Source: Oscillospiraceae bacterium (GTDB lineage Bacteria > Bacillota > Clostridia > Oscillospirales > CAG-272). Taken from it: a stretch of DNA of 64,000 nt. The notes under the pieces are model-generated. The model was not told the origin of the DNA. It did not search any database and saw only the letters and a list, made by a program, of their open reading frames with translations. Position 1 is the stretch's first letter. The number at the start of each line of letters is the position of its first letter. The stretch is taken from positions 36,734 through 100,733 of the forward strand of contig SVQY01000002.1 in NCBI GenBank assembly GCA_015065135.1. Reading direction: 5' to 3'. Both the position numbers and the translations under genes were made by a program. This document shows, piece after piece, positions 1-64,000 of the stretch.

Positions 1-1435
1 GCATAATACGGTCGTAGCCTCTGGCAGAGAGCCCCATGCGGTCATAGGCACTGCGCAGCATGGCGGTCGCTGCCTCGTCGGCAACACAGTATTTACGGAT
101 CCGCGCCGCATCCAGCTGCGCGTTACAAAAGATCCCCTTCTCCTCACGCATACGGCTTGCGGCAAAGCGCCGCGCGCGGATGACGCGCTCCCGCACGGCT
201 GCGGAGCTTTCCGCCGGAGCGACATTGACAGCCAGCTCGTCATAGGAGAGCGAGGGCAGCTCCACCTCGATGTCGATACGGTCCAGCAAAGGTCCGCTGA
301 TGCGCGAGATATAGCGCTTCACATCATGAGGTGAGCAGGTACAGGGCTTGGTGGGATGGCCAAAATAGCCGCAGCGACAGGGGTTCATTGCCCCCACCAG
401 CATAAATGAGCACGGAAAAGTCACGCGGCCACTGGCGCGGGTGATGGTCACCCGTCTATCCTCCAACGGTTGGCGAAGGGTATCGGTCACGGTCTTGGGA
501 AATTCGGGCAGCTCATCCAAAAACAGCACACCGTTGTGCGCCAGCGAGACCTCACCCGGGGTGGGATTGGCACCGCCACCCACCAGACTGACCGCCGACA
601 TGGTGTGGTGCGGTGCGCGAAAGGGTCTTGCCGAGAGCAAGGACTGCTCCTCGGGCAGAGTGCCGGCCACCGAATGGACCTTGGTGGTCTCGATCGCCTC
701 ATCAAAGGTGAGGGGCGGCAAAATCGTGGGCAAGCGCTTGGCCAGCATGGATTTACCGGTACCGGGTGGACCGATCAGCAGGATGTTGTGACCACCTGCG
801 GCAGCGATCTCCATAGCACGCTTGGCCATCGCCTGCCCTCTCACATCGGCAAAATCCACCGCACTGCTCAGCACTGCATCGGCAAAGGCACTGCGATCCA
901 TCTCCACCGGCTGGATAAAGGAAACACCGTTGAAGTGATCTACAAGCGCGCGCATATCGGTCAACGGATAGACCTTAATCCCCTCTACCGCGGCAGCCTC
1001 TCTGGCATTCACGGCAGGCACAAAGATCTCTGTCAATCCCGCCTCCTTGGCGGCAACACACATAGAAAGCGCACCGCGCACACCGCGGATCTCACCCGAT
1101 AGCGACAGCTCACCGATGAGGCACACACGGGAAAGATCCACCTGATGGTGAATGATGCCCGAGCAACGCAGAATACCTGCCAGAATAGCTACGTCAAAGC
1201 CGGAGCCCTCCTTTTTGCGATCGGCAGGTGCCAGATTAACGGTCAGCTTCCAGAAAGGAAAGCGGAAGCCGCTGTTATAGGAGGCGGTGCGCACACGCTC
1301 CTTGGCCTCTCGGATCGCCATATCCGGCAGACCCACAATATCAAACCCCTCCAGACGCTCCTGGGCATCGCATTCCACGCTGACGACAAATCCGTCAATA
1401 CCCGCAAGCCCCGCGCTGAGCACGGTTGACAGCAT
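1..1435 (-). CDS. comM: YifB/ComM family Mg-chelatase-like AAA ATPase (partial, C-terminus beyond left edge)
   Basis: Not in the ORF track because it runs off the edge. Manual reverse-strand translation from ATG at 1435: MLSTVLSAGLAGIDGFVVSVECDAQERLEGFDIVGLPDMAIREAKERVRTA..., with GPPGTGKSMLAKRLPTILPPL (Walker A) and NGVLFLDELPEF (Walker B). Confidence 0.93.
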   Translation of the reverse strand, partial: MLSTVLSAGLAGIDGFVVSVECDAQERLEGFDIVGLPDMAIREAKERVRTASYNSGFRFPFWKLTVNLAPADRKKEGSGFDVAILAGILRCSGIIHHQVDLSRVCLIGELSLSGEIRGVRGALSMCVAAKEAGLTEIFVPAVNAREAAAVEGIKVYPLTDMRALVDHFNGVSFIQPVEMDRSAFADAVLSSAVDFADVRGQAMAKRAMEIAAAGGHNILLIGPPGTGKSMLAKRLPTILPPLTFDEAIETTKVHSVAGTLPEEQSLLSARPFRAPHHTMSAVSLVGGGANPTPGEVSLAHNGVLFLDELPEFPKTVTDTLRQPLEDRRVTITRASGRVTFPCSFMLVGAMNPCRCGYFGHPTKPCTCSPHDVKRYISRISGPLLDRIDIEVELPSLSYDELAVNVAPAESSAAVRERVIRARRFAASRMREEKGIFCNAQLDAARIRKYCVADEAATAMLRSAYDRMGLSARGYDRIM

Positions 1436-1501
1436 TCCGCTCCCCTCCCTCTTTCGATATTTTATTTTAGTATAGCATACTTTTTGGAAAACTGCAAGAA
1501 C

Positions 1502-1530
1502 TTGTTTTTTATTTACAAGCATGATATAAT
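1502..1530 (+). promoter_or_regulatory. Putative SigA promoter for the GDPD gene (TTGTTT -17- TATAAT)
   Basis: TTGTTT at 1502-1507, TATAAT at 1525-1530, 17-bp spacer, 40 bp before the start codon. Confidence 0.5.
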
Positions 1531-1569
1531 GAACAAAAAGAAGACCAACTCTCACCCAAGGAGGTCACT

Positions 1570-4500
1570 ATGAAACGCTTTCTTGCCCTGCTGCTGGCGC
1601 TTTGCCTGCTGATCCCCCTTGCCGTCGCGCTCCCCATAGAGGTTGGGGCGGCTACGGCACCGATTCTGCCCGTAACGCTCTCCCTCGGTTTTCCTGCCGT
1701 CAAGGCAGACGTAGGCGAGACCGTGGACCTCTCCTTTTACAGTATAACCGCCGATGACGGCAGCGTTCTTACCGCTGCCGACATCATCTGGTCATCGGCG
1801 GAGATCACCGTATCGGGAGGCAAGGTCACCCCGACGGAAAAGGGCGTTTTCTCCCTCACCGCCACGGCAAACGGCAAGGCCAAGACCGTATATCTGCTGG
1901 TTAAGGATCCCACCGACACCGAATATGTGCTGTTCGAGGAGGATTTTGAGAACACGACCTCCTTTGACGAGCTGTTGGATGAGGGTTATACGGTAGCTCA
2001 GAGGAGCGCCTCTGCCGCCATCTCGGTAACCGACGGCAAGCTGGTCCTTTCGGGTCACGCACACAAGGATTGCTATATCCGCCTGCTCCTTCCCAATTGG
2101 CTCGGAGATTTCGGCGACTACCGCATTGAGCTGAACGCCGCCATGACCAATCGCATTGCCGACTCCCATTGGATGGCATTTATGTACCGTGTGCAAAACA
2201 GTAACTATCCCTATTATCAGAACACTTTCCGCGCCGTTACCACCGCCGGCAACGGCACCGAGGTTGCCGTCCGCAATGAAAACGACGCCTGGGAGGTGGT
2301 GCATACGGCGGCTTACTCAGCCGCCATCAACGACGGCTCAAGCACCCCCTCCTATCACGATTTTGTCGTAGAAGCCTTCGGTGACTACGTCTCCTCTGTC
2401 ATTGACGGTACCGCGGTAGCCACCAACGTTTATATGCCCGAGCACGACCGCGGTCGCATCGGACTGCAGGTCCGCGCCTCCGAAATGGCGGTGGAGAGTC
2501 TGCGCGTGGTGATCCCCGCCGAAAATTCCGTGGTAGATGTGCTGGATCCCAACTCCGACGTGATCAACGCCCCTTCGATTATCACCGCGCCCGACAATGC
2601 CGCCGCGCTGACAGCCCTCGCCACAGGTGATACCCTACCCGCCATCGCGATCCTTCGCATAGACGGCGATCTGAACGTGACCTCCTCTGCGGGTACCGCG
2701 ATCTGCTCACTCGAAAACGCGCTGACGCTTTTGCACAATCGCGTGATCCCCGCCTTTCTTGTAGGGAGCAGCGAAGCCGCCGATGCCCTTGGTGCCTGGC
2801 TGGCAGATAGCGCCCTTACCGACGTCTTTGTGCTGGCAAATGACGCAAATTTGATACAACGTGTGCGAAATATTGCGCCCATCTGCCGCGGCGTGCTGGA
2901 TCTGCGGCAACGTGACCTCAAGGGTATTGCCCCTGCCACTCTCCGCGCCGAGATCAACGGCAGCGGCAGTCGCGTAGTACTGCTGCCCGCCGCTTATGCG
3001 ACCCGCGACAACGTGGCGGTACTGCACGATCTGCTGATCGCCGTCTGGACCGAGGAGGCCGCCGACACCGATACGGCGCGCGTCGGCGCCACCCTTTCGG
3101 GGGTCAACGGCATCGTCACAGCCGACCCCGCCGCCCTTGCCGCCTCCTATACCGCATATTTTATGCCCACCACCCTCACCCGCGCACCCGGCATGATCGG
3201 TCATCGCGGTACCCCCATCTACGGCCAGGAAAACACGGTGGAAAGTGCCGTGCTTGCCGTGGAGCTGGGCGCCACTCTGGTGGAAGCCGATTTCTACCTT
3301 ACCAAGGATAATATCGTGGTAGGCATGCACGATGCCACCATAGACGGCACCACCAACGGCTCCGGCAAGGTCAAGGATTTCACCTACGACGAGCTGTGTC
3401 GGTACGCAGTCAACGACAACGTGAACGTCGCCGTCAAGCCGATCCCCACCCTGCGCGAGTACTGCGCAGCCCTGAAGGGCAAGGATGTGCGACTGCTGAT
3501 CGAGGTCAAGGACGGGAACACCGCCATTTGTCAGCATATCCTGAGCATTATCGACGACTACGGCATGCGCGATCAGGTCAACGTGATCTCCTTTAACACC
3601 GCCATCCTTGAAAAATTCAAGGAGCTCTGCCCCGAGCTGTCGGTGGGCTGGCTTGGCTCGCTTTCCATGAATTATGCAAGCGCCGAAAGCGATCCCGAGC
3701 AAGCGCTGACCGAGATCCTTTCTACCGTACAGCAGTACAACTCCACCTACAATCCCAATTACAGCAGCATCGGTCCAAACCTCATCAGAGCAGCCAACCA
3801 CCGCGGCGTGCTGATCCTGCCCTGGACCATCAATAGCCGCTCTGATTTTGACAAGCTCTTCCGCTACGGCTCTCACGCCTTTACCACCGACTATACGGCA
3901 TGGGTCTCGGACTACGTAAAGGACCTGCGCACCGACAAAAATCTCTACATTTCCAATACCGTTAGTGGGGATATTCCCCTTTCGCTCTCCGCTATCGCCT
4001 ACAATGGCGGCATCAGCAGCCCCGCCCGCGCCACCCTTGCCGTGGTGGAGCAAAGCGGCACGCTTTCTCTCTCTTATGAAAACGGCGTGCTGAAAACAAG
4101 CGGCACGGGTACTGCCACCTGCCTGCTCTCCGCCTCCTTCTTTACCCATTCCGGTTCAATGTACAGTAAATGCACCGAGCTGTTCACCGTCACGGTGGAT
4201 GAAAGCTATACGCCGCCCCTTGCCGCAGGTCGCTGGCACTTGGGCAACGGAGCGCCCACGGTCACCGCCGAGGACGGTGCACTTTATCTGGATCTCGCCA
4301 ACGGAAGCCTCTATCTGTTTGACGGCGCATGGTGCCTGCAGGGCACCTTGAAAAGCGAGGCTCCCACGGTGGAGATCCGCGAGGGATATTGGTACATCGA
4401 CGGATCCGCTACCGGTGTGAGAGCCGAGGGCAAGGACGGTGCGGCAGGCACCGTTGATGCCGCGCTTTCCATCGGCGCTAACGGCAACTGGTTTATTGAC

Positions 4501-4737
4501 GGCACCGACAGCGGCGTGGCAGCTACGGGTCCCAAGGGCGAAAGCGGTGCGACGGGCATCGACGGTAAGGACGGTGAGAACGGTAAGGACGGCAAGGATG
4601 CCGTGGCGGACACCGCCGCCCTCTCGGCAGCCACGACTACCGCCACAGTAGCCGTGGTGATCTCGACTGTATTACTTGCCGGAAATCTCGGTTTGCTGGT
4701 TTGGTTCCTCGTGAAACGCAGGAAACGCGTTTCCTGA
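1570..4737 (+). CDS. Secreted/surface-anchored glycerophosphodiester phosphodiesterase family protein with collagen-like segment and C-terminal TM
   Basis: Signal peptide MKRFLALLLALCLLIPLAVAL; GDPD motif MIGHRGTPIYGQENTVESAVLAVELGATLVEADFYLTKDNIVVGMHDATIDGTTNGSG; GPKGESGATGIDGKDGENGKDGKDA; C-terminal hydrophobic helix followed by KRRKR. Confidence 0.88.
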   Translation: MKRFLALLLALCLLIPLAVALPIEVGAATAPILPVTLSLGFPAVKADVGETVDLSFYSITADDGSVLTAADIIWSSAEITVSGGKVTPTEKGVFSLTATANGKAKTVYLLVKDPTDTEYVLFEEDFENTTSFDELLDEGYTVAQRSASAAISVTDGKLVLSGHAHKDCYIRLLLPNWLGDFGDYRIELNAAMTNRIADSHWMAFMYRVQNSNYPYYQNTFRAVTTAGNGTEVAVRNENDAWEVVHTAAYSAAINDGSSTPSYHDFVVEAFGDYVSSVIDGTAVATNVYMPEHDRGRIGLQVRASEMAVESLRVVIPAENSVVDVLDPNSDVINAPSIITAPDNAAALTALATGDTLPAIAILRIDGDLNVTSSAGTAICSLENALTLLHNRVIPAFLVGSSEAADALGAWLADSALTDVFVLANDANLIQRVRNIAPICRGVLDLRQRDLKGIAPATLRAEINGSGSRVVLLPAAYATRDNVAVLHDLLIAVWTEEAADTDTARVGATLSGVNGIVTADPAALAASYTAYFMPTTLTRAPGMIGHRGTPIYGQENTVESAVLAVELGATLVEADFYLTKDNIVVGMHDATIDGTTNGSGKVKDFTYDELCRYAVNDNVNVAVKPIPTLREYCAALKGKDVRLLIEVKDGNTAICQHILSIIDDYGMRDQVNVISFNTAILEKFKELCPELSVGWLGSLSMNYASAESDPEQALTEILSTVQQYNSTYNPNYSSIGPNLIRAANHRGVLILPWTINSRSDFDKLFRYGSHAFTTDYTAWVSDYVKDLRTDKNLYISNTVSGDIPLSLSAIAYNGGISSPARATLAVVEQSGTLSLSYENGVLKTSGTGTATCLLSASFFTHSGSMYSKCTELFTVTVDESYTPPLAAGRWHLGNGAPTVTAEDGALYLDLANGSLYLFDGAWCLQGTLKSEAPTVEIREGYWYIDGSATGVRAEGKDGAAGTVDAALSIGANGNWFIDGTDSGVAATGPKGESGATGIDGKDGENGKDGKDAVADTAALSAATTTATVAVVISTVLLAGNLGLLVWFLVKRRKRVS

Positions 4738-4750
4738 TCTCAAGCAAAAG

Positions 4751-4788
4751 AACCGCCCCGAAAGCAATTGCTTTCGGGGCGGTTTTCT
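4751..4788 (+). terminator. Rho-independent terminator (probably bidirectional)
   Basis: Perfect inverted repeat AACCGCCCCGAAAGC-AATT-GCTTTCGGGGCGGTT followed by TT. Confidence 0.85.
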
Positions 4789-4795
4789 CATACCG

Positions 4796-5422
4796 TCACA
4801 GAGTTTCTTGTGTTTTTTCATCGGCGGAGTCGGCACGCTCGCCCGGAGTGCTCGTCTTCGCTTCAAGCGACATCGCCGCTTTTTTGAGTTGGTGCTGCTG
4901 CACCAGCATCATCACGGTTCCCACCGCTGCGGAAAGCAGCAGGATCACACCGGCAACGATACCCGAGTAATTGCTGATCAGGATATTGTAAACAAGCCAA
5001 AGCCCGTTGGCGAGAAAGCTGGTATAGCGGGTAAAATTGGGACGGCGACTATAGAAGCTGATCACTGCCACGATGCTGCCGATGGCGGGCAGGATGGCGT
5101 GCCAGCCCTCCCTGCCGCTGATCAAGGTGGCTACCGGCGAAATGGCCGTAACCACAATAAACAGGATCGGCCATAGCAGGGTGGAGGCCCATTTTTTCTT
5201 GTCACGATAGTAAAATACGATGCCGCGACCCACACCGATCACGTTCAGCAGAGCGCCAGTATAGCCGCCCACTAAAATCAGGTTGACCACCCAAAGCGCA
5301 TCCGAGATCAGCTTGAAGATGAGAATGCGCTCGCGCTTGTTGCTGAGAAATATAAGGAAGCTTTCGGCCACGGCAATGCCGCCGATGATCTCTCCGATCA
5401 GCTTCAGAGTTTGCGCATCCAT
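4796..5422 (-). CDS. YgjV-like multi-pass inner membrane protein
   Basis: 208 aa, multiple hydrophobic helices; layout similar to the 11170-11712 protein. Start overlaps the stop of the next gene upstream. Confidence 0.6.
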   Translation of the reverse strand: MDAQTLKLIGEIIGGIAVAESFLIFLSNKRERILIFKLISDALWVVNLILVGGYTGALLNVIGVGRGIVFYYRDKKKWASTLLWPILFIVVTAISPVATLISGREGWHAILPAIGSIVAVISFYSRRPNFTRYTSFLANGLWLVYNILISNYSGIVAGVILLLSAAVGTVMMLVQQHQLKKAAMSLEAKTSTPGERADSADEKTQETL

Positions 5423-7152
5423 CAGATCACCACATAGCCCCAGGCAGGGATCTCCTTCCCCTCATAGGTAACGGGGGCATCCGAGAAGTTGCCTACAATG
5501 GCGCTACCATCCGAATAAGTGGCTTTTTCGATACCGTTATCCAGGATATCGTATCTTTCCATAAACAAAAGATACTTGTCGGCAAGAGAGAGCTGCTCGT
5601 CGCAGGCCTCCTTGATGCGGGCCACGCTCCAACGCAGCGCCTCGTCGGTGGCACAGGTCAGATCATTCTCGCCCATCCAGTTTTTCTGTCCGCCTGTGCG
5701 GAACTTGGAGTAGAAATACATAGCAGGCTTGCCGCCGCGCAGGATCATAGAGAGTCGTTCCTCGGGGGGCTGTGCCGTGTAATTGACGGTGGTAGCGGTG
5801 GGATTATACAGCACCGTACCGTGGTAAGCCACCTCGAACAGGGGCAGGTAGCGATCCGCCACGGGGATCACCTTTTTGCCAAAGCCGTTACCGAAGGTGG
5901 CGTACAGACCGAAGTCCAGATCCTTCAAGGCATAGTCCATGCAGCCCTCGGAGGAGAAGCCGCCGAAAAGACCTCTCGTATATTCGATGATCTTCTGGGC
6001 GTACATCACGCCGTTTTCGGTGGTGGAGGGGTGGCCCGCTGCGTGACAGTCGTCGGGGATCTCAATGGAGATCACATCGGTAAAGTGCAGACCGTTCTCG
6101 CCGTAAGCCGCCAGCGGAGGCAGATCGCGCTTGGTATTCTTCCACTGCTTTTCAAGGCACACGTGATAGGCATAGCCGCCGCTGTAATGGCCGCACTGAT
6201 GGTAGTTGCCGTCCCGTCTCACCACCACGTCGTCCCATTCAAAGGTATCCGCAATGGTATAGCAATCGATGGTGTTGGTGTGGGTGGAGATGCGATAGCC
6301 GAGCGCTTTCACATAATCAATGGTCTCCTTCAGGCCCTCGTTGCCGCCAAGTCTCGGATCGGCGGGGAAAAGCTGGGGGAAGCGGCCGTCGTGACCGCTG
6401 CGGTTCCAGCCCACTAGCTGCAGCTCGGCGCCCTCCACGCCCTGGCGCTTCAGCTCGTCGGCAATGTCGCGCACACGCTTGAAATCGCAGGCAACAAACA
6501 TTTCGGGCTCGTTTTGCTCGGTCTGGTGGTACACGGAGCTGGGGCTCGGCTTCCAGCCCATGCGAATGCGCACCAACGGATATTTGCGGGCATACTCCAC
6601 GGCAGGGCGCTTGCATTTTTCTGCCAAAGTCACGATCTCGCCGCGGGAGAGGCGGATCTCGCGCTCGGCTCTTGCCATATCGTTGTAATCCCCGTTCTCG
6701 GGCAGCAGCACCACCTCGAGACGGATGTCGTCATAGGGCTCGTCGTGCACGGTGAAATCAAATTCGGGAAAAACGGCATATTCGTTGTTTTGAATCAAGG
6801 CGTGGATCTTGTACCAATAGTTGCGGTAAACACGCACCAGACAGCAAAGCCCTGCCTTTTTGATGCCGTACCAGGAAAGCATCGGCTTTTCGTAAGCATA
6901 ATCCACATCCTCGCGCTCGGTGAAAAAGGTCTGCATCTCGCCCACGCGACTGATGGTGCGGGGCAGGATCCAATAGCCCTCATCCCCTGCCTTGGCGGAA
7001 CCCAGCTCGGGCAACACGCGCAGCTGCTTGCACTTCCACAGCACCTCCTTCTTTAAGGTGAGCAAAAGACTTTTACCGGTGTCAAGCACGTCAAAATCAA
7101 AGCGCTTGCCCTCTTCGTTCACGGCATAAAACAGATCCTTCAGGACATCCAT
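5422..7152 (-). CDS. Glycoside hydrolase-like protein (DUF5696-type suspected)
   Basis: Start MDVLKDLFYAVNEEGK at 7152 with CGGAGG Shine-Dalgarno; TIM-barrel-like GH sequence next to an AraC regulator. Confidence 0.6.
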   Translation of the reverse strand: MDVLKDLFYAVNEEGKRFDFDVLDTGKSLLLTLKKEVLWKCKQLRVLPELGSAKAGDEGYWILPRTISRVGEMQTFFTEREDVDYAYEKPMLSWYGIKKAGLCCLVRVYRNYWYKIHALIQNNEYAVFPEFDFTVHDEPYDDIRLEVVLLPENGDYNDMARAEREIRLSRGEIVTLAEKCKRPAVEYARKYPLVRIRMGWKPSPSSVYHQTEQNEPEMFVACDFKRVRDIADELKRQGVEGAELQLVGWNRSGHDGRFPQLFPADPRLGGNEGLKETIDYVKALGYRISTHTNTIDCYTIADTFEWDDVVVRRDGNYHQCGHYSGGYAYHVCLEKQWKNTKRDLPPLAAYGENGLHFTDVISIEIPDDCHAAGHPSTTENGVMYAQKIIEYTRGLFGGFSSEGCMDYALKDLDFGLYATFGNGFGKKVIPVADRYLPLFEVAYHGTVLYNPTATTVNYTAQPPEERLSMILRGGKPAMYFYSKFRTGGQKNWMGENDLTCATDEALRWSVARIKEACDEQLSLADKYLLFMERYDILDNGIEKATYSDGSAIVGNFSDAPVTYEGKEIPAWGYVVI

Positions 7153-7260
7153 TTTCCAAACCTCCGAAAAATTTTTCTGTTCGTCTTGATTATAGCAAAG
7201 CAATGCTGTATAATAAAGTCAAATTCTACAGAAAAAAGTTTGAAAAATAAAGGTAACGAT

Positions 7261-8085
7261 ATGAAACTACAGGATTGCAATCCATTTCTGCGCGCAGCGG
7301 AGCTACAGCCCGCCGTGCTGGAGGGACAAGGTGCGCGCATGGCATACGACCACCGCTTGTTCTATATTTTAGAAGGAAAAGGGCTTTTGGTGCTTGAGGG
7401 GGAGGAGCATCCTCTCCCCCCCGACACCCTGCTCTTCTTTCGCCCGGGTGTGGGCTATCACTTTCGTGGCAAGCTGCGTGTGGCGGTACTGAATTTTGAT
7501 GTCAGCCGCAGCTGCACGCACCGCCAAAAGCCTCTTTGTCCGCCACCCGTAGCGGAGTTTGATCCCGCCCTTTGCTTTGACGGCACCGTGCTATCAGAGC
7601 CGCAAAAGCCCGTAATTTTGTATAACGGTATGACTTTTCGAGAGGATATCCTCACCTTGGTGCGCTCCTTCCAGCGCGGCGATGCCATTGCCGATGCCGT
7701 TACCTCCGCGCTATTGAAAAAGCTGCTTGCCGAGCTACTATCCAACCGAGAGCAGACCGATCCCACCCGTTTGCTGATCGATCGTGTGCGCCGGCACATT
7801 CGCATGTTTGCCGCCGAGATACGGGACAACGAGCAGCTGGGGCAGGAATTCGGCTATCACCCCGTCTATCTCGCCTCCCTCTACAAAGAACAGACCGGCG
7901 AAACGCTACATCACGCCATTACGGCAGAACGCATCCGTCTGGCGGGGGAATGGCTGACTCGCACCGATCACAGCATCGAGCAGATCGCCTATGATACCGG
8001 CTTTTCCTCACGCAGTTATTTTTGTACGGTTTTTAAAGAATTTAACGGGGTCACGCCCGGGCAGTACCGCGCACAGCGCAAATAA
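7261..8085 (+). CDS. AraC family transcriptional regulator
   Basis: C-terminal HTH: IRLAGEWLTRTDHSIEQIAYDTGFSSRSYFCTVFKEFNGVTPGQYRAQ; N-terminal cupin-like domain. Start at 7261 preferred (AAAGGTAACGATATG). Confidence 0.9.
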   Translation: MKLQDCNPFLRAAELQPAVLEGQGARMAYDHRLFYILEGKGLLVLEGEEHPLPPDTLLFFRPGVGYHFRGKLRVAVLNFDVSRSCTHRQKPLCPPPVAEFDPALCFDGTVLSEPQKPVILYNGMTFREDILTLVRSFQRGDAIADAVTSALLKKLLAELLSNREQTDPTRLLIDRVRRHIRMFAAEIRDNEQLGQEFGYHPVYLASLYKEQTGETLHHAITAERIRLAGEWLTRTDHSIEQIAYDTGFSSRSYFCTVFKEFNGVTPGQYRAQRK

Positions 8086-8118
8086 AAAGAAAGCCCGACA
8101 GCCGTCGGGCTTTCTTTT
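8085..8118. terminator. Bidirectional rho-independent terminator between convergent genes
   Basis: AAAAGAAAGCCCGAC-AGCC-GTCGGGCTTTCTTTT. Confidence 0.85.
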
Positions 8119-10079
8119 TATTTCTTCTCGTCAAGATCCGCACGCGGGAAATAGGTCACGCGCAGATTGGTGCAGCCATAGGGCACCAAAGTGAGGGGCA
8201 ATCTTTCGGTCACGTGCTGCCGATCCCCAAAGGGCTCGTAGGTCTTACGGGGATAGGTGCAGCAGGCGTAGGGCGCCTTATAGCAATGGGTGTGCAGCAG
8301 AATACGAGGCTGCTCCCAAACATAGCCCTCCCCTTCTACCTCCTCCACCGTCACCTCGGCGGCGGTCAGGGCCTCGTCCAGCGCCACGTTCCAGTTAAAG
8401 GCATCGCGACGGCGACCCACATTTTCATAGTAATCACCCGTATTGGGCTGCTTGTAATCGGGATAGACATTGTACCAGCTCCAGCCCTCGGGCAGAGGGG
8501 TGACGGGCTTGCCCGCAATGGGCTTCCAGCGCTCGGGCACCTGCAGCGAAAAGACCAGCGCGCCGTATCGGAAGGCCAGCGGCTGCTTGTTCGAAGCATC
8601 GCGGTCATCCACATGGACCACCTCTACCTTTGCGTCAAAACAGATCTCCAGACAATGCTTGCCGCCAAAGTCCCTGCGCACCTCGGCATAGCCAAGCGCG
8701 CTCCTTTGTGCGCAAATTTCCGCACCGTCCACGAAAATCCGATACCCCGTCGCCCATGCGGGGATCTTTAAAAAGACGGAAAACTCTCCGTCTCCCTCGA
8801 TCTCCAGCGCCACGCGATTGCGGAAGGGATACAGAGTCTTTTCGGTCACGCGGCGATCTCCCCAATGCAGCGAGCAGGGGCCGTAGGCATTGGCATAGAG
8901 ATTGCCTGCATCATCGTGCAGGAACAGTCCGCGCACAAATTCGGGAACCACCGCCACCGAGTTGACGGGGCAGCAGGAAACGGGATAGCAGGGCGCATAG
9001 ACCTGCATATTACCATCGGTAGAGTTGGCCGAGGTATCGGTAGCCAGCAGCTGATTGGGCGCGGAAAGATAAGCAATGGCCTTCTCGTCCTTCTTGCGTG
9101 CGCCTTGCGCGGCGTTGTAGAAAAGCTCCTCCATATAGTCGCCGTATTTCGCTTCGCCCGTGATAGCACTCATATAGGAGTAAGAAAGATTGTAGTAGGC
9201 AAAGGAGCAGTATTCGATCTCGGCGGTGCCGCTGACGGGAGCCAGATATTCGTTGACCGACACGGGAGCGCCGCCCACGTGGCCGGATCTTGCACGGATC
9301 TTTTCAATGCACCGCTCCGAGGCAGTCAGATAGTCCCGCTCGCCATTGGCCGAATAGATCAACGCAGGCAAGCGCAGATTCAGCCCCATGCCCGCCGTGT
9401 GGTTGGAGTTATAATAATATTCATCGCTCATCAGCACGCGGTAGGACTGACGGAAGATGTCATGCTCGCACAAATAGCGCTCATAGTCTATGGCAAACTC
9501 CACCAGTCGCTCGTCCCCCGTGTAGCGATAGCACAGGATCATAGGCTCAACGATCAGTTGCCCTGCATAGCAGGTCTTACGATCTCCCGCCCACTCGCGG
9601 CAAAACCAAAGCATACAGCGATGCACCGCCTCCAGCACGTCGGCTCTGCCGGTCGCCTCATAAAAGGCCAACAGTCCGCGCATAGCGCAAGCGGTACCCT
9701 GGGCGTTATAATCCTCGCTCATAGCATCGCCCTCTTTGAAATAAGCACCGAGATATCCGTCGGGCTTCGCCATTTGCAGCATACCATCCACCCACTCGGT
9801 AGCGCGGGCGATCATCTCAGCATCATCCAACACGAACGCGTGCTGAATATAGCCCGCCCAGTAGTTGCCCGAGATCTCGGCACCCCAGCCTACCTGATGC
9901 GCCTCACTCCAAACGGGCACTCGCGTGCGGCGCAGATAGGGATCAGCGATCATACCGGGCTCCAGCTCGAACAGGTGCCCCGCCATTCCCTCCTTGCCGC
10001 GCAGCAGCTGCTCGCGCAAGAATCCTTCCGCACGAACGGTGCCAAGTGGAAAATGCTTCAGCCTTCGAAAGTCCTTCAT
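8118..10079 (-). CDS. GH127-like beta-L-arabinofuranosidase (DUF1680 family)
   Basis: MKDFRRLKHFPLGTVRAEGFLREQL..., GNYWAGYIQHAFVLDDAEMIARATEWVDGMLQ, CYPVSCCPVNSVAVVPEF. Confidence 0.82.
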   Translation of the reverse strand: MKDFRRLKHFPLGTVRAEGFLREQLLRGKEGMAGHLFELEPGMIADPYLRRTRVPVWSEAHQVGWGAEISGNYWAGYIQHAFVLDDAEMIARATEWVDGMLQMAKPDGYLGAYFKEGDAMSEDYNAQGTACAMRGLLAFYEATGRADVLEAVHRCMLWFCREWAGDRKTCYAGQLIVEPMILCYRYTGDERLVEFAIDYERYLCEHDIFRQSYRVLMSDEYYYNSNHTAGMGLNLRLPALIYSANGERDYLTASERCIEKIRARSGHVGGAPVSVNEYLAPVSGTAEIEYCSFAYYNLSYSYMSAITGEAKYGDYMEELFYNAAQGARKKDEKAIAYLSAPNQLLATDTSANSTDGNMQVYAPCYPVSCCPVNSVAVVPEFVRGLFLHDDAGNLYANAYGPCSLHWGDRRVTEKTLYPFRNRVALEIEGDGEFSVFLKIPAWATGYRIFVDGAEICAQRSALGYAEVRRDFGGKHCLEICFDAKVEVVHVDDRDASNKQPLAFRYGALVFSLQVPERWKPIAGKPVTPLPEGWSWYNVYPDYKQPNTGDYYENVGRRRDAFNWNVALDEALTAAEVTVEEVEGEGYVWEQPRILLHTHCYKAPYACCTYPRKTYEPFGDRQHVTERLPLTLVPYGCTNLRVTYFPRADLDEKK

Positions 10080-10220
10080 CCAACAAGCCCTCCTCTTAAA
10101 AAGCTATTTTCATTATGACACCACAACACCCGAATTGCAATATACAATTCTCAAAACAATATGGACAATACTCATATTTTTTGCTATAATAAGGCTAACT
10201 CCGATGAAAGAGGCTATGTT

Positions 10221-11105
10221 ATGTATTTTTACGAGATCTGCCTTTGCGGCATACCCGAGATCGTTTTCGCTTACAATGTCACCACCGAACACTACCGCAA
10301 CCACTTTCCCAATCGCTATGCCGACTTGCTGGAGGTCTCTTTGGTGGAGGACGGTACGATTTTTTATGATCATGACGACGGCACGCAGGCCGAAACGCCC
10401 CCCGGCACCATTGCCCCGATCCTGAAGGATCTTCACTGTCGCACCTATGCCGCCCCCGGGGTGGTGCAAAAGCACGTCACCGTGGGAGCTCTGGTGTCTT
10501 ACAATCTGAAAAGGCGCGCCGTCGAGGAGATCACCGATCCGATCTCCTACGGCGATGCGATACAAAAAAGCAGGACGATACTCATTCCATATCAATGGGA
10601 TGCAGGTGAACATTATGAGGAGATCCGCGATCAGCTGCGGCGCATTATTACGTTGCAGACGGCACAGCCGCCGCAAGCATTGGAGGCTCTTGGTGAATGG
10701 TTCCGTCTTGCCGCGCTTCTCACCGAAATCGTGCTGGAGCATCTTGGGAAACGAAACGGCAGCGCGCATTCCCTCTCATCCTCCTATTTGCGCGAGGCCA
10801 AGCACTATATCGCCGCTCACTATACCGAAAAGCTGACCGTGGCCGATGTCGCAAGGCATCTCGGCATTTCGGCAGGACACCTGCACGGCATCTTTCAAAA
10901 GCAGTTGGGCTCCGGCGTGATCCACTATCTCAATCGCTACCGTGTGGATATCGTCAAGCAAAATCTGCTGGGGCGCGACATTTCTCTCAAGGAGGCTGCA
11001 CATCTGGTGGGGGTAGAGGACCCCGCTTATATGAGCCGTCTGTTCAAGCAAATCACAGGCATATCCTTTCGCCAATACTGCCTGCGTTACCGCGCAAAAA
11101 AGTGA
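10221..11105 (+). CDS. AraC family transcriptional regulator
   Basis: HTH: LTVADVARHLGISAGHLHGIFQKQLGSGVIHYLNRYRVDIVKQNLL...YMSRLFKQITGISFRQY. Divergent from the GH127-like gene. Confidence 0.9.
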   Translation: MYFYEICLCGIPEIVFAYNVTTEHYRNHFPNRYADLLEVSLVEDGTIFYDHDDGTQAETPPGTIAPILKDLHCRTYAAPGVVQKHVTVGALVSYNLKRRAVEEITDPISYGDAIQKSRTILIPYQWDAGEHYEEIRDQLRRIITLQTAQPPQALEALGEWFRLAALLTEIVLEHLGKRNGSAHSLSSSYLREAKHYIAAHYTEKLTVADVARHLGISAGHLHGIFQKQLGSGVIHYLNRYRVDIVKQNLLGRDISLKEAAHLVGVEDPAYMSRLFKQITGISFRQYCLRYRAKK

Positions 11106-11113
11106 TAGATTAC

Positions 11114-11159
11114 AAAAGATCCGCCCCAAATGCAACGTTGCATTTGGGGCGGATCTTTT
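11114..11159. terminator. Bidirectional rho-independent terminator
   Basis: Perfect palindrome AAAAGATCCGCCCCAAATGCAACGTTGCATTTGGGGCGGATCTTTT. Confidence 0.88.
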
Positions 11160-11169
11160 TATAAATCGA

Positions 11170-11712
11170 TCACAGATCGGCATTGGCCGATCCCTGCTTT
11201 TTGCGGCTTCGCCAGAAGCGGATGATTCCCACTATGGCAGACACAACGGTGATGGACTCCAGCAAAATGCCGCCAATGCTGGGGATCGGAAGGAGCGCAT
11301 TATAGGCAAGGCACATGGAGGAGGTCACCACAAGGCTATACCGCAGGATCTGCGGCTTGCCCAGCGCGATAAAGAAGGTGTTGGCGATCAGCGCCACGAT
11401 CAATAGCAGAGAGAGATACCCCTCCCAAGAAAGAAAGCCCAAGGCGCCGATCACACACATCAGCACTCCTGTCATAACGTAATAGCCCTTGCTTTTCTCC
11501 TTAATGAAAATGCAGCAAATATTACGAATCACACAGGCAATATTCAGCGCAAAACCTGAGGTGGCACCCAGCAGCAGATAGCTTACGCAAATCACGACCA
11601 CGCCGGGGGTCTGTATCATCAATAATCCTTTTTTCGTGTTGGCTTGATATGCGGACGTGATGATCAGCGTTGCCACAATCCCCAATATTTGTCCCCAAAG
11701 CTCTTGTGTCAT
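11170..11712 (-). CDS. YgjV family membrane protein
   Basis: 180 aa multi-pass: ILGIVATLIITSAYQANTKKGLLMIQTPGVVVICVSYLLLGA...ALNIACVIRNICCIF. Confidence 0.7.
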   Translation of the reverse strand: MTQELWGQILGIVATLIITSAYQANTKKGLLMIQTPGVVVICVSYLLLGATSGFALNIACVIRNICCIFIKEKSKGYYVMTGVLMCVIGALGFLSWEGYLSLLLIVALIANTFFIALGKPQILRYSLVVTSSMCLAYNALLPIPSIGGILLESITVVSAIVGIIRFWRSRKKQGSANADL

Positions 11713-11748
11713 ATTATGACAACTTCCTTCTTCCGGAAAAGAATGCGA

Positions 11749-13038
11749 TTACAGATTAAATACGTCGCAAATCTCCTGGATCTGCGCATCGTTCATGGTG
11801 GTCACGGGGTGACCCACGGCGGCGCAGGAGACCAGTGCGCGTGCGCTGTACTCCAACACCTCCAGATGGTCGTAAGCGGCCAGCACCGAGGTGCCCATGG
11901 AGATCACGCAGTCGTTTGCGATGATGCCGACGGGGTTCTTGGGATTGAGCTGCTCCAGTGCCTTATCGGGATCCTCCAGCAGGCTCATAAAGGGCAGAAC
12001 GGGCACGTCCTTGAGCTGAATGTAGCTCTCGGGAATGAGACGTGCGTCAAACTTGGCATCGGTCTGCGCAAACGCCATAGCGCTGGGGCAGCGAGCCACG
12101 ATCACGCTGTTGATCTCGGGATACTTTTCATACACCTTGGCGCAGAAGGTAGCGTACTTGGAGGGGGTCTTGCCTGCCTCGGCGGCATCGCCCTTCACGC
12201 GCACCATATCGCAGCCACAGCCCTCCAGCGGATCAAAGCCCTCGGGAGTAATGACCTGAGAGCCGTCTGCAAGGCGAGCGGACCAGACGCCGTCCACCGA
12301 GCTGAACAGGTTCAGACCGTAGGCACGGGTGGACTTCTTCATCATATCATTGCGCAGGTCGATCTCCTGATTGGTAACGGCTGCGGGCTCCAAAGCCTTG
12401 TAGGTGGGCGCCTTGAAATCCTGATAGCGCGCAAGCTCAGCCTCGGTGAGACCCTTGCCCTTCTTGCCCATAGTGGCGCAGGCGATCTGCACGCGAGCGG
12501 TGAAGTCCAGCGCCTCGAACATACGGAAGGCCTCCTCCATGGAAGGAGCACCGATGACCACGCCGTGGTTCTCCAGCATTACCGTATTATAGCCCTTCTC
12601 AAACTCGGCGGAGATCAGGTCGCCCAGCTTCTGGCTGCCCGGAACGGCATACTTGGCAAACACAACGCTGCCGCAGATCTTAGCGGTGTCGGCCATCAGG
12701 GTAAGGTCGGGCACGATGCGCATCAAGGAGAAGCCGACCAGAGGCGTGGGATGAGCGTGCAGCACGGCCTTGAAATCGGGGCGCTTGCGCAGCACCGACA
12801 GGTGGAAGGGGTACTCCACGGAGGGACGGTTGCGACCGATGATCTGTCCGTCGGGAGTGATCTTCATAATATCCTCGCGAGTCAAAGCACCCTTGTCAAC
12901 GCCGGAGGGGCTGATCCACATATTGCCCTCATTATCCATAATAGAGAGGTTACCGCCGGAAACGGTGGTCATGCCGTTGTAGTAAAGACGGTTCATCGTG
13001 GCAACGATCCGATCGGCGGGATGCATACATTTTTTCAT
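11749..13038 (-). CDS. Class II aldolase/adducin family protein
   Basis: NRLYYNGMTTVSGGNLSIMDNEGNMWISPSGVDKGALTREDIMKITPDG...AVLHAHPTPLVGFSL. Confidence 0.9.
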   Translation of the reverse strand: MKKCMHPADRIVATMNRLYYNGMTTVSGGNLSIMDNEGNMWISPSGVDKGALTREDIMKITPDGQIIGRNRPSVEYPFHLSVLRKRPDFKAVLHAHPTPLVGFSLMRIVPDLTLMADTAKICGSVVFAKYAVPGSQKLGDLISAEFEKGYNTVMLENHGVVIGAPSMEEAFRMFEALDFTARVQIACATMGKKGKGLTEAELARYQDFKAPTYKALEPAAVTNQEIDLRNDMMKKSTRAYGLNLFSSVDGVWSARLADGSQVITPEGFDPLEGCGCDMVRVKGDAAEAGKTPSKYATFCAKVYEKYPEINSVIVARCPSAMAFAQTDAKFDARLIPESYIQLKDVPVLPFMSLLEDPDKALEQLNPKNPVGIIANDCVISMGTSVLAAYDHLEVLEYSARALVSCAAVGHPVTTMNDAQIQEICDVFNL

Positions 13039-13135
13039 AACAGAGAACTTCCTTTCTCAAAATATTACAGTATTATCATAAACAATCGCAATGGAAAAGT
13101 CAATAGAATAGAAAAAAAGAATGCAAATAAAATGA

Positions 13136-13924
13136 TTATCCGTCCACCATATCGCGCAGTCGCTTGATGGCAGCGGCGGCCTTTTCCAGATAGGTATCGC
13201 AATCCACACCCTCGTAGTGATTGCTGTTTTTGGCAATGACCTCCAGCATCAGGGTGCCCTCATAGCCGCTCTCGCGGATCTGCCGCGCCACACGCGCCAT
13301 ATCCAGCTTGCCGTCAAAGGGAATAAGATGCTCGTCGTGATCGAACTCGCCGCTGTTGTCATGAAGATGGGTAAAGATCAGCTTTTTGCCAAAAAGAGGC
13401 ATATACTGTCTGCCCGGGGTGAAGCAGCCCTCGTGGCCCGCATCATAGCAAAAGCCAACGTGAGGGGCATCCTCAAACGCTTCAAAGGCCCAGGCGATGT
13501 TAGCCAGCTTGCGCTGATTTTCAAAGGCGATCTGCACGCCCTTCTCGCCTGCGTGCGCCACCAGCGCGGCAAAGCGCGCTCGGCCCACGTCGGTGATGGA
13601 GGGGGGCTTTAGTCCGGAGGACAGATGCACCACTAAGATCGGCACCTCTGCCGCGGCGCAGGCATCCACGCCGTTCAGCAATCTTTGCAGCATAGTGTCC
13701 CCTGCCTCGCCCTCCAGCCAGATATTGTTGATGCCGTCAAAGGGCGCGTGCATGCTCTCCCAGAGGATGCCGTATTTGCCAAACATCTCCTTTAACCACG
13801 GAATACGATCTATGGGCGGCACACCGGTAAAGGTGGCGGTAAAGCCCAGCTCGCTGATCTTTTTTACGTACGCCTCGGGCTCAAGCCCCGGAATGGCGTG
13901 CATCTGAATGCCGATCCTGCGCAT
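13136..13924 (-). CDS. Sugar phosphate isomerase/epimerase (xylose isomerase-like TIM barrel)
   Basis: ILVVHLSSG, VQIAFENQRK, VGFCYDAGHEGCFTPG, LIFTHLHDNSGEFDHDEHLIPFDGKLDMARVARQIRESGYEGTLMLEV. Confidence 0.88.
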   Translation of the reverse strand: MRRIGIQMHAIPGLEPEAYVKKISELGFTATFTGVPPIDRIPWLKEMFGKYGILWESMHAPFDGINNIWLEGEAGDTMLQRLLNGVDACAAAEVPILVVHLSSGLKPPSITDVGRARFAALVAHAGEKGVQIAFENQRKLANIAWAFEAFEDAPHVGFCYDAGHEGCFTPGRQYMPLFGKKLIFTHLHDNSGEFDHDEHLIPFDGKLDMARVARQIRESGYEGTLMLEVIAKNSNHYEGVDCDTYLEKAAAAIKRLRDMVDG

Positions 13925-14072
13925 ATTGCTTCCTCCTCTGCGGCAATGATTTCCCCCTCATTATATCAATTTCCGATACCGTTTGCAAGCCCGTTGGCAA
14001 ATTTTCTCCCTATTGCATTTCCTGCAAAAATATGATAAAATGATAAAAACGTTTCCTGATAAGGAGAACACG

Positions 14073-15176
14073 ATGAAACGAATTTTTGCGCTCCTGCTGA
14101 TGACCGTGGGCCTTGCCCTTTGCTTTGTCATCGGTGTGGGAGCAGAGGAACGGACCGCGACCTTTTACAATGGCAGCACCGTATTGGAGGAGGTCAGCAT
14201 CACCGGCGACAGCATGACCCTGCCCGCCGCCATCAGCGTAGGTGAAAAGCGATTTGTGGGCTGGACGCTGGTCAACGGCAGCGAAAAAACGCTGTACGCC
14301 GCAGGCAGCACCATCAGCATTCCGACCACCGGTGATCTGCGCTTTGAGGTCTGCAGCATCGAGCTACGAACCCTCACGGGTGCCGCCGTCAGCACAGACG
14401 GGGCTGCGACTCTGCGCTTTGACGGTCTGCTGAATCTGGCCGATTATAATGCCTTGATCGCACTTGCCGGCGCGGAAAACGTCAGCTACGGGCTTTTGAT
14501 CGCCCCCTACGGCAGCGCCAGCGGCAGCTCCATCACCCACGCCGCCGACATCACAGGGCTGCTTGACCGCCGCGCCGAGGATTTTATGTATACCACCTCC
14601 CGTTACGGTATATTCGGCGGCAGGACTGAGAGCATCCCCGATGCAGCGATCCTGGAGAAATACACCGCACGCGCCTACCTCACCGTTAAGATCGGCGGTG
14701 TGGATACTACTATTTACGCCGTCTATCACGCGGTGGACCATTCCCGCTCGGTCCACGGTGTCAGCGCCGCCGCCTTTGAGGATCGCGCCTCCAACAGCAA
14801 CAGCATCTATAGCCAAAAGACCGAAGCCGAATGCTATTCCCGTTACACCGCTGCTCAGCTCACGCTGCTGAAGGGCCGGCTGGACAAGGTTGTCTGCGTT
14901 GGCAGCATCACCGGCACTCAGGTGGAAAACAAATATTCCATGGACAATTTCACCTTCATTGCCTATCATCCCGATCATTACGTTTCCCCCTATACGGTAA
15001 AGGAGATCAAGCAAAGCGGTTCTCTGGTCACCTACGTGGTGATCGCCAAGGAGGGCGCCGATCACAATAACGTCTGCGCCTATTTCCTGGAGGGCTCTTA
15101 CCGCGCCCCCGACCGCGAGAACGAATGGAAGGCGGACGGCATCTATATCACCGTCTCCAATTCGGCAGCACAATGA
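14073..15176 (+). CDS. Secreted protein with an InlB B-repeat-like N-terminus, unknown function
   Basis: AAGGAG Shine-Dalgarno; signal peptide MKRIFALLLMTVGLALCFVIGVGA; RTATFYNGSTVLEEVSITGDSMTLPAAISVGEKRFVGWTLV. Confidence 0.65.
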   Translation: MKRIFALLLMTVGLALCFVIGVGAEERTATFYNGSTVLEEVSITGDSMTLPAAISVGEKRFVGWTLVNGSEKTLYAAGSTISIPTTGDLRFEVCSIELRTLTGAAVSTDGAATLRFDGLLNLADYNALIALAGAENVSYGLLIAPYGSASGSSITHAADITGLLDRRAEDFMYTTSRYGIFGGRTESIPDAAILEKYTARAYLTVKIGGVDTTIYAVYHAVDHSRSVHGVSAAAFEDRASNSNSIYSQKTEAECYSRYTAAQLTLLKGRLDKVVCVGSITGTQVENKYSMDNFTFIAYHPDHYVSPYTVKEIKQSGSLVTYVVIAKEGADHNNVCAYFLEGSYRAPDRENEWKADGIYITVSNSAAQ

Positions 15177-15197
15177 CCGCAGCACATAGCGAATCGG

Positions 15198-15237
15198 CTC
15201 TGCCGCCTTGACACATGTCAAGGCGGCAGAGTTTTTT
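15198..15237 (+). terminator. Rho-independent terminator
   Basis: CTCTGCCGCCTTGACACATGTCAAGGCGGCAGAG + TTTTTT. Confidence 0.88.
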
Positions 15238-15307
15238 GCAGCATGCCGCGCGGCCGACGCGCATATAATGCACCAGCGGTGCTTTTGGCAAAAGGAGGCA
15301 TAACGGT

Positions 15308-15811
15308 ATGGGAATTCTGGGACATATCACGCATAAGGTGCAGCATTTTTCACACGGTGGGCGACGGGTGCTGACCCTTTCCTTTGATCTCCCTACGGGA
15401 AGCAGCGCAGCGGCGCTTCACCACGCGGAGATGATCGGACGATTGCTTTCCTACTGTGAGCACACTTATCTGCCAAAAGCGGTCGCTGCGCTGGAGGCCG
15501 AGGCCGTTGCAGGACGCGCCTTTCTCTTTTCTGCGTGGCATTGTGCCATCAAATTGCGCGAAAAAGCGACACGTGACGGATTTTTGGTGACATTGACCCT
15601 TTCCCTGCCCACCGACCAAGCGAGCGAAACGTGCCGCACGCTGCAAACGGCGTGGGATGCCGACGGCACCCTGCAGATCCCTCTATCACGTGCAAAAAGC
15701 AGGAGAACGGGGCGAAAAAAGCAATTTTTGGCAAGCACAAAAAAAGTAACGGCAGGGCGACGTGCCCTCTTGCAAAAAATCAAAAAATATGATATGATAT
15801 ATTATAACTAA
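15308..15811 (+). CDS. Hypothetical protein (167 aa)
   Basis: Intact ORF with AAAGGAGG upstream; no family recognised. Confidence 0.55.
   Translation: MGILGHITHKVQHFSHGGRRVLTLSFDLPTGSSAAALHHAEMIGRLLSYCEHTYLPKAVAALEAEAVAGRAFLFSAWHCAIKLREKATRDGFLVTLTLSLPTDQASETCRTLQTAWDADGTLQIPLSRAKSRRTGRKKQFLASTKKVTAGRRALLQKIKKYDMIYYN
15770..15798 (+). promoter_or_regulatory. Putative SigA promoter for the V-ATPase operon (TTGCAA -17- TATGAT)
   Basis: TTGCAA 15770-15775 and TATGAT 15793-15798, 79 bp before the first V-ATPase start codon. Confidence 0.5.
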
Positions 15812-15876
15812 TTATTTTTTGCGCCGGCGTGCGTGTTGCGCGTGCCGCAAAATGTCAGAAAGGAGCGGTGAACGGA

Positions 15877-16200
15877 ATGTCTAAAACTGCGATCGAGCAA
15901 ATTCGGGAAACAGAAGAGCAAGCGGCCATTCTCTGCCGTGTGGCAGAAGAAAAGGCCACCGAAATGCGGGAGCGCGTCAAGGCAGAGGGAGAGGCCCACT
16001 GTGCCGCTGTAAGAGAAAATACCGAGGCGGAGTACGCCGAGATGCTGGCGGATATCCGACAGCGTGCCGCCGCCCTGGAGCAAAAGAAACGCCGCGAGGC
16101 AATGGCCGAGGCCGAGGCGATGCGCGAGACTGCCATCGAGCACATCGGCGAGGCCGTCAGAATGATCGTTTGGGAGATCGTGGAAAATGTCAGTAAGTAA
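15877..16200 (+). CDS. V-type ATP synthase subunit G/H (peripheral stalk)
   Basis: Charged coiled coil MSKTAIEQIRETEEQAAILCRVAEEKATEMRERVKAEGEAH, first gene of the V-ATPase operon. Confidence 0.75.
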   Translation: MSKTAIEQIRETEEQAAILCRVAEEKATEMRERVKAEGEAHCAAVRENTEAEYAEMLADIRQRAAALEQKKRREAMAEAEAMRETAIEHIGEAVRMIVWEIVENVSK

Positions 16201-18202
16201 AATGCAACGGCTGACCGTCATCGCCACGATGAAGGATGCCGACGCCATTGTACAGCGACTGATGAAGCTGCGCGCCGTTTCAATAGAGAAAACGAGCGAG
16301 AGCGTACCCTTGCCGGATAGCTATGCGCCGCACACCGACGTCAGCGGCGCAGCCGCACGGGTGGCACGCATAGAGGCGGCATTGCCCGTGCTCTCCAAGC
16401 GCAGCAAACGAAAAAAGAAGCTGTTCGCAGCGCCGACACCGATCTCGCCGGAGGCTTACCGCACCGACGGTCGCTATGACACAGCCTGGAAGGTTGTGGA
16501 GGAAACACACAAGATCATTGACGGCACTGCCGAATGCCGCGCGCAGCGGCAAGCCGTCATCGACAAAATGGAGCGTTACCGCCCCTATCTTTCTTTGGAA
16601 TTCCCTGCGGATTTCAAGGGCACCGAAAGCTGTGGCTTTCTGGCAGGCAGCCTACCTAGCGGCATCGGCTTCACCAAGCTTTCCGCGCAGCTGGAGGGCA
16701 TTGCCGCTCATCCTACCCAGCTGATAGCCGACAACACCGGCCTTTATTTTACCGCCGTGTACCATCGGGCCGAGGAGGAGCGGCTGCTCCGCGCACTTTC
16801 CGCGCTGGGCTTTATGCGCGCCGCGCTGCCTGCCGAGAACCGCTCGATGACCGAGCTTTATCAGGATGCGGAGGAGGAGCTGGCGGCGCTGGATACCGTT
16901 CTGGAGCGATTGGAGACCCGTCTCGCCGTGCTTTCGGACAAGCTGAGTGAGGTAGAGATCCTGTGGGACGTGGAGCGCACCGCGCTACTGGCTGAGGAGC
17001 ACAAGCGCGATCTTGCCGCCACCGAGCAATGCGTGATCCTGCGCGGCTGGTGCCCCGTGCGCGAAAAGGAGCGCGTGACCTCCCTGCTCTCCCTCTTTTC
17101 GGCGGCATATGAATTCGCCGATCCCGAGGAGGGCGACGAGGTGCCGATCCTGCTGCGCAACAACGGCTTTTCCGCCAATTTCGAATGGGTACTCGGTATG
17201 TATGCCTACCCCAAATACGGCACCTTTGACCCCACCTTTATTATGAGCATCTTCTATTTCCTGATCTTCGGACTGATGTTCGCGGATGCAGGATACGGTG
17301 CGCTGATGGCTCTGGCCTGCTTTGGCATCGTGCGGTGGTGCCACCCCCGCGAGGGTATGAGGCGCTTCTTGCTGATGTTCGGCTACTGCGGCATCGGTTG
17401 TATCATCTTCGGCGTTCTGTTCGGCGCCTATTTCGGTGATTTCCCGCTGGCCTTTATGCAAAACGTGATGGGTATTCCCGCCGACCAGCTGCCCCGACTT
17501 TCACTGCTGCCCTCCGAGGCCGCCAACATCGCGATCCTCTTTGACCCCCTGCAGAACCCAATGGCCTTTCTGATCTTGTCGCTGGGCTTTGGTGCCCTGC
17601 ATCTGGTCGCCGGTATGGCGGTCAAGGCCTTTATCCTTTGCCGGAGAGGCAAGGTGCTGGATGCGCTCTTTGACATCGTGGCTTATTGGGTACTGTTCGC
17701 CGGCATCGGCGTGCTTTTCATAAACCAAAGGATCGGCATCATCCTGCTGGCCGTTGGCGCAGGCACCGTGGTGCTGACCGCCGGCCGACACAAAAAAGGC
17801 ATCGCCGGCAAGGCCGTGGGCGGTCTGCTGGGGCTTTACGATCTGATCAACTATGCCTCTGATCTGCTTTCCTACTCCCGCATACTGGCGCTGGGACTTG
17901 CTGCCGGCGTGATCTCGCAGGTGATCAACCTGCTGGCTACCCTGAAGGGTGGCGGCCTGATCGGCTTTTTGCTGATGATCGTGGTCTTCACCATCGGCCA
18001 TCTGCTCAATCTGGCTATCAACCTGCTGGGCACCTTTGTGCACACCTCGCGCTTACAATACATTGAGTTCTTCGGCAAATTCTACGAGGATGGCGGCACC
18101 CCCTTCAGACCAATGGCTCCATCGGACCGTTATATCAAGGATGTTTCGCTGGAGGCTGACACCTCTCCCACCACCATTTCGGCGGATATGACACGCGATT
18201 AA
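16187..18202 (+). CDS. ntpI: V-type ATP synthase subunit I
   Basis: 671 aa; PTFIMSIFYFLIFGLMFADAGYGALMAL, DLLSYSRILALGLAAGVISQVIN, FVHTSRLQYIEFFGKFYEDGGTPFRP. Confidence 0.95.
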   Translation: MSVSKMQRLTVIATMKDADAIVQRLMKLRAVSIEKTSESVPLPDSYAPHTDVSGAAARVARIEAALPVLSKRSKRKKKLFAAPTPISPEAYRTDGRYDTAWKVVEETHKIIDGTAECRAQRQAVIDKMERYRPYLSLEFPADFKGTESCGFLAGSLPSGIGFTKLSAQLEGIAAHPTQLIADNTGLYFTAVYHRAEEERLLRALSALGFMRAALPAENRSMTELYQDAEEELAALDTVLERLETRLAVLSDKLSEVEILWDVERTALLAEEHKRDLAATEQCVILRGWCPVREKERVTSLLSLFSAAYEFADPEEGDEVPILLRNNGFSANFEWVLGMYAYPKYGTFDPTFIMSIFYFLIFGLMFADAGYGALMALACFGIVRWCHPREGMRRFLLMFGYCGIGCIIFGVLFGAYFGDFPLAFMQNVMGIPADQLPRLSLLPSEAANIAILFDPLQNPMAFLILSLGFGALHLVAGMAVKAFILCRRGKVLDALFDIVAYWVLFAGIGVLFINQRIGIILLAVGAGTVVLTAGRHKKGIAGKAVGGLLGLYDLINYASDLLSYSRILALGLAAGVISQVINLLATLKGGGLIGFLLMIVVFTIGHLLNLAINLLGTFVHTSRLQYIEFFGKFYEDGGTPFRPMAPSDRYIKDVSLEADTSPTTISADMTRD

Positions 18203-18234
18203 ATTTCACATTTTTATAAAAAAGGAGATACGTT

Positions 18235-18726
18235 ATGTGGTTTTTTGATTATGTTCTCACCGGTCAAAATTTGGCGCTGCTGGGTGCAGGCCTGGCTGTG
18301 ATCCTGGCCGGCATCGGCTCGGCTAAGGGCGTTGGTATGGTAGGCGAGGCCTCTGCGGGCCTGCTCACCGAGGATCCCTCCAAGTTCGGTAAGGCTATGC
18401 TGCTGCAGGCGCTGCCCGGCTCTCAGGGCATCTACGGTCTCGTGACCGCACTGGTCATCGTGATCAAGATCGGCCTTCTGGGCGGCACCCCCGTTACACT
18501 GACGGTCGGTCAGGGCCTTTACTTCCTCGTTGCCGCACTGCCCATCGCCATTGCCGGCTATGCCTCTGCCATCAAGCAGGCAAAGGTCTCGGTCGCAGGC
18601 ATCCATCTGATCGCCAAGCGCCCCGACGAATACGGTAAGGCCATCGCCTCTGCCGCACTGGTAGAGACCTACGCGGTCTTTGCTCTGCTGGTCTCTCTGC
18701 TGCCCATTCTGTTTGCAAAGTTCTGA
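18235..18726 (+). CDS. ntpK: V-type ATP synthase subunit K (proteolipid)
   Basis: LAVILAGIGSAKGVGMVGEASAGLLTEDPSKFGKAMLLQALPGSQGIYGLV; AAAGGAGATACGTTATG start. Confidence 0.95.
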   Translation: MWFFDYVLTGQNLALLGAGLAVILAGIGSAKGVGMVGEASAGLLTEDPSKFGKAMLLQALPGSQGIYGLVTALVIVIKIGLLGGTPVTLTVGQGLYFLVAALPIAIAGYASAIKQAKVSVAGIHLIAKRPDEYGKAIASAALVETYAVFALLVSLLPILFAKF

Positions 18727-18727
18727 T

Positions 18728-19399
18728 ATGATGACCGGACTGGAAAAGATCACCGAGCGTATTCTGGCGGATGCCAAGAGCAAGGCGCGGGATATTTTGG
18801 AGACCGCTCAAAACGATTGCCGTCGCATTGCTAACGAATACGCCGAGCAGGCGGAGCGGATCCGCGAGGAGATCGCTGACCGCGCTATGGCAGAAAGCGA
18901 GGATATGATCGCCAGAGCCAAGTCCGCCGCTGCCATGACCAGGCGGAACATCCTGCTGGCCGCCAAGGGGCAGCTGCTGGATGAGACCTTTGCCGCCGCC
19001 AGAGCCCATATCTGTGACACCGACTACGGTAAATACCGTGAGCTGCTGGTGGCACTGCTTTCCTGCGCCATGATGGAGCAGGCTAAGAACGAGCAGACCA
19101 GCATCGAGCTTGGTGACGAGGTGGCGGAGATCGACGCCTATGAGGTATTTTTGAACGCACAGGATCTGGATCGCTTCGGCCGTCGTATCGTGGATGATGC
19201 CCGCCGGGTGGTCGAGCGCCGCATCGGCTATGAGCGCGCGGCAAAGCTACGCCTTTCCCATGAGCCGGCTGACATTGACGGCGGTCTGATCCTGCGCTAC
19301 GGTGACACCGAGGCCAATTGCTCGCTTTCGGTGCTACTGGCACAGATGCGCCGCGAAATGGAAGGACGGATCTGCGAGATCCTCTTTGCGGAGACCTAA
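18728..19399 (+). CDS. ntpE: V-type ATP synthase subunit E
   Basis: MMTGLEKITERILADAKSKARDILETAQNDCRRIANEY...VEEREIG-like C-terminus GGLILRYGDTEANCSLSVLLAQMRREMEGRICEILF; position in operon. Confidence 0.9.
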   Translation: MMTGLEKITERILADAKSKARDILETAQNDCRRIANEYAEQAERIREEIADRAMAESEDMIARAKSAAAMTRRNILLAAKGQLLDETFAAARAHICDTDYGKYRELLVALLSCAMMEQAKNEQTSIELGDEVAEIDAYEVFLNAQDLDRFGRRIVDDARRVVERRIGYERAAKLRLSHEPADIDGGLILRYGDTEANCSLSVLLAQMRREMEGRICEILFAET

Positions 19400-19426
19400 C
19401 GAAAACAAAGGAAAGGAGTCGGATCT

Positions 19427-20392
19427 ATGCGCTACGATCCCGCAGACTATCTATATGCCTCGGCGCGCATTCGCGCCCTGGAATCCCGTCTTGTCAGTCG
19501 GGAACGGCTGCTGCAGCTCTCGGAGCTATCCTCTGCGGATGAGATCCTGACTGCTCTTGCCGAATACGGCTTTTCCAAGGAGCTCGGTGCCGACGAGGCA
19601 CCCGATGATATGATGCGAAGCACTTTTGCCGCAGTAAGTGATGCCGTGCCGCAAGCGGAGCTGATCCGCTTTCTGCGCTACCCCTATGATTGCCATAATC
19701 TGAAGACCATCGAGAAATGCCGCCTGAAGGGCGTGCAGCCGGACGGGCTTTTGATCGATCTTGGCACGGTTTCGCTCGAAAATCTGCAAACGTATCAAGA
19801 AAATGAGCATCTTTCTCTCTTTCCCACCCATATGGCTGCGGCGCTGACAGCCGCACGCGAGTCCTATCAAAGGACCGGCGATCCCCGCGAGATCGACTTT
19901 GCGCTGGACAAGGCACTATACGAGGATATGCTGGCCGCCACCACCGTTCCCTTTGCCCGCGACTGGCTCCTTGCCAAAGCGGACCTTGCCAATCTGATGC
20001 TCTGCCTGCGCCTGATGCGCATGCAAAGCGGCGAGATAGGCAAAAGCGCGCTGCACCGCGCCGCACTACCCATCGGCTCGCTGACCGAGGCACAGCTGGC
20101 AAGTGCCCTTGAAGAGGGCGAGAACGGCCTCGAAGAGCTATTGAAATCCACCCCGTATGCGGACATATTTGAAAAGGGTGCCCCCTTCTCGCAGATCGAA
20201 AAGGCGGCTGACGACTATCTGACCGCAAGACTCCGTACCGCGCGATCGGTGATCTACGGTGCCGAGGTACCGCTTGCTTATCTGCTGGCCACCGAGACAG
20301 TTTGCAAGAATGTGCGCATTCTGCTGACCGGCAAACGGGCAGGACTTTCCCCCGATATCATCAAGGAAAGGATGCGTGCCTGCTATGTATAA
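19427..20392 (+). CDS. ntpC: V-type ATP synthase subunit C
   Basis: 321 aa; [61 protein letters not shown]. Confidence 0.93.
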   Translation: MRYDPADYLYASARIRALESRLVSRERLLQLSELSSADEILTALAEYGFSKELGADEAPDDMMRSTFAAVSDAVPQAELIRFLRYPYDCHNLKTIEKCRLKGVQPDGLLIDLGTVSLENLQTYQENEHLSLFPTHMAAALTAARESYQRTGDPREIDFALDKALYEDMLAATTVPFARDWLLAKADLANLMLCLRLMRMQSGEIGKSALHRAALPIGSLTEAQLASALEEGENGLEELLKSTPYADIFEKGAPFSQIEKAADDYLTARLRTARSVIYGAEVPLAYLLATETVCKNVRILLTGKRAGLSPDIIKERMRACYV

Positions 20393-20699
20393 GATCGGTA
20401 TGATCGGTGATCGGGAAAGCACGCTTTGCTTTCTCCCCCTCGGCTTTTCGGTAACCGAGGTCAACAGTGCCGAGGAGGCCGCCAAGGCTCTCCGACAAAT
20501 GGCTGCCACCCAGGAATATGCTGCGATCTTTGTTGCAGAGGATCTGGCAAGGCTGATCCCCGAGGAGCTGGATCGCTATAAGGATGCTCCCCTCCCGGCC
20601 GTTACGGTCATCCCCGGAAGAGCCGGTGGCGAGGGCTACGGTCTCGCGCAGCTGCGAAAGGCTGTGGAGCGTGCCGTTGGCACAGATATTTTGAAGTAA
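20385..20699 (+). CDS. ntpF: V-type ATP synthase subunit F
   Basis: [23 protein letters not shown]...[21 protein letters not shown]. Confidence 0.93.
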
Positions 20700-20712
20700 G
20701 AGGTTTCCAACG

Positions 20713-22476
20713 ATGACAGAAGGAAGAATTTTGAAGGTTTCGGGCCCCTTGGTCATTGCCGAGGGCATGCGCGAGGCTAATATGTTTGACGTGGTGCGCG
20801 TGGGCGAAAATCGACTGATCGGCGAGATCATCGAGATGCACGGCGACCGCGCCTCGATCCAGGTCTATGAGGAAACGGCCGGTCTCGGCCGCGGCGACAA
20901 GGTCGTCTCTACCGGCGCCCCCCTTTCGGTGGAGCTGGGCCCCGGACTGATCCGCAACATCTACGACGGTATTCAGCGACCGCTGGATACGATGTGCAAA
21001 AAATACGGTGCCAACATCATCAAAGGTATTGACGAGCCGGCGCTGAACCGCGAAAAGCGCTGGGCCTTTGAGCCCGCCGTTGCCTATGGCGCAATGCTGC
21101 AGCCCGGTGACGTATTCGGATATGTGCGCGAGACTGCATCCATCCGCCATAAGCTGATGGTCCCTCCCGGCTATTCCGGAACGGTGGCCGAGATCCACGC
21201 GGGCAGCTTTACCGTGACCGAGCCCGTTATGCAGCTACGTATGAATGACGGCCGCATCCTGCCTCTTGCTATGATGCAGAAGTGGCCGGTACGTCGCGCT
21301 CGTCCAATTATGGAAAAACTCGCCCCGTCCGAGCCCTTGATCTCCGGACAGCGTATCATTGACGCGCTCTTTCCCATTGCCAAGGGCGGCACCGCCTGCG
21401 TACCCGGCCCCTTCGGCTCCGGCAAGACCGTGGTCCAGCATCAGCTGGCAAAATGGAGCAATGTGGATCTGGTGGTCTACATCGGCTGCGGTGAGCGCGG
21501 CAACGAAATGACCGATGTTCTGCGCGAATTCCCCGAGCTGATCGATCCTCGTACCGGCAAGTCGCTGATGGAGCGCACCATTCTCATTGCCAACACCTCG
21601 GATATGCCGGTGGCTGCCCGTGAGGCCTCGATCTATACCGGCATCACCATTGCCGAATACTATCGCGATATGGGTTACGATGTAGCCGTTATTGCCGATT
21701 CCACCTCCCGTTGGGCAGAGGCGCTGCGCGAGATGTCGGGCAGACTGGAGGAAATGCCCGGCGAGGAGGGCTATCCCGCCTATCTGACCTCCCGTTTGGC
21801 ACAGTTCTACGAGCGCGCCGGCAAGGTGGTCTGTCTTGGCAGCGATGCGCGCCGCGGCTCTCTGACCGCCGTTGGTGCCGTCTCTCCTCAGGGCGGTGAT
21901 ATCTCCGAGCCTGTGACGCAGGCAACGTTGCGTATTGTAAAGGTCTTCTGGGGTCTGGATGCCTCGCTGGCCTACGCGCGTCACTTCCCTGCCATCAACT
22001 GGCTCAATTCCTATTCGCTCTACCGCGACCGCCTTTCCGATTGGTTCACAGACCATATTTCGGCAGAATGGATGCCCAAGACCGACAAGCTGCTGCAGAT
22101 CCTGCAATCCGAAAGCGAGCTGCAGGAGATCGTAAAGCTGGTGGGTATGGATGCTCTTTCGGCCGAGGACCGCATCACGCTGGAGACCGCGCGCTCGATC
22201 CGCGAGGACTTTTTGCAGCAAAACGCATTTGACGAGGGCGACTCCTTTACCGGTGCGGAAAAGATGTTCGGCCTGATGGGCCTGATCTTTACCTTTGACA
22301 AGAAAATGCGCGAGGCAGTAGCCAAGGGCGCCAATATCGATACCCTCGCCGCATTGCCCGTTCGCGAGGCCATCGGTCGCGCAAAATCGATACCGTATGC
22401 GGAATTTTCGATCAAATGCGCCGAGATTCTGACGCAGATCGACCGCGAGATCGCCGCCGTGCAGGCGCAGCAGTAA
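20713..22476 (+). CDS. ntpA: V-type ATP synthase subunit A (catalytic)
   Basis: [77 protein letters not shown]. Confidence 0.98.
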
Positions 22477-22488
22477 GGAGGTACCGCT

Positions 22489-23868
22489 ATGATACGGGAA
22501 TACAAAACCATAGAAGAAGTAGCAGGCCCTTTGATGCTGGTCAAGCAGGTAGACGGCGTAAAATACGACGAGCTGGGCGAGATCGAGCTGCCCGGCGGCG
22601 AGATCCGCCGCTGCCGCGTGCTGGAGGTCAATGGCCGCAATGTCCTGGTGCAGCTGTTTGACTCTGCCGCAGGCCTCTCACTCTCCGAGAGCAAGGTGCG
22701 CTTTATGGGACACGGCGTAGAGCTGCCGGTTTCCGAAAGCATGCTGGGTCGTGTCTTGGACGGTATGGGCGAGCCTATTGACGGCGGTGCGCCGATCCTT
22801 GCCGAAAAAACGATGGATATCAACGGCACCCCCATCAATCCCGCTGCGCGCTACTACCCTTCCGAATTTATTCAAACCGGCATTTCCACCATTGATGGAC
22901 TGAACACGCTGGTACGTGGTCAGAAATTGCCGATCTTTTCCGGCTCCGGCCTCCCCCACGCCAACCTTGCGGCACAGATCGCAAGACAGGCAAAGGTGCG
23001 CGGCTCGGATAGCCGCTTTGCGGTCGTATTTGCCGCCATTGGCATCACCTTTGAGGAGGCCGATTTCTTCATTTCGGATTTCCGCAAGACCGGCGCCTTG
23101 GATCGCACCGTGCTCTTTGTCAACCTGGCCTCTGACCCGGCCATTGAGCGCATTACCACCCCTCGCATGGCGCTGACCGCAGCCGAATATCTGGCCTTTG
23201 AATGCAATATGCACGTGCTGGTGATCATGACCGATATGACCAACTACGCAGAGGCACTGCGTGAGGTCTCTGCCGCCCGCAAGGAGGTTCCCGGTCGCCG
23301 CGGCTACCCCGGCTATCTGTATACAGACCTTGCCACCATTTACGAGCGCGCCGGCCGCAAGATGGGCAGCGAGGGCTCGATCACGATGATCCCGATCCTC
23401 TCGATGCCCGAGGACGACAAGACCCACCCCATCCCCGATCTGACCGGCTATATTACCGAGGGTCAGATCATTCTTTCCCGCGAGCTCTACCGCAAGCGCA
23501 TCCTACCGCCTGTTGACGTGCTCCCCTCTCTTTCGCGTCTGAAGGATAAGGGCATCGGAAAGGGTAAGACCCGTGAAGATCACGCAGGCACGATGAACCA
23601 ATTGTTTGCCGCCTATGCGCGTGGCAAGGATGCCAAGGAGCTGATGGTAGTTCTGGGCGAGGCGGCACTAACCTCTACCGACCGTCTTTACGCCAAATTT
23701 GCCGATGCCTTTGAGGCAGAATACGTCAATCAAGGCTTTTACGAAAATCGCTCGATTGAGGAAACGTTGGATCTCGGCTGGAAGCTGCTTTCCATCCTGC
23801 CCCGTAGTGAGCTGAAGCGCATCAATCCTGCCCTTGTGGATAAATATTTTCCCAAGGGTGATGCATGA
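22489..23868 (+). CDS. ntpB: V-type ATP synthase subunit B
   Basis: [93 protein letters not shown]. Confidence 0.98.
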
Positions 23869-23879
23869 GGATCTGACTT

Positions 23880-24560
23880 ATGGCAGAACTTCGTGTGATC
23901 CCGACACGCATGGAGCTGAAAAAGCTGCAGACCCGCTATCAGACGGCGCGCCGCGGCCACAAGCTCCTGAAGGATAAGCGTGATGAGCTGATGCGGCGCT
24001 TTCTGGAGGTCGTAAAACGGGATAAGGAGCTACGCGAGCGCGTGGAAGCTGCTCTCAAGGCAGCTTATGCCGGCTTTGATCTGGCAGCGGCGGTGACCCA
24101 CCCCAAGATCCTGGAGGAGAGCTTGATGCTGCCAAAGAAAAGCGGTGAGATCGCCGTCTCCTATCGCAACCAGATGAGCGTGACCGTGCCTGATTTTGCC
24201 ATGATAGAAAGTGCCGTTGGCGATAGCGACACCTACAACTACGGTCTGATCTCTACCTCCGGCGAGCTGGATAATGCGCTGACCGCGCTTGGCAGCGTGC
24301 GCCGCGATCTCCTGCTGCTGGCCGCCACCGAAAAGGAGGCCCAGCTGCTGGCCGAGGAGATCGAGCGCACCCGACGCCGTGTCAATGCGTTGGAGCATAT
24401 TATGATGCCCCGCTATCTTGCCGCCATCCGGCAGATCAAAATGAAGCTTGACGAAAACGAACGTGGCAACATTACAAGACTGATGAAGGTCAAGGATATG
24501 ATGGTTGCCGCACAGTACCGCGAAAAGCACGACTTCTTCCCGGATGAAGAAGAAGCCTGA
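23880..24560 (+). CDS. ntpD: V-type ATP synthase subunit D
   Basis: LRVIPTRMELKKLQTRYQTARRGHKLLKDKRDELMRRFLE; RRRVNALEHIMMPRYLAAIRQIKMKLDENERGNITRLMKVKDMM. Confidence 0.97.
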   Translation: MAELRVIPTRMELKKLQTRYQTARRGHKLLKDKRDELMRRFLEVVKRDKELRERVEAALKAAYAGFDLAAAVTHPKILEESLMLPKKSGEIAVSYRNQMSVTVPDFAMIESAVGDSDTYNYGLISTSGELDNALTALGSVRRDLLLLAATEKEAQLLAEEIERTRRRVNALEHIMMPRYLAAIRQIKMKLDENERGNITRLMKVKDMMVAAQYREKHDFFPDEEEA

Positions 24561-24564
24561 TAAC

Positions 24565-24612
24565 AGCAGAAGGCGATGCGCCGATTTGTGCGCATCGCCC
24601 TCTGTTTTTTGT
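24565..24612 (+). terminator. Terminator of the V-ATPase operon
   Basis: CAGAAGGCGATGCGC-CGATTTGT-GCGCATCGCCCTCTG + TTTTTT. Confidence 0.82.
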
Positions 24613-24702
24613 TTTTTCTAATTATTTCAAGACATTTTCCAATTAGTGAAATAATTATTTCCATATTCTGCATTTTATATTCTTGTTTCTTGAGATTTTG
24701 TT

Positions 24703-25236
24703 TCATTTTCCCACAACGGTGACCCGATTTGCGGAAATGCCCAAGGCCGTGGATAGCAGATCGATCAGCTGCCTTTGAATCTGTGGATCATTGCCGCCCT
24801 TGCACACAACACCCACCCCGATGATCTCCGGTGGCTTGACGGTCTGATAGACCACGCTTTCGTTACTGCCGTTCCCCACCGTGATCGGATCACCCTTTGC
24901 ATCTGTCTCATAAACGATGCGGCAACCGCTCCCCAACGTGATCATTGCCTTAACGGAGGAGACACCGTGCACCGCAGCGCACAGATCCGCCACCTCCTTT
25001 TCCAGCCTCGCACGGTGCGTTGCAAGATCGTTTGCATCCTCCCGCAATAGCGGCGGCGTCTCTACCGTCTCTGCACGTTCAAAGGCGCCGCCGCCAAGAA
25101 GCAGCAATAAAACGCCAAGCACCGCACCGCCAAAAAGCAGCAGCAATCGCCCCTTGCCTTTTTCACGAAGAAACGCAAAAAGCCCTCGCTTTGTTCTGCA
25201 CTCCTCCCGCATCGCTATCTCACCTCCACCTCGCAT
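24703..25236 (-). CDS. spoIIIAG: Stage III sporulation protein AG
   Basis: Single N-terminal TM; VSSVKAMITLGSGCRIVYETDAKG; KPPEIIGVGVVCKGGNDPQIQRQLIDLLSTALGISANRVTVVGK. Confidence 0.9.
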   Translation of the reverse strand: MRGGGEIAMREECRTKRGLFAFLREKGKGRLLLLFGGAVLGVLLLLLGGGAFERAETVETPPLLREDANDLATHRARLEKEVADLCAAVHGVSSVKAMITLGSGCRIVYETDAKGDPITVGNGSNESVVYQTVKPPEIIGVGVVCKGGNDPQIQRQLIDLLSTALGISANRVTVVGK

Positions 25237-25688
25237 TTTAACAGCTCACGCAAACTTGCATCGATCTTATCGGGATCGCGCAGCAGCCCGGCACCGCGCA
25301 AGCGTACCGACACGTGCGCAAGCGCACCGTCCTCTGTTAGCTGTATCCGAAGCTCATAGTGCTCCGGGCTCAAATCACACTTCTCGCTCAGATATGCCTT
25401 CAGTCCCTCGCGCAGCATCACTGTGCTACGTTCTGCCACCGCCTTCTCCAGCTGCGCCTGGAAATCCGGTGCGGACTCCTCCTCGACCCATTCCACCTCG
25501 CCGCGAAGAAAGCCACCGGAGAGATCGACAAGAGAAAGAAAGGGCCGCAGCAATAGAACCAAAACCGTCAGCGCAGTAAGAAAATGCAAAAAATGACGTG
25601 TGCCCTTATGCGCCTCACCCGGCATCATGATCTCGGTAATGGCCGCTGCCAACGTGACAGCTATCAGCCCCAGAAGCCCGGCGCTCAC
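25215..25688 (-). CDS. spoIIIAF: Stage III sporulation protein AF
   Basis: TM-containing 157 aa protein in spoIIIA order; KGTRHFLHFLTALTVLVLLLRPFLSLVD. Confidence 0.82.
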   Translation of the reverse strand: MSAGLLGLIAVTLAAAITEIMMPGEAHKGTRHFLHFLTALTVLVLLLRPFLSLVDLSGGFLRGEVEWVEEESAPDFQAQLEKAVAERSTVMLREGLKAYLSEKCDLSPEHYELRIQLTEDGALAHVSVRLRGAGLLRDPDKIDASLRELLKCEVEVR

Positions 25689-26869
25689 ACGCTTCCTCCC
25701 GCGGCACCGATGCCGGCAAAAAGCGTAACCGAAAACACGACCATCACAAAAAGGCAGGCGATCACCGCCAGAAAATAACCATACACCGCCGCCATTTCAG
25801 AAAGGATCCGCTCCTCACCATCGCATCCCAAAAGCTTGGCTACGGAGCCGCCGAGCAGAAACGTGATCCTCCCGATCACCACCGAGAGCAGTATGGGCAG
25901 GAAGATCAACAGTAGAACAACGAGCATTCCCACACCCGTTACCGATCGCAGATATTGTACGCTGCCCGCCACTGTGCGCAGCGCTTCCGAAACCGAACCG
26001 CCCACCACCGGCAGAAAGCTGCCCGCAGCAAAACGCATAGCGCGCAGCGCCAGCGTGTCGCTCCCCTTGGCCAATACCGTTTGCATACCCAGCACGCCAC
26101 ATAGCAGCGTCATCAAAAAGGAAAGCGCCAGCACAAAGGTCCGCTTGATCAAAAAAGCGATCGAGCGCAGGTTGAAGCGACCCGAGACGGCATCCGGCAG
26201 GGCCAGCGCAAGGCAGATGCCGGCGACCGGCATCACCGTCGAGCTGACCGCAGTTTCCAGCACCGAAAGGAACAGCGTAAGGATCCCATGATTGGCTGCA
26301 GCAATGCCAACGTTGCCCCCCATCGCATACAAAATACCCATCAGCGGCAACGCCGCAGCGCAAAATCCACGCAGGGTCTTAAAAAAGGAAAATATCTGCA
26401 AAAAGCGATCACGTTGCAGAGAAAACAATACCGCGACCAGCGTGATCGTACCGCAAAAGGAGAGTGCGGCGGAAAGGCCGCCGTCCAGATTTTTGCTCAC
26501 ACTGCGAAACACCGCCGAGATGAGCAGCACGCCGCAAATCTGTGCCAGCAGCTGTAGATTTTCACGCAAGGCAAGTCCGGTAGCGCGTCCCAAGGCGGAT
26601 AGCAGTGCCGCAGCGCTGCCGGCCTCCTTGACTCCTACGGCCAGCTGCTCCGGGTCGGTGCTGAAAAAATTCTCCGGCAGCAACGTGACGACCTCCTGCG
26701 GCAGCATATCCAGCAGTTCCCGCCAATAGGGCGCAACAGTTTCCGCCTCCGGCTGCGCCGTGATGTCTGCTGCATCTCCCTCTGTTTCGGCAGCAGCGAC
26801 AAGAAAAAAGGGGGACGATACCAACAAAAAAAGCAGCAAAAACGCACACCGTATGCCTATTTTTTTCAA
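25685..26869 (-). CDS. spoIIIAE: Stage III sporulation protein AE
   Basis: 394 aa; signal peptide, multi-pass; SAVFRSVSKNLDGGLSAALSFCGTITLVAVLF; RTFVLALSFLMTLLCGVLGMQTVLAKGSDTLALRAMRFAAGSFLPVVGGSVSEALRTV. Confidence 0.95.
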   Translation of the reverse strand: MKKIGIRCAFLLLFLLVSSPFFLVAAAETEGDAADITAQPEAETVAPYWRELLDMLPQEVVTLLPENFFSTDPEQLAVGVKEAGSAAALLSALGRATGLALRENLQLLAQICGVLLISAVFRSVSKNLDGGLSAALSFCGTITLVAVLFSLQRDRFLQIFSFFKTLRGFCAAALPLMGILYAMGGNVGIAAANHGILTLFLSVLETAVSSTVMPVAGICLALALPDAVSGRFNLRSIAFLIKRTFVLALSFLMTLLCGVLGMQTVLAKGSDTLALRAMRFAAGSFLPVVGGSVSEALRTVAGSVQYLRSVTGVGMLVVLLLIFLPILLSVVIGRITFLLGGSVAKLLGCDGEERILSEMAAVYGYFLAVIACLFVMVVFSVTLFAGIGAAGGSV

Positions 26870-27252
26870 AATTTCAACAGCTCCTTTGCAATCTCCAGCA
26901 CCGCATCCACCAATGGCAGGCAGAGCACCAGTATCTCCAGCTTTCCAAAAAGCAGCACGCCGCTGCCAAGCGTATTTTCACCAAGATCTCTACAGATCGA
27001 GGCGGCAAATTCACAGATCAGCGCAATGCCGGTAGCTCGCAGGATCGGTGTGGCATATTCGCCGGCCCCCGCCAAAGAAAAAAGCGTGCGCAGCCGCTCG
27101 ACCACAGGTCCGTAGAGCAGGATCGAGGCACCGATCATCAAAAGCGTTGCCGCAAGGCGAATGGGCAGCGCCATCGTTGCCCGCAGCTCACGCACACACA
27201 GAATGAGCATCGCCGCCAAAAGCGCCACGCCCGTGATCTGCAGCACCCCCAT
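26866..27252 (-). CDS. spoIIIAD: Stage III sporulation protein AD
   Basis: 128 aa; GEYATPILRATGIALICEFAASICRDLGENTLGSGVLLFGKLEILVLCLPLVDAVLEIAKELL. Confidence 0.93.
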   Translation of the reverse strand: MGVLQITGVALLAAMLILCVRELRATMALPIRLAATLLMIGASILLYGPVVERLRTLFSLAGAGEYATPILRATGIALICEFAASICRDLGENTLGSGVLLFGKLEILVLCLPLVDAVLEIAKELLKF

Positions 27253-27255
27253 CGT

Positions 27256-27450
27256 TTAAAACCCAAAAATGCCGCGCACGGTATCAAAAAGTGCTGCGAT
27301 CTCTTGCACCAACATCAAAAAAACCACAATTACCCCGGCAACGGTAACGAAATTCGCGTGCTCGTCCCTGCCGTTCTTTTGCAGGATCTGCGCAGCAATG
27401 GCAACCAAAAGTCCCACACCCGCCACACGCAGGATCAGGCTGACGTCCAT
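27256..27450 (-). CDS. spoIIIAC: Stage III sporulation protein AC
   Basis: True start within the longer ORF: MDVSLILRVAGVGLLVAIAAQILQKNGRDEHANFVTVAGVIVVFLMLVQEIAALFDTVRGIFGF. Confidence 0.95.
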   Translation of the reverse strand: MDVSLILRVAGVGLLVAIAAQILQKNGRDEHANFVTVAGVIVVFLMLVQEIAALFDTVRGIFGF

Positions 27451-27461
27451 TTTTTCTCCTT

Positions 27462-27944
27462 TCACAGTAACATCAATATCAATAACACGGCCGCCGAAAG
27501 AGGCAGCACGATCGCCATTTTCTCGCGCTTGGGCAGCTCGGCACGCAAGCGATCGCAACACGCCGTCAGCCGCTCGGCACAGTAGGAGCAGCTGCGCAGC
27601 TGCTCCTCGCGGTATCCGCCGCCCAGCTGCCGCGCAAAATCGGCCAACAACGCACATTCCTCCTCCGGCAAAAGCAGGTGGCAGGCACTTAATAGCGACG
27701 GCATATCTGTCAAGTCCTCACCGTCATCCAAGCCGCAATCGCGCAGGATGCGTGGGTCGCATTTTTTCAATATCCCCCCTATTGGTATGGAAAAACAGTC
27801 GATCTGGCTGCGCAAGAGAGAAACCAGGGCAAGGAAGCCCTCCGCCTGCCGGCAGCGCCTTCTTTCGTAGGCAAAAAGCACTAAGCTCACTCCCGAGCCG
27901 GCAAGCAGCAGTAAGAAGCATCCAAGCCATCTATAAAAGCCCAT
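27462..27944 (-). CDS. spoIIIAB: Stage III sporulation protein AB
   Basis: 160 aa; position in operon; FAYERRRCRQAEGFLALVSLLRSQIDCFSIPIGGIL. Confidence 0.88.
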   Translation of the reverse strand: MGFYRWLGCFLLLLAGSGVSLVLFAYERRRCRQAEGFLALVSLLRSQIDCFSIPIGGILKKCDPRILRDCGLDDGEDLTDMPSLLSACHLLLPEEECALLADFARQLGGGYREEQLRSCSYCAERLTACCDRLRAELPKREKMAIVLPLSAAVLLILMLL

Positions 27945-28890
27945 CCGCTGCCTCCCAGTCGGTTACATCAAGGTCAAAATCCATCTCGCCTGCGCGACGC
28001 GTGATGCGCACGTATGCGCCAAAGCAGCGCGCCTCGTGCAGAAGCCGCATACCCGGACGGCAAAGCAGCTCACCGATCTCCGCCGCGTGTGCGGTAGCCA
28101 GCAGCGGCACGCCGCAATTGTGCGCCTCCACGATCTCCTGCGCCTCCCCAAGATCGCCGATCTCATCGCACACGATCAGCTGCGCGGAAAGCGTTCTGGC
28201 GGCAATGGAAATGCCGCGGCCACGCGGATACCCCGAAAGCAGATCCAGCAAAAGGCCGCTGCTCTCCAGAGCATAGGAAAGCTCGCCGCGTGTATCCACG
28301 ACCGCCACGCGCAAAGGATGCTCACCCCCTGCCGCCAGCGCGATCACGCCGCGCAGCAGCGTGGTCTTGCCCACACCCGGCGGCGCATAGATCAAAACGC
28401 CCTTGCACAGTGCCATTTTGCGTAAAAGCCGATCGATCTCATGGCCGATCGACGGGGTGACGTGGGGGATCCTGACCACCAACGCAGTCGGCTCAAAGAT
28501 GCCCGTTATGCGCCCATCTACCACTCCCGCCTTGCCACAAACGCCTACTCGGATGCCGCCCTGTAGCGTCAGATACCCTTGACACACCGTTTCACTGTGC
28601 GCATAGAGAGAGCCATCGCACATGGCGAAAAGCAGATCGTCGAGCTCCTTACCCGAAAGCACTGTAGAAAGGCGCAGGTTCTGCCCGGCAACGGTGACCG
28701 ATGCCACACGACCACGGCGCAGTCGCAGCTCCTCCGGAAAAGCCCCTGCCGGCACCGTTTCCTCCACCTCGCGGCAAAGCTGCGGTGGCAGCAGCTCCAT
28801 AAGCGCCGAGGGCAATAACTGGCGGCGGCTGATGATGATATTTTGCAAATCCTCCGCCCCCCCTTCTAAAGTACTATATGCGCCGAGCAT
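27931..28890 (-). CDS. spoIIIAA: Stage III sporulation protein AA (ATPase); start uncertain
   Basis: GVLIYAPPGVGKTTLLRGVIALAAGGEHPLRVAVVDTRGELSYAL (Walker A); AQLIVCDEIGDLGEAQEIVEAHNCGVPLLATAHAA (Walker B). ORF extends to 29010; 28890 and 28911 are candidate starts. Confidence 0.92.
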   Translation of the reverse strand: MLGAYSTLEGGAEDLQNIIISRRQLLPSALMELLPPQLCREVEETVPAGAFPEELRLRRGRVASVTVAGQNLRLSTVLSGKELDDLLFAMCDGSLYAHSETVCQGYLTLQGGIRVGVCGKAGVVDGRITGIFEPTALVVRIPHVTPSIGHEIDRLLRKMALCKGVLIYAPPGVGKTTLLRGVIALAAGGEHPLRVAVVDTRGELSYALESSGLLLDLLSGYPRGRGISIAARTLSAQLIVCDEIGDLGEAQEIVEAHNCGVPLLATAHAAEIGELLCRPGMRLLHEARCFGAYVRITRRAGEMDFDLDVTDWEAADGLL

Positions 28891-29026
28891 CAAAAAAATG
28901 CCGGCCGTCATTTTGTAGGCGGCGCGGCATTCTGGTACCATAAAGTCTTTCTTTTTTGGTGCTTTTCTTTGTGTCAGATGCAGAGTATAATCATAGCATA
29001 CCCAAAACATAAAGGGGGATCACACA

Positions 29027-29860
29027 ATGGATAAAAAAGTATTAACGGTACAGGACATCTCCTGCGTGGGGCAATGCTCGCTCACCGTGGCGCTGCCCAT
29101 TATTTCGGCCTGCGGCATCGAGACGGCCATTCTGCCCTCCGCAGTGCTCTCCACCCACACCGGAGGCTTTTCGGGTTGGACCTTCCGCGATCTGACCGAC
29201 GACATTCCCGGCATCGTGGATCATTGGGAAAAGGAGAAGCTCACATTTGATGCCATCTACACCGGTTATCTCGGCAGCATGCGCCAGATCGATCTTGTTA
29301 AGGATATGTTCGCCCGTCTTTCCGCCGACGGCTGCTTGAAGATCGTAGATCCTGCCATGGCAGATCACGGCAAGCTCTACTACGGCTTTGATGAGGCCTT
29401 TGCCCACCATATGGGAAGCCTTTGCGGCATGGCAGATATGGCGCTGCCCAATATCACCGAGGCCTGCATGATGACCGACACCCCTTATATTGAGGAAGGG
29501 TATGATGAGACGTATATCCGCACGCTGATGGAAAAGGTATTGGCGCTTGGTGCCAAGACCGTGGTGCTGACCGGCGTCTGCTACCGCACGGGCGAGCTCG
29601 GTATCGCTATCCTTTCCAAGGGCGACAAGGAGATCTCCTACTACTATCACGAAAAGCTGGATAAGAGCTGCCACGGTACCGGCGACATTTTTGCCTCTGC
29701 CTTCACCGGCGCGCTGGTGCGCGGCAAGACCCCTCTGGAGGCCGCCCGCGTAGCAGGCAACTTCACACTGGCCGGCATGAAGGGCACCGCGCCCGACCAC
29801 TGGTACGGCACGCAATTTGAAAAAGCGATCCCCGTCCTTTTGGAGGAGCTGAGCAAATAA
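29027..29860 (+). CDS. Pyridoxamine kinase (PfkB-like PdxY/PdxK family)
   Basis: VLTVQDISCVGQCSLTVALPIISACGIETAILPSAVLSTHTGGFSGWTFRDLT; KSCHGTGDIFASAFTGAL. Confidence 0.93.
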   Translation: MDKKVLTVQDISCVGQCSLTVALPIISACGIETAILPSAVLSTHTGGFSGWTFRDLTDDIPGIVDHWEKEKLTFDAIYTGYLGSMRQIDLVKDMFARLSADGCLKIVDPAMADHGKLYYGFDEAFAHHMGSLCGMADMALPNITEACMMTDTPYIEEGYDETYIRTLMEKVLALGAKTVVLTGVCYRTGELGIAILSKGDKEISYYYHEKLDKSCHGTGDIFASAFTGALVRGKTPLEAARVAGNFTLAGMKGTAPDHWYGTQFEKAIPVLLEELSK

Positions 29861-29893
29861 AAAAGAAAGCCGACACCGTCGGCTTTCTTTTTT
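29858..29893. terminator. Bidirectional terminator
   Basis: AAAAGAAAGCCGAC-ACC-GTCGGCTTTCTTTTTT. Confidence 0.85.
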
Positions 29894-30326
29894 ATTTGCT
29901 TTTCGCCCTCAGCTCCGCGAGGCTTCGGCGAATACGCGCCAGCGCATCGGCCGGGTCAACGGCATCGGCAACAGCGCTCTCAATGGGGCAAAATCCATCG
30001 CCGGCGCGATTGCGGATCTGCGGCACAAGCGCATCAAAATGCGCTAAAATCCCATAACGTGTCAGAGTTTTTTGCGCGATCTCGCTCATCACGCCTGCCC
30101 ACACCTCACGCACGCCAAGCAGCACGTAAAGGTATGCGGCGCCTGCACCCACCACCTTATCGGCAGCGCAAAAGCCCTGCAGGGGCGTGCCGTTATCCAG
30201 CAAGGAAAGCAGCGGTGCAACCCCTCTTGCGGTGGCGGTATACCGCATCTCCCCAAGGCAAAGCGCACAGGTTAAATGCTCCGCCTCCAGCAGCTCCTTG
30301 GCGCGTACGGTATCCTGCCGCATCAT
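29892..30326 (-). CDS. DUF1893 family protein
   Basis: GVAPLLSLLDNGTPLQGFCAADKVVGAGAAYLYVLLGVREVWAGVMSEIAQKTLTRYGI. Confidence 0.85.
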   Translation of the reverse strand: MMRQDTVRAKELLEAEHLTCALCLGEMRYTATARGVAPLLSLLDNGTPLQGFCAADKVVGAGAAYLYVLLGVREVWAGVMSEIAQKTLTRYGILAHFDALVPQIRNRAGDGFCPIESAVADAVDPADALARIRRSLAELRAKSK

Positions 30327-31444
30327 TGCAATCGGCGGGTAAAATCCGCCATGATCTCAGAGATCTTGATCTGCTGCGGGCAGACCGCCTCGCAGCTACG
30401 GCAGCCCACGCAGGCACTCGGCTGCTTGTCGGCATCCACACGGCTCAGCGCCATCGGTGCGATAAATCCGCCGCCGGTGAAGGCGTGCTCGTTATACAGC
30501 TTGATAAGGCGAGGAATATCCAGCCCCTGCGGACAGTATTCCACACAGTAGCGGCAGTTGGTACACGGCACAATGTTCTTCAGCATATCCGAGGCGATCT
30601 CCAAAACACAGCCAAATTCCGCACCGTTCAGGGGCTTATTGCTTTCGTAGGTAGCAATGTTTTCAGAGAGCTGCTGCATATTTGACATACCCGAAAGGGT
30701 CACGGTCACGTCGGGAATGCTCTGCAAAAAGCGGAAGGCCAGCGCCACCGTGCTTTCGTCGGGGCGAATGGCAGAAAGCGCCTTGGCGTGCTCGCCGCCG
30801 ACGTTTGCCAGCTTGCCGCCGCGCAGGGGCTCCATGACCCAAACGGGAATATTGTACTCCCGCAGCAGCTCCACCTTCTCCTTAGCCTCCTGGAAATGCC
30901 AGTCCAGATAATTGATCTGCAGCTGACCGAACTCCATATCCTTGCCGTATGCCTCCAAAAAGCGGCGCATGGTGTCAAGGCTTGCATGGGCGGAGAAGCC
31001 GAGGTGGCGGATGCGCCCCGCATCCCGCTGCTTGATGAGATAATCGTAGATGCCGTTGGCAGGATCCAGATAGCCGTCAATATTCATTTCGCAGACGTTG
31101 TGGAACAGATAAAAATCAAAGTAGGAAACGCGACAGCGCTCCAGCTGCTTTTCAAAGATCTCCTCCACCTTACCCATATTGGAAAGATCGTAGCCGGGGA
31201 ATTTGCTTGCCAGCATAAAGCTCTCGCGCGGATAAGCCGAAAGGAGCTTGCCCATCATCGGCTCGGATTCTCCGTTGTGGTACCCCCACGCCGTATCGTA
31301 ATAGTTCACGCCCTTTTCCATAGCGTATGCCACCATTTCGGCACTTTTTGCCTCATCGATGTGGCCGTCCGCAGTCACGGGCAGGCGCATAGCGCCAAGG
31401 CCCAGTGCAGAGATCTGCTTGCCTTGAAAGGATCTATAGATCAT
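30323..31444 (-). CDS. Aldo/keto reductase with C-terminal 4Fe-4S motifs
   Basis: LGLGAMRLPV, YYDTAWGYHNGESE; CTNCRYCVEYCPQGLDIP and CVGCRSCEAVCPQQIKI. Confidence 0.93.
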   Translation of the reverse strand: MIYRSFQGKQISALGLGAMRLPVTADGHIDEAKSAEMVAYAMEKGVNYYDTAWGYHNGESEPMMGKLLSAYPRESFMLASKFPGYDLSNMGKVEEIFEKQLERCRVSYFDFYLFHNVCEMNIDGYLDPANGIYDYLIKQRDAGRIRHLGFSAHASLDTMRRFLEAYGKDMEFGQLQINYLDWHFQEAKEKVELLREYNIPVWVMEPLRGGKLANVGGEHAKALSAIRPDESTVALAFRFLQSIPDVTVTLSGMSNMQQLSENIATYESNKPLNGAEFGCVLEIASDMLKNIVPCTNCRYCVEYCPQGLDIPRLIKLYNEHAFTGGGFIAPMALSRVDADKQPSACVGCRSCEAVCPQQIKISEIMADFTRRLQ

Positions 31445-31560
31445 ACCCTTACCTCCTTTGTTTCATCTCTTTTATTTTACAATATTTTTGTCTGTTTGGC
31501 AAGTGCTTTTTTGTGGAAGCGTGTGTCGCTTTTTGCAAACGATTTTTTGCCGTGTGGGAC

Positions 31561-31589
31561 TTGACAAGACGGTCGCTTTTGGATATAAT
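31561..31589 (+). promoter_or_regulatory. Consensus SigA promoter for tRNA-Gly
   Basis: TTGACA 31561-31566, TATAAT 31584-31589, exactly 17-bp spacer; tRNA starts 15 nt after the -10. Confidence 0.9.
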
Positions 31590-31603
31590 AAGAATGTTGC
31601 TAT

Positions 31604-31677
31604 GCAGGCATAGTCTAGTGGTAAAACCTCAGCTTCCCAAGCTGATGCTGCGGGTTCGATTCCCGTTGCCTGCTCCA
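31604..31677 (+). tRNA. tRNA-Gly (anticodon CCC), CCA encoded
   Basis: GCAGGCA/TGCCTGC acceptor, anticodon stem TCAGC-TTCCCAA-GCTGA, T-arm GCGGGTTCGATTCCCGT, discriminator U + CCA. Confidence 0.96.
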
Positions 31678-31683
31678 AAAACG

Positions 31684-31731
31684 GAAAAATCTCTGGAATG
31701 CCCGTAAATAGGGCGTTTCAGGGATTTTTTC
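31684..31731 (+). terminator. Putative terminator after tRNA-Gly
   Basis: Imperfect hairpin GAAAAATCTCTGGAATGCCC-GTAAATA-GGGCGTTTCAGGGATTTTTTC. Confidence 0.55.
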
Positions 31732-31825
31732 TTTGTTTTATCGGGGTTTTGGTGTTCCGAAAATGTAAATTCGGGCTTGATTTTGTAAAGGCTGTGGCGA
31801 AAAGTTTTTCCGAAATCGGAAACTT

Positions 31826-31898
31826 TGCAACACGGATGCAACACGGAAAAGGGCTTGCAACACGTCTGCAACACGTCTGCAACACGGTTGCAACACGG
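31826..31898. repeat. Six direct copies of TGCAACACG in an 11-bp-phased array
   Basis: TGCAACACG starts at 31826, 31837, 31856, 31867, 31878, 31889 (spacings 11, 19, 11, 11, 11). Confidence 0.95.
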
Positions 31899-31974
31899 TT
31901 TTTAAGGTGTGCGGCAGGGAGCCGGCGGGAGCGGGGAGCTGCTTCAAAACGGTGAGTGCGAGGAGGGTGCCTTG

Positions 31975-32038
31975 GGAGAGGTGCTCTCCTTTTTTTATTG
32001 CCAAATTCGGGCGGAGTTTTATGCTCCGCCCTTTTTTT
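31975..32038 (+). terminator. Tandem rho-independent terminators before the phage late operon
   Basis: GGAGAG-GTG-CTCTCC-TTTTTTT (31975-31996) and GGGCGGAG-TTTTATG-CTCCGCCC-TTTTTTT (32009-32038). Confidence 0.75.
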
Positions 32039-32047
32039 AGTTCTCTT

Positions 32048-32080
32048 GCAAAATGGTGACTTTTGGAAAACCCATCCGTG
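32048..32080 (+). repeat. 33-bp perfect direct repeat, copy 1 (putative phage promoter/regulatory element)
   Basis: GCAAAATGGTGACTTTTGGAAAACCCATCCGTG, identical to 47821-47853; followed by TAGCAT giving TGG-TAGCAT (extended -10-like). Confidence 0.9.
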
Positions 32081-32154
32081 GTAGCATTGTGCCAAAGATA
32101 GCGCGCTTTTTTGTCTATAGCAACGCGCGACAACATTTTTGAGGAGGATTTTTT

Positions 32155-32685
32155 ATGGAAAAACGCGAGAGCAACCGCGAGGATCTGAACGGCCGTGACG
32201 CGACAGTCATCGACGGTGTGGTGATCGACGGCGAGCTGCTGCACGATGCGGCAGTGGGCGCCTTGAGCGGAATACCGCATGGAGCTGACGAGGCTGACGA
32301 GGGGAAACGGTTGGGGAGACCCAGTACCTACGATCCTGTTTATCTTGACATGGCGGTGGAGTATTTCTCGAAGCTGCACAAGGATGAGGAGTCCGGCGCG
32401 ATCCGCGTGCCCTCCCGTGTGTTCTTCGCACGGCACATCGGGCAGCCCCACACCACCGTGAAGCACTGGGAGAAGCTGTACCCCGAGTTCGGCGAAGCGA
32501 TTGCGGACGGCATCGAGCACGCCAAGGAGCTGCGCATCATGCTTGCCGAGAACAAGCTGTTGGATGGCGCATTCTCCAAATTCGTGCTGGCATCCGCCTA
32601 CGGCATGAGTGAGAAGACTGCCGTGGAGCTTTCCGGGGCAGAGAACGGCAAATTTGAGGTCAATATCCATGTGGTGCGGGATTGA
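32155..32685 (+). CDS. terS: Phage terminase small subunit-like protein
   Basis: GRPSTYDPVYLDMAVEYFSKLHKDEES...SRVFFARHIGQPHTTVKHWEKLYPEFGEAIADGIEHAKE; immediately before the terminase genes. Confidence 0.72.
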   Translation: MEKRESNREDLNGRDATVIDGVVIDGELLHDAAVGALSGIPHGADEADEGKRLGRPSTYDPVYLDMAVEYFSKLHKDEESGAIRVPSRVFFARHIGQPHTTVKHWEKLYPEFGEAIADGIEHAKELRIMLAENKLLDGAFSKFVLASAYGMSEKTAVELSGAENGKFEVNIHVVRD

Positions 32686-33211
32686 GCTGTGGCGGATCGT
32701 GCCGGGTACCGATGACAAAATCGAGGTCAGCAATCTTGGGCGCGTGCGTTCTAACCTGCGCGACGGTCGCATCCTAAAAACGCAGAAGGATGCCAAGGGA
32801 TATGAACGGTGCCGGGTGACGATCAGAGGAAGGAAGATCACACTTAAGCTGCATCGGGCTGTAGCTGCAGCATTTATTGAAAATCCGCAGGGGCTGCCAC
32901 AGGTAAACCACAAGGACGGAAACAAGAGCAACAACACGGCTGCTAATCTGGAGTGGATTTCTGGTCTTGAGAACGCCCGACACGCGGTGCGAAGCGGTCT
33001 GTGGGAAAATGTTCTTGCAGCCTCTCGCGCAGAAAACGAACGGCGAAAAAGAGCGGTTCGGGCTACCAATATCAGCACAGGAGAAAGCGTGCTGTTTTCT
33101 TCGGTTTCGGAAGCCGAGCGCGCGATAGGCACCAGACACATTTGCGCGTGTATAAAAGGGGAACGCCGTCAAGCATGCGGCTTTACCTTTTGTTATGCAG
33201 AGGGGAGGTGA
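32669..33211 (+). CDS. NUMOD4/HNH homing-type endonuclease with C-terminal NUMOD1-like segment
   Basis: ELWRIVPGTDDKIEVSNLGRVRS...; HRAVAAAFIENPQGLPQVNHKDGNKSNNTAANLEWISGLENARHAV; RATNISTGESVLFSSVSEAERAIGTRHICACIKGERRQACGFTFCYA. Start overlaps terS by 17 nt. Confidence 0.92.
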   Translation: MWCGIELWRIVPGTDDKIEVSNLGRVRSNLRDGRILKTQKDAKGYERCRVTIRGRKITLKLHRAVAAAFIENPQGLPQVNHKDGNKSNNTAANLEWISGLENARHAVRSGLWENVLAASRAENERRKRAVRATNISTGESVLFSSVSEAERAIGTRHICACIKGERRQACGFTFCYAEGR

Positions 33212-33219
33212 TCTGCCGT

Positions 33220-34610
33220 ATGGGATTAAATCTTGAGATAACAGAGCGTCAGGATGAGTTTTTGAGCGCGACTGCTTCCGAGGTCTTGTACGGCGGTTAG
33301 GTGCCGCGGGCGGTGGAAAGAGCTACGGGCAGGTCATTGATGCCATGCTGTACGCCCTGCGCTATCCCGGCTCCAAGCAGCTGATATTGCGACGGACCTT
33401 CCCGGAGCTGGACAAATCTATCATACGTACCGCGCTGATGCTATACCCCAAGGAGATCTATTCCTTTTCGCAAACGACCCGCACCGGGCGGTTTAAGAAT
33501 GGATCTCTTATTGACTTTGGCTATTGCGAGCGAGAGAACGACGTGCTGCGCTATCAGGGTCTGGAATACGACGTGATCCGCTTCGACGAGCTGACGCACT
33601 TTACCGAGTTTCAATATCTCTACTTGATGTCCAGATGCCGCGGCGCAAATTCGTTCCCGAAACAAATGAAAAGCTCCACCAACCCCGGCAGCGTAGGGCA
33701 CGCCTGGGTGAAGGAGCGCTTTGTGGATCCCGCGCCCGCAGGGGAGATCTTTGAGGCGGAATTGCCAAACGGCAAGACCATCTCCAGGCAGTACATCCGC
33801 GCAACCGTTTACGACAACATTTTTCTTTTACGCGACGACCCCGGATACATTGACCGTCTGATGGCGTTACCCGAGAAGCAGCGCAAGGCCCTGCTGGACG
33901 GAAACTGGAACATCTTCGATGGTGTGCGCTTTACCGCCTTTGACGATCGCGTGCACGTGGTGGATCCCTTTCAGCTGCCTGCCGGCTGGAGGCGGTATCG
34001 CGCTATCGACTACGGTCTCGACCGCCTGGCGTGCCTCTGGATCGCCGTGGACGGAGACCGCAACGCCTACGTATACCGTGAGCTGTGTGAGAGCAATCTG
34101 ATCATCTCGGAGGCGGCGCGCAAGATGCGAGAGATGACTGTTGACGAGGAGATCTACGGCACCCTGGCGCCCCCCGACCTGTGGTCCCGAGGACAGGAGA
34201 CCGGCAAATCCCGTGCGCTGCTCTTTGCGGACGCGGGCGTGCCCCTTATCAAGGTGAGCAACGACCGCGCCGCCGGCTGGGCTGCCATTGACGAGCTGCT
34301 GAAGCTGCGGGAGGGCGGCATAGCCAAGCTGCACATCTTCCGCAACTGCACCGAGCTGATCAAGTGCCTGCCCATGCTGCAGATCGACCCCAAGAAGCCC
34401 GACGACGTGATGACCGAGCCCCACGAGATCACCCACGCGCCCGATGCGCTGCGCTATTTCTCCGTCTTCTTCACCCGCCCTGCGGAGGAAAAGAAGGAGG
34501 AGACAGCGGTGACACCGGACAAGTGGACCGAGGATATGTGGGAGGATTACCGCAACGCCTCATCTGCCGAGCGGCGAGAGCTGATTCGGGCGTGGGGCAG
34601 ACCGAGATGA
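33220..34610 (+). CDS. terL: Phage terminase large subunit, interrupted by a 5-nt insertion/stop inside Walker A (frameshift or translational hop needed)
   Basis: MGLNLEITERQDEFLSATASEVLYGG-stop(33298-33300), then in another frame AAGGGKSYGQVIDAMLYALRYPGSKQLILRRTFPELDKS... to 34610. SD AGGGGAGGTG before ATG 33220. Confidence 0.92.
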
Positions 34611-34627
34611 TTTTATAAGGAGGACAT

Positions 34628-36583
34628 ATGGAAATTCCAAAAGGAGACGACAGACTGGCGTTTTTTCAGGAGCTGCTGAACAGAAGCAACGCTGCCAGAG
34701 ACGACGCCTTTAACGATATCGAAAAGTGGCGCAAGCAGTATACCGGAGATCCTGCCATTGACGGCGGCGAGAAGGCAAAGGTGGTGCGCAACATCACCTA
34801 CGAGCTGATCGAGAGCCAGATCTCCACACACATTCCCGCACCCCGCGTGGATGCCAAGGTATACAGCGAGCGCAACGACCGCGGCGCCAAGAGCATCGAG
34901 CGGCTCTGCGCCACCATCCGCAACGACCTGCCCTTTGAGCGGCTGAACGATCAAGATGAGCGCAACACCTTTGTGGACGGCGCATCCGTCTATCTGGTGG
35001 AGTGGGACGAGAGCATCCGCACCCACAGCGAGTGCGGCGGTGTGCGCGTGACCGTGCTGGAGGCGGACGGGCTTTACCCCCAGCCAGGCATCTACGAGAT
35101 CCGTGACATGGACTGGGTGATATTGCGCTTTCAGTCCACCAAGGACGAGATCATTGCCAAGTACCACGTAGCCCCCGACGTTGCCGAGGAGGCGGAGAAC
35201 GATGCCATTGCAGAGACCCAGGACGAGGACATCTGCACCGTTTACGTGTGCTTTTATAAAAACAGCGAGGATCAGGTGAGCCAGTACATCTGGAGCGGCA
35301 ACACCCAGCTTGCCGACATCGACGACTACTACGCCCGCAAGCGCTACGTCTGCGCCGTGTGCGGCAGGCGGCGTGAGCTGTGCGAGAGCTTTGAGCACTG
35401 CGACTGCGGCGGGGAGTTCATTGCAGAGAGCGAGGAATACGAGGAGATCACCCGGGACGTGGTGCTGCCCGACGGCTTCACGATCCCCGCCAGGTCCCCC
35501 AAGTACGACGAGAACGGCGCGCCCGTGATGCGAAAGGTGACCAGGATCCGCACCGACAGCCACGGCGAGGCGATGCACGAGCTGATCGAGGGCGTGAGCA
35601 TACCCATGACCTACGAGGACAGCGAGCAGGACGTGGAGGTGACCAGGATCCCTTGGTACCGCCCCCGCTTCTTCCCGGTGGTGGTGCGCAAGAACACCTC
35701 CCGTCGCCGCTCGGTGCTGGGGCAGAGCGACTGCTATTTCATCCGCCCCCAGCAGCAGGAGATCAACAAGATCGAGACCCGCATCCACGAGAAGATCATG
35801 GGCTCCGGCGTTTATCCCTTCAAACCCGAGGATGCAGCCTTTGAGTTTGACGACACGGTGCAGACCCGCGTGCTGAACGTGCCGCCCGAATATATGAACG
35901 CCGCCGGGCGTGTATTCGGCGTGCTGGACATGATGCCCAACCTCCAGCAGGAGATCGCCCAGAGCGATCGCCTTTACGAGCACGCGAAGCGGATCCTCGG
36001 CATTACCAACTCCTATCAGGGCCAGGCGGACACCACCGCCAAGTCGGGCGTGGCAAAGCAGGCGCAGATCCAGCAGGCTGCGGGCAGACTTGACAGCAAG
36101 CGCGTGATGAAGAACGCTGCCTACAGTGATCTGGACCGTATTCTGTTCGAGTATCACCTCGCCTACGCGGACGAGCCCCGCCCCATTGCCTACAAGGATG
36201 CCTTCGGCAGGATGCAGAACAGCACCTTCAACCGCTATGATTTCGTGCGATACGACGAGGAGGGACACCGCTATTACTATGAAGACCGCTTCCTTTTCTC
36301 GGTGGATCAGAACGGCGGCGCGGACACCCAACGGGAGGTGCTGTGGCAGCTCAATCAGCAGAATTTCAGCGCCGGTGTATACGGTGACCCCGCACAGATC
36401 GGCACCCTGCTGCGCTACTGGCAGATGCAGGAGCAGGCCCATTACCCCCACGCCCGTGAGAACGTGGAGTACTTTACCGAGCTGCTGGAGCGTGAGCGCG
36501 CAGCCATGAACGACGCGGTGGGGCAGGGACAGCCCGCACCGGGCAATAAGATGATGACAGGAGGTGCCGCAAATGGCATTTGA
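34628..36583 (+). CDS. Phage portal protein (podovirus type) with internal zinc-ribbon-like insert
   Basis: 651 aa after terL; RNITYELIESQISTHIPAPRVDAKVYSERN; insert RYVCAVCGRRRELCESFEHCDCGGEF; SYQGQADTTAKSGVAKQAQIQQAAGRLDSKRVMKNAAYSDLDRILF. Confidence 0.82.
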   Translation: MEIPKGDDRLAFFQELLNRSNAARDDAFNDIEKWRKQYTGDPAIDGGEKAKVVRNITYELIESQISTHIPAPRVDAKVYSERNDRGAKSIERLCATIRNDLPFERLNDQDERNTFVDGASVYLVEWDESIRTHSECGGVRVTVLEADGLYPQPGIYEIRDMDWVILRFQSTKDEIIAKYHVAPDVAEEAENDAIAETQDEDICTVYVCFYKNSEDQVSQYIWSGNTQLADIDDYYARKRYVCAVCGRRRELCESFEHCDCGGEFIAESEEYEEITRDVVLPDGFTIPARSPKYDENGAPVMRKVTRIRTDSHGEAMHELIEGVSIPMTYEDSEQDVEVTRIPWYRPRFFPVVVRKNTSRRRSVLGQSDCYFIRPQQQEINKIETRIHEKIMGSGVYPFKPEDAAFEFDDTVQTRVLNVPPEYMNAAGRVFGVLDMMPNLQQEIAQSDRLYEHAKRILGITNSYQGQADTTAKSGVAKQAQIQQAAGRLDSKRVMKNAAYSDLDRILFEYHLAYADEPRPIAYKDAFGRMQNSTFNRYDFVRYDEEGHRYYYEDRFLFSVDQNGGADTQREVLWQLNQQNFSAGVYGDPAQIGTLLRYWQMQEQAHYPHARENVEYFTELLERERAAMNDAVGQGQPAPGNKMMTGGAANGI

Positions 36584-38180
36584 TGAGAAGGAGAAGGATA
36601 AGAATACCGCCGTGGCGGAGCCGAAGGAGAGCCCTGCGGCGCCTGCTGCTCCCACAGCGCCCCCCGCGACCGGCGGCTACGGAGACTATCTTGCCGCCAA
36701 GCAGACGACCCCTGCCGTTGGCGGATACGGAGACTATCTGGCGGGCAAGACGGCGCCCGTGAGCAGCGCCGTCAGCGGCTACGGTGATTGGCTGGCCACC
36801 CAGCAGAAGAACCACGAGGTGGAGACCGCTCCCAAGGAGGGAATGACCTACGGAGACTACCTTGCCTACACCGGAAAGGACCCGGTAGGGGATTACAACG
36901 CCAAGGTGCGGCAGGCAGAGCTGGACTACCAAAAGGGGCTTGCCACCTACGGGCAGAACGCCGAGAGGATGGCGAAGGCAGGGCTTGCGAAAAGCGGCTA
37001 CGGTGAATACCTTGCCGGGGAAGCCTTTGCTGCCCGCGGCGCTGCCGTGACCGCCGCGCAGCAGGAGGCGAAAACCGCCCAGCAGCAGAGCTTTGCCACC
37101 TACGGTGAGTATCTGGAGGGGCTGAAGCAAAAGGAGCAGCAGGAGGCGGAAATTCAAGCCGCAGAGCAGGAGCAGCAGGCTGCCGTGAAGCAGCAAAATC
37201 TTGCAAACGCCACGGCTGCGGTGTCGGGGACTATGGAGAACGGCGCGACCGTGGATGCGGCGATCGGCAGCTTGTCGGGCGTATACGATGCAGCAACACT
37301 GGAGCAGGTGCGCAACAACATGACGACCTCCAATCTGACGCAGGCGCTTTCCGGCAGCAGCATTCAGATCGGGCTTGACGACACCCTGAAGGGGGTGACC
37401 GACGAGTGGCTTGCCTCCTCCTCTCTGAAGGATGCGGAAGGCAACGCCTACACCGTGGCGAGCTTGAGAAAGGCGATGCAAGGCAATAACTATAAGTTCC
37501 TTACCGAAATGATCAATACCGGCAGCTCCGCCGGGCTGCAGGCGTATGCCTCTTACCACGGGATCGGCGGAGATCTTTCTAACGTAGAGGTGGTGGACAA
37601 GATCGTGGATCATATGGTAAGGAGTGGCGCGTTGACCGAGGATCAGTATAAGCAGTACGTGACCGACAAATATATCGCAAACGCGGACGATCTTGAAAGC
37701 GGCAGAGACTTTCTTGAAACGATCACAAACGTGTATCAGAACGCCGATATGACCGACGAGCAAAAAGAAGAAGTGTTGAATACGCTGCAGGAGTATTCTA
37801 ACGAAAAGCTTGGCCAAGTGCAGATGAATGGAATTCGATGGGGCTACAAGAACAGCAGCGGCGTTGTTCATCCGACAAAAATATGGCTTAATCAAGGAAA
37901 TGGTAAAGAGGTTATGGTTCCGATGCACATAAAAAGAGGAGCTGGAATTAGCGAGGAAAAGGTGGACGAGATTATTCCTTTGTATTCCAATCCAAGGGAA
38001 TACAGCGGGTATTATGCACCCCAAAACAACAACCAAGCGATTGAGCTTGGTGTATTAGACGGGCAAATAGTCATCAATTATGGCACCACTTGGTATTGTG
38101 CATCGTTTGAATTTAACGACAAAACAGAAAAATTTGTAGCTTGGGCATTGCTCAACAACAGAAAAAAGGAGTCGGTATAA
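36573..38180 (+). CDS. Virion-associated protein with [G/T]YG[D/E][Y/W]L repeats, unknown function
   Basis: AGGAGG Shine-Dalgarno; GGYGDYLAAKQ, GGYGDYLAGK, SGYGDWLATQ, MTYGDYLAYTG, SGYGEYLAGE, ATYGEYLEG; AT-rich C-terminal ~130 aa. Confidence 0.65.
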   Translation: MAFDEKEKDKNTAVAEPKESPAAPAAPTAPPATGGYGDYLAAKQTTPAVGGYGDYLAGKTAPVSSAVSGYGDWLATQQKNHEVETAPKEGMTYGDYLAYTGKDPVGDYNAKVRQAELDYQKGLATYGQNAERMAKAGLAKSGYGEYLAGEAFAARGAAVTAAQQEAKTAQQQSFATYGEYLEGLKQKEQQEAEIQAAEQEQQAAVKQQNLANATAAVSGTMENGATVDAAIGSLSGVYDAATLEQVRNNMTTSNLTQALSGSSIQIGLDDTLKGVTDEWLASSSLKDAEGNAYTVASLRKAMQGNNYKFLTEMINTGSSAGLQAYASYHGIGGDLSNVEVVDKIVDHMVRSGALTEDQYKQYVTDKYIANADDLESGRDFLETITNVYQNADMTDEQKEEVLNTLQEYSNEKLGQVQMNGIRWGYKNSSGVVHPTKIWLNQGNGKEVMVPMHIKRGAGISEEKVDEIIPLYSNPREYSGYYAPQNNNQAIELGVLDGQIVINYGTTWYCASFEFNDKTEKFVAWALLNNRKKESV

Positions 38181-38191
38181 CCGACTCCTTT
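38165..38191. terminator. Hairpin terminator between convergent genes (U-tract best on the minus strand)
   Basis: AAAGGAGTCGG-TATAA-CCGACTCCTTT; the loop contains the TAA stop of the + strand ORF. Confidence 0.75.
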
Positions 38192-38195
38192 GGAA

Positions 38196-38423
38196 CTATC
38201 CTTTTAACTTTGGGAATAAATACAAATCTTGTGTTGCGATTTCAAAGCGATCAAACGGCTTGGTGAGACCAACATCGGTATAGAGCGATTCTACCTCACA
38301 ATCCGCAAGCGAAAGATTACGGCGGGTGTTGTGCAGCCATTCAAAAAATTCATTGGTGTCAAACCATTCCCCTTTTGGATGCCGGAACTTATATCCGGCG
38401 AGATGCACGGTGATTTTGTTCAT
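38196..38423 (-). CDS. Moron-like small protein (75 aa), unknown function
   Basis: Reverse orientation within late genes, own consensus promoter and terminator; MNKITVHLAGYKFRHPKGEWFDTNEFFEWLHNTRRNLSLADCEVESLYTDVGLTKPFDRFEIATQDLYLFPKLKG. Confidence 0.8.
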   Translation of the reverse strand: MNKITVHLAGYKFRHPKGEWFDTNEFFEWLHNTRRNLSLADCEVESLYTDVGLTKPFDRFEIATQDLYLFPKLKG

Positions 38424-38455
38424 ACATAACCCTCGCTTTTTCTTGCATTACTCAC

Positions 38456-38484
38456 ATTATAAAACCACTTCCGAAAATTGTCAA
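38456..38484 (-). promoter_or_regulatory. Perfect-consensus SigA promoter driving the moron-like gene
   Basis: Minus strand TTGACA (38484-38479), 17-bp spacer, TATAAT (38461-38456), 33 bp before the ATG at 38423. Confidence 0.9.
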
Positions 38485-38493
38485 GGAGATTTT

Positions 38494-41400
38494 ATGGCAA
38501 AATTAAAAGTAGATATCACGAAGCCTATGGGCAGTAGGCAGAACAGTCAGAATAAATTGGTATTTGACCCCAGCGCGAATGACCGGCGGTACATATCCGG
38601 CGCGGAGTACCTCGGCGGCAAGCTGGTGTCGGGTGCGATCAGCATCCCCATCGGCGCTTACAATCTGATCGCCGGCACCTTTGATCAGCTGGCGGGGAAC
38701 AGCTATGCCGCGCAGAAGCGGTATGCGGAGAACAGCGCCACCTTCCTTTCCAAAAGGATGGACGAGGAGTACAAGCCGGACGGCTTTATGCAATTCACGG
38801 GTGCCGTGGCGGAGGGTGTGGGACAGATGGTGCCCACGCTGCTGATCTCGCTGATCCCCCACGTAGGCACCCCTATTGCCCAGGGGCTGCAATTTGCGGG
38901 CTACATGGGCATGAACGTAGAGGATGCGGCGAACACCACCGGCAACCTCGGCTGGCAGGAATACACCTACGGCGCGCTGCTGGGCGGCTTTGAGACCGCT
39001 CTGGAGGCGGTAGGCGGCAAGGTGGGCGGCTGGATCGGCGGCACCAAGGTCTTTAACGTAGCCAAGGGTGCTGCCACGAAGGGCGCCACCTCCGCTGCTG
39101 CCAAGGCGGGAAAGCTGGGTGTGGCGACTGTGGGCGCCAATATGCTGAAGGGCGGCGCGACCGAGTTTACCGAGGAGTTTATCGAGGCATACGGTGAGGT
39201 ATTCCTGCAGCGTGCGCTGCAGATAAACCCCGATGCGCAGTACTCCTTTCAGGATGCCCTGTACGCAGGCGCGGTGGGCTTTGCCGCCGGTGCCTCGATC
39301 TCCGGTGCGGGCTCTACCCTGAACACCACCGCCAGCCGCCTTGCCGGCAAGCGCGTGATGGATGCCGGGGAGGCGGACCTGACGGTTGCCGCTGCCACCG
39401 AGATCTCTACGGCATTTCAGGCAACGGGCGAGATGCAGAATGCCGCCCTGAAGGTCCTGCAGGACAACCTTGTCGCGTGGGAGCATACCGCCGACAAGAG
39501 CGGTGCGCAGGCACAGATGATACTGGGTAACATCCGCAACGCCATGACCGTTTGCGAAAACTACGCCGCCCAGCGCGGCACCTACGATGCGGTGACGAAG
39601 AACCCCGAGAAGTTCCTGCCCTACGCAAGGGCTTTGTTTGGGGAGCAGATCACCGCAGAGGATCTGAAAAGCCCGGACAGCACGATCGTGCGCTACATAG
39701 CCGCCGCTAACTGGGCGACCGGTGAGGTGAACAAGTGGCAGGTGCGCGCCGAGCGTGCCCGTATGGCAGAGGAGGTCGCCCGCATCAAGGAGGGCAGGCA
39801 GCAGGCGCTGCACGTCTCCGAGGCGGATTGGAACGGGGAGAGTGCCGTTTATGAGGTCGCCGCGGGCACCTATGCCTTTGTGACCGGCAAGGGCGGCAAT
39901 TACACCGTGATGGTGGGCCCCGATACCGAGCACGTGCAGGCCTATGCGGACAAGGAGGGCAGCAACGTGCTGTCGAAGGAGCAGGTGGCGGCGCTGCTTG
40001 CCGCCTTCAAGCGAGGGGAGGCCCCCATGGTGGCACCCGACGGGAAGGAGCAAGCCCCCGCGAGCCGCGCCGAGGAGGGTGCGGAGGAGGCATACGACGG
40101 CTATTTTGAAAAGGATGCCGAGCAAGCCGAAAAGGACGGTGCCAAGGACGGCGAGGGAGATGCCAAGCAGGCGCTGGGGGAGGAAGCTCCCGACATCGAA
40201 GAAAGCGCCGAAAAAGCCCCCGAAAAAGCCCCCGAAAAGGAAGCGGAAAGGGCGGACGGGGACAAGACTGCCGCCCCTGCGGAAAAGCCGAAGAAAACGG
40301 GCGTTACGGGCAAGCGGGATCTGCTGCTTGCCTCCTACGGCTCGGACGTGAAGGCGCGTGCCGCCAAGCTGGTGAAGGGCATTGAGACCCTTTCCGCAGA
40401 GAGACGTGCGGCGATCTACGAGACCGTCTCCTCCGCCACCAATATCGACAAGGAAAGCCTTGCCGCCGCCTGCGCCTTTGAGGCGGGCAGACCCGGGCTG
40501 GTGCTTTACTTTAACAGTGATATGAACAAGGAGGGCAGCGCCCACAAGGGCGCACAGAAGGTCTTTGCCTCCGGTGCCCGTGTGGTGGCAGTCGCCAAGG
40601 GCATTGAGGGCGTAAAAAGCGTGCTTGTGCATGAGCTGTTCCACGACGTGCGCGCCGCCGGTGTGGGCCTGCAGCTGGAGCGGCTTGCCATTGCCACCGG
40701 TGACGCGGCGCGGATGGAGGAGACCGCCAAGCGGTATTGCGATCACTTTGCCGCGCGCTATGGGACCGCCACCCTTGAGGAGTTCCGGAAGGCGGGGGAT
40801 TACAAGACGATCCTTGACATGGTATACGCCTTTGACGAGAAATACAAGGATCAGCTGAAGGGGCAGTCCCTTGCCGAGGAGGTCGCCGCCGTTGAGATCG
40901 GTGAAAAGCTTGGCACCAAGCGCTTTATGCGCCGCCTGGCGCTCTCGGAGGCGATGGCGGGAAAGAAGGGACTCCTGCGCCGTATTTTTGCCCGTATGAG
41001 GGCGATGATGGCGCGGTACGGCTGCCGCCTTTACCCCACACATCTCGGCACCCTGGAGCACGCCTATCTGATGGCGGTGCGGGATGCCCGTGTGGCAGAG
41101 GCGATCAAGGAGCTGACCGAGATCAGTGCCAGGAGCGGCAACGTCTTTTTCTCACTGAAGGAGAAGGACCGCATCAACGAGAGATCGAGAAAATACTACG
41201 AGAGCAACAGGGGCAAGAATCCGCAGCTGGATGACGGCATGATCGCCGCGGCAGAGGAGGACATTGAGCGCATTGCAGAGGAAATGCTGCAGTACATGGA
41301 TATTCTGAACAACGAGGGTAAGCGCTATCTGCCCGAGGAGGTGCTTGGCAGCACCATCTTTGCCAACGGCAGCTACGGCAAGACCGTTGAGAACACCACC

Positions 41401-44400
41401 ATCTGCTATCGCACCCTTGCCTACAACGACTTTGTGGACGAGGTGAAAAAGCAGATCGGCAGACCGCTGACCGTGAAAGAATCCTTCCTTGCCTCCCAGA
41501 TGCTGTATGAGATCGCCAAGGAGCCCCAGTGCCTTTACTGCTACGTCTCCCTTGACCGCAAGGCGTATGACGAGGCGCTGCTCTCTTACCTTGCCCAGCG
41601 GGACGAGGTGCTGCGGCTGTACGCAAAGAGCGACAAGTCCGCCGCAGCCAAGGCAGAGCTGTATCAGCACTTTTTGCGGATGCGCTACGACGCGGAGGGG
41701 AACAGCATCACCTCCGGCACGAAGCGCAAGGACACGAGAGAAATGAGTGAGCGCTTTTATGCCTGGCTGAAGGCTGCCGACGACGGCAAGCGGGCGGTGA
41801 CCCATGCGGATATTGCCACCGCGGAGCGGCGCAGCGAGATCGTTGCCGCCGGCGGAAATGCCGCAGGGCAGGTGCTGGATGTGGAGAAATATGCGCAGTC
41901 TGCCTCCTGGGCGAAGAAAAGCGAATCCTACCGCTCCTACAACGGTGAGATCCTGAAAATGGGGGAGCGCACCGTGAGGCGGCTGAATGCCCATTACGGA
42001 CTCCGCTTCTACTCCTTCAGCGAGTATACCGCCGCCTTTATCGTGGAAAATATGCAGCAGATCCGCGATGCCTCGCTGCGGGGACTGAAGGGCTTGGCTT
42101 ACACCAAGAAGGCGGATTTTGCCCGCATTTTTGCCCCCACGGGCATGGGCATCAATATGTCGGTATTCGGCAAGCAGGACGCGGACGGCAACGTGGTGGA
42201 GGATTCGCTGCAGGGTGCCGCCTGGGAGGAGGTCAAGGCGCTGCGGGAAAAGCACCGCAACGTAGGTGCCGTATTCGTTGCCACCAACGACGCGCTGGTG
42301 GACTGGGCGCTGAAGCAGGACTGGATAGACGTGGTGATCCCGTTCCATATCGTGCGCACCGGTGCCAACGTGGCGGAGTTTTACAAGTGGACAAACTACA
42401 GCGGCGAGCAGGCGGACGTGACGAGCGAGGGCAAGAGCCTTTACATCTCCCCCGTGGAGCACAACAACGACAAGGCGCGCTTTCTTGAGCTTTGCCGTGA
42501 GCGCGGCATCAAGCCCCGATTTGAAAAGTGGGTGCAGGACCCCAATTACATGAAGCTGGTGAACGAGACCCGACTCGCCGTTTCCGAAACGACACCTTTG
42601 GTGCCCGTGTTTGACGCGGGTGCCGCGCTGCGCTCCTTCAGACAGTTTGTGAAGGAGGGCGGCTATTACGGTGACTGGTACCGCGAGGGGGCCGACTATG
42701 CCGCCGCGGTGGAGCAGGTGGCTGCCGACGTGCTTGCGGGCAGAGCCGCCAACGAGGTGGAGTACGGCAGGCAGGACCGTCTGGAGGCGATGCAGAATGC
42801 CGACCGCAGACAGCATCGCAGGCACGAGAGCGATGCGAAGCTGGATCTGGGGGAGGAAAACAAAAAAGCTCCCGCTGACGGGGAGACGAAATACAGTATC
42901 GGCGCAACGGAAGACGGTCACAAGTATGTTGCGTTGGATGGGAATCTTTTTCTAAAAAAAGATGGCACGGAAATGACTCCGAAGGAAGCGTACAATGCAC
43001 TTGTGGGGCAAAAAATAATGCTGGAAGACGGAGATGTCATTACCTTTGTCAAAAACCTTCACGGAAAGAAACTATACAATGAATTGTTTAGAAAACTTCC
43101 GGGATATGAGGAAGGCATAGATGTTAGGGCAATAAGCGAATCTATCAATCGGAATATCTTGGAAGTTGTCTCCGCTTCTAATGCACAAACAAGAAACGAG
43201 TCGCAAAGGCATCCGCACGTGGATATAAAGGATTTTGACCAAAGAGAAGTATATGTAACCGATGGCAATGAGGTTTATAGACTTGAACTTTGTATTGCAA
43301 ATTTGACGGATGGCACGAAAATAGCATACGTAAAGAGGTATATAGAGAAGGCCGAGAGAGTGATTGCAGACAAAATAAAAAAGGCCGAAACGGCGAGGCA
43401 ATCTCCCCTGAATCGACCTTCTGATAACAGTATACCACAAAATTCCGAAAAGTCAACACCTTCGGCGCAAAAAAATGCGGAAAATGATGCCAAGGGCGCC
43501 CTCGGGGACGGCAAGGAGGGGCGCGTGCCCAGCAGGGGCATGACCCAGCGCAGGATCGCAAACGCCTCCCGCTGGCGGGTGTACGATCGGAAGGAGATCG
43601 CCGCCATTGTGGAGGGGCTGCTGGCGGACGATGCCTACAATGCCGAGGGCTTTGAGATCCGCCTTTCCGGCATGAATCGGGAGGAGCTGATCGATTACCT
43701 TTGGGAAAAGGTGAACAGCACCGATGCGGAATATCTGCCCCGCGTTTACGAAAAGATCGCCGACTTTGTGCTGACAAACGCGCTGGTGGAGCAGGTGGAA
43801 TTTGACTCCTATGAGGAGGCGGCGCTGGAGACGGCGCAAGCCACCCACCGCGTGCTTGCGGACTATCGGCACAAGCTGGACCTTACCCCCCTTGCGGCGG
43901 AGATCCGCCACAAATACGATAAGAAGGGCGCACGCTCGGTGGTCTCCCGCTGGCACAAAAAGGGCGGGCTTTCGGTGGACGGCATCGTTGCCAACATCAA
44001 CGAGGAGCTGCGTGCCGAGGGCTCGGACGTGCAGCTGACCGAGGACGCGCACCCCAGCGAGATCCTTTCCGAGATCATTGCCGCCTTCGACCGCTCGGTG
44101 GACACCATCAAGGAGCATTTTGACACGGAATCCTCTCTGCAGTTTTCCTCCGAGGAGGATATGCTCGCCTTCCGTGACAAGGTGAAGCGGCGACTGTTTG
44201 AGGGCGTGAAAAACGCGGGCAAGGAAACAAAGCACGCCCGCTTTGCCCAAAACTATGAGCGCGTGATCCTGGAGCTGCGCAAGCGGATGAAGCAGCAGAG
44301 GCGGGAGCTGGAGGCTGCCACCGGCAAGCAGAACGTCTATGCGCTGGCGGTGATCCGCGCCCGTGAGCTTGCCGAAATGGTGAAGCAGCGCAAATATGTG

Positions 44401-47400
44401 GGCGCCGAGCATCTGGTCGCCCCCGAGATGAAGGCGATGGCACAGCTGCTCTCCAAGCTCGCCACCCTGCGCGGCATCAAGGATCCCGAGACCAGAGAGG
44501 TCATGAAGACCCTGCGCAGCTGGTACCTGCCGCAGAACGTCTGCCCCGATCAGGTGGACGGGGAGGGCAAGGCTGCCGACGGCTCCATCTACCGTGAGGA
44601 GATCGCCCGCATGATCGCGCTGATCGCGGACGGAGACGGCTTTCTTTCGGTGGCGGAGGTGAAGGATCTTGCCGCCATTCTGGGACACATCCGCAAGATC
44701 TACACCACCTATGACCGCGTTGTGATCGAGGGCAGGGCAGCATCGCTGGAGGCGACCGCCGGGGCACAGATCGAGCTGCTGCAGAAATACCTTGCCCTTG
44801 ACGAGAAGCGGAAGGTCAAATTCGTTGCCTTTCTGGAGAAGATGCGCAACGGTTATCTGTTCCAGACCCTTTCCCCCAGGCAGGTGCTGGAGACGCTGGA
44901 CTTTTTCGACAAGGACGGCGTGCTGCACCGTCTGTTTGCGGACATTCAGGGGGGCGTTGCCGGCGCCAACAGCGATTACGCGGATATGATGGCGCCCGTG
45001 ATCGGCTTTCTGGATCAGCACAAAAAATACGGCAAGCGGCTCTCGGGGGAGCGCATTGACTATGAGGGAGCCTCCATCACCTACGGACAAGCCATTGCCC
45101 TGTACCTGACCACCTTCCGCGAGCAGGCGCGCCTCGGACTGGAGGAGACCGGCATTTCCTTTATGGGAAAGGACGGCAGGGTGCAAAAGCTGGGCGGACG
45201 TGCCGTGAAGGATATCCGCACCGATCTGGAGGGGCGCTTTAACGATACCGACAGGGAATACATTGCCGTGATCAAGGCGTTGTTCCGGAGAGCGGGCGAG
45301 CTGAAGGTGCAGGCGGATACCGAGATCTTCGGCTTTACCAACGTGGAGGGCGGCTTCTATTTTCCCATTGTGCGCGATGCCATGGGGCGCGCCTCCAAGA
45401 CCTCGGATTTCCGCCAAGCCATGCGGGATGCCGCCGTGGTGGCGAACAAATCCTTTAACCAGAACATCAAGGAGGGCGCCAAGGGCAGACTGATGATCGG
45501 GGACGTGACCGAGATCGCCAACGCCCACGCCCGCGGCGTGGCACAGTATGCCAATCTCTTTACCCCCCTGCAGTCCTTTGACCGCGTCTGGAACAAGCAG
45601 ATCGAGGGGAAGGACGGCAAGCTGACCGTGCGCGAGCTGGTGAACGACCGCCTTTGGGCGAAGAAGGGGGAGCGCGGGCAGGCGGACAAGTACCTGCAAA
45701 AGCTCTTTTCCGATATTCAGGAGGTGGGCGCGCCCAAGGACGTGGGAGACGAGATCTACGGCAAGCTCCGCTCCGCCTACGTGTCGGCCGCCCTCGGACT
45801 GAACCTTTCCTCCTGCCTGAAGCAGTTTGGCTCCTACGGCTCCGCGCTGGTCTATCTGGATCCCGCAGACCTGCTGCGGGGCAGCGTGATGCGCGCCGAC
45901 ACGGCGAAGATGCGCCAATACTCCAAGGTGGCAAACGGCAGATTGTTTGACCGCTCTACCGTTCTTTCCGCCGAGACGAACCTTTCAAGAGACCCGTTCT
46001 CGGACGGTATCGGCAAAATGCAGGAGCTGGTGACGGCACCCGTGGAGAAGGCGGACACCCTGGTGGTGACCCGCCTGTGGAACGCCTGTCAGGTGAACGT
46101 GGAGCGCCGCCGGGGATATGCCATTGGCAGCGAGGAGAACCTGATCGCCGCCGGCAAGCTGCTGGACCGCGCCATCAACGACACCCAGTCCACCAACACG
46201 GCGGACACCCGCTCCGGCTTTCAGCGGGGCGGCAAGGTGATGCAGACCCTGACCATGTTTACCTCCGACTCGGTGAAGACCGTTTCCTACCTTTACGAGG
46301 GCGTGATGCGGATGTACTTTGCAAGGCAGCGCGTGAAGATGGGGATCGGCTCCGCCACGGAGGTAAAAGAAGCCAAGCGGTTTGCCGCGCGGGCGCTGTT
46401 CGCCTTCCTTTCCTCCACAGCCATTACCGTGGCGGTGATCCAGCTGATCAAATGGCTGCTGAAGCGGGACCGCGAGGAGGGGGAGACCCTTGCCGCGGAC
46501 GTTGGCGGCGAGGTGGTGGGACACATCCTTTCCATGTTCCCCCTGGTCTCCGACGTATACGATCTGCTTGCCAACGGCTATGAGATCGAGAACTTTGCCC
46601 TTGACACCGTGAACACCCTTGCCAAGACCGCCGCATCGGTGACCGAGACGGCTGTTGCCGCCGCAAGCGGGGAGCACGTGGACGAGAAAAAGCTTGCCTC
46701 CACCGTGAAGAACGCGGTGGTGGCGATCAGCAACGTGGTCGGCTTGCCCACAAGGAACGTGCACAATTACGTGACCGGTCTGATGAAGCGCTTTCTCGGC
46801 TCCTCTACCTACGGCTACACCTCCCTTTTTGAAAGCGACACCTATGCTGCCGACCTGCAGCAGGCGGTGGACGAGGGGGACGATCGCCTTGCCGAGAGCG
46901 TGCTGGAGATCCTTGCCGCAAGGGAGCAGGGCGGTGTGCTGCATCAGGGCGCCGCTGCGGAGCTGCTTTACCTTTACAAGGCAGGGCATGACGTGGTCGG
47001 CAGCGGCATTCCGAAGACCTATGACGGCAGGAAGGTGACCGCCGCCGAGCGCAAGAGACTGGCACGTGTTTACGGCAAGAGCAATGCCGTACTGGAGGAG
47101 CTGGTGGCGAGCGACCTCTATGCGGGTCTTGAGGACAAGGAAAAGGCAAGAGCCATTCAGCTGACCTACAGCACCTATCTTGCCGCTGCCAAGACCGAGG
47201 TTTACGGCGCAAAGCCGAAGGACAGCGCGATGATGGCGCAGCTGATCGAGCCCCACGTGCTGATGGCGACCCTGGGCAGGATAGACCTTTTGGAAAGTGA
47301 CGATCGGCAGACCCGCGCCGAGAAGGTGACGGCGTACCTGAACACCCTTGACCTTTCCGCAGATGAGAAATACGTGATCCTGTACGCTGCCGGCTATGAC

Positions 47401-47490
47401 AACAAAACAGTCAAGGCGGCGGTGACGAGGATCGCCAAGGCGAAGCTGCAGGGCGACGCACTGCAGGCGCTGCTTGCCGAAATGGCATAG
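38494..47490 (+). CDS. Giant phage polyvalent virion protein (2998 aa) with zincin metalloprotease motif and C-terminal hydrophobic/TM regions
   Basis: SD AAGGAG before ATG 38494; hydrophobic N-terminal region; VLVHELFHDVRAAG (HExxH); KEPQCLYCYVSLDRKAY domain; AT-rich inserted module; C-terminal RALFAFLSSTAITVAVIQLIKWLL. Confidence 0.85.
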   Translation: MAKLKVDITKPMGSRQNSQNKLVFDPSANDRRYISGAEYLGGKLVSGAISIPIGAYNLIAGTFDQLAGNSYAAQKRYAENSATFLSKRMDEEYKPDGFMQFTGAVAEGVGQMVPTLLISLIPHVGTPIAQGLQFAGYMGMNVEDAANTTGNLGWQEYTYGALLGGFETALEAVGGKVGGWIGGTKVFNVAKGAATKGATSAAAKAGKLGVATVGANMLKGGATEFTEEFIEAYGEVFLQRALQINPDAQYSFQDALYAGAVGFAAGASISGAGSTLNTTASRLAGKRVMDAGEADLTVAAATEISTAFQATGEMQNAALKVLQDNLVAWEHTADKSGAQAQMILGNIRNAMTVCENYAAQRGTYDAVTKNPEKFLPYARALFGEQITAEDLKSPDSTIVRYIAAANWATGEVNKWQVRAERARMAEEVARIKEGRQQALHVSEADWNGESAVYEVAAGTYAFVTGKGGNYTVMVGPDTEHVQAYADKEGSNVLSKEQVAALLAAFKRGEAPMVAPDGKEQAPASRAEEGAEEAYDGYFEKDAEQAEKDGAKDGEGDAKQALGEEAPDIEESAEKAPEKAPEKEAERADGDKTAAPAEKPKKTGVTGKRDLLLASYGSDVKARAAKLVKGIETLSAERRAAIYETVSSATNIDKESLAAACAFEAGRPGLVLYFNSDMNKEGSAHKGAQKVFASGARVVAVAKGIEGVKSVLVHELFHDVRAAGVGLQLERLAIATGDAARMEETAKRYCDHFAARYGTATLEEFRKAGDYKTILDMVYAFDEKYKDQLKGQSLAEEVAAVEIGEKLGTKRFMRRLALSEAMAGKKGLLRRIFARMRAMMARYGCRLYPTHLGTLEHAYLMAVRDARVAEAIKELTEISARSGNVFFSLKEKDRINERSRKYYESNRGKNPQLDDGMIAAAEEDIERIAEEMLQYMDILNNEGKRYLPEEVLGSTIFANGSYGKTVENTTICYRTLAYNDFVDEVKKQIGRPLTVKESFLASQMLYEIAKEPQCLYCYVSLDRKAYDEALLSYLAQRDEVLRLYAKSDKSAAAKAELYQHFLRMRYDAEGNSITSGTKRKDTREMSERFYAWLKAADDGKRAVTHADIATAERRSEIVAAGGNAAGQVLDVEKYAQSASWAKKSESYRSYNGEILKMGERTVRRLNAHYGLRFYSFSEYTAAFIVENMQQIRDASLRGLKGLAYTKKADFARIFAPTGMGINMSVFGKQDADGNVVEDSLQGAAWEEVKALREKHRNVGAVFVATNDALVDWALKQDWIDVVIPFHIVRTGANVAEFYKWTNYSGEQADVTSEGKSLYISPVEHNNDKARFLELCRERGIKPRFEKWVQDPNYMKLVNETRLAVSETTPLVPVFDAGAALRSFRQFVKEGGYYGDWYREGADYAAAVEQVAADVLAGRAANEVEYGRQDRLEAMQNADRRQHRRHESDAKLDLGEENKKAPADGETKYSIGATEDGHKYVALDGNLFLKKDGTEMTPKEAYNALVGQKIMLEDGDVITFVKNLHGKKLYNELFRKLPGYEEGIDVRAISESINRNILEVVSASNAQTRNESQRHPHVDIKDFDQREVYVTDGNEVYRLELCIANLTDGTKIAYVKRYIEKAERVIADKIKKAETARQSPLNRPSDNSIPQNSEKSTPSAQKNAENDAKGALGDGKEGRVPSRGMTQRRIANASRWRVYDRKEIAAIVEGLLADDAYNAEGFEIRLSGMNREELIDYLWEKVNSTDAEYLPRVYEKIADFVLTNALVEQVEFDSYEEAALETAQATHRVLADYRHKLDLTPLAAEIRHKYDKKGARSVVSRWHKKGGLSVDGIVANINEELRAEGSDVQLTEDAHPSEILSEIIAAFDRSVDTIKEHFDTESSLQFSSEEDMLAFRDKVKRRLFEGVKNAGKETKHARFAQNYERVILELRKRMKQQRRELEAATGKQNVYALAVIRARELAEMVKQRKYVGAEHLVAPEMKAMAQLLSKLATLRGIKDPETREVMKTLRSWYLPQNVCPDQVDGEGKAADGSIYREEIARMIALIADGDGFLSVAEVKDLAAILGHIRKIYTTYDRVVIEGRAASLEATAGAQIELLQKYLALDEKRKVKFVAFLEKMRNGYLFQTLSPRQVLETLDFFDKDGVLHRLFADIQGGVAGANSDYADMMAPVIGFLDQHKKYGKRLSGERIDYEGASITYGQAIALYLTTFREQARLGLEETGISFMGKDGRVQKLGGRAVKDIRTDLEGRFNDTDREYIAVIKALFRRAGELKVQADTEIFGFTNVEGGFYFPIVRDAMGRASKTSDFRQAMRDAAVVANKSFNQNIKEGAKGRLMIGDVTEIANAHARGVAQYANLFTPLQSFDRVWNKQIEGKDGKLTVRELVNDRLWAKKGERGQADKYLQKLFSDIQEVGAPKDVGDEIYGKLRSAYVSAALGLNLSSCLKQFGSYGSALVYLDPADLLRGSVMRADTAKMRQYSKVANGRLFDRSTVLSAETNLSRDPFSDGIGKMQELVTAPVEKADTLVVTRLWNACQVNVERRRGYAIGSEENLIAAGKLLDRAINDTQSTNTADTRSGFQRGGKVMQTLTMFTSDSVKTVSYLYEGVMRMYFARQRVKMGIGSATEVKEAKRFAARALFAFLSSTAITVAVIQLIKWLLKRDREEGETLAADVGGEVVGHILSMFPLVSDVYDLLANGYEIENFALDTVNTLAKTAASVTETAVAAASGEHVDEKKLASTVKNAVVAISNVVGLPTRNVHNYVTGLMKRFLGSSTYGYTSLFESDTYAADLQQAVDEGDDRLAESVLEILAAREQGGVLHQGAAAELLYLYKAGHDVVGSGIPKTYDGRKVTAAERKRLARVYGKSNAVLEELVASDLYAGLEDKEKARAIQLTYSTYLAAAKTEVYGAKPKDSAMMAQLIEPHVLMATLGRIDLLESDDRQTRAEKVTAYLNTLDLSADEKYVILYAAGYDNKTVKAAVTRIAKAKLQGDALQALLAEMA

Positions 47491-47491
47491 G

Positions 47492-47806
47492 TAGGGACAA
47501 GAGTGTGAGTTAAACACGCCCACAACCGCATTTTTCGGGCGTTTTCGCTTGCACTTTCCTTGTAAAGTCACACTTTGACTTCGTCAAGTGCAAGCCAAAC
47601 CACCTCGAAAACCCTCGCCCGTGGGTCGCAGAGCTCGGAGTAGGCGAATTTGTGTCAAGGCAAGGAAAAAGCCGACGGGAATATGTGGATATTGCCAAGG
47701 CTTTTGACACAGCATCGGCACATATTCGCCACTCCGAGCCGTGTTCAACTCACTCTCTTGTCCCTATGGGAGAGCCAAACAGTACTCCGTTTGGCTCTCC
47801 TTTTTT
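47492..47806 (+). ncRNA. Candidate structured non-coding RNA (closing stem + two long arms + terminator)
   Basis: P1 47492-47518/47741-47767 (25 of 27 paired); arm A 47536-47621; arm B 47634-47738; terminator 47769-47806. No convincing ORF. Confidence 0.6.
47769..47806 (+). terminator. Strong rho-independent terminator
   Basis: Perfect 12-bp stem GGAGAGCCAAAC-AGTACTCC-GTTTGGCTCTCC + TTTTTT. Confidence 0.92.
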
Positions 47807-47820
47807 CTTTTTCAAAAAAC

Positions 47821-47853
47821 GCAAAATGGTGACTTTTGGAAAACCCATCCGTG
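47821..47853 (+). repeat. 33-bp perfect direct repeat, copy 2 (putative phage promoter/regulatory element)
   Basis: Identical to 32048-32080; followed by TACGAT giving TGC-TACGAT (extended -10-like). Confidence 0.9.
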
Positions 47854-47933
47854 CTACGATTATCGCAAGGTAAATCCAATTTACCGTTTGGTAAGGCGGT
47901 TTTTCCGATCACGAGGGGAAGGAGGAAGGCAGG

Positions 47934-48050
47934 ATGAGCAATAAGTTTGCAACCAATCAGAGCGGCGTGATCAAGGCACCCAAGCCTGTAAACGACCCGA
48001 AGGCGAGCGTTAAGACCGGCGACGATCTGCGCGTGAAGAAATCCAAGTAA
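47934..48050 (+). CDS. Small phage protein (38 aa), not in ORF track
   Basis: GGAAGGAGGAAGGCAGGATG start; MSNKFATNQSGVIKAPKPVNDPKASVKTGDDLRVKKSK. Confidence 0.65.
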   Translation: MSNKFATNQSGVIKAPKPVNDPKASVKTGDDLRVKKSK

Positions 48051-48091
48051 GCGCAACCAAAAACACAAAAAACAAAGCAAGGAGAAGCAGT

Positions 48092-48739
48092 ATGGATCAG
48101 AACAAAAAAGAGTACGACCCCTTTGACGAGGATGATTTTTTCGCCCTTGACGATGACGAGGACAGCGAGGAGCAGGAAGCCGAGAGCGCTGCCGAGGATG
48201 CCGAGGACGGGGAGGATGCCGACGAGGATGCCGGCAAGGAAACCGACGACGAGGACCCCGACGAGGAGGACGATCCCGACGAGGAGGACGATCCCGACGA
48301 GGAGGATCCCGATGAGGAGGGCACCGACGGCGGTGAGAAGGGCGGCAAGAGCGACGGTGCCGAGGAAAAGGGCACCGACTTTGCGGCAAGGGAGGAGAGT
48401 GACCGACTGGAGATCGAAAAGGCGTTCCCCGGCATCACCCTGAAATCCCTGAAGGATCTGAAGAACGCAAAGCGCTTCGGCGAGCTGCGGGACAAGGGAA
48501 TGACCGCCACCGAAGCATTCCTTGCCACCAACCACGAGCTGCTGACCCGACAGGCGGAGCAGCAGGGTGCCGGAAAAGCCACCGGCAAGGCACACCTGCA
48601 GAGCGTGGCGGGGAAGGCAGGCGCAAGGGCTGCCGGTCAGATGACGAGACAGGAGCGCGCCTTTGCAAGAGAGTTCTTGCCCGACGGGATGTCGGACAAG
48701 GACATCGAGAAGCTGTACAACAGCGTTAAAACCCAATAA
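48092..48739 (+). CDS. Putative scaffolding protein, strongly acidic N-terminus
   Basis: Directly before the capsid gene; (D)DPDEED repeats; charged helical C-terminus. Confidence 0.65.
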   Translation: MDQNKKEYDPFDEDDFFALDDDEDSEEQEAESAAEDAEDGEDADEDAGKETDDEDPDEEDDPDEEDDPDEEDPDEEGTDGGEKGGKSDGAEEKGTDFAAREESDRLEIEKAFPGITLKSLKDLKNAKRFGELRDKGMTATEAFLATNHELLTRQAEQQGAGKATGKAHLQSVAGKAGARAAGQMTRQERAFAREFLPDGMSDKDIEKLYNSVKTQ

Positions 48740-48760
48740 CAACAGAAAGGAATTTGAAAA

Positions 48761-49876
48761 ATGGGAGTAGTTTTTTCCACCACAAACAGTGGTATCAATG
48801 AGCAGAACAATGCACTGATCGGCAGATACGAGACCCCGATCAGGATGATCATCAAGAACGAGAGCGACCAGTGCGCCAAGAACGATGATCTGGTAAAGGC
48901 ACTTTTCGAGGTGCAGAAATCCAAGAAATTCGGTGAGAGCATCGTGACCGAGAACGAGTTCGATCTCTTTACCCCCACCGACGAGGGCGGCAAGGCGCCC
49001 AACGTCACCTACAAGACCGTTGCGGAGAAGTTCCTGAAGCACACCACCTTCAAGAGCCAGTTCCGCATCACCCAGGAGATGATGGAGGACTCCCTCACCA
49101 ATCAGATCACCGCGAAGGCAGAGAAGCACACCCGCTCCTACTACCGCACCCGTAATCTGTTTGCCTCCAAGCTGCTCTCCGGTGCCCTTGGCGGCGCGGA
49201 TGGCACCAACAAGACCATCACCTTTGGCTCCAAGAGCGCGCAGAAGACCTTCGACATCACCACCGCTGACGGCAAGGCGCTCTTTTCCGCTCTGCACGAG
49301 ACCGGCGCCAACCGCTTCTATCACATCCTCGGCTCCGGTGTGAAGATCTCCAACGCCGCCGTGAAGGCAGCCCTTTCCGCGGGCGTGGAGAAGATCCGCA
49401 ACATGAAGGATGAGACCGGCTATGCCATGGGCTACACCGCCGATACCATCGTGATCCCCGGCGACGACTACCCGCTGGAGCAGGCAGTGAAGGAGGTGCT
49501 GGGCTCCGAGTACGGCAACGGCGAGGGCGGCGTGCTTTCCGGCTCCATCAACATCCATTACGGCAACTGGACCCTGGTGGTGGATCCCCTGTGGGTACGC
49601 GCCGACAAGACCGTGCATCCCATTGTGGTGATGTCCTCGCAGGCGCGCCGCAATCTGCAGGCTGCCATCTTCTTTGACCGTCGCCCCCTCACCATCCGCG
49701 CACACGTGGATCAGGAGACCGACGACTACATCTGGAACGGCTCTGCCCGTATGGTGGGCGGCTTTACCACCCACAAGCACGCGTGCCTGTTTGAGATCCT
49801 GGACAACAACACCACGGTGCTGCTGGATAAGGGTGTCGCCGGCACCTCCACCGAGTCCCAGCTGATCTCGCTGTAA
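48761..49876 (+). CDS. Major capsid protein
   Basis: 371 aa after scaffold candidate; MGVVFSTTNSGINEQNNALIGRYETPIRMIIKNESDQCAKND...FKSQFRITQEMMEDSLTNQI...RTRNLFASKLLSGAL. Confidence 0.8.
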   Translation: MGVVFSTTNSGINEQNNALIGRYETPIRMIIKNESDQCAKNDDLVKALFEVQKSKKFGESIVTENEFDLFTPTDEGGKAPNVTYKTVAEKFLKHTTFKSQFRITQEMMEDSLTNQITAKAEKHTRSYYRTRNLFASKLLSGALGGADGTNKTITFGSKSAQKTFDITTADGKALFSALHETGANRFYHILGSGVKISNAAVKAALSAGVEKIRNMKDETGYAMGYTADTIVIPGDDYPLEQAVKEVLGSEYGNGEGGVLSGSINIHYGNWTLVVDPLWVRADKTVHPIVVMSSQARRNLQAAIFFDRRPLTIRAHVDQETDDYIWNGSARMVGGFTTHKHACLFEILDNNTTVLLDKGVAGTSTESQLISL

Positions 49877-50739
49877 TGACCTACCGGGAATTGAAGGAGG
49901 AGGTCATCGATCTCGGCTTTGACTCCCGGATCGACGACCCCCGCGTGCTGGTATCGGCGACGAATCGCGCCGTGCGCCATATCCGTCGCTTTTACCCCGC
50001 CCGCGAGCGATCGGTATTTTTGCAGACGGCACCCGTCTGCCATCACCCTGCGGCGACCCCTGTGCCCACCGCCCTTCGCTTTGAGGGGCGGGAGGTGGCG
50101 GCGTTCTCCTTTTCCTACGTGGGAGAAGGGAGCATGACCCTGCGCTTTGGGGAGGAGACCCGCACCGAGGCGCTTGCGGCGCCCGGGTGGCGTGACAAAA
50201 AGGTGATCCTGCCCGCCCGTCTGGATCTGCAGGTCACCTTCAACGGCAAGGCCCACCTGACGGTGCGGCACTTTGCCATGCTGCCCCTGACCGACAGCAC
50301 CGACTGTGAGGCGCTGCTGCCCGTTTGCGAGGAGCGGACGGTCTGCTATGACCTGAAGGAGGCGAACCCCCGCTTTCTTGCCCTTGGCGGTGTGCCGCAG
50401 CGGTCTGACGGCACCGGGATCCATAACTACACCCTGACGGGCAGTCTGCTGCGACTGCCTGCAGAGCATTGCGGCACCGTGACGGTATCGGTCATCCGCT
50501 TGCCCTGCACGGCGACGCTGGAATGCTTTACCGGGGCGCTGCAGGATACCGAGCCCGATTGCCCCGCGGAGCTTGTGGATCTGCTGCCGCTGCTGGTTGC
50601 CTCCTACCTCTGGCTGGATCTGGAGCCGGAGAAGGCGCAGTATTACAAATCCTGCTTTGACGAGCAGTACCGTATGTGGCGGCTGCAGCAGAGCTTCAAG
50701 GGTGACGGCACAGTGACGAGCAGAAAGGGGTGGCACTGA
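49876..50739 (+). CDS. Phage head-tail connector/adaptor protein
   Basis: Overlaps the capsid stop (TAATG); MTYRELKEEVIDLGFDSRIDDPRVLVSATNRAVRHIRRFYP; position after capsid. Confidence 0.55.
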   Translation: MTYRELKEEVIDLGFDSRIDDPRVLVSATNRAVRHIRRFYPARERSVFLQTAPVCHHPAATPVPTALRFEGREVAAFSFSYVGEGSMTLRFGEETRTEALAAPGWRDKKVILPARLDLQVTFNGKAHLTVRHFAMLPLTDSTDCEALLPVCEERTVCYDLKEANPRFLALGGVPQRSDGTGIHNYTLTGSLLRLPAEHCGTVTVSVIRLPCTATLECFTGALQDTEPDCPAELVDLLPLLVASYLWLDLEPEKAQYYKSCFDEQYRMWRLQQSFKGDGTVTSRKGWH

Positions 50740-53700
50740 TGGCACGCAGAAAATATGCGGATCTTGCCGCGGCGCGCACCGAGTATGCGCGGCTGCTGCC
50801 CGACACCAAGCAGGGCTTCAGGGGGGTGGATCTTGCATCCTCCCCCCACAGAGCAGCGCCCTATCGCCTGCCCGATTGCAGGAATATGTACCGCGACTAT
50901 CGCAGCGACGAGGGCGGCGCGGTGGAGACGATCCCCGGCTTCCGCCGCCTTGCCTCGCTGGAGACGTATATCAAAGAAACCGAGCCTTACTGTGCGGCGG
51001 ATGAGATCTTCGGTCTCCACCGCTTTGATGCCCTTGGGGACACCTATCTTTGCGTGCATAAGGGCGCGCGGCTTTACCTTTGCAAGGAGTCGGAGGTCGA
51101 TACCGGCCCGTGGATATCACCCACGGACAGCTTTGTGAAGGCAAGCCCCTCGGTCTCCTTTGCCTACAACGGCTTTCTCTATCTGCTGGACGGGCACGGC
51201 TACAGCATGGTGAGCGCGAGGGAGGTGGACGGAGAGCGCTGTTTTTTTTCAACGTCTCTTTCTCCGGACGCGCCCCTGGTGTACACGCCCCTGGTCTATG
51301 CCTTTGGCAAGCGTTACGAGCAGCGGAATATGCTTTCCGATGCTTACCGCGTGCGGGAGCTGGGCAGCGCCCTGACCGACGCTGCACCGAGCGAAGCCGG
51401 ACAGGAGACCGCGAGCTCCAAATACGTCGGACAGGACGGCTTTGCTTATTTGAGCAGCTATACGTCGTCGCAGGTCTTTGAGAATACCCGTGCCACCTTT
51501 GGTATATTGCAGGATTGCAGCGACCTTGTCCATTCGGAAGCAGGGACGGTGATAGCTTCCAATCTGACCGGCCTGGCGCTGGTGCTGACAGGGGAGACGG
51601 ATTGCAGCCCGAGAGAGACGTCCTTTGCCTGCTACACAGGACTGACCGCGCTGTATCTGCGCACCGAGGGCAGCGGCGTGCTGAAGCTGCCCGCCCGCTC
51701 CGACGGCACCGCCGCAGCCTCCTACGGCTTTCGCATGAGCGATGGTGGCAGGGTGTTTTACAGCAAGCCCCTTGGTGATGAGGGGAAGATGTTTGAGGAT
51801 ATGGCGGCAGCCTCTGCCTATCTGCCCCCCAACGTGACGCTGCACAGGGGGGAGACGGTGGAGCTTATGCTGGACGACACCGTCGGCATCGTGCTTGGCG
51901 GCATAGACTCGGGCAATTTCCGCCTTGGCTCTGCCCCTGTTGATACGGATACGGACCACCCCGTAGGCTTTTACGCCAACGAAAGCGGCGCGGGCGTGTT
52001 GACGGCGCTGGACAGTGCCCCCGCGGGACGGTATTTCTATCACGGCAAGGTCGCCAACAAGGATGGCGTGAACGAGCGCGTGATATGGCTGCGGGTACAG
52101 GTGCTGGAGGAGGGCGAGACATGGGAGCCGGTGCAGGACGTATTCGGCTACGATGCGGTGCCCACCGTGATGCAGCTGCCCGAAAAGACAAAGCGGATCC
52201 TGCACGCAAGGGACGGGGATTACGAGGTCCCCGTGGGCACGGTACTGGACGAAGCCGGGAACGTGGTAGCCGTTGGCGGTATGCTGCGGCGGGGCGAGAA
52301 TACGGTCGAGATCGAGGCGGAGGCGACCCCCTACCGCTTTCAGACGGCGGACGGCGACTATCAGGGCACCGGCATGGAAGCCATTCACGGCTGCACCCTG
52401 GCGGCGATCTACGACGACCGCATCTTCCTTTCCGGCAATCCGTCGCTGCCCAACACCGTATTTTACAGCCAGCGAAACGACACGGGAGAAAACGACCCCC
52501 GTTATTTCGGCGTGCTGAATTACGTGAACGACGGGGAGGGCTTTGACCCCGTTACCGCCATGTTCAGCTTTTCCGACACCCTTTGCGTGGCGAAGAAGAA
52601 TGCCGTTTACTACCATCAGGGCGCGGACGGGGACGATATAGCGACCAGGATCTACCCCGCGGTACGGGGCAATATGGGTCTTGGCTGTCTTGGCGCCTGC
52701 TGCAATTTTCTGGACGACCCCGTGATGCTGACAAGAGAAGGCGTGTGGGGCGTGAACAAGGAGACCCTGACCCTGGAGCGCACCCTTGGCAGAAGATCCG
52801 CCCTGATAGACCCGAGGCTGCTGAAGGAGCAGGAGCCCGAGCGCGCCGTTATGGTGGAATGGGAGGGCTATCTCTGCCTTTTTATAAACGGAAACGTTTA
52901 TATGGCGGACTCCCGTGCCATGTACACCGACGATCAGGGGAACACCCAGTATGAATGGTGGTACCTGACCGATATCGGCGTATGGCGCCCCGACACGGGC
53001 GTGCGGCAGCATTACTGGAGATCCGTGACGGGCGAGCTGCTTTATGAGGGCACCTCTCTGGAGGGGCTGACTGCCACCTTTGACGGCGGCACCTACACCC
53101 TTGCCGCCACCGACCTGGATCTGCGGTTTTCTGCCGACGAGGTAAAGACCGTGACCTTCAAGCTGAACGGAGACGTGGAGAACAGGCTTTCCGGCGCCTT
53201 GCGCGAGGGGCGGCTGTATCTGGTATACCAAACCGACGAGCTGGAGCGGGAGGGCAGGTTTTATGCCGCACACCATCCGCTGGTGATGGGCGCACGGCTC
53301 TTTTTTGCAGCGGATGGGGCGGTATTTCTTTTCAATAACGACAAGCGCGGCGAGAGCGTTGACGGCGAGGAGATGCCGCCCGACAGGCTGCACCGCAGCT
53401 TTTATCACTTTGACGGCTGCAGCATTGACAGCCGCTTTTCCACGCGACTGGACGATTGCGACGTGCCGCACCTGACCAAAAGCACCTCGCCGAGATCGCT
53501 GACCGTCCGCTCGAAGCGGATGGACGGCTCCTCCTTCTCGCTGCACGTGTACACCGACCGCGATCCCGCTTACCGCGAGGACTTTACGGTAGCGCCCCAG
53601 ACGGCGTACGGCGCGGACTATGCCGCCACCGCCTATCTTGCGGGGCAGGGCATTGTGACGGTGGGCGGTGAGCACCGCAAGGGCTGGCTGGAGAAGCAAT

Positions 53701-53789
53701 ACACCCTTTGTGACGGCGGTTACCGGCATCCCTTTGGGATCTACAGCATCTCTTACCGATATCGCATAGCCGGGAGGATCAAGGAATGA
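50739..53789 (+). CDS. Phage tail hub/stabilisation (gp10-like) structural protein
   Basis: Large beta-rich protein; SPHRAAPYRLPDCRNMYRDYRSDEGGAVETIPGFRRLA; YDDRIFLSGNPSLPNTVFYSQRND; position after connector. Confidence 0.55.
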   Translation: MARRKYADLAAARTEYARLLPDTKQGFRGVDLASSPHRAAPYRLPDCRNMYRDYRSDEGGAVETIPGFRRLASLETYIKETEPYCAADEIFGLHRFDALGDTYLCVHKGARLYLCKESEVDTGPWISPTDSFVKASPSVSFAYNGFLYLLDGHGYSMVSAREVDGERCFFSTSLSPDAPLVYTPLVYAFGKRYEQRNMLSDAYRVRELGSALTDAAPSEAGQETASSKYVGQDGFAYLSSYTSSQVFENTRATFGILQDCSDLVHSEAGTVIASNLTGLALVLTGETDCSPRETSFACYTGLTALYLRTEGSGVLKLPARSDGTAAASYGFRMSDGGRVFYSKPLGDEGKMFEDMAAASAYLPPNVTLHRGETVELMLDDTVGIVLGGIDSGNFRLGSAPVDTDTDHPVGFYANESGAGVLTALDSAPAGRYFYHGKVANKDGVNERVIWLRVQVLEEGETWEPVQDVFGYDAVPTVMQLPEKTKRILHARDGDYEVPVGTVLDEAGNVVAVGGMLRRGENTVEIEAEATPYRFQTADGDYQGTGMEAIHGCTLAAIYDDRIFLSGNPSLPNTVFYSQRNDTGENDPRYFGVLNYVNDGEGFDPVTAMFSFSDTLCVAKKNAVYYHQGADGDDIATRIYPAVRGNMGLGCLGACCNFLDDPVMLTREGVWGVNKETLTLERTLGRRSALIDPRLLKEQEPERAVMVEWEGYLCLFINGNVYMADSRAMYTDDQGNTQYEWWYLTDIGVWRPDTGVRQHYWRSVTGELLYEGTSLEGLTATFDGGTYTLAATDLDLRFSADEVKTVTFKLNGDVENRLSGALREGRLYLVYQTDELEREGRFYAAHHPLVMGARLFFAADGAVFLFNNDKRGESVDGEEMPPDRLHRSFYHFDGCSIDSRFSTRLDDCDVPHLTKSTSPRSLTVRSKRMDGSSFSLHVYTDRDPAYREDFTVAPQTAYGADYAATAYLAGQGIVTVGGEHRKGWLEKQYTLCDGGYRHPFGIYSISYRYRIAGRIKE

Positions 53790-56737
53790 TCGAAAAAATT
53801 ACCGATATACAGCGGCACCGTGCCTCGATGGAGACCGTTGCCAACAGACCGAACGACCGCACCGGCTTCGGCTCCGCGGGGCTGACCCCCGCAGAGCTGA
53901 AGGCGCGGATGTCGGCGCTTGCCAACCTTGCCATCGATAAGCTCAACGAGATCATCGGTGCGCTGGGGGACGACGCGGAGGGCAGCGCGCTGCTGGATGC
54001 GCTGTACGTTGCCGTGGCAAGCGAGCAGGACGATGAGAAGCGGATGTCCCTTTCCTATTGGGTGGGGCGCGTGGAGCGACTGCTGGAGGAAAGAAAAAAG
54101 ACCGCCGTGACGGGCGTGCGGTACGATGCCGAAAAAGAGAAGCTGACCGTTGCCTTTGGGGACGGCAGTACCGAGGTGCTGGACGGGCCGAGGCGCGGTC
54201 TGCCCGGTTTGCCCGGCGCGGATGGCAAGGACGGTGCGGACGGTGTTTCGCCTACTGTGACCACCGAGCGCGTGGAGGGTGGCTACAGGATCACCGTCAC
54301 CGCCGCGAATGGCCAGAGCACCTTTATTTTGCCCGACGGCGCCAAGGGTGCAACCGGCGACCCCTTCCGCATTGCCAAGACCTACACGAGCGTGGCGGCG
54401 ATGCACGCGGGATTTGCCACCGACAATGTGCCCGAGGGGGGCTTTGTACTGATTGCCACGGGATCTGTGGAGGATGCGGATAATGCTAAGCTCTTTGTGA
54501 AGGGCACCGAGGCCTATCAATATCTGATCGACCTGTCGGGCGCTACGGGCATCAAGGGCGAGCAGGGTGTGGGAGTGCGGAGCATTACCAAGACCGGCAG
54601 CGCGGGTCTTGTGGACACCTATACCGTGACCCTGACCGATGGCAGCACCTCTACGTTTACCGTAAAGAACGGCAAGGACGGTGAGGACGGTACCGACGGT
54701 AAGGACGGTGCGCCCGGCGCGGACGGCGCCCCCGGTAAGGACGGCGTTTCGCCCACTGTTACCGTGACCGAGACCGCCGCCGGGCATATCGTGCGGATCA
54801 CCGATGCAAGCGGCACCAAGAGCTTTACCGTGAAGGACGGCGCGGACGGTGACGGCGGTGGCAGCAGCGGCAGTGCAGAGGTGCTGCGAAACACCGTTTT
54901 GCTGAAGGCGCGGCTGGGGTATCACATCGATGGCTCCAGTAACACATCTTACCTGGTGACCTCCGCGGCGCTCTCGGACGAGATCCTGCCGAACACCACC
55001 TACCTGATCAACGGGGAGGCGCACACCTCCGACGAGAACGGCGTGGTCAGCAGCTTTGCGAGCCACGGCGGATATCTGGAATACACGCTGACCCTTTCCG
55101 GCAGGACGGCGACGGTGAACATCACCTACGACTATTACAGCATATATGACTATCCAATATATGAAAGCGACAACGGTCGATATATTGATCTGGAGGTGGT
55201 GGGCCCCGGTGCCTTTACCTGCCTTGCCTATCTGCAGCTGAACAGTGACCAGGGCGGCGACGGTCCCAATCTCTATCATGCAGAGCCGCTGACAGTGCAG
55301 CCTGTGGCATACCGTAACGTCTACGTATACAGCACAGCGTATCAGACCGTTGTGCAGACCATTGTGCTGGATGAAAACGGGACGTTCCCCGAGACCCATA
55401 TCCTGACCGATCCCGCCTGCTGCACTGTGAATCTTGCTCTGCAGAACGGTTTGGCGGAAATGACCTTCGGCTTCTTTGAAGGGCACAGCGACGGTGCGAT
55501 CTGCCTTCTGACCGAGGTGGACGGCGTGACGAATCTTTCCGGAGGGACGAGCTCCGGCGGCGGCGCGACGGCCGTATACAGATTTGATTACTACAGTAAT
55601 TACAATTCCGATTGCTACATTCCCCTGGATCCTGCCAAGATCTATCTGATCACCTGCTTTGAGAGCGGAAACTACGAAAGGCAGTTGGTGATAGAGCGCG
55701 GAATCGTTCGCGCGGATTACGGCAGCTGCGACTCGATTATGACCTGTGAATATTACGCATACTCCGATCAGCTGTACGTTACTTGCTATGGCTCCTTGCT
55801 TGTCGCGGTGCAGGAGATCGCGGAGTATACCGAGACCACCTGCTTTATGCCCGGCACCAGGATCCTGCTCCGCGATCCCGTGACCAAGGAGCTGTACGAG
55901 AAGCCCATCGAGGACGTGCAGCCCTTTGAGTACGCGGCGTTCTGGCATCCCGGCAAGGGGCGGCTGTCTGCCACCCGCATTGTGGCGCCGCCCATTGTGG
56001 GAGAGTGCACCGAATACGACCGCCTGACCTTCTCTAACGGCACCACCGTGGACGTGTACGGCGTGCAGTTCTTCTGGAACGTGGACACCGACCGCCTGCA
56101 GAACTGGGCATCCATGAAGCCCGGCACCCGTGTGTGCACCAGCACCGGCGATATCGTGGAGTACGTCGGCCATGAGCATATCGTGAGCGACCTGCCCGTG
56201 AAGCACTACACTCTGCTGCCCTTTATGGGGAGATACCTTGCCAACGGCATTCAGGTGGGAGACAAGCGCGAGCTGATATTGCCCCGATTGCTGCAGCCCG
56301 AGAACAAGCGCTATTGGCGGATGCTGCCCGAGCGGGACCAGGAAAACCTGAAGCGCGCCTTTGGCAGCGGCATGCGGCGCCGAAACTGGCGCTACAGCAA
56401 GGAGGCCATGGAGGTGCGGCAGAGGTTCCGCCGTCAGCGCGAGGCGCTGGAGGGCGAGGAGAAAACGGCGCAGGCGTACCTTGACTATACCGATCACGAG
56501 GTGACCAAGCTTGCCGAGGGTGTGATCACCGAGGGCGAGTTTGAGCCCGTGCGGGAGGAGCGCGCCGCAGCAAGGGCCAGGGTGAAGCAATGCCGTGCGG
56601 AGCTTGCCGAGCTGCAGCCCGCGGAGGAGGCGGAGATCGAGGCGGTGCGCGCAGCCATTGCCAACACCTACGTGCCGCGGCACGCAGGAAAATTCAAAGG
56701 AAAGACCAGATGCGTTCTGGAGGAAGGAGAAACGTGA
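53786..56737 (+). CDS. Tail fibre protein with collagen-like segments and a Hint (intein/hedgehog-like) domain
   Basis: GLPGLPGADGKDGADGVSP and GKDGEDGTDGKDGAPGADGAPGKDGVSP; CFMPGTRILLRDPVTKELYEKPIEDVQPF ... HYTLLPFMGRYLANGIQVGD. Confidence 0.75.
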   Translation: MIEKITDIQRHRASMETVANRPNDRTGFGSAGLTPAELKARMSALANLAIDKLNEIIGALGDDAEGSALLDALYVAVASEQDDEKRMSLSYWVGRVERLLEERKKTAVTGVRYDAEKEKLTVAFGDGSTEVLDGPRRGLPGLPGADGKDGADGVSPTVTTERVEGGYRITVTAANGQSTFILPDGAKGATGDPFRIAKTYTSVAAMHAGFATDNVPEGGFVLIATGSVEDADNAKLFVKGTEAYQYLIDLSGATGIKGEQGVGVRSITKTGSAGLVDTYTVTLTDGSTSTFTVKNGKDGEDGTDGKDGAPGADGAPGKDGVSPTVTVTETAAGHIVRITDASGTKSFTVKDGADGDGGGSSGSAEVLRNTVLLKARLGYHIDGSSNTSYLVTSAALSDEILPNTTYLINGEAHTSDENGVVSSFASHGGYLEYTLTLSGRTATVNITYDYYSIYDYPIYESDNGRYIDLEVVGPGAFTCLAYLQLNSDQGGDGPNLYHAEPLTVQPVAYRNVYVYSTAYQTVVQTIVLDENGTFPETHILTDPACCTVNLALQNGLAEMTFGFFEGHSDGAICLLTEVDGVTNLSGGTSSGGGATAVYRFDYYSNYNSDCYIPLDPAKIYLITCFESGNYERQLVIERGIVRADYGSCDSIMTCEYYAYSDQLYVTCYGSLLVAVQEIAEYTETTCFMPGTRILLRDPVTKELYEKPIEDVQPFEYAAFWHPGKGRLSATRIVAPPIVGECTEYDRLTFSNGTTVDVYGVQFFWNVDTDRLQNWASMKPGTRVCTSTGDIVEYVGHEHIVSDLPVKHYTLLPFMGRYLANGIQVGDKRELILPRLLQPENKRYWRMLPERDQENLKRAFGSGMRRRNWRYSKEAMEVRQRFRRQREALEGEEKTAQAYLDYTDHEVTKLAEGVITEGEFEPVREERAAARARVKQCRAELAELQPAEEAEIEAVRAAIANTYVPRHAGKFKGKTRCVLEEGET

Positions 56738-57426
56738 TGAAAAAGTATCTGATCGCATTTGCGGTGGCGCTGCTGCTGTTGGCGCTGCCTATTACCGCCC
56801 TTGCCGCAGAGGCGGTGGAGGGCCCCGAAATCCCCCCTGAATTGGCGACCGACACCGAGGGTGTGGTCGCGGCAGGGGATGGCGCCGAAAACGCCACAGA
56901 GGACGAGAATTGGTTTGAGACGGCAAAGGAATTTGTTATGGAGAACGCCTCCGGCATTATCGTTTCGCTGTTCTCTCTTTACATGGCATTTCCCAAGGTC
57001 GGCGGCATTGCCGCGCTGATCGCCATTCTGCGCGATGTGCGGCTGATGATGTCGGCGCTGAAAAAGGGTATTGACGATAAGAGCAACCCCGACTCCATTG
57101 GCAACAAGCTCTCGCTGCAGGGGGACGCATGGGTGCGCTTTATGAACGACCTTGCCCCCAAGCTGGACGCGCTGGAGGAGGGGCTTGCCGAGCTGAAGGC
57201 AAGCCGCATCAGCGCGGAGAGGCAGCGCGCCGCACTGCTTGCGGTGGAGGAGGGCGTGGAGCTGATGGCAAAGGAGTTCAACGACCTGATCTCCATCTCC
57301 ACCGGCATTTCCGCCAAGCAGAAGGCGAACATGGAGGAGGAGTTTATGGTTGCCAAGGCACATCTGCATCTTGCGGTAAAGGAGGCGCTGGAGGGTGACG
57401 AACAAGTGGAAAAGACGACTGCTTAA
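56737..57426 (+). CDS. Phage-encoded secreted/membrane protein
   Basis: MKKYLIAFAVALLLLALPITALA signal peptide, second TM; overlaps the preceding stop. Confidence 0.6.
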   Translation: MKKYLIAFAVALLLLALPITALAAEAVEGPEIPPELATDTEGVVAAGDGAENATEDENWFETAKEFVMENASGIIVSLFSLYMAFPKVGGIAALIAILRDVRLMMSALKKGIDDKSNPDSIGNKLSLQGDAWVRFMNDLAPKLDALEEGLAELKASRISAERQRAALLAVEEGVELMAKEFNDLISISTGISAKQKANMEEEFMVAKAHLHLAVKEALEGDEQVEKTTA

Positions 57427-57784
57427 CACCGCGGGCTTTATTGCCTCGGTGGGAATGCCCGTGGGAGCGGCGATCGCGGTATTCCCGCGGGAAAAGCCGA
57501 CTGCCTTTCTGGAATATCTCAATCTTTCCACCGCCGCCTTTGCGGTGATCCTGGTGATCGCGGCGATCACCGCCATGCGCTTTTTCAACACGCGGATCGC
57601 CATCCCGAAAAACGGCGTGATCTTCTCGCTGCTGCTGTACTTTCTGATACGCGGCGTGCGGGTGATCATCGATCCCTTTGAGACCATCGCCTTCTGGCTG
57701 CTCATTGGCAATATAGCGGGCTGGATCTGCTATTTCATTGCCGATAAGAAATATGGGGAGGTAGGGAATAATGGAAAGCCCTGA
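57395..57784 (+). CDS. Small multi-pass phage membrane protein (129 aa)
   Basis: Several hydrophobic segments; operonic overlaps on both sides. Confidence 0.6.
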   Translation: MTNKWKRRLLNTAGFIASVGMPVGAAIAVFPREKPTAFLEYLNLSTAAFAVILVIAAITAMRFFNTRIAIPKNGVIFSLLLYFLIRGVRVIIDPFETIAFWLLIGNIAGWICYFIADKKYGEVGNNGKP

Positions 57785-58766
57785 TAACCGATACAAGTGG
57801 AGGGAGGAGGCTGCACCGCAGGAGAACCCCGTTGCCAAGGCGGCAGACGTGGTGAACCGGGTGCAGCTGCAGGGAGGTAACATCCTGCGCGGCTCCTTCT
57901 ATGCCGTTTGCCTTGTTGCCATAATTCTGGTAGAGATCCTGCGCCGATTCGTTTCCGGCAGCATCAACGCGGCGTTCACGTGGGAGCTGCTGTTTGCGGC
58001 CCTGATCACATCGCTCACGACCCTGCTGACCTTTTATATGTTCTTTCCCTCCGGCAAGGGCGCCGGAATGGCAAAGAAGGCATATCTGGAGGCACAGGAT
58101 CTGTTGGAGAAGGCGGTCAAAAGGATCAACGCAGGGCTGAAAACGGCGTTCCGCGGTTATTGCCAGCGCCGCTCGGAGGACGAAGCACGCGAGGAAATGG
58201 AGGCGGCGTTTGAAGCCCTTGCGGACCATTACATCACCAAGGAGGAGTTCGAGGAGCATTGGCGGCTTGCCTCCCGCCCGCAGCTGCTGTGGGCGGTGCT
58301 GCGCCACAGGATCACGTGGGGAGCCATGCGGCAGATACTCCGCTGCCGCCGCCCCTTTACGGCGGAGCCCTACATCCCCGATCACTTTACCGCAGGTGTT
58401 TCCACCAAGAAGCAAAAGAAGATGCTGCGGGGGGATACCTATGAGACCCGCGTGCTTTTGCAAAAGCCCTTGTCGGTGGTGGCGATGACCGTGGCACAGA
58501 GCGTGTTCACCCTCGCCATCCACGGCGCGGAGAACGGCATGGAGGTGTTCCTTGCCATTGTGATGTCGGTCTTTCAGATCTGCCTTGCGGCATTCTCGGG
58601 CTATCTCGCCGGCGGAAAGGTTGCGGAGCATATGACGACCGTCCATTTGGTGAAGGCCGGCTTTATGATGGATTTTCTGGAGGAGCAGGGCAGCCTCCCT
58701 CCGGAGTCGGAGGAAGCCCCCGCGACCGAGGAGCTGACAGAGAGCGAAGAAAAAACCACCGCGTGA
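57771..58766 (+). CDS. Phage membrane protein (331 aa)
   Basis: Two TM pairs flanking a cytoplasmic helical region; last gene of the late operon. Confidence 0.6.
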   Translation: MESPDNRYKWREEAAPQENPVAKAADVVNRVQLQGGNILRGSFYAVCLVAIILVEILRRFVSGSINAAFTWELLFAALITSLTTLLTFYMFFPSGKGAGMAKKAYLEAQDLLEKAVKRINAGLKTAFRGYCQRRSEDEAREEMEAAFEALADHYITKEEFEEHWRLASRPQLLWAVLRHRITWGAMRQILRCRRPFTAEPYIPDHFTAGVSTKKQKKMLRGDTYETRVLLQKPLSVVAMTVAQSVFTLAIHGAENGMEVFLAIVMSVFQICLAAFSGYLAGGKVAEHMTTVHLVKAGFMMDFLEEQGSLPPESEEAPATEELTESEEKTTA

Positions 58767-58780
58767 CGCGGTGGTTTTTT
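58750..58780. terminator. Bidirectional terminator closing late and early operons
   Basis: AAAAAACCACCGCG-TGA-CGCGGTGGTTTTTT. Confidence 0.88.
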
Positions 58781-58781
58781 G

Positions 58782-59099
58782 TTATTCGGCGAGGTGCAGC
58801 AGCCGTGCGATCTCGTTTGTGACCAAGCGCTTGAGGTTATAAAACTGGTTATAGCCGCAGTAGCATTGGTAGAGAGAATTGTAGCCGCTGCCCTCGATGA
58901 GGGCGCGCTTGATCTGTGCGCGCAGGGGCTCGGATTCTACCAGCAGCAGCGCCACGTCGATGGCACTGTTGATCCGCATATATTCCGCCAGCATGGCAGC
59001 TCTCCTGGGGCGACCCTTGTCGCCAAGCTCCAGCTCACGGTGGCGCTCCGGGTAGCCGCGGCACAGATCGTGGATGTAATCCAGCGTGGTTTTGGTCAT
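58782..59099 (-). CDS. Phage protein, possible late-gene regulator (105 aa)
   Basis: Last gene of the early-type operon; MTKTTLDYIHDLCRGYPERHRELE...NSLYQCYCGYNQFYNLKRLVTNEIARLLH. Confidence 0.5.
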   Translation of the reverse strand: MTKTTLDYIHDLCRGYPERHRELELGDKGRPRRAAMLAEYMRINSAIDVALLLVESEPLRAQIKRALIEGSGYNSLYQCYCGYNQFYNLKRLVTNEIARLLHLAE

Positions 59100-59117
59100 C
59101 TATACCTCCTTTGCGAG

Positions 59118-59468
59118 TCAATCTCTCTCGCGTATGATGGCGAGCAGCTCCTCCAGCTCCTCCTCGGTAATGGGGCCCGGGGTATCCAGGAGGACGGTGC
59201 CGACGACGCGATGCCCTTGCAGCAGGTAAACGGTGCAGCCACTCTGCCGATAGGTGATGCAGCCGCGGCGCAGCGCGAACCAACGGTGTATGAGCAGGAT
59301 CAGGTCTGTGAGCGCCACCATGCCAAAGAGGACGGCAAGCACGCTGACGATCGCCGCATCGGCACCGGCGTTATCGGGGATGAAAAGAAAAGCAAGGGCG
59401 GTGGAGAGGAAGAATGCGCCGCACCAGGTCAGCGCCCAGCGGATGAGCTTATCGATGATGGAATTCAT
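59118..59468 (-). CDS. Small membrane protein
   Basis: Hydrophobic helices FFLSTALAFLFIP and VSVLAVLFGMVALTDLILLIH. Confidence 0.5.
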   Translation of the reverse strand: MNSIIDKLIRWALTWCGAFFLSTALAFLFIPDNAGADAAIVSVLAVLFGMVALTDLILLIHRWFALRRGCITYRQSGCTVYLLQGHRVVGTVLLDTPGPITEEELEELLAIIRERD

Positions 59469-59481
59469 TGGGGTCCTCCTT

Positions 59482-59925
59482 TTAAGGTGTTTTAAGATAT
59501 CGCCAGCTCTGCGGAGGCTTCAGCCTTCTGTCATAAGCCTTCAGAGAGACGGGGACGGGGTAGCGAAGGGTCGAGCGGACACGGATCATGTAGCCCACGT
59601 CCCGGTCAAAATACTGCTCGGCAAAGGCTTCTGTAACGCAGAGCGCCTTGCCGATGGCGGCAAAATTCGCACCGGCGCGGTGGAAGCTCTGGGCAAAGTC
59701 TGCGATAAATTCGCCGACGACCTTACCGCATCCGCCGCCGCTTTTCGGCTCGTAGATGATAAAGCGCACATCGGTATCGGACGGCACATAGGTCATGGTG
59801 GGATCCAGATCGTTGCGCACCTGCAGGATCCTGGGGACGGTCTTGCGCCCCTCGAAGCGCTTGCGGCGGGCGAAGATCTCTTTGTTGTGCTCGCGGCGGA
59901 TGCTGATGAGAACGGTTGGGATCAT
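59482..59925 (-). CDS. ASCH-like domain protein
   Basis: MTYVPSDTDVRFIIYEPKSGGGCGKVVGEFIADF...YPVPVSLKAYDRRLKPPQSWRYL. Confidence 0.55.
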   Translation of the reverse strand: MIPTVLISIRREHNKEIFARRKRFEGRKTVPRILQVRNDLDPTMTYVPSDTDVRFIIYEPKSGGGCGKVVGEFIADFAQSFHRAGANFAAIGKALCVTEAFAEQYFDRDVGYMIRVRSTLRYPVPVSLKAYDRRLKPPQSWRYLKTP

Positions 59926-60359
59926 GATGTTACCTCCGTTTCCTTCAGCATAGCGTCCCGCACCTGCTTCACGTGGTACTCCACCGAGCCGCCAACGGTC
60001 TTGCCGGGCAGGGCATTGTAAAAGCGGATGATGCGGTCGGCAAACTCGGTGATGGCAAGTTTTCTTTCAATCTTTCGTTCCTCTATCATTCTCTCGGACA
60101 TTTCCTTGTACAACTGTTCGGGAATGGATTTCAACCTCTCGATCTCCGCATCTTTTTTGGCAAGTTCTTCATCACTCGCCTTTATCAAATCCTCTCTCAA
60201 ACGGAGAAGGGCGAGGGCGGCTTTGGCAATTCGGCAACCATTCAATCCGCACCTGTCCTCACCACTCCATTTGGCGTATTTGCAATCGTGGCAACTGTGA
60301 CCGCCGTACTTCAGTTTATCCAACGCCCTCATCACATCTTCGGGTTTCAGTTCATTCAT
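59922..60359 (-). CDS. Phage hypothetical protein with Cys-rich N-terminus
   Basis: MNELKPEDVMRALDKLKYGGHSCHDCKYAKWSGEDRCGLNGC.... Confidence 0.6.
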   Translation of the reverse strand: MNELKPEDVMRALDKLKYGGHSCHDCKYAKWSGEDRCGLNGCRIAKAALALLRLREDLIKASDEELAKKDAEIERLKSIPEQLYKEMSERMIEERKIERKLAITEFADRIIRFYNALPGKTVGGSVEYHVKQVRDAMLKETEVTS

Positions 60360-60718
60360 CGGTTTTGCTCCTTTCCGTCCATTTTTGCTCCGCAAGAAGG
60401 ACAGTATTCGCTTGGGAAACGGAATAACTCTTGGTCGCCAAAAGCGTTCACATTGAAAGCAAAGAGGGCTTGCTTCCCACACTCGCTACACCTAATTGTT
60501 TGGAAGATGTCTTTGTCAATCGGTGTTCTATCCCACTTGCCGTGCTTTAACTCGACAACATCTGCGGTGGGGATTTTTTGTATCACTCTATCCGCTTCCA
60601 AAAATCCCTCTGCCAAATTGTCAAGATGTGTTTCGCCATTAAGGATTAGCACCCTTGTTTTCTTAAACTCCTCGTCAAACAACGACGGGATAATTTCCGC
60701 ATCAATGTATCTGCTCAT
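60356..60718 (-). CDS. Phage hypothetical protein with zinc-ribbon motifs
   Basis: MSRYIDAEIIPSLFDEE...IRCSECGKQALFAFNVNAFGDQELFRFPSEYCPSCGAKMDG. Confidence 0.65.
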   Translation of the reverse strand: MSRYIDAEIIPSLFDEEFKKTRVLILNGETHLDNLAEGFLEADRVIQKIPTADVVELKHGKWDRTPIDKDIFQTIRCSECGKQALFAFNVNAFGDQELFRFPSEYCPSCGAKMDGKEQNR

Positions 60719-61061
60719 CGTCTGCTCCATCGCTTTCGTATTTCTTTTTGAGTTCGGCAATGTTATTCAAGAGAGTATCTCTATTCTGATACGACCAATA
60801 AATACTGTGATTTTTGATTTCTCGCTCGATCTCCTCAAAAATTTCCCTCGCCACATCGGTGGACTTGCGGTAGCCCTCTTTGACAAGGCACTCGGCAAGG
60901 AAGGGGATAAACGCTTGTTCCAAAACATCATCAAGCAGTTTTGTTGCTTCTTCTCCAAGCACAATTTCCGTTCCGTCCTGTGCCGTAAAAATCGGCTCTA
61001 CATTTGCGGAATTGCTCTTTTCAAGCATAAATCTCGCCATTTCCTCAATCTGCTTGTTCAT
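60702..61061 (-). CDS. Phage hypothetical protein
   Basis: MNKQIEEMARFMLEKSNSANVEPIFTAQDGTEIV..., SD before ATG 61061. Confidence 0.55.
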   Translation of the reverse strand: MNKQIEEMARFMLEKSNSANVEPIFTAQDGTEIVLGEEATKLLDDVLEQAFIPFLAECLVKEGYRKSTDVAREIFEEIEREIKNHSIYWSYQNRDTLLNNIAELKKKYESDGADDEQIH

Positions 61062-61218
61062 CGTTTGCTCTCCTTTCAAATTTCTCGCAACACCCCTTGC
61101 AAGTGCCGATAACACCGCCTTTCAGTTTGCAAGCAAATTCATACATTTTAGAGCCGTAGTGTGTCCAACTCGTCCACTTGAAATGCTTACACATATACGG
61201 CTTCAATTCATTCGGCAT
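61045..61218 (-). CDS. Small Cys-rich phage protein (57 aa), below ORF-track cutoff
   Basis: Manual translation: MPNELKPYMCKHFKWTSWTHYGSKMYEFACKLKGGVIGTCKGCCEKFERRANDEQAD. Confidence 0.55.
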   Translation of the reverse strand: MPNELKPYMCKHFKWTSWTHYGSKMYEFACKLKGGVIGTCKGCCEKFERRANDEQAD

Positions 61219-61489
61219 TGTTCCTTCTCCTTTCCGCTTCGTGGATGAGCGCCGATCTCACAAATTCCTCGTCAATGAGGAATAGATCGGTGATGCCATT
61301 CCTTTTGGCATAGTCGATGACGGCATCGGTCAGCAGCTTGTTTTTAGTGTCTGCAACGGTTGCCATCAATCTGCTTGTGAGGCGATCTGTGCAAAGTTCG
61401 AAATCGTGCTCAAACACAGGGGCGCAAACCTTTTCGCACCTGACGAAAACGGCACCTTCTGCACGCCTTAAGGCAAGATCATTCTGCAT
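61208..61489 (-). CDS. Phage hypothetical protein
   Basis: MQNDLALRRAEGAVFVRCEKVCAPVFEHDFELC..., overlaps neighbours. Confidence 0.5.
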   Translation of the reverse strand: MQNDLALRRAEGAVFVRCEKVCAPVFEHDFELCTDRLTSRLMATVADTKNKLLTDAVIDYAKRNGITDLFLIDEEFVRSALIHEAERRRNNAE

Positions 61490-61847
61490 TTTTGTTGCTC
61501 CTTTCAAGATCTGCAAGCAGTTTTTTGATCTGCTCGGCATCGTATTCCAAGTCCTTCTTAATGTCGGCAAGCATTTGGGCATATCCGCTTTCGGAAAATT
61601 CGTACTGACGGGAACGCCGTTTTTCTTCGTACCCGTACCGAAAACCGACTTGCTTCATTTGGCGGCTGAGAACGATGTCAATGGCGATGTACTTTTTATA
61701 GTAGCCGTGGTCTATGCTGACCGTCTGTGACAATCTCCTGCCGAAGATCGGCGTGCCGTAATCGTCCTCGCCTTTGTATGCACCGCTTTTATCGTAAACA
61801 CAATAGCCGCCTTTGATTTCCTCGAAAGTGGGGAATATACCGCTCAT
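61479..61847 (-). CDS. Phage hypothetical protein
   Basis: MSGIFPTFEEIKGGYCVYDKSGAYKGEDDYGTPIFGRRL.... Confidence 0.5.
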   Translation of the reverse strand: MSGIFPTFEEIKGGYCVYDKSGAYKGEDDYGTPIFGRRLSQTVSIDHGYYKKYIAIDIVLSRQMKQVGFRYGYEEKRRSRQYEFSESGYAQMLADIKKDLEYDAEQIKKLLADLERSNKNAE

Positions 61848-62221
61848 CCCTCGCTCCTTTCCGCAAGAGCTGCTACGCAATCCTCACGGGAAAGGAAAAC
61901 GCTCTTGCCGATGCTTGAAAACTTGTACCGTGTCCTGTTGGCAACGAATGCCCACTCAACGGTCTTGCCGCTTTTCTTTTTATTGATCTCGGTGACCGTG
62001 ATCTCCCTCGGTTCTTTTTGGGGAGAATCGTAGTAGCCGCCACGGATGTACCAGACCTTTTGACCTACCTCCACGGGCGGCACGACAACGGTGCCCTCAA
62101 GGAGCTTGTCTGCCATTGCCTCAAACACCCTCGGAAGCCAGATCGTTTCTGCCAAAACCTTGTGACCGTTTTCCACGCCCACAACCGTTTTCTTCATTGA
62201 CTCGATCAACCGATCTCTCAT
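61844..62221 (-). CDS. Phage hypothetical protein
   Basis: MRDRLIESMKKTVVGVENGHKVLAETIWLP...VPPVEVGQKVWYIRGGYYDS. Confidence 0.55.
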   Translation of the reverse strand: MRDRLIESMKKTVVGVENGHKVLAETIWLPRVFEAMADKLLEGTVVVPPVEVGQKVWYIRGGYYDSPQKEPREITVTEINKKKSGKTVEWAFVANRTRYKFSSIGKSVFLSREDCVAALAERSEG

Positions 62222-62613
62222 TGCTCCTGCACCTCCTTCGGAAGGGGCGGTAGGGGCATCCAGTGGGAGACCCGGACGGCGCCGATCTTCGGATAACCGT
62301 CCAGGTACCAGTGCCGGCCGTCGTATTCCACGAGCTGCAGGGCGTTTTTGAAGGTGAGGCCGCCGTGCGTTCCGTTCACAACGCCGAGAACAAAGCGGTC
62401 GGGCTCCGGCAGGGAGGCGGCGACGGGGATCCACATTTTGTTGATCGTGATGCAAAACTCGTCCGCTGTGCGCTCGTACATATCGCAAGCATCACAAAGT
62501 GCCCGGATATCCCGGCGCTGATCCCGGCGCAGGATCCCCCAAGCACCGTAGTGGCCGGGGGTCACGTCGGGATCTTCTACTCGTTTGCGGATGATATCGG
62601 ATATTTGACTCAT
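62218..62613 (-). CDS. DUF551-like phage protein
   Basis: MWIPVAASLPEPDRFVLGVVNGTHGG...YPKIGAVRVSHWMPLPPLP. Confidence 0.6.
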   Translation of the reverse strand: MSQISDIIRKRVEDPDVTPGHYGAWGILRRDQRRDIRALCDACDMYERTADEFCITINKMWIPVAASLPEPDRFVLGVVNGTHGGLTFKNALQLVEYDGRHWYLDGYPKIGAVRVSHWMPLPPLPKEVQEQ

Positions 62614-63536
62614 GGTTGTTCCTCCTTGAACAAAAATTGATGAGATGCCTTCCATTCCTCCCAGTCGATTTTTCTCCATTGACCGGAGTAGATGTATTTT
62701 TGCGCCATCAGGGTTTGCCATTGCTTGGGCATGATGCCTTTGCGCTGATCTTTGTAAGGCATCCCGTATATGGTGCAGGATTTAAGTTTCCGCATGGCGT
62801 AGATCCTCGTGAGATCGTCCTCAAGATCATCTGTCAGAAGGCAGTAAAAGAATAGTTTGGAATTGGGAATGCCGCGCTCCTCCAGCAGCGCGGCGGCTTG
62901 ATAGGCGGCTGCGATCTGTGCCTTGCGATCTACGGAAAAACGAATGCGCTTTTGCCATTTGCAACGGGCAAGAATGTCGGCAGTTTCCGGTGTAACCTCG
63001 AAAACGCTCATGGCTTGGTTGACATCAAGGAGATAATCTGTTTCCGCTAACTGCCGCAGCTGCTCTATGCCGTGTGGGTGAGCAAGAATGTTGTTATCTA
63101 ACAAGGTGAGTTTGTTGGTATCCTGACGTACAACCTCTTGCCACGTGCGATAAGGCCTGATGTTGCCTTCTTTTTGCGGAACGTAGCAGTGTGGGCATTT
63201 GTTAATGCATCCACGTGTCAGAAAGCCGATGGCATAGTCGCATTCGGGATAAATGGAGTAATCGGGGAATTGACAGTCGATCTCCTCCGGGAGATCCTCA
63301 AAAATTCCGTAGCCGGTGCCGCCTTTAATGGCATCAGAAGGGAGATACGGATCCTCCTCGGTGAAATCAAAGACCTTACTTGAATAGACTCTGTCATAAT
63401 GATCCAGCGCCATAAACCATTCAACCGTATCGCCACGCGCCTTGTGATAAGCGGAGATCTTCATCAGCGCGTAGTTGGGAAATTTGTTGTGTGTGCCGAA
63501 ATGCTCCGCATCGGCATCATGTATAGCGATGCGCAT
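62610..63536 (-). CDS. Phage-encoded radical SAM protein
   Basis: GFLTRGCINKCPHCYVPQKEGNIRPYRTWQEVV: CxxxCxxC motif; start MRIAIHDADAEHFGTHNKFPNYALMKISAYHKARGD. Confidence 0.88.
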   Translation of the reverse strand: MRIAIHDADAEHFGTHNKFPNYALMKISAYHKARGDTVEWFMALDHYDRVYSSKVFDFTEEDPYLPSDAIKGGTGYGIFEDLPEEIDCQFPDYSIYPECDYAIGFLTRGCINKCPHCYVPQKEGNIRPYRTWQEVVRQDTNKLTLLDNNILAHPHGIEQLRQLAETDYLLDVNQAMSVFEVTPETADILARCKWQKRIRFSVDRKAQIAAAYQAAALLEERGIPNSKLFFYCLLTDDLEDDLTRIYAMRKLKSCTIYGMPYKDQRKGIMPKQWQTLMAQKYIYSGQWRKIDWEEWKASHQFLFKEEQP

Positions 63537-63650
63537 TACATCCTCCTTGCCGCACAAGCGGTGATGATATTGCGGCTCATACGTAGATCCTCGGCGGGGT
63601 GGGGAGGGCTTCCTCTGTAGGGCGGCATTTTTCCGGATGGGTCAGATCTC

Positions 63651-63953
63651 TCACGGCTCCACCTCCAGGGATCGGAAGGTTGCCGGAACGTCTGCGGGGC
63701 AGTTTTTGAACTCCCGTCTGCCCACACCGACGAAGATCACGGTGCCCACGAAATCCACCCCCAACACGTTCAGATTGTAGGGGAGATCCCGCAGCTTGCC
63801 CTCCTCGTTGCACAGGATCGCCAGATCCGAAAAGATGCGGATGCGCTCCACGTAGCCGCCCACGATCTGCTGCATGGTCTTATAGTCGTTTTCGATCTCC
63901 TCCCACCGGGCCTTCTCGCCGGGCTGCTTGATCAGTACGCGGATCTTGCTCAT
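63651..63953 (-). CDS. DUF3846-like phage protein
   Basis: MSKIRVLIKQPGEKARWEEIENDYKTMQQIVGGYVERIRIFSDLAILCNEEGKLRDLPYNLNV. Confidence 0.72.
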   Translation of the reverse strand: MSKIRVLIKQPGEKARWEEIENDYKTMQQIVGGYVERIRIFSDLAILCNEEGKLRDLPYNLNVLGVDFVGTVIFVGVGRREFKNCPADVPATFRSLEVEP

Positions 63954-64000
63954 TGTGCATCCTCCTTCAGGTAAAGCTCATGGGTGCCGTCCACGAGGGC

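Follow-up and report, generated by a model that had tools for sequence, protein, structure and literature searches.

The terminase gene terL of the window, that is the whole stretch of 64,000 nucleotides that was analysed, is broken by five nucleotides within the codons of its Walker A motif, and sequence comparison makes it one member of a recurrent class of interrupted terL genes. Because the interruption recurs in some two dozen diverse phages with otherwise functional-looking genes, the comparison suggests that ribosomes may routinely jump over it. We consider it likely (probability roughly 0.7) that the window terL is functional via a short translational bypass, that the insert spoils the target of an HNH endonuclease and that the cassette is mobile. 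The mechanism would most likely be a 5-nt stop-hop tied to HNH homing, in effect a miniature of the gene 60/mobA cassette of T4.

The interruption lies within the gene order terS-HNH-terL-portal, and the features concerned are the following.

32155 to 32685, forward strand: terS, the small terminase subunit (PHROG 3064 terminase, 3e-11)
32669 to 33211 (most likely extent), forward strand: NUMOD4/HNH endonuclease gene, I-HmuI-like (NUMOD4 1e-9, HNH_3 5e-7), extendable to a GTG at 32609
33203 to 33212, forward strand: Shine-Dalgarno-like sequence of terL, GGGAGGTGAT, read directly and overlapping the HNH stop codon
33220 to 33297, forward strand: 5' part of terL, MGLNLEITERQDEFLSATASEVLYGG, whose last codon is the putative take-off GGT (33295-33297); the N-terminal pattern ending in YGG is also found in 22 other interrupted terL genes
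33298 to 33302, forward strand: the 5-nt interruption TAGGT, comprising the stop TAG (33298-33300) and equal to TA between two GGT codons; absent in L004 and L027
33303 to 34610, forward strand: 3' part of terL, starting with AAGGGKS, with the remaining Walker A and both the ATPase and the nuclease domain; the frame is open until its stop
34628 to 36583, forward strand: portal protein gene, downstream and open (PHROG 156 portal, 3e-28)

Read from the ATG at 33220, the terL reading frame runs into the in-frame TAG directly after YGG. The letters at the junction are TAC GGC GGT (33295-33297) TA GGT (33300-33302) GCC GCG GGC GGT GGA AAG AGC, with the second GGT, the putative landing codon, overlapping the stop. 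In the frame of that second GGT the gene resumes, 5 nt out of phase and at the Walker A codons, as (G)AAGGGKS, and it stays open as far as the stop that ends at 34610. Between the preceding stop in the resumption frame and Walker A there is no ATG, GTG or TTG. The C-part matches Pfam Terminase_6N (8e-12) and Terminase_3 (1e-9) as well as several PHROG terL families, and no second frame break was found in the window terL. The HNH gene separates terS from terL, ending 8 nt ahead of the terL ATG. Thus an earlier note on this DNA was right in claiming that terL is stopped inside Walker A by a TAG and reopens at GGT 33300, that the rest of the gene is intact, that a skip of 5 nt from GGT to GGT yields exactly YGGAAGGGKS and that a NUMOD4/HNH gene ends 8 nt before terL.

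The nearest relative of the window terL (L004, 75% identical at the amino acid level) comes from another genome of the same genus and is uninterrupted; the place of Walker A reads VLYGGAAGGGKS, and terL follows terS directly, with no HNH gene between them. Compared with L004, the net insertion in the window amounts to 5 nt, TAGGT (equivalently GGTTA), exactly within the Walker A codons. The only gap-bearing relative is found on the IMG/VR contig L024, which is identical to the window over 7453 nt, has the same 5 nt and may stem from the same sample. The genome of the window contains a second terL (G000:C18 10364-11569; L023), which is intact and belongs to a different lineage (40% identity). 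A tRNA gene (31604-31674; 62 bits in Rfam) immediately to the left of the terS-HNH-terL operon might serve as a prophage attachment site, and a cluster of GCAACACG repeats upstream of terS (31826-31905) is possibly a packaging or terS binding site.

We scanned the 2.9 million contigs of IMG/VR for Walker A codons broken by an insert, using patterns for the 5-nt TRRGN first, then for any 5 nt and then for any 1-16 nt. The patterns demanded YGG ahead of the insert and, behind it, a P-loop with an Ala codon; a match was accepted as real if inspection by eye showed the frame leading up to YGG to be open and to resemble terL. The TRRGN pattern returned nine matches, eight of them in terL (one being the window's own phage and two the same phage), and all read GG[T/A] TAG GN. 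Including the window, 23 distinct interrupted terL genes were found, the 22 further ones in IMG/VR, at the site YGG(A/S)^xGGGK and with inserts of 4-8 nt; the scan for any 1-16 nt yielded no real insert of 3 nt or of 9-16 nt. A scan for Walker A motifs of the GSGK type gave no real case, and in a pattern scan of 398 genomes the window's own genome was the only match.

The interrupted genes share a simple architecture. A stop codon (TAG, TGA or TAA) immediately follows the last intact codon in 22 of the 23 genes, the exception being L075, where chance would give 3/64 for each (binomial ~1e-28). The last intact codon and the codon before resumption are synonymous in 19 of the 23 (13 Gly/Gly and 6 Ala/Ala; unmatched in L039, L045, L071 and L072), a match that is partly conditioned by the scan patterns and for which the chance is still ~1/16 to 2/17 per case. 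Wherever the contig is long enough both halves of terL are open and of full length, the N-part to YGG and the C-part for ~400 aa or longer. Many of these terL genes are only about 25-50% identical, and the more closely related L039 and L071 (81% aa) have gaps of 5 and 6 nt, respectively. The interrupted terL of L028 (oriented 1933-4062) also has an intein-like insertion, located between NPGGRGH and C.

Several simple origins could be set aside for the class. A random scar does not agree with an immediate stop in all real inserts but one and with two open halves, and the comparison confirms, as far as sequences can, that the interruption in the window is real and not such a scar. An internal restart at Walker A is excluded for most of the genes, as only five of the 23 have any start codon before the motif in the frame of resumption. 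The C-parts run for some 400 codons free of in-frame stops, which argues that stops have not been reassigned by an alternative genetic code. Finally, duplication of a transposon target is at odds with the two flanking codons, which often differ (GGT/GGA, GCA/GCG).

A further scan of IMG/VR for gaps of 17-46 nt revealed longer interruptions at the same site, the numbers of which are lower bounds; they resemble T4 gene 60, and some contain strong hairpins. Among the matches listed are a 41-nt gap in L207 and L307 (L207:2312-2380), a 42-nt gap in L270 (1001-1072), a 42-nt gap with a hairpin and a GGA landing codon in L242 (1552-1622) and a 39-nt gap with GGA/GGA in L276 (381-448). The sequences of L270 and L207 are 93% identical at the DNA level, with one extra G in the hairpin stem of L270, and both have an intact downstream terL. 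A long structured gap with a hairpin, as in the T4 type, was found only in L207, L270 and L242 among the matches listed.

A clear association was found between the interruption and HNH endonucleases. An HNH-type gene lies directly upstream of terL in 11 of the 22 interrupted loci and in 0 of the 68 intact loci (Fisher p 1.7e-8), where the intact controls were drawn from the same collection and were matched neither by phylogeny nor by habitat. Ten of the upstream HNH genes were identified by Pfam and one by similarity to another. Without an upstream copy, an HNH gene at the 3' end of or behind terL was observed in L034 (called by eye only, with no Pfam match), in L055 and in the long-gap L242; the terL ORF of L055 is unusually long, and an HNH_3 ORF (9475-9942) overlaps it in its 3' part. 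Since the position directly upstream holds no HNH gene in half of the interrupted loci, the gap can be kept without an endonuclease beside terL.

The upstream HNH genes form at least four groups. The HNH of the window shares 60% identity with its counterpart in L064, 49% with the one in L047 and about 30% with the one in L033, and the members of its group adjoin terL genes that are only 26-49% identical and have differing gaps (TA, TGA, TAAC, TA). The presence of related HNHs beside dissimilar terL genes with different gaps indicates that the endonuclease moves and that the gaps differ. In L057 a stretch coding for the N-terminus of terL is present on both sides of the HNH gene as a direct repeat (77 bp, 82%; 2788-2864 and 3366-3442). 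The upstream copy matches as far as the YGG codons, which looks as though a cassette consisting of the HNH gene and a new terL 5' end had been inserted into Walker A. Searches via HNH homologues and terL DNA returned no isolate with an HNH-linked stop-hop, and the HNH relatives inspected lay away from terL. We infer that the target of the HNH endonuclease would be the conserved DNA of Walker A and that the gap would be a protected seam, at which the insert would block cutting.

Selection on the gap-bearing genes points to retained function. In L065 and L069 the 8-nt gap (GGC-TGACT-GGT) is identical letter for letter, with the rest of terL at 83% DNA identity, a dS of about 1.0 and a dN/dS of 0.059 for the C-part and 0.019 for the N-part. 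If the gap was inherited, as its identity suggests, both halves would have been under strong purifying selection with the gap present. A dN/dS of about 0.06 with a common gap indicates that the interrupted gene works; a truncated peptide together with an untranslatable Walker A cannot explain this selection, which needs a product across the gap. L059 and L064 have the common gap GCN-TGA-GCA, with a dN of 0.13 and saturated dS, and for the downstream terL of L207 and L270 the dN/dS is 0.14.

A Walker A gap is also present in cultured phages. Four Streptomyces phages (phiHau3, GreenWeasel, BroPlease and Triumph) have a 10-nt gap, GGC-TTAC[TC]CC-GGT, which in phiHau3 (L197) reads KGWG = GGC-TTACTCC-GGT AAG GAC, with matched Gly codons and UUA in place of the stop. 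The other relatives that match a 71-bp probe align over ~61 bases, i.e. without the 10-nt gap. A second 10-nt gap of the TTA type (TCT-TTAACGG-TCC, with matched Ser codons) precedes LNETHHW in phiHau3 (L197, about 2920-2936) and GreenWeasel (L198), and is absent in BroPlease and Triumph. In the public annotations of Triumph (L200) and BroPlease (L199) terL starts after Walker A, so that a truncated terminase is on record, evidently as a result of the gap.

Taken together, the comparison favours the main proposal of the earlier note, namely a very short hop between matched Gly codons over a UAG that is linked to homing. We infer that the ribosome would read GGT (Gly, the final G of YGG) and meet UAG in the A site, upon which the peptidyl-tRNA-Gly would let go and re-pair 5 nt downstream at the next GGU. 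The product of such a hop would be an uninterrupted Walker A, YGGAAGGGKS. The 5-nt insert would, at little cost, make the highly conserved DNA of Walker A useless as a NUMOD4/HNH target, and the endonuclease, the terL 5' end and the gap would move as one cassette, like T4 mobA and the gene 60 bypass. Around the short gaps we found no RNA-structure signal (mean z -0.15), nor one 3' of them relative to controls, and no nascent-peptide signal like KKYK, either around the short gaps or in MGLNLEITERQDEFLSATASEVLYGG. Considering the absence of an RNA-structure signal at the short gaps, the hop might have a low efficiency. Few copies of TerL are required, and stop-hops in synthetic constructs are inefficient.

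Expression of the interrupted genes by programmed frameshifting or by read-through of the stop is rather unlikely. In the window, a -1 shift between GGT and TAG would give YGG-LG-AAGGGKS, with two extra residues and with the Walker A consensus GxxxxGKS kept. L045 (GGT TGA C) resembles a +1 shift site, and the 6-nt in-frame cases L059, L064, L071 and L072 could be read through. Nevertheless, such a scheme needs -1 shifts (5 and 8 nt), +1 shifts (4 and 7 nt) and read-through (6 nt), all at one site, and the requirement that one mechanism serve gaps of 4, 5, 6, 7 and 8 nt favours a hop. Moreover, the sequence C GGC GGT TAG contains no slippery heptamer of the form X XXY YYZ, and the base preceding the take-off codon varies freely from case to case. 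The gaps of relatives change by 1 nt (L207/L270, L039/L071) while terL stays intact, and a gap length that differs among close relatives, combined with matched landing, is a mark of bypassing. The matched codons (19/23) would be left unexplained by frameshifting.

It is likewise unlikely that the window prophage has lost function, with a terL that is endonuclease-resistant but dead, and either decaying or rescued by the TerL of another phage. The window contains a single prophage in a metagenome-assembled genome, the intact L023 resides in the same genome, and the window gene has no gap-bearing relative suited to a selection test. However, random indels would give neither the immediate stop (22/23) nor the matched codons (19/23), the window terL has no other frame break, L065/L069 and L207/L270 are under purifying selection, and a Walker A gap is present in cultured phages too. 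The alternative that the earlier note had offered, a scar that kills the phage, thus fits badly with the recurrence, the HNH enrichment, the purifying selection and the cultured phages, and for this single prophage we leave it a small probability.

An error of 5 nt in assembly or sequencing is very improbable: the L024 copy may derive from the same sample, but the two database assemblies are identical over their shared 7453 nt, and the same architecture occurs both in numerous unrelated contigs and in finished genomes of isolates. Hardly more credible is removal of the insert at the DNA or RNA level, by splicing or programmed excision, for although group I introns often host HNH genes, no known intron is anywhere near as short as 4-10 nt, the gap sequences are variable, no Rfam intron match was obtained for window positions 31600-36700 or for six other gap loci, and no ribozyme or intein was recognisable between the halves of the window terL.

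For the stop-hop a wider meaning can be proposed, to which we lean with less confidence than to the explanation given for the window gene itself. Widespread phage cassettes, consisting of an HNH gene, a terL 5' end and a stop-hop seam, would home into the Walker A of terL, with seams ranging from hops over 4-10 nt to hairpin bypasses of ~40 nt, and hopping would be a routine and repeatedly evolved means of giving an essential gene immunity to a homing endonuclease. To our knowledge, efficient bypassing has for decades had essentially one well-studied natural example in bacteria and phages, T4 gene 60. If the proposal is true, the set of natural short bypasses would comprise about two dozen terL genes that follow simple rules at a fixed site, the minimal requirements of hopping would become directly testable, and bypassing would be linked generally to the conflict with homing endonucleases. 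It would also explain why terL genes are split or discarded by annotation pipelines; 'frameshifts' of terL in viral metagenomes need not mean errors or dead genes.

The window shares with T4 gene 60 the matched GGT/GGT codons for take-off and landing and the stop directly 3' of take-off, and, as with mobA and gene 60, an endonuclease gene (the NUMOD4/HNH gene at 32669-33211) adjoins the interrupted gene. For high efficiency T4 gene 60 needs a nascent-peptide signal and RNA structure. The short gap in the window has neither the KKYK-like signal nor the hairpin, whereas the long gaps of L207 and L270 do share a gap hairpin with gene 60. The gap is 50 nt in T4 and 5 nt here, the T4 gene encodes a topoisomerase subunit whereas here terL is affected at Walker A, and, unlike gene 60, the short-gap class recurs across many diverse phages.

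That gene 60 has short counterparts in nature has long been presumed and was expected, but not established (PMC5009743). Stop-hops of +5 and +6 between matched codons flanking a stop have been described for synthetic sequences (Weiss et al. 1987, as cited in PMC5009743); they have the same geometry of a codon, a stop, a few nucleotides and a matched codon, but are laboratory constructs. According to the same review of 2016, no natural in-frame stop-hop was known (PMC5009743), and the 6-nt terL cases L059 and L064 would be candidates for one. In the tape-measure gene of mycobacteriophage Corndog an HNH gene is inserted upstream and the normal start is lost, and peptides are still made; bypass was one of two explanations proposed by the authors (PMC4351075). 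The likeness lies in an HNH insertion beside a structural gene, but the gene is a different one and the gap and landing are undefined. In the mitochondria of Magnusiomyces recurrent short inserts are tolerated by hopping, with codons that are sometimes imperfectly matched (PMC5009743); that system differs in being mitochondrial and in affecting many genes, with no tie to one motif. A likely bypass has been suggested for the terminase of phiHau3 (Smith et al. 2013, as cited in PMC5009743), and its gap has been tied to the decoding of UUA in Streptomyces, not to HNH homing (PMC5009743). Like the window, phiHau3 has a Walker A gap between matched Gly codons with a length that is not a multiple of 3; it differs in having 10 instead of 5 nt, a UUA sense codon instead of a stop and a second gap downstream. 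Because its gap shows neither the hairpin nor the nascent-peptide signal of the T4 type, the window terL would stand apart from that type, and by its way of working it most likely belongs with translational bypassing.

Follow-up and report, generated by a model that had tools for sequence, protein, structure and literature searches.

MITE-like repeats with TA ends, such as Correia/NEMIS, ERIC/IRU and RUP, have mostly been described without an identified transposase (PMC2229807). ERIC and the Neisseria repeats affect mRNA, and RUP of pneumococcus is a MITE derived from the IS630/Tc1-mariner type (PMC2229807). REPINs are inverted doublets of REP sequences, and they are moved by RAYT tyrosine transposases (PMC3116915). 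The CIR repeats of Caulobacter/Brucella (PMC2229807) are dispersed repeats with two long arms, no end-to-end stem and a GANTC in a loop. Large folded RNAs, such as GOLLD and ROOL, are found in phages.

Here, we analyse a strongly folded element in a 64,000-nucleotide stretch of an Oscillospiraceae genome (hereafter, the window). Like Correia/NEMIS, ERIC/IRU and RUP, the element is non-coding, intergenic and strongly folded, has terminal inverted repeats with TA ends and comes with a target duplication. Unlike these repeats (all under 200 bp), it is 278 bp long, forms a three-way junction with two mirrored arms, and has an interior conserved across subfamilies while the terminal sequence varies. 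It shares with REPINs an inverted pair of strand-specific hairpins and copies that are both dispersed and in tandem, but it lacks the GTAG (or CGTC) tag (its ends are TA plus subfamily-specific letters), is much longer, has long terminal repeats with TA and shows no association with Y1/RAYT genes. The two long arms within a dispersed repeat recall CIR, although here both arms stand on a 25-pair stem, P1. A large fold and a phage context are shared with GOLLD and ROOL; unlike those RNAs, the element has no Rfam match, is dispersed in chromosomes and is not strand-specific as a whole. Since it has no partner transposase, no GTAG tag and no RAYT, it belongs to neither named subtype (IS630-type MITE or REPIN) by the criteria applied. 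No published description was found in literature searches (ISfinder was not among the sources), and the family appears to be undescribed. We consider it very probable that this is a non-autonomous mobile DNA element of such a family, MITE-like at its ends (27-bp inverted repeats and TA target duplication) and REPIN-like inside (two inverted hairpin arms).

The window belongs to a chromosomal contig. Its left part, as far as a tRNA-Gly at 31604, encodes host functions (V-type ATPase, sugar enzymes). Past this tRNA lie the genes for terminase, portal and major capsid, which identify the right part of the window as a prophage. As a preliminary description of this DNA had stated, the element lies between a giant gene and the capsid operon, with its strong fold adjoining the latter (Table 1). 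It starts 2 nt past the point where the giant ORF (38326-47490) ends with its stop codon, and its limits, which run from P1 to P1', are those of the full copies found by BLAST in two same-genus relatives, G018 (three copies) and G009, and conform to the family's TA rule.

Table 1. Coordinates of the element, its parts and the adjoining hairpin in the window.
Feature	Position	Strand	Remarks
Whole mobile element	47492..47766	.	275 bp including TA at both ends
Left terminal inverted repeat (5' strand of P1)	47492..47518	+	27 bp; starts with the TA of the target duplication
Arm A	47519..47626	-	inverted counterpart of arm B; hairpin arm that takes its stable form on the bottom strand
Arm B	47633..47739	+	hairpin arm; internal-loop letters conserved (CAAGGCAAGG...TTTTGACACAGCAT); match to covariance model R1 over this span
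Right terminal inverted repeat (3' strand of P1)	47740..47766	+	TA at its end
Intrinsic terminator-like hairpin	47768..47801	+	outside the element; 13 pairs, then a T tract

The helices originally picked out by eye were confirmed. The left strand of P1, the helices of arm B and the inner pairs of arm A (in agreement with the MFE fold) are all present, and the base helix of arm A (CCCAC at about 47520 with GTGGG at about 47621) is backed by covariation. The right strand of P1 pairs as proposed, one base upstream of the 47741-47767 first assigned to it. The terminator-like hairpin is also present, with 13 pairs and a T tract. Full copies elsewhere stop at the TA preceding the position of this hairpin, which places it outside the mobile unit. 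A 33-bp promoter-like repeat said to follow could not be found: one 21-nt stretch downstream occurs a single time in the window, and no sigma-70-like site was seen.

The RNA MFE of positions 47480-47820 is -157.2 kcal/mol against -92.5 +/- 4.7 kcal/mol in 100 dinucleotide shuffles, none of which is as low (z = -13.7), which bears out the description of the element as large and highly structured. Aligned over their full length, 23 non-redundant elements share a consensus fold of 89 pairs, in which the 25-pair P1, arm A and arm B are arranged round a three-way junction. Compensatory (double) changes, proposed earlier as the check to make in homologues, occur at 79 of these 89 pairs, and none of 500 shuffles reaches any of the measures; within P1, 23 of the 25 pairs covary. 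In the same alignment, 91.9% of cells are paired (68.8% in shuffles), and at most 46% are paired when the partners are slid by 1-3 columns. When arm B of 12 divergent elements is aligned on its own, 37 consensus pairs emerge, and 30 of these show compensatory double changes; this alignment yielded the covariance model R1, which matches arm B of the window with 103.9 bits. Because the covariation goes far beyond that of the 500 shuffles and of the slid partners, the structure of the element is under selection. As covarying folds of bacterial mobile repeats go, this is one of the better documented. Rfam gave no match at the gathering score to the element in the window or in 20 relatives (below that score, chance-level hits only) and none to the element at the E-value threshold, in keeping with the earlier statement that it could not be assigned to a known class.

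The source genome has one copy only, located in the prophage. A second, weak match in this genome (C48) resembles a terminator hairpin and was rejected as a copy. Partial copies in relatives break off where the contig does, which is usual for repeats in draft assemblies. Matches of R1 to arm B occur in 35 of 120 relatives; G018 has at least 31 and G162 at least 32. The genomes searched are draft MAGs, which lose repeats. Tandem copies lie 276 bp apart and have one TA in common. The family spans an order of gut bacteria: in a phylum-wide sample of 400 genomes, strong R1 matches occur only within the order, and presence is patchy among close species. BLASTN against phages, plasmids and E. coli genomes returned no credible match to the element, and 5,426 E. 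coli genomes contained no sequence match to it. The copies are intergenic, with the nearest ORF at a median of 49-80 bp. At 70 distinct sites, the flanking ORFs were in the same orientation (18), opposite (17), convergent (21) or divergent (14), so there is no orientation bias relative to the flanking genes (18 versus 17). Random orientation fits a mobile element and lends no support to a fixed cis-regulatory role.

The 93 elements with clear inverted ends are mostly 276-282 bp long, with an architecture of about 278 bp. A TA stands at the start and end of elements in the genus and in several relatives, though the terminal repeats vary by subfamily (TAGGGACAAGAG, TAGGCAAGAG, TAGCCGAAGG, TAGCCGCACGG, TAAGGTGAGG); the interior is conserved more than the terminal repeats across subfamilies. 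Elements of 275-282 bp contain no transposase gene, their longest stop-free stretch being about 40-100 codons. To search for empty sites, the joined flanks of twelve elements were queried against the genus. One near-identical clean empty site was found: G014 has a single TA where G020, another species, has TA-element-TA (a 278-bp element), and the flanks are 98% identical over 302 bp. The element is also missing from further relatives (74-88% identity), most of whose junctions have drifted. The difference between G014 and G020 argues that the element moves; it is the expected result for an element that moves and duplicates TA, and insertion of the element together with a TA beside an existing TA would look alike. 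The element thus combines the features by which MITEs are judged, namely terminal inverted repeats, an empty site, multiple dispersed copies and no internal transposase. Dispersed copies with a target-site duplication had been named in the preliminary description as the pattern that would make the element a MITE, and this is the pattern seen. Miniature deletion forms of about 33-75 bp, mostly terminal repeats with TA ends, were also seen at five loci.

The two arms differ in strand polarity. Among 31 non-redundant families, every one has an arm B that folds more stably as the top strand (31/31; mean -10.2 kcal/mol; p about 1e-6), a bias possibly helped by R1 having been built on that strand. 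Arm A folds more stably on the bottom strand in 29/31 families (mean 9.4; p about 3e-6), and this bias is independent since arm A was not modelled. The mismatch types agree with the polarity, with G.U:A.C ratios of 62:18 in arm B, 8:20 in arm A and 23:19 in P1. For the whole element, the MFE shows no strand preference (p = 0.18). The arm B model recognises bottom-strand arm A in relatives (G162 and G147, up to 59 bits) and weakly in the window (12.7 bits), and the arms are therefore inverted counterparts. With arms of opposite polarity, no single strand bears the functional fold, so that an RNA gene on one strand is a poorer fit than a DNA element of the MITE/REPIN-like kind.

These results bear on the first interpretation of the locus as a phage ncRNA. 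A phage-encoded large structured RNA (GOLLD/ROOL-like) serving the phage would suit a strong fold adjoining the capsid operon, but we regard it as extremely improbable. The element lacks an Rfam match, and its opposite-strand arms count against a phage ncRNA because they are not predicted for a single-strand RNA gene. Moreover, in the nearest related prophage, that of G018 (its capsid is 64% identical), the capsid operon is not preceded by an element, though the G018 genome carries its many copies elsewhere. The dispersed chromosomal copies and the empty site contradict this interpretation. Hunts for phage ncRNAs by fold and covariation would mistake the element for an RNA gene.

A mobile element whose fold is kept as RNA is a possibility with some standing, albeit an unlikely one. 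Read-through transcripts from either side would fold into the same junction, and this junction would govern how mRNA is processed, how stable it is or where it terminates, an effect reported for ERIC and NEMIS repeats; the mirrored arms would let the element work in both orientations. The top strand of arm B tolerates G.U far more than A.C, as RNA would, the arrangement is symmetric on both strands, the elements sit between genes at the short distances given above, and ERIC and the Neisseria repeats act on mRNA (PMC2229807). The lack of any orientation or convergent/divergent preference speaks against an RNA role, as does the patchy occurrence among close species. The G.U versus A.C asymmetry of arm B was dropped as proof of RNA, given that the arm A bias runs the opposite way. 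The mirrored, strand-specific arms make the question of a DNA fold versus an RNA fold directly testable.

Candidates for a partner transposase were sought in the relatives. The IS630-type transposase (DDE_3, PF13358) is absent from 21 same-genus genomes and was rejected on that ground. Y1 transposases, including RAYT-like ones, show no association with the element (18/35 against 36/85, p = 0.42), no element lies within 1.5 kb of the Y1 genes of the genus, and G018 has no Y1 transposase despite its high copy number; with neither co-occurrence nor adjacency, Y1/RAYT was rejected as well. A pattern search for a longer autonomous relative, covering one inverted-repeat subfamily, gave short deletion forms only. 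Terminal-repeat pattern searches for an autonomous partner with the same ends returned copies, deletion forms and solo inverted repeats from these incomplete drafts.

The terminal inverted repeats and TA duplication would be shared by an ordinary IS630/Tc1-mariner MITE that arose by internal deletion, as in the case of RUP of pneumococcus (PMC2229807), with the fold a by-product of palindromic DNA. We find this quite unlikely, as the interior outlasts the terminal repeats between subfamilies, unlike that of a deletion derivative. The covariation and the strand polarity of the arms also argue against it, together with the missing DDE_3 transposase in the 21 genomes.

For the favoured MITE- and REPIN-like DNA element, a transposase supplied in trans would recognise the ends and, at each terminus, the hairpin arm of the strand whose 3' end lies there. 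We propose that this transposase reads the folded arms, and this would account for the persistence of the fold where the terminal sequence has diverged among subfamilies. Going further, the element could represent a distinct class of transposable element, whose substrate is a folded single-stranded form with mirrored arms on opposite strands; this is a tentative idea that we rate as unlikely. Such a class would descend from an older stand-alone hairpin repeat, and its putative mobilising enzyme would also duplicate TA. Outside the order, arm-B-like hairpins occur on their own, and one single-contig genome has three. This suggests that an older hairpin repeat, paired with itself in inverted orientation, may have given rise to the element.

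The prophage copy may have come from a related species and have inserted recently between the giant gene and its terminator. Since the element lies between the stop of the ORF and the terminator, the gene has probably been separated from its own terminator; the hairpin at 47768-47801 is most likely this terminator, split from the stop codon by the insertion. Carriage by a prophage is a plausible way for the element to spread: the rest of the host genome lacks it, and related species have it in abundance. The ORF itself (3054 aa) has no Pfam match and one match to the unannotated giant PHROG phrog_22978. The ORF does not occur immediately before the capsid operon of the related prophage in G018 and may for this reason be accessory.

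Several minor observations were made in the relatives. An Rfam match to the pemK RNA motif (48 bits; L078 1697-1900 in G164) adjoins a copy of arm B. RAYT-like genes were noted at six loci, several of them beside a conserved gene with a product that resembles the GTPase Der at its start; this Der-like gene has variable inserted peptides (GAIHESPA, GEGLAPP, GDGALDVP), suggesting in-frame repeat insertions. Finally, seven loci outside the order but within the same phylum hold stand-alone, dispersed 90-nt hairpins resembling arm B, which carry its internal-loop motif (GYYARRCAAGG ... TTTTGACRCAGYATGRC).
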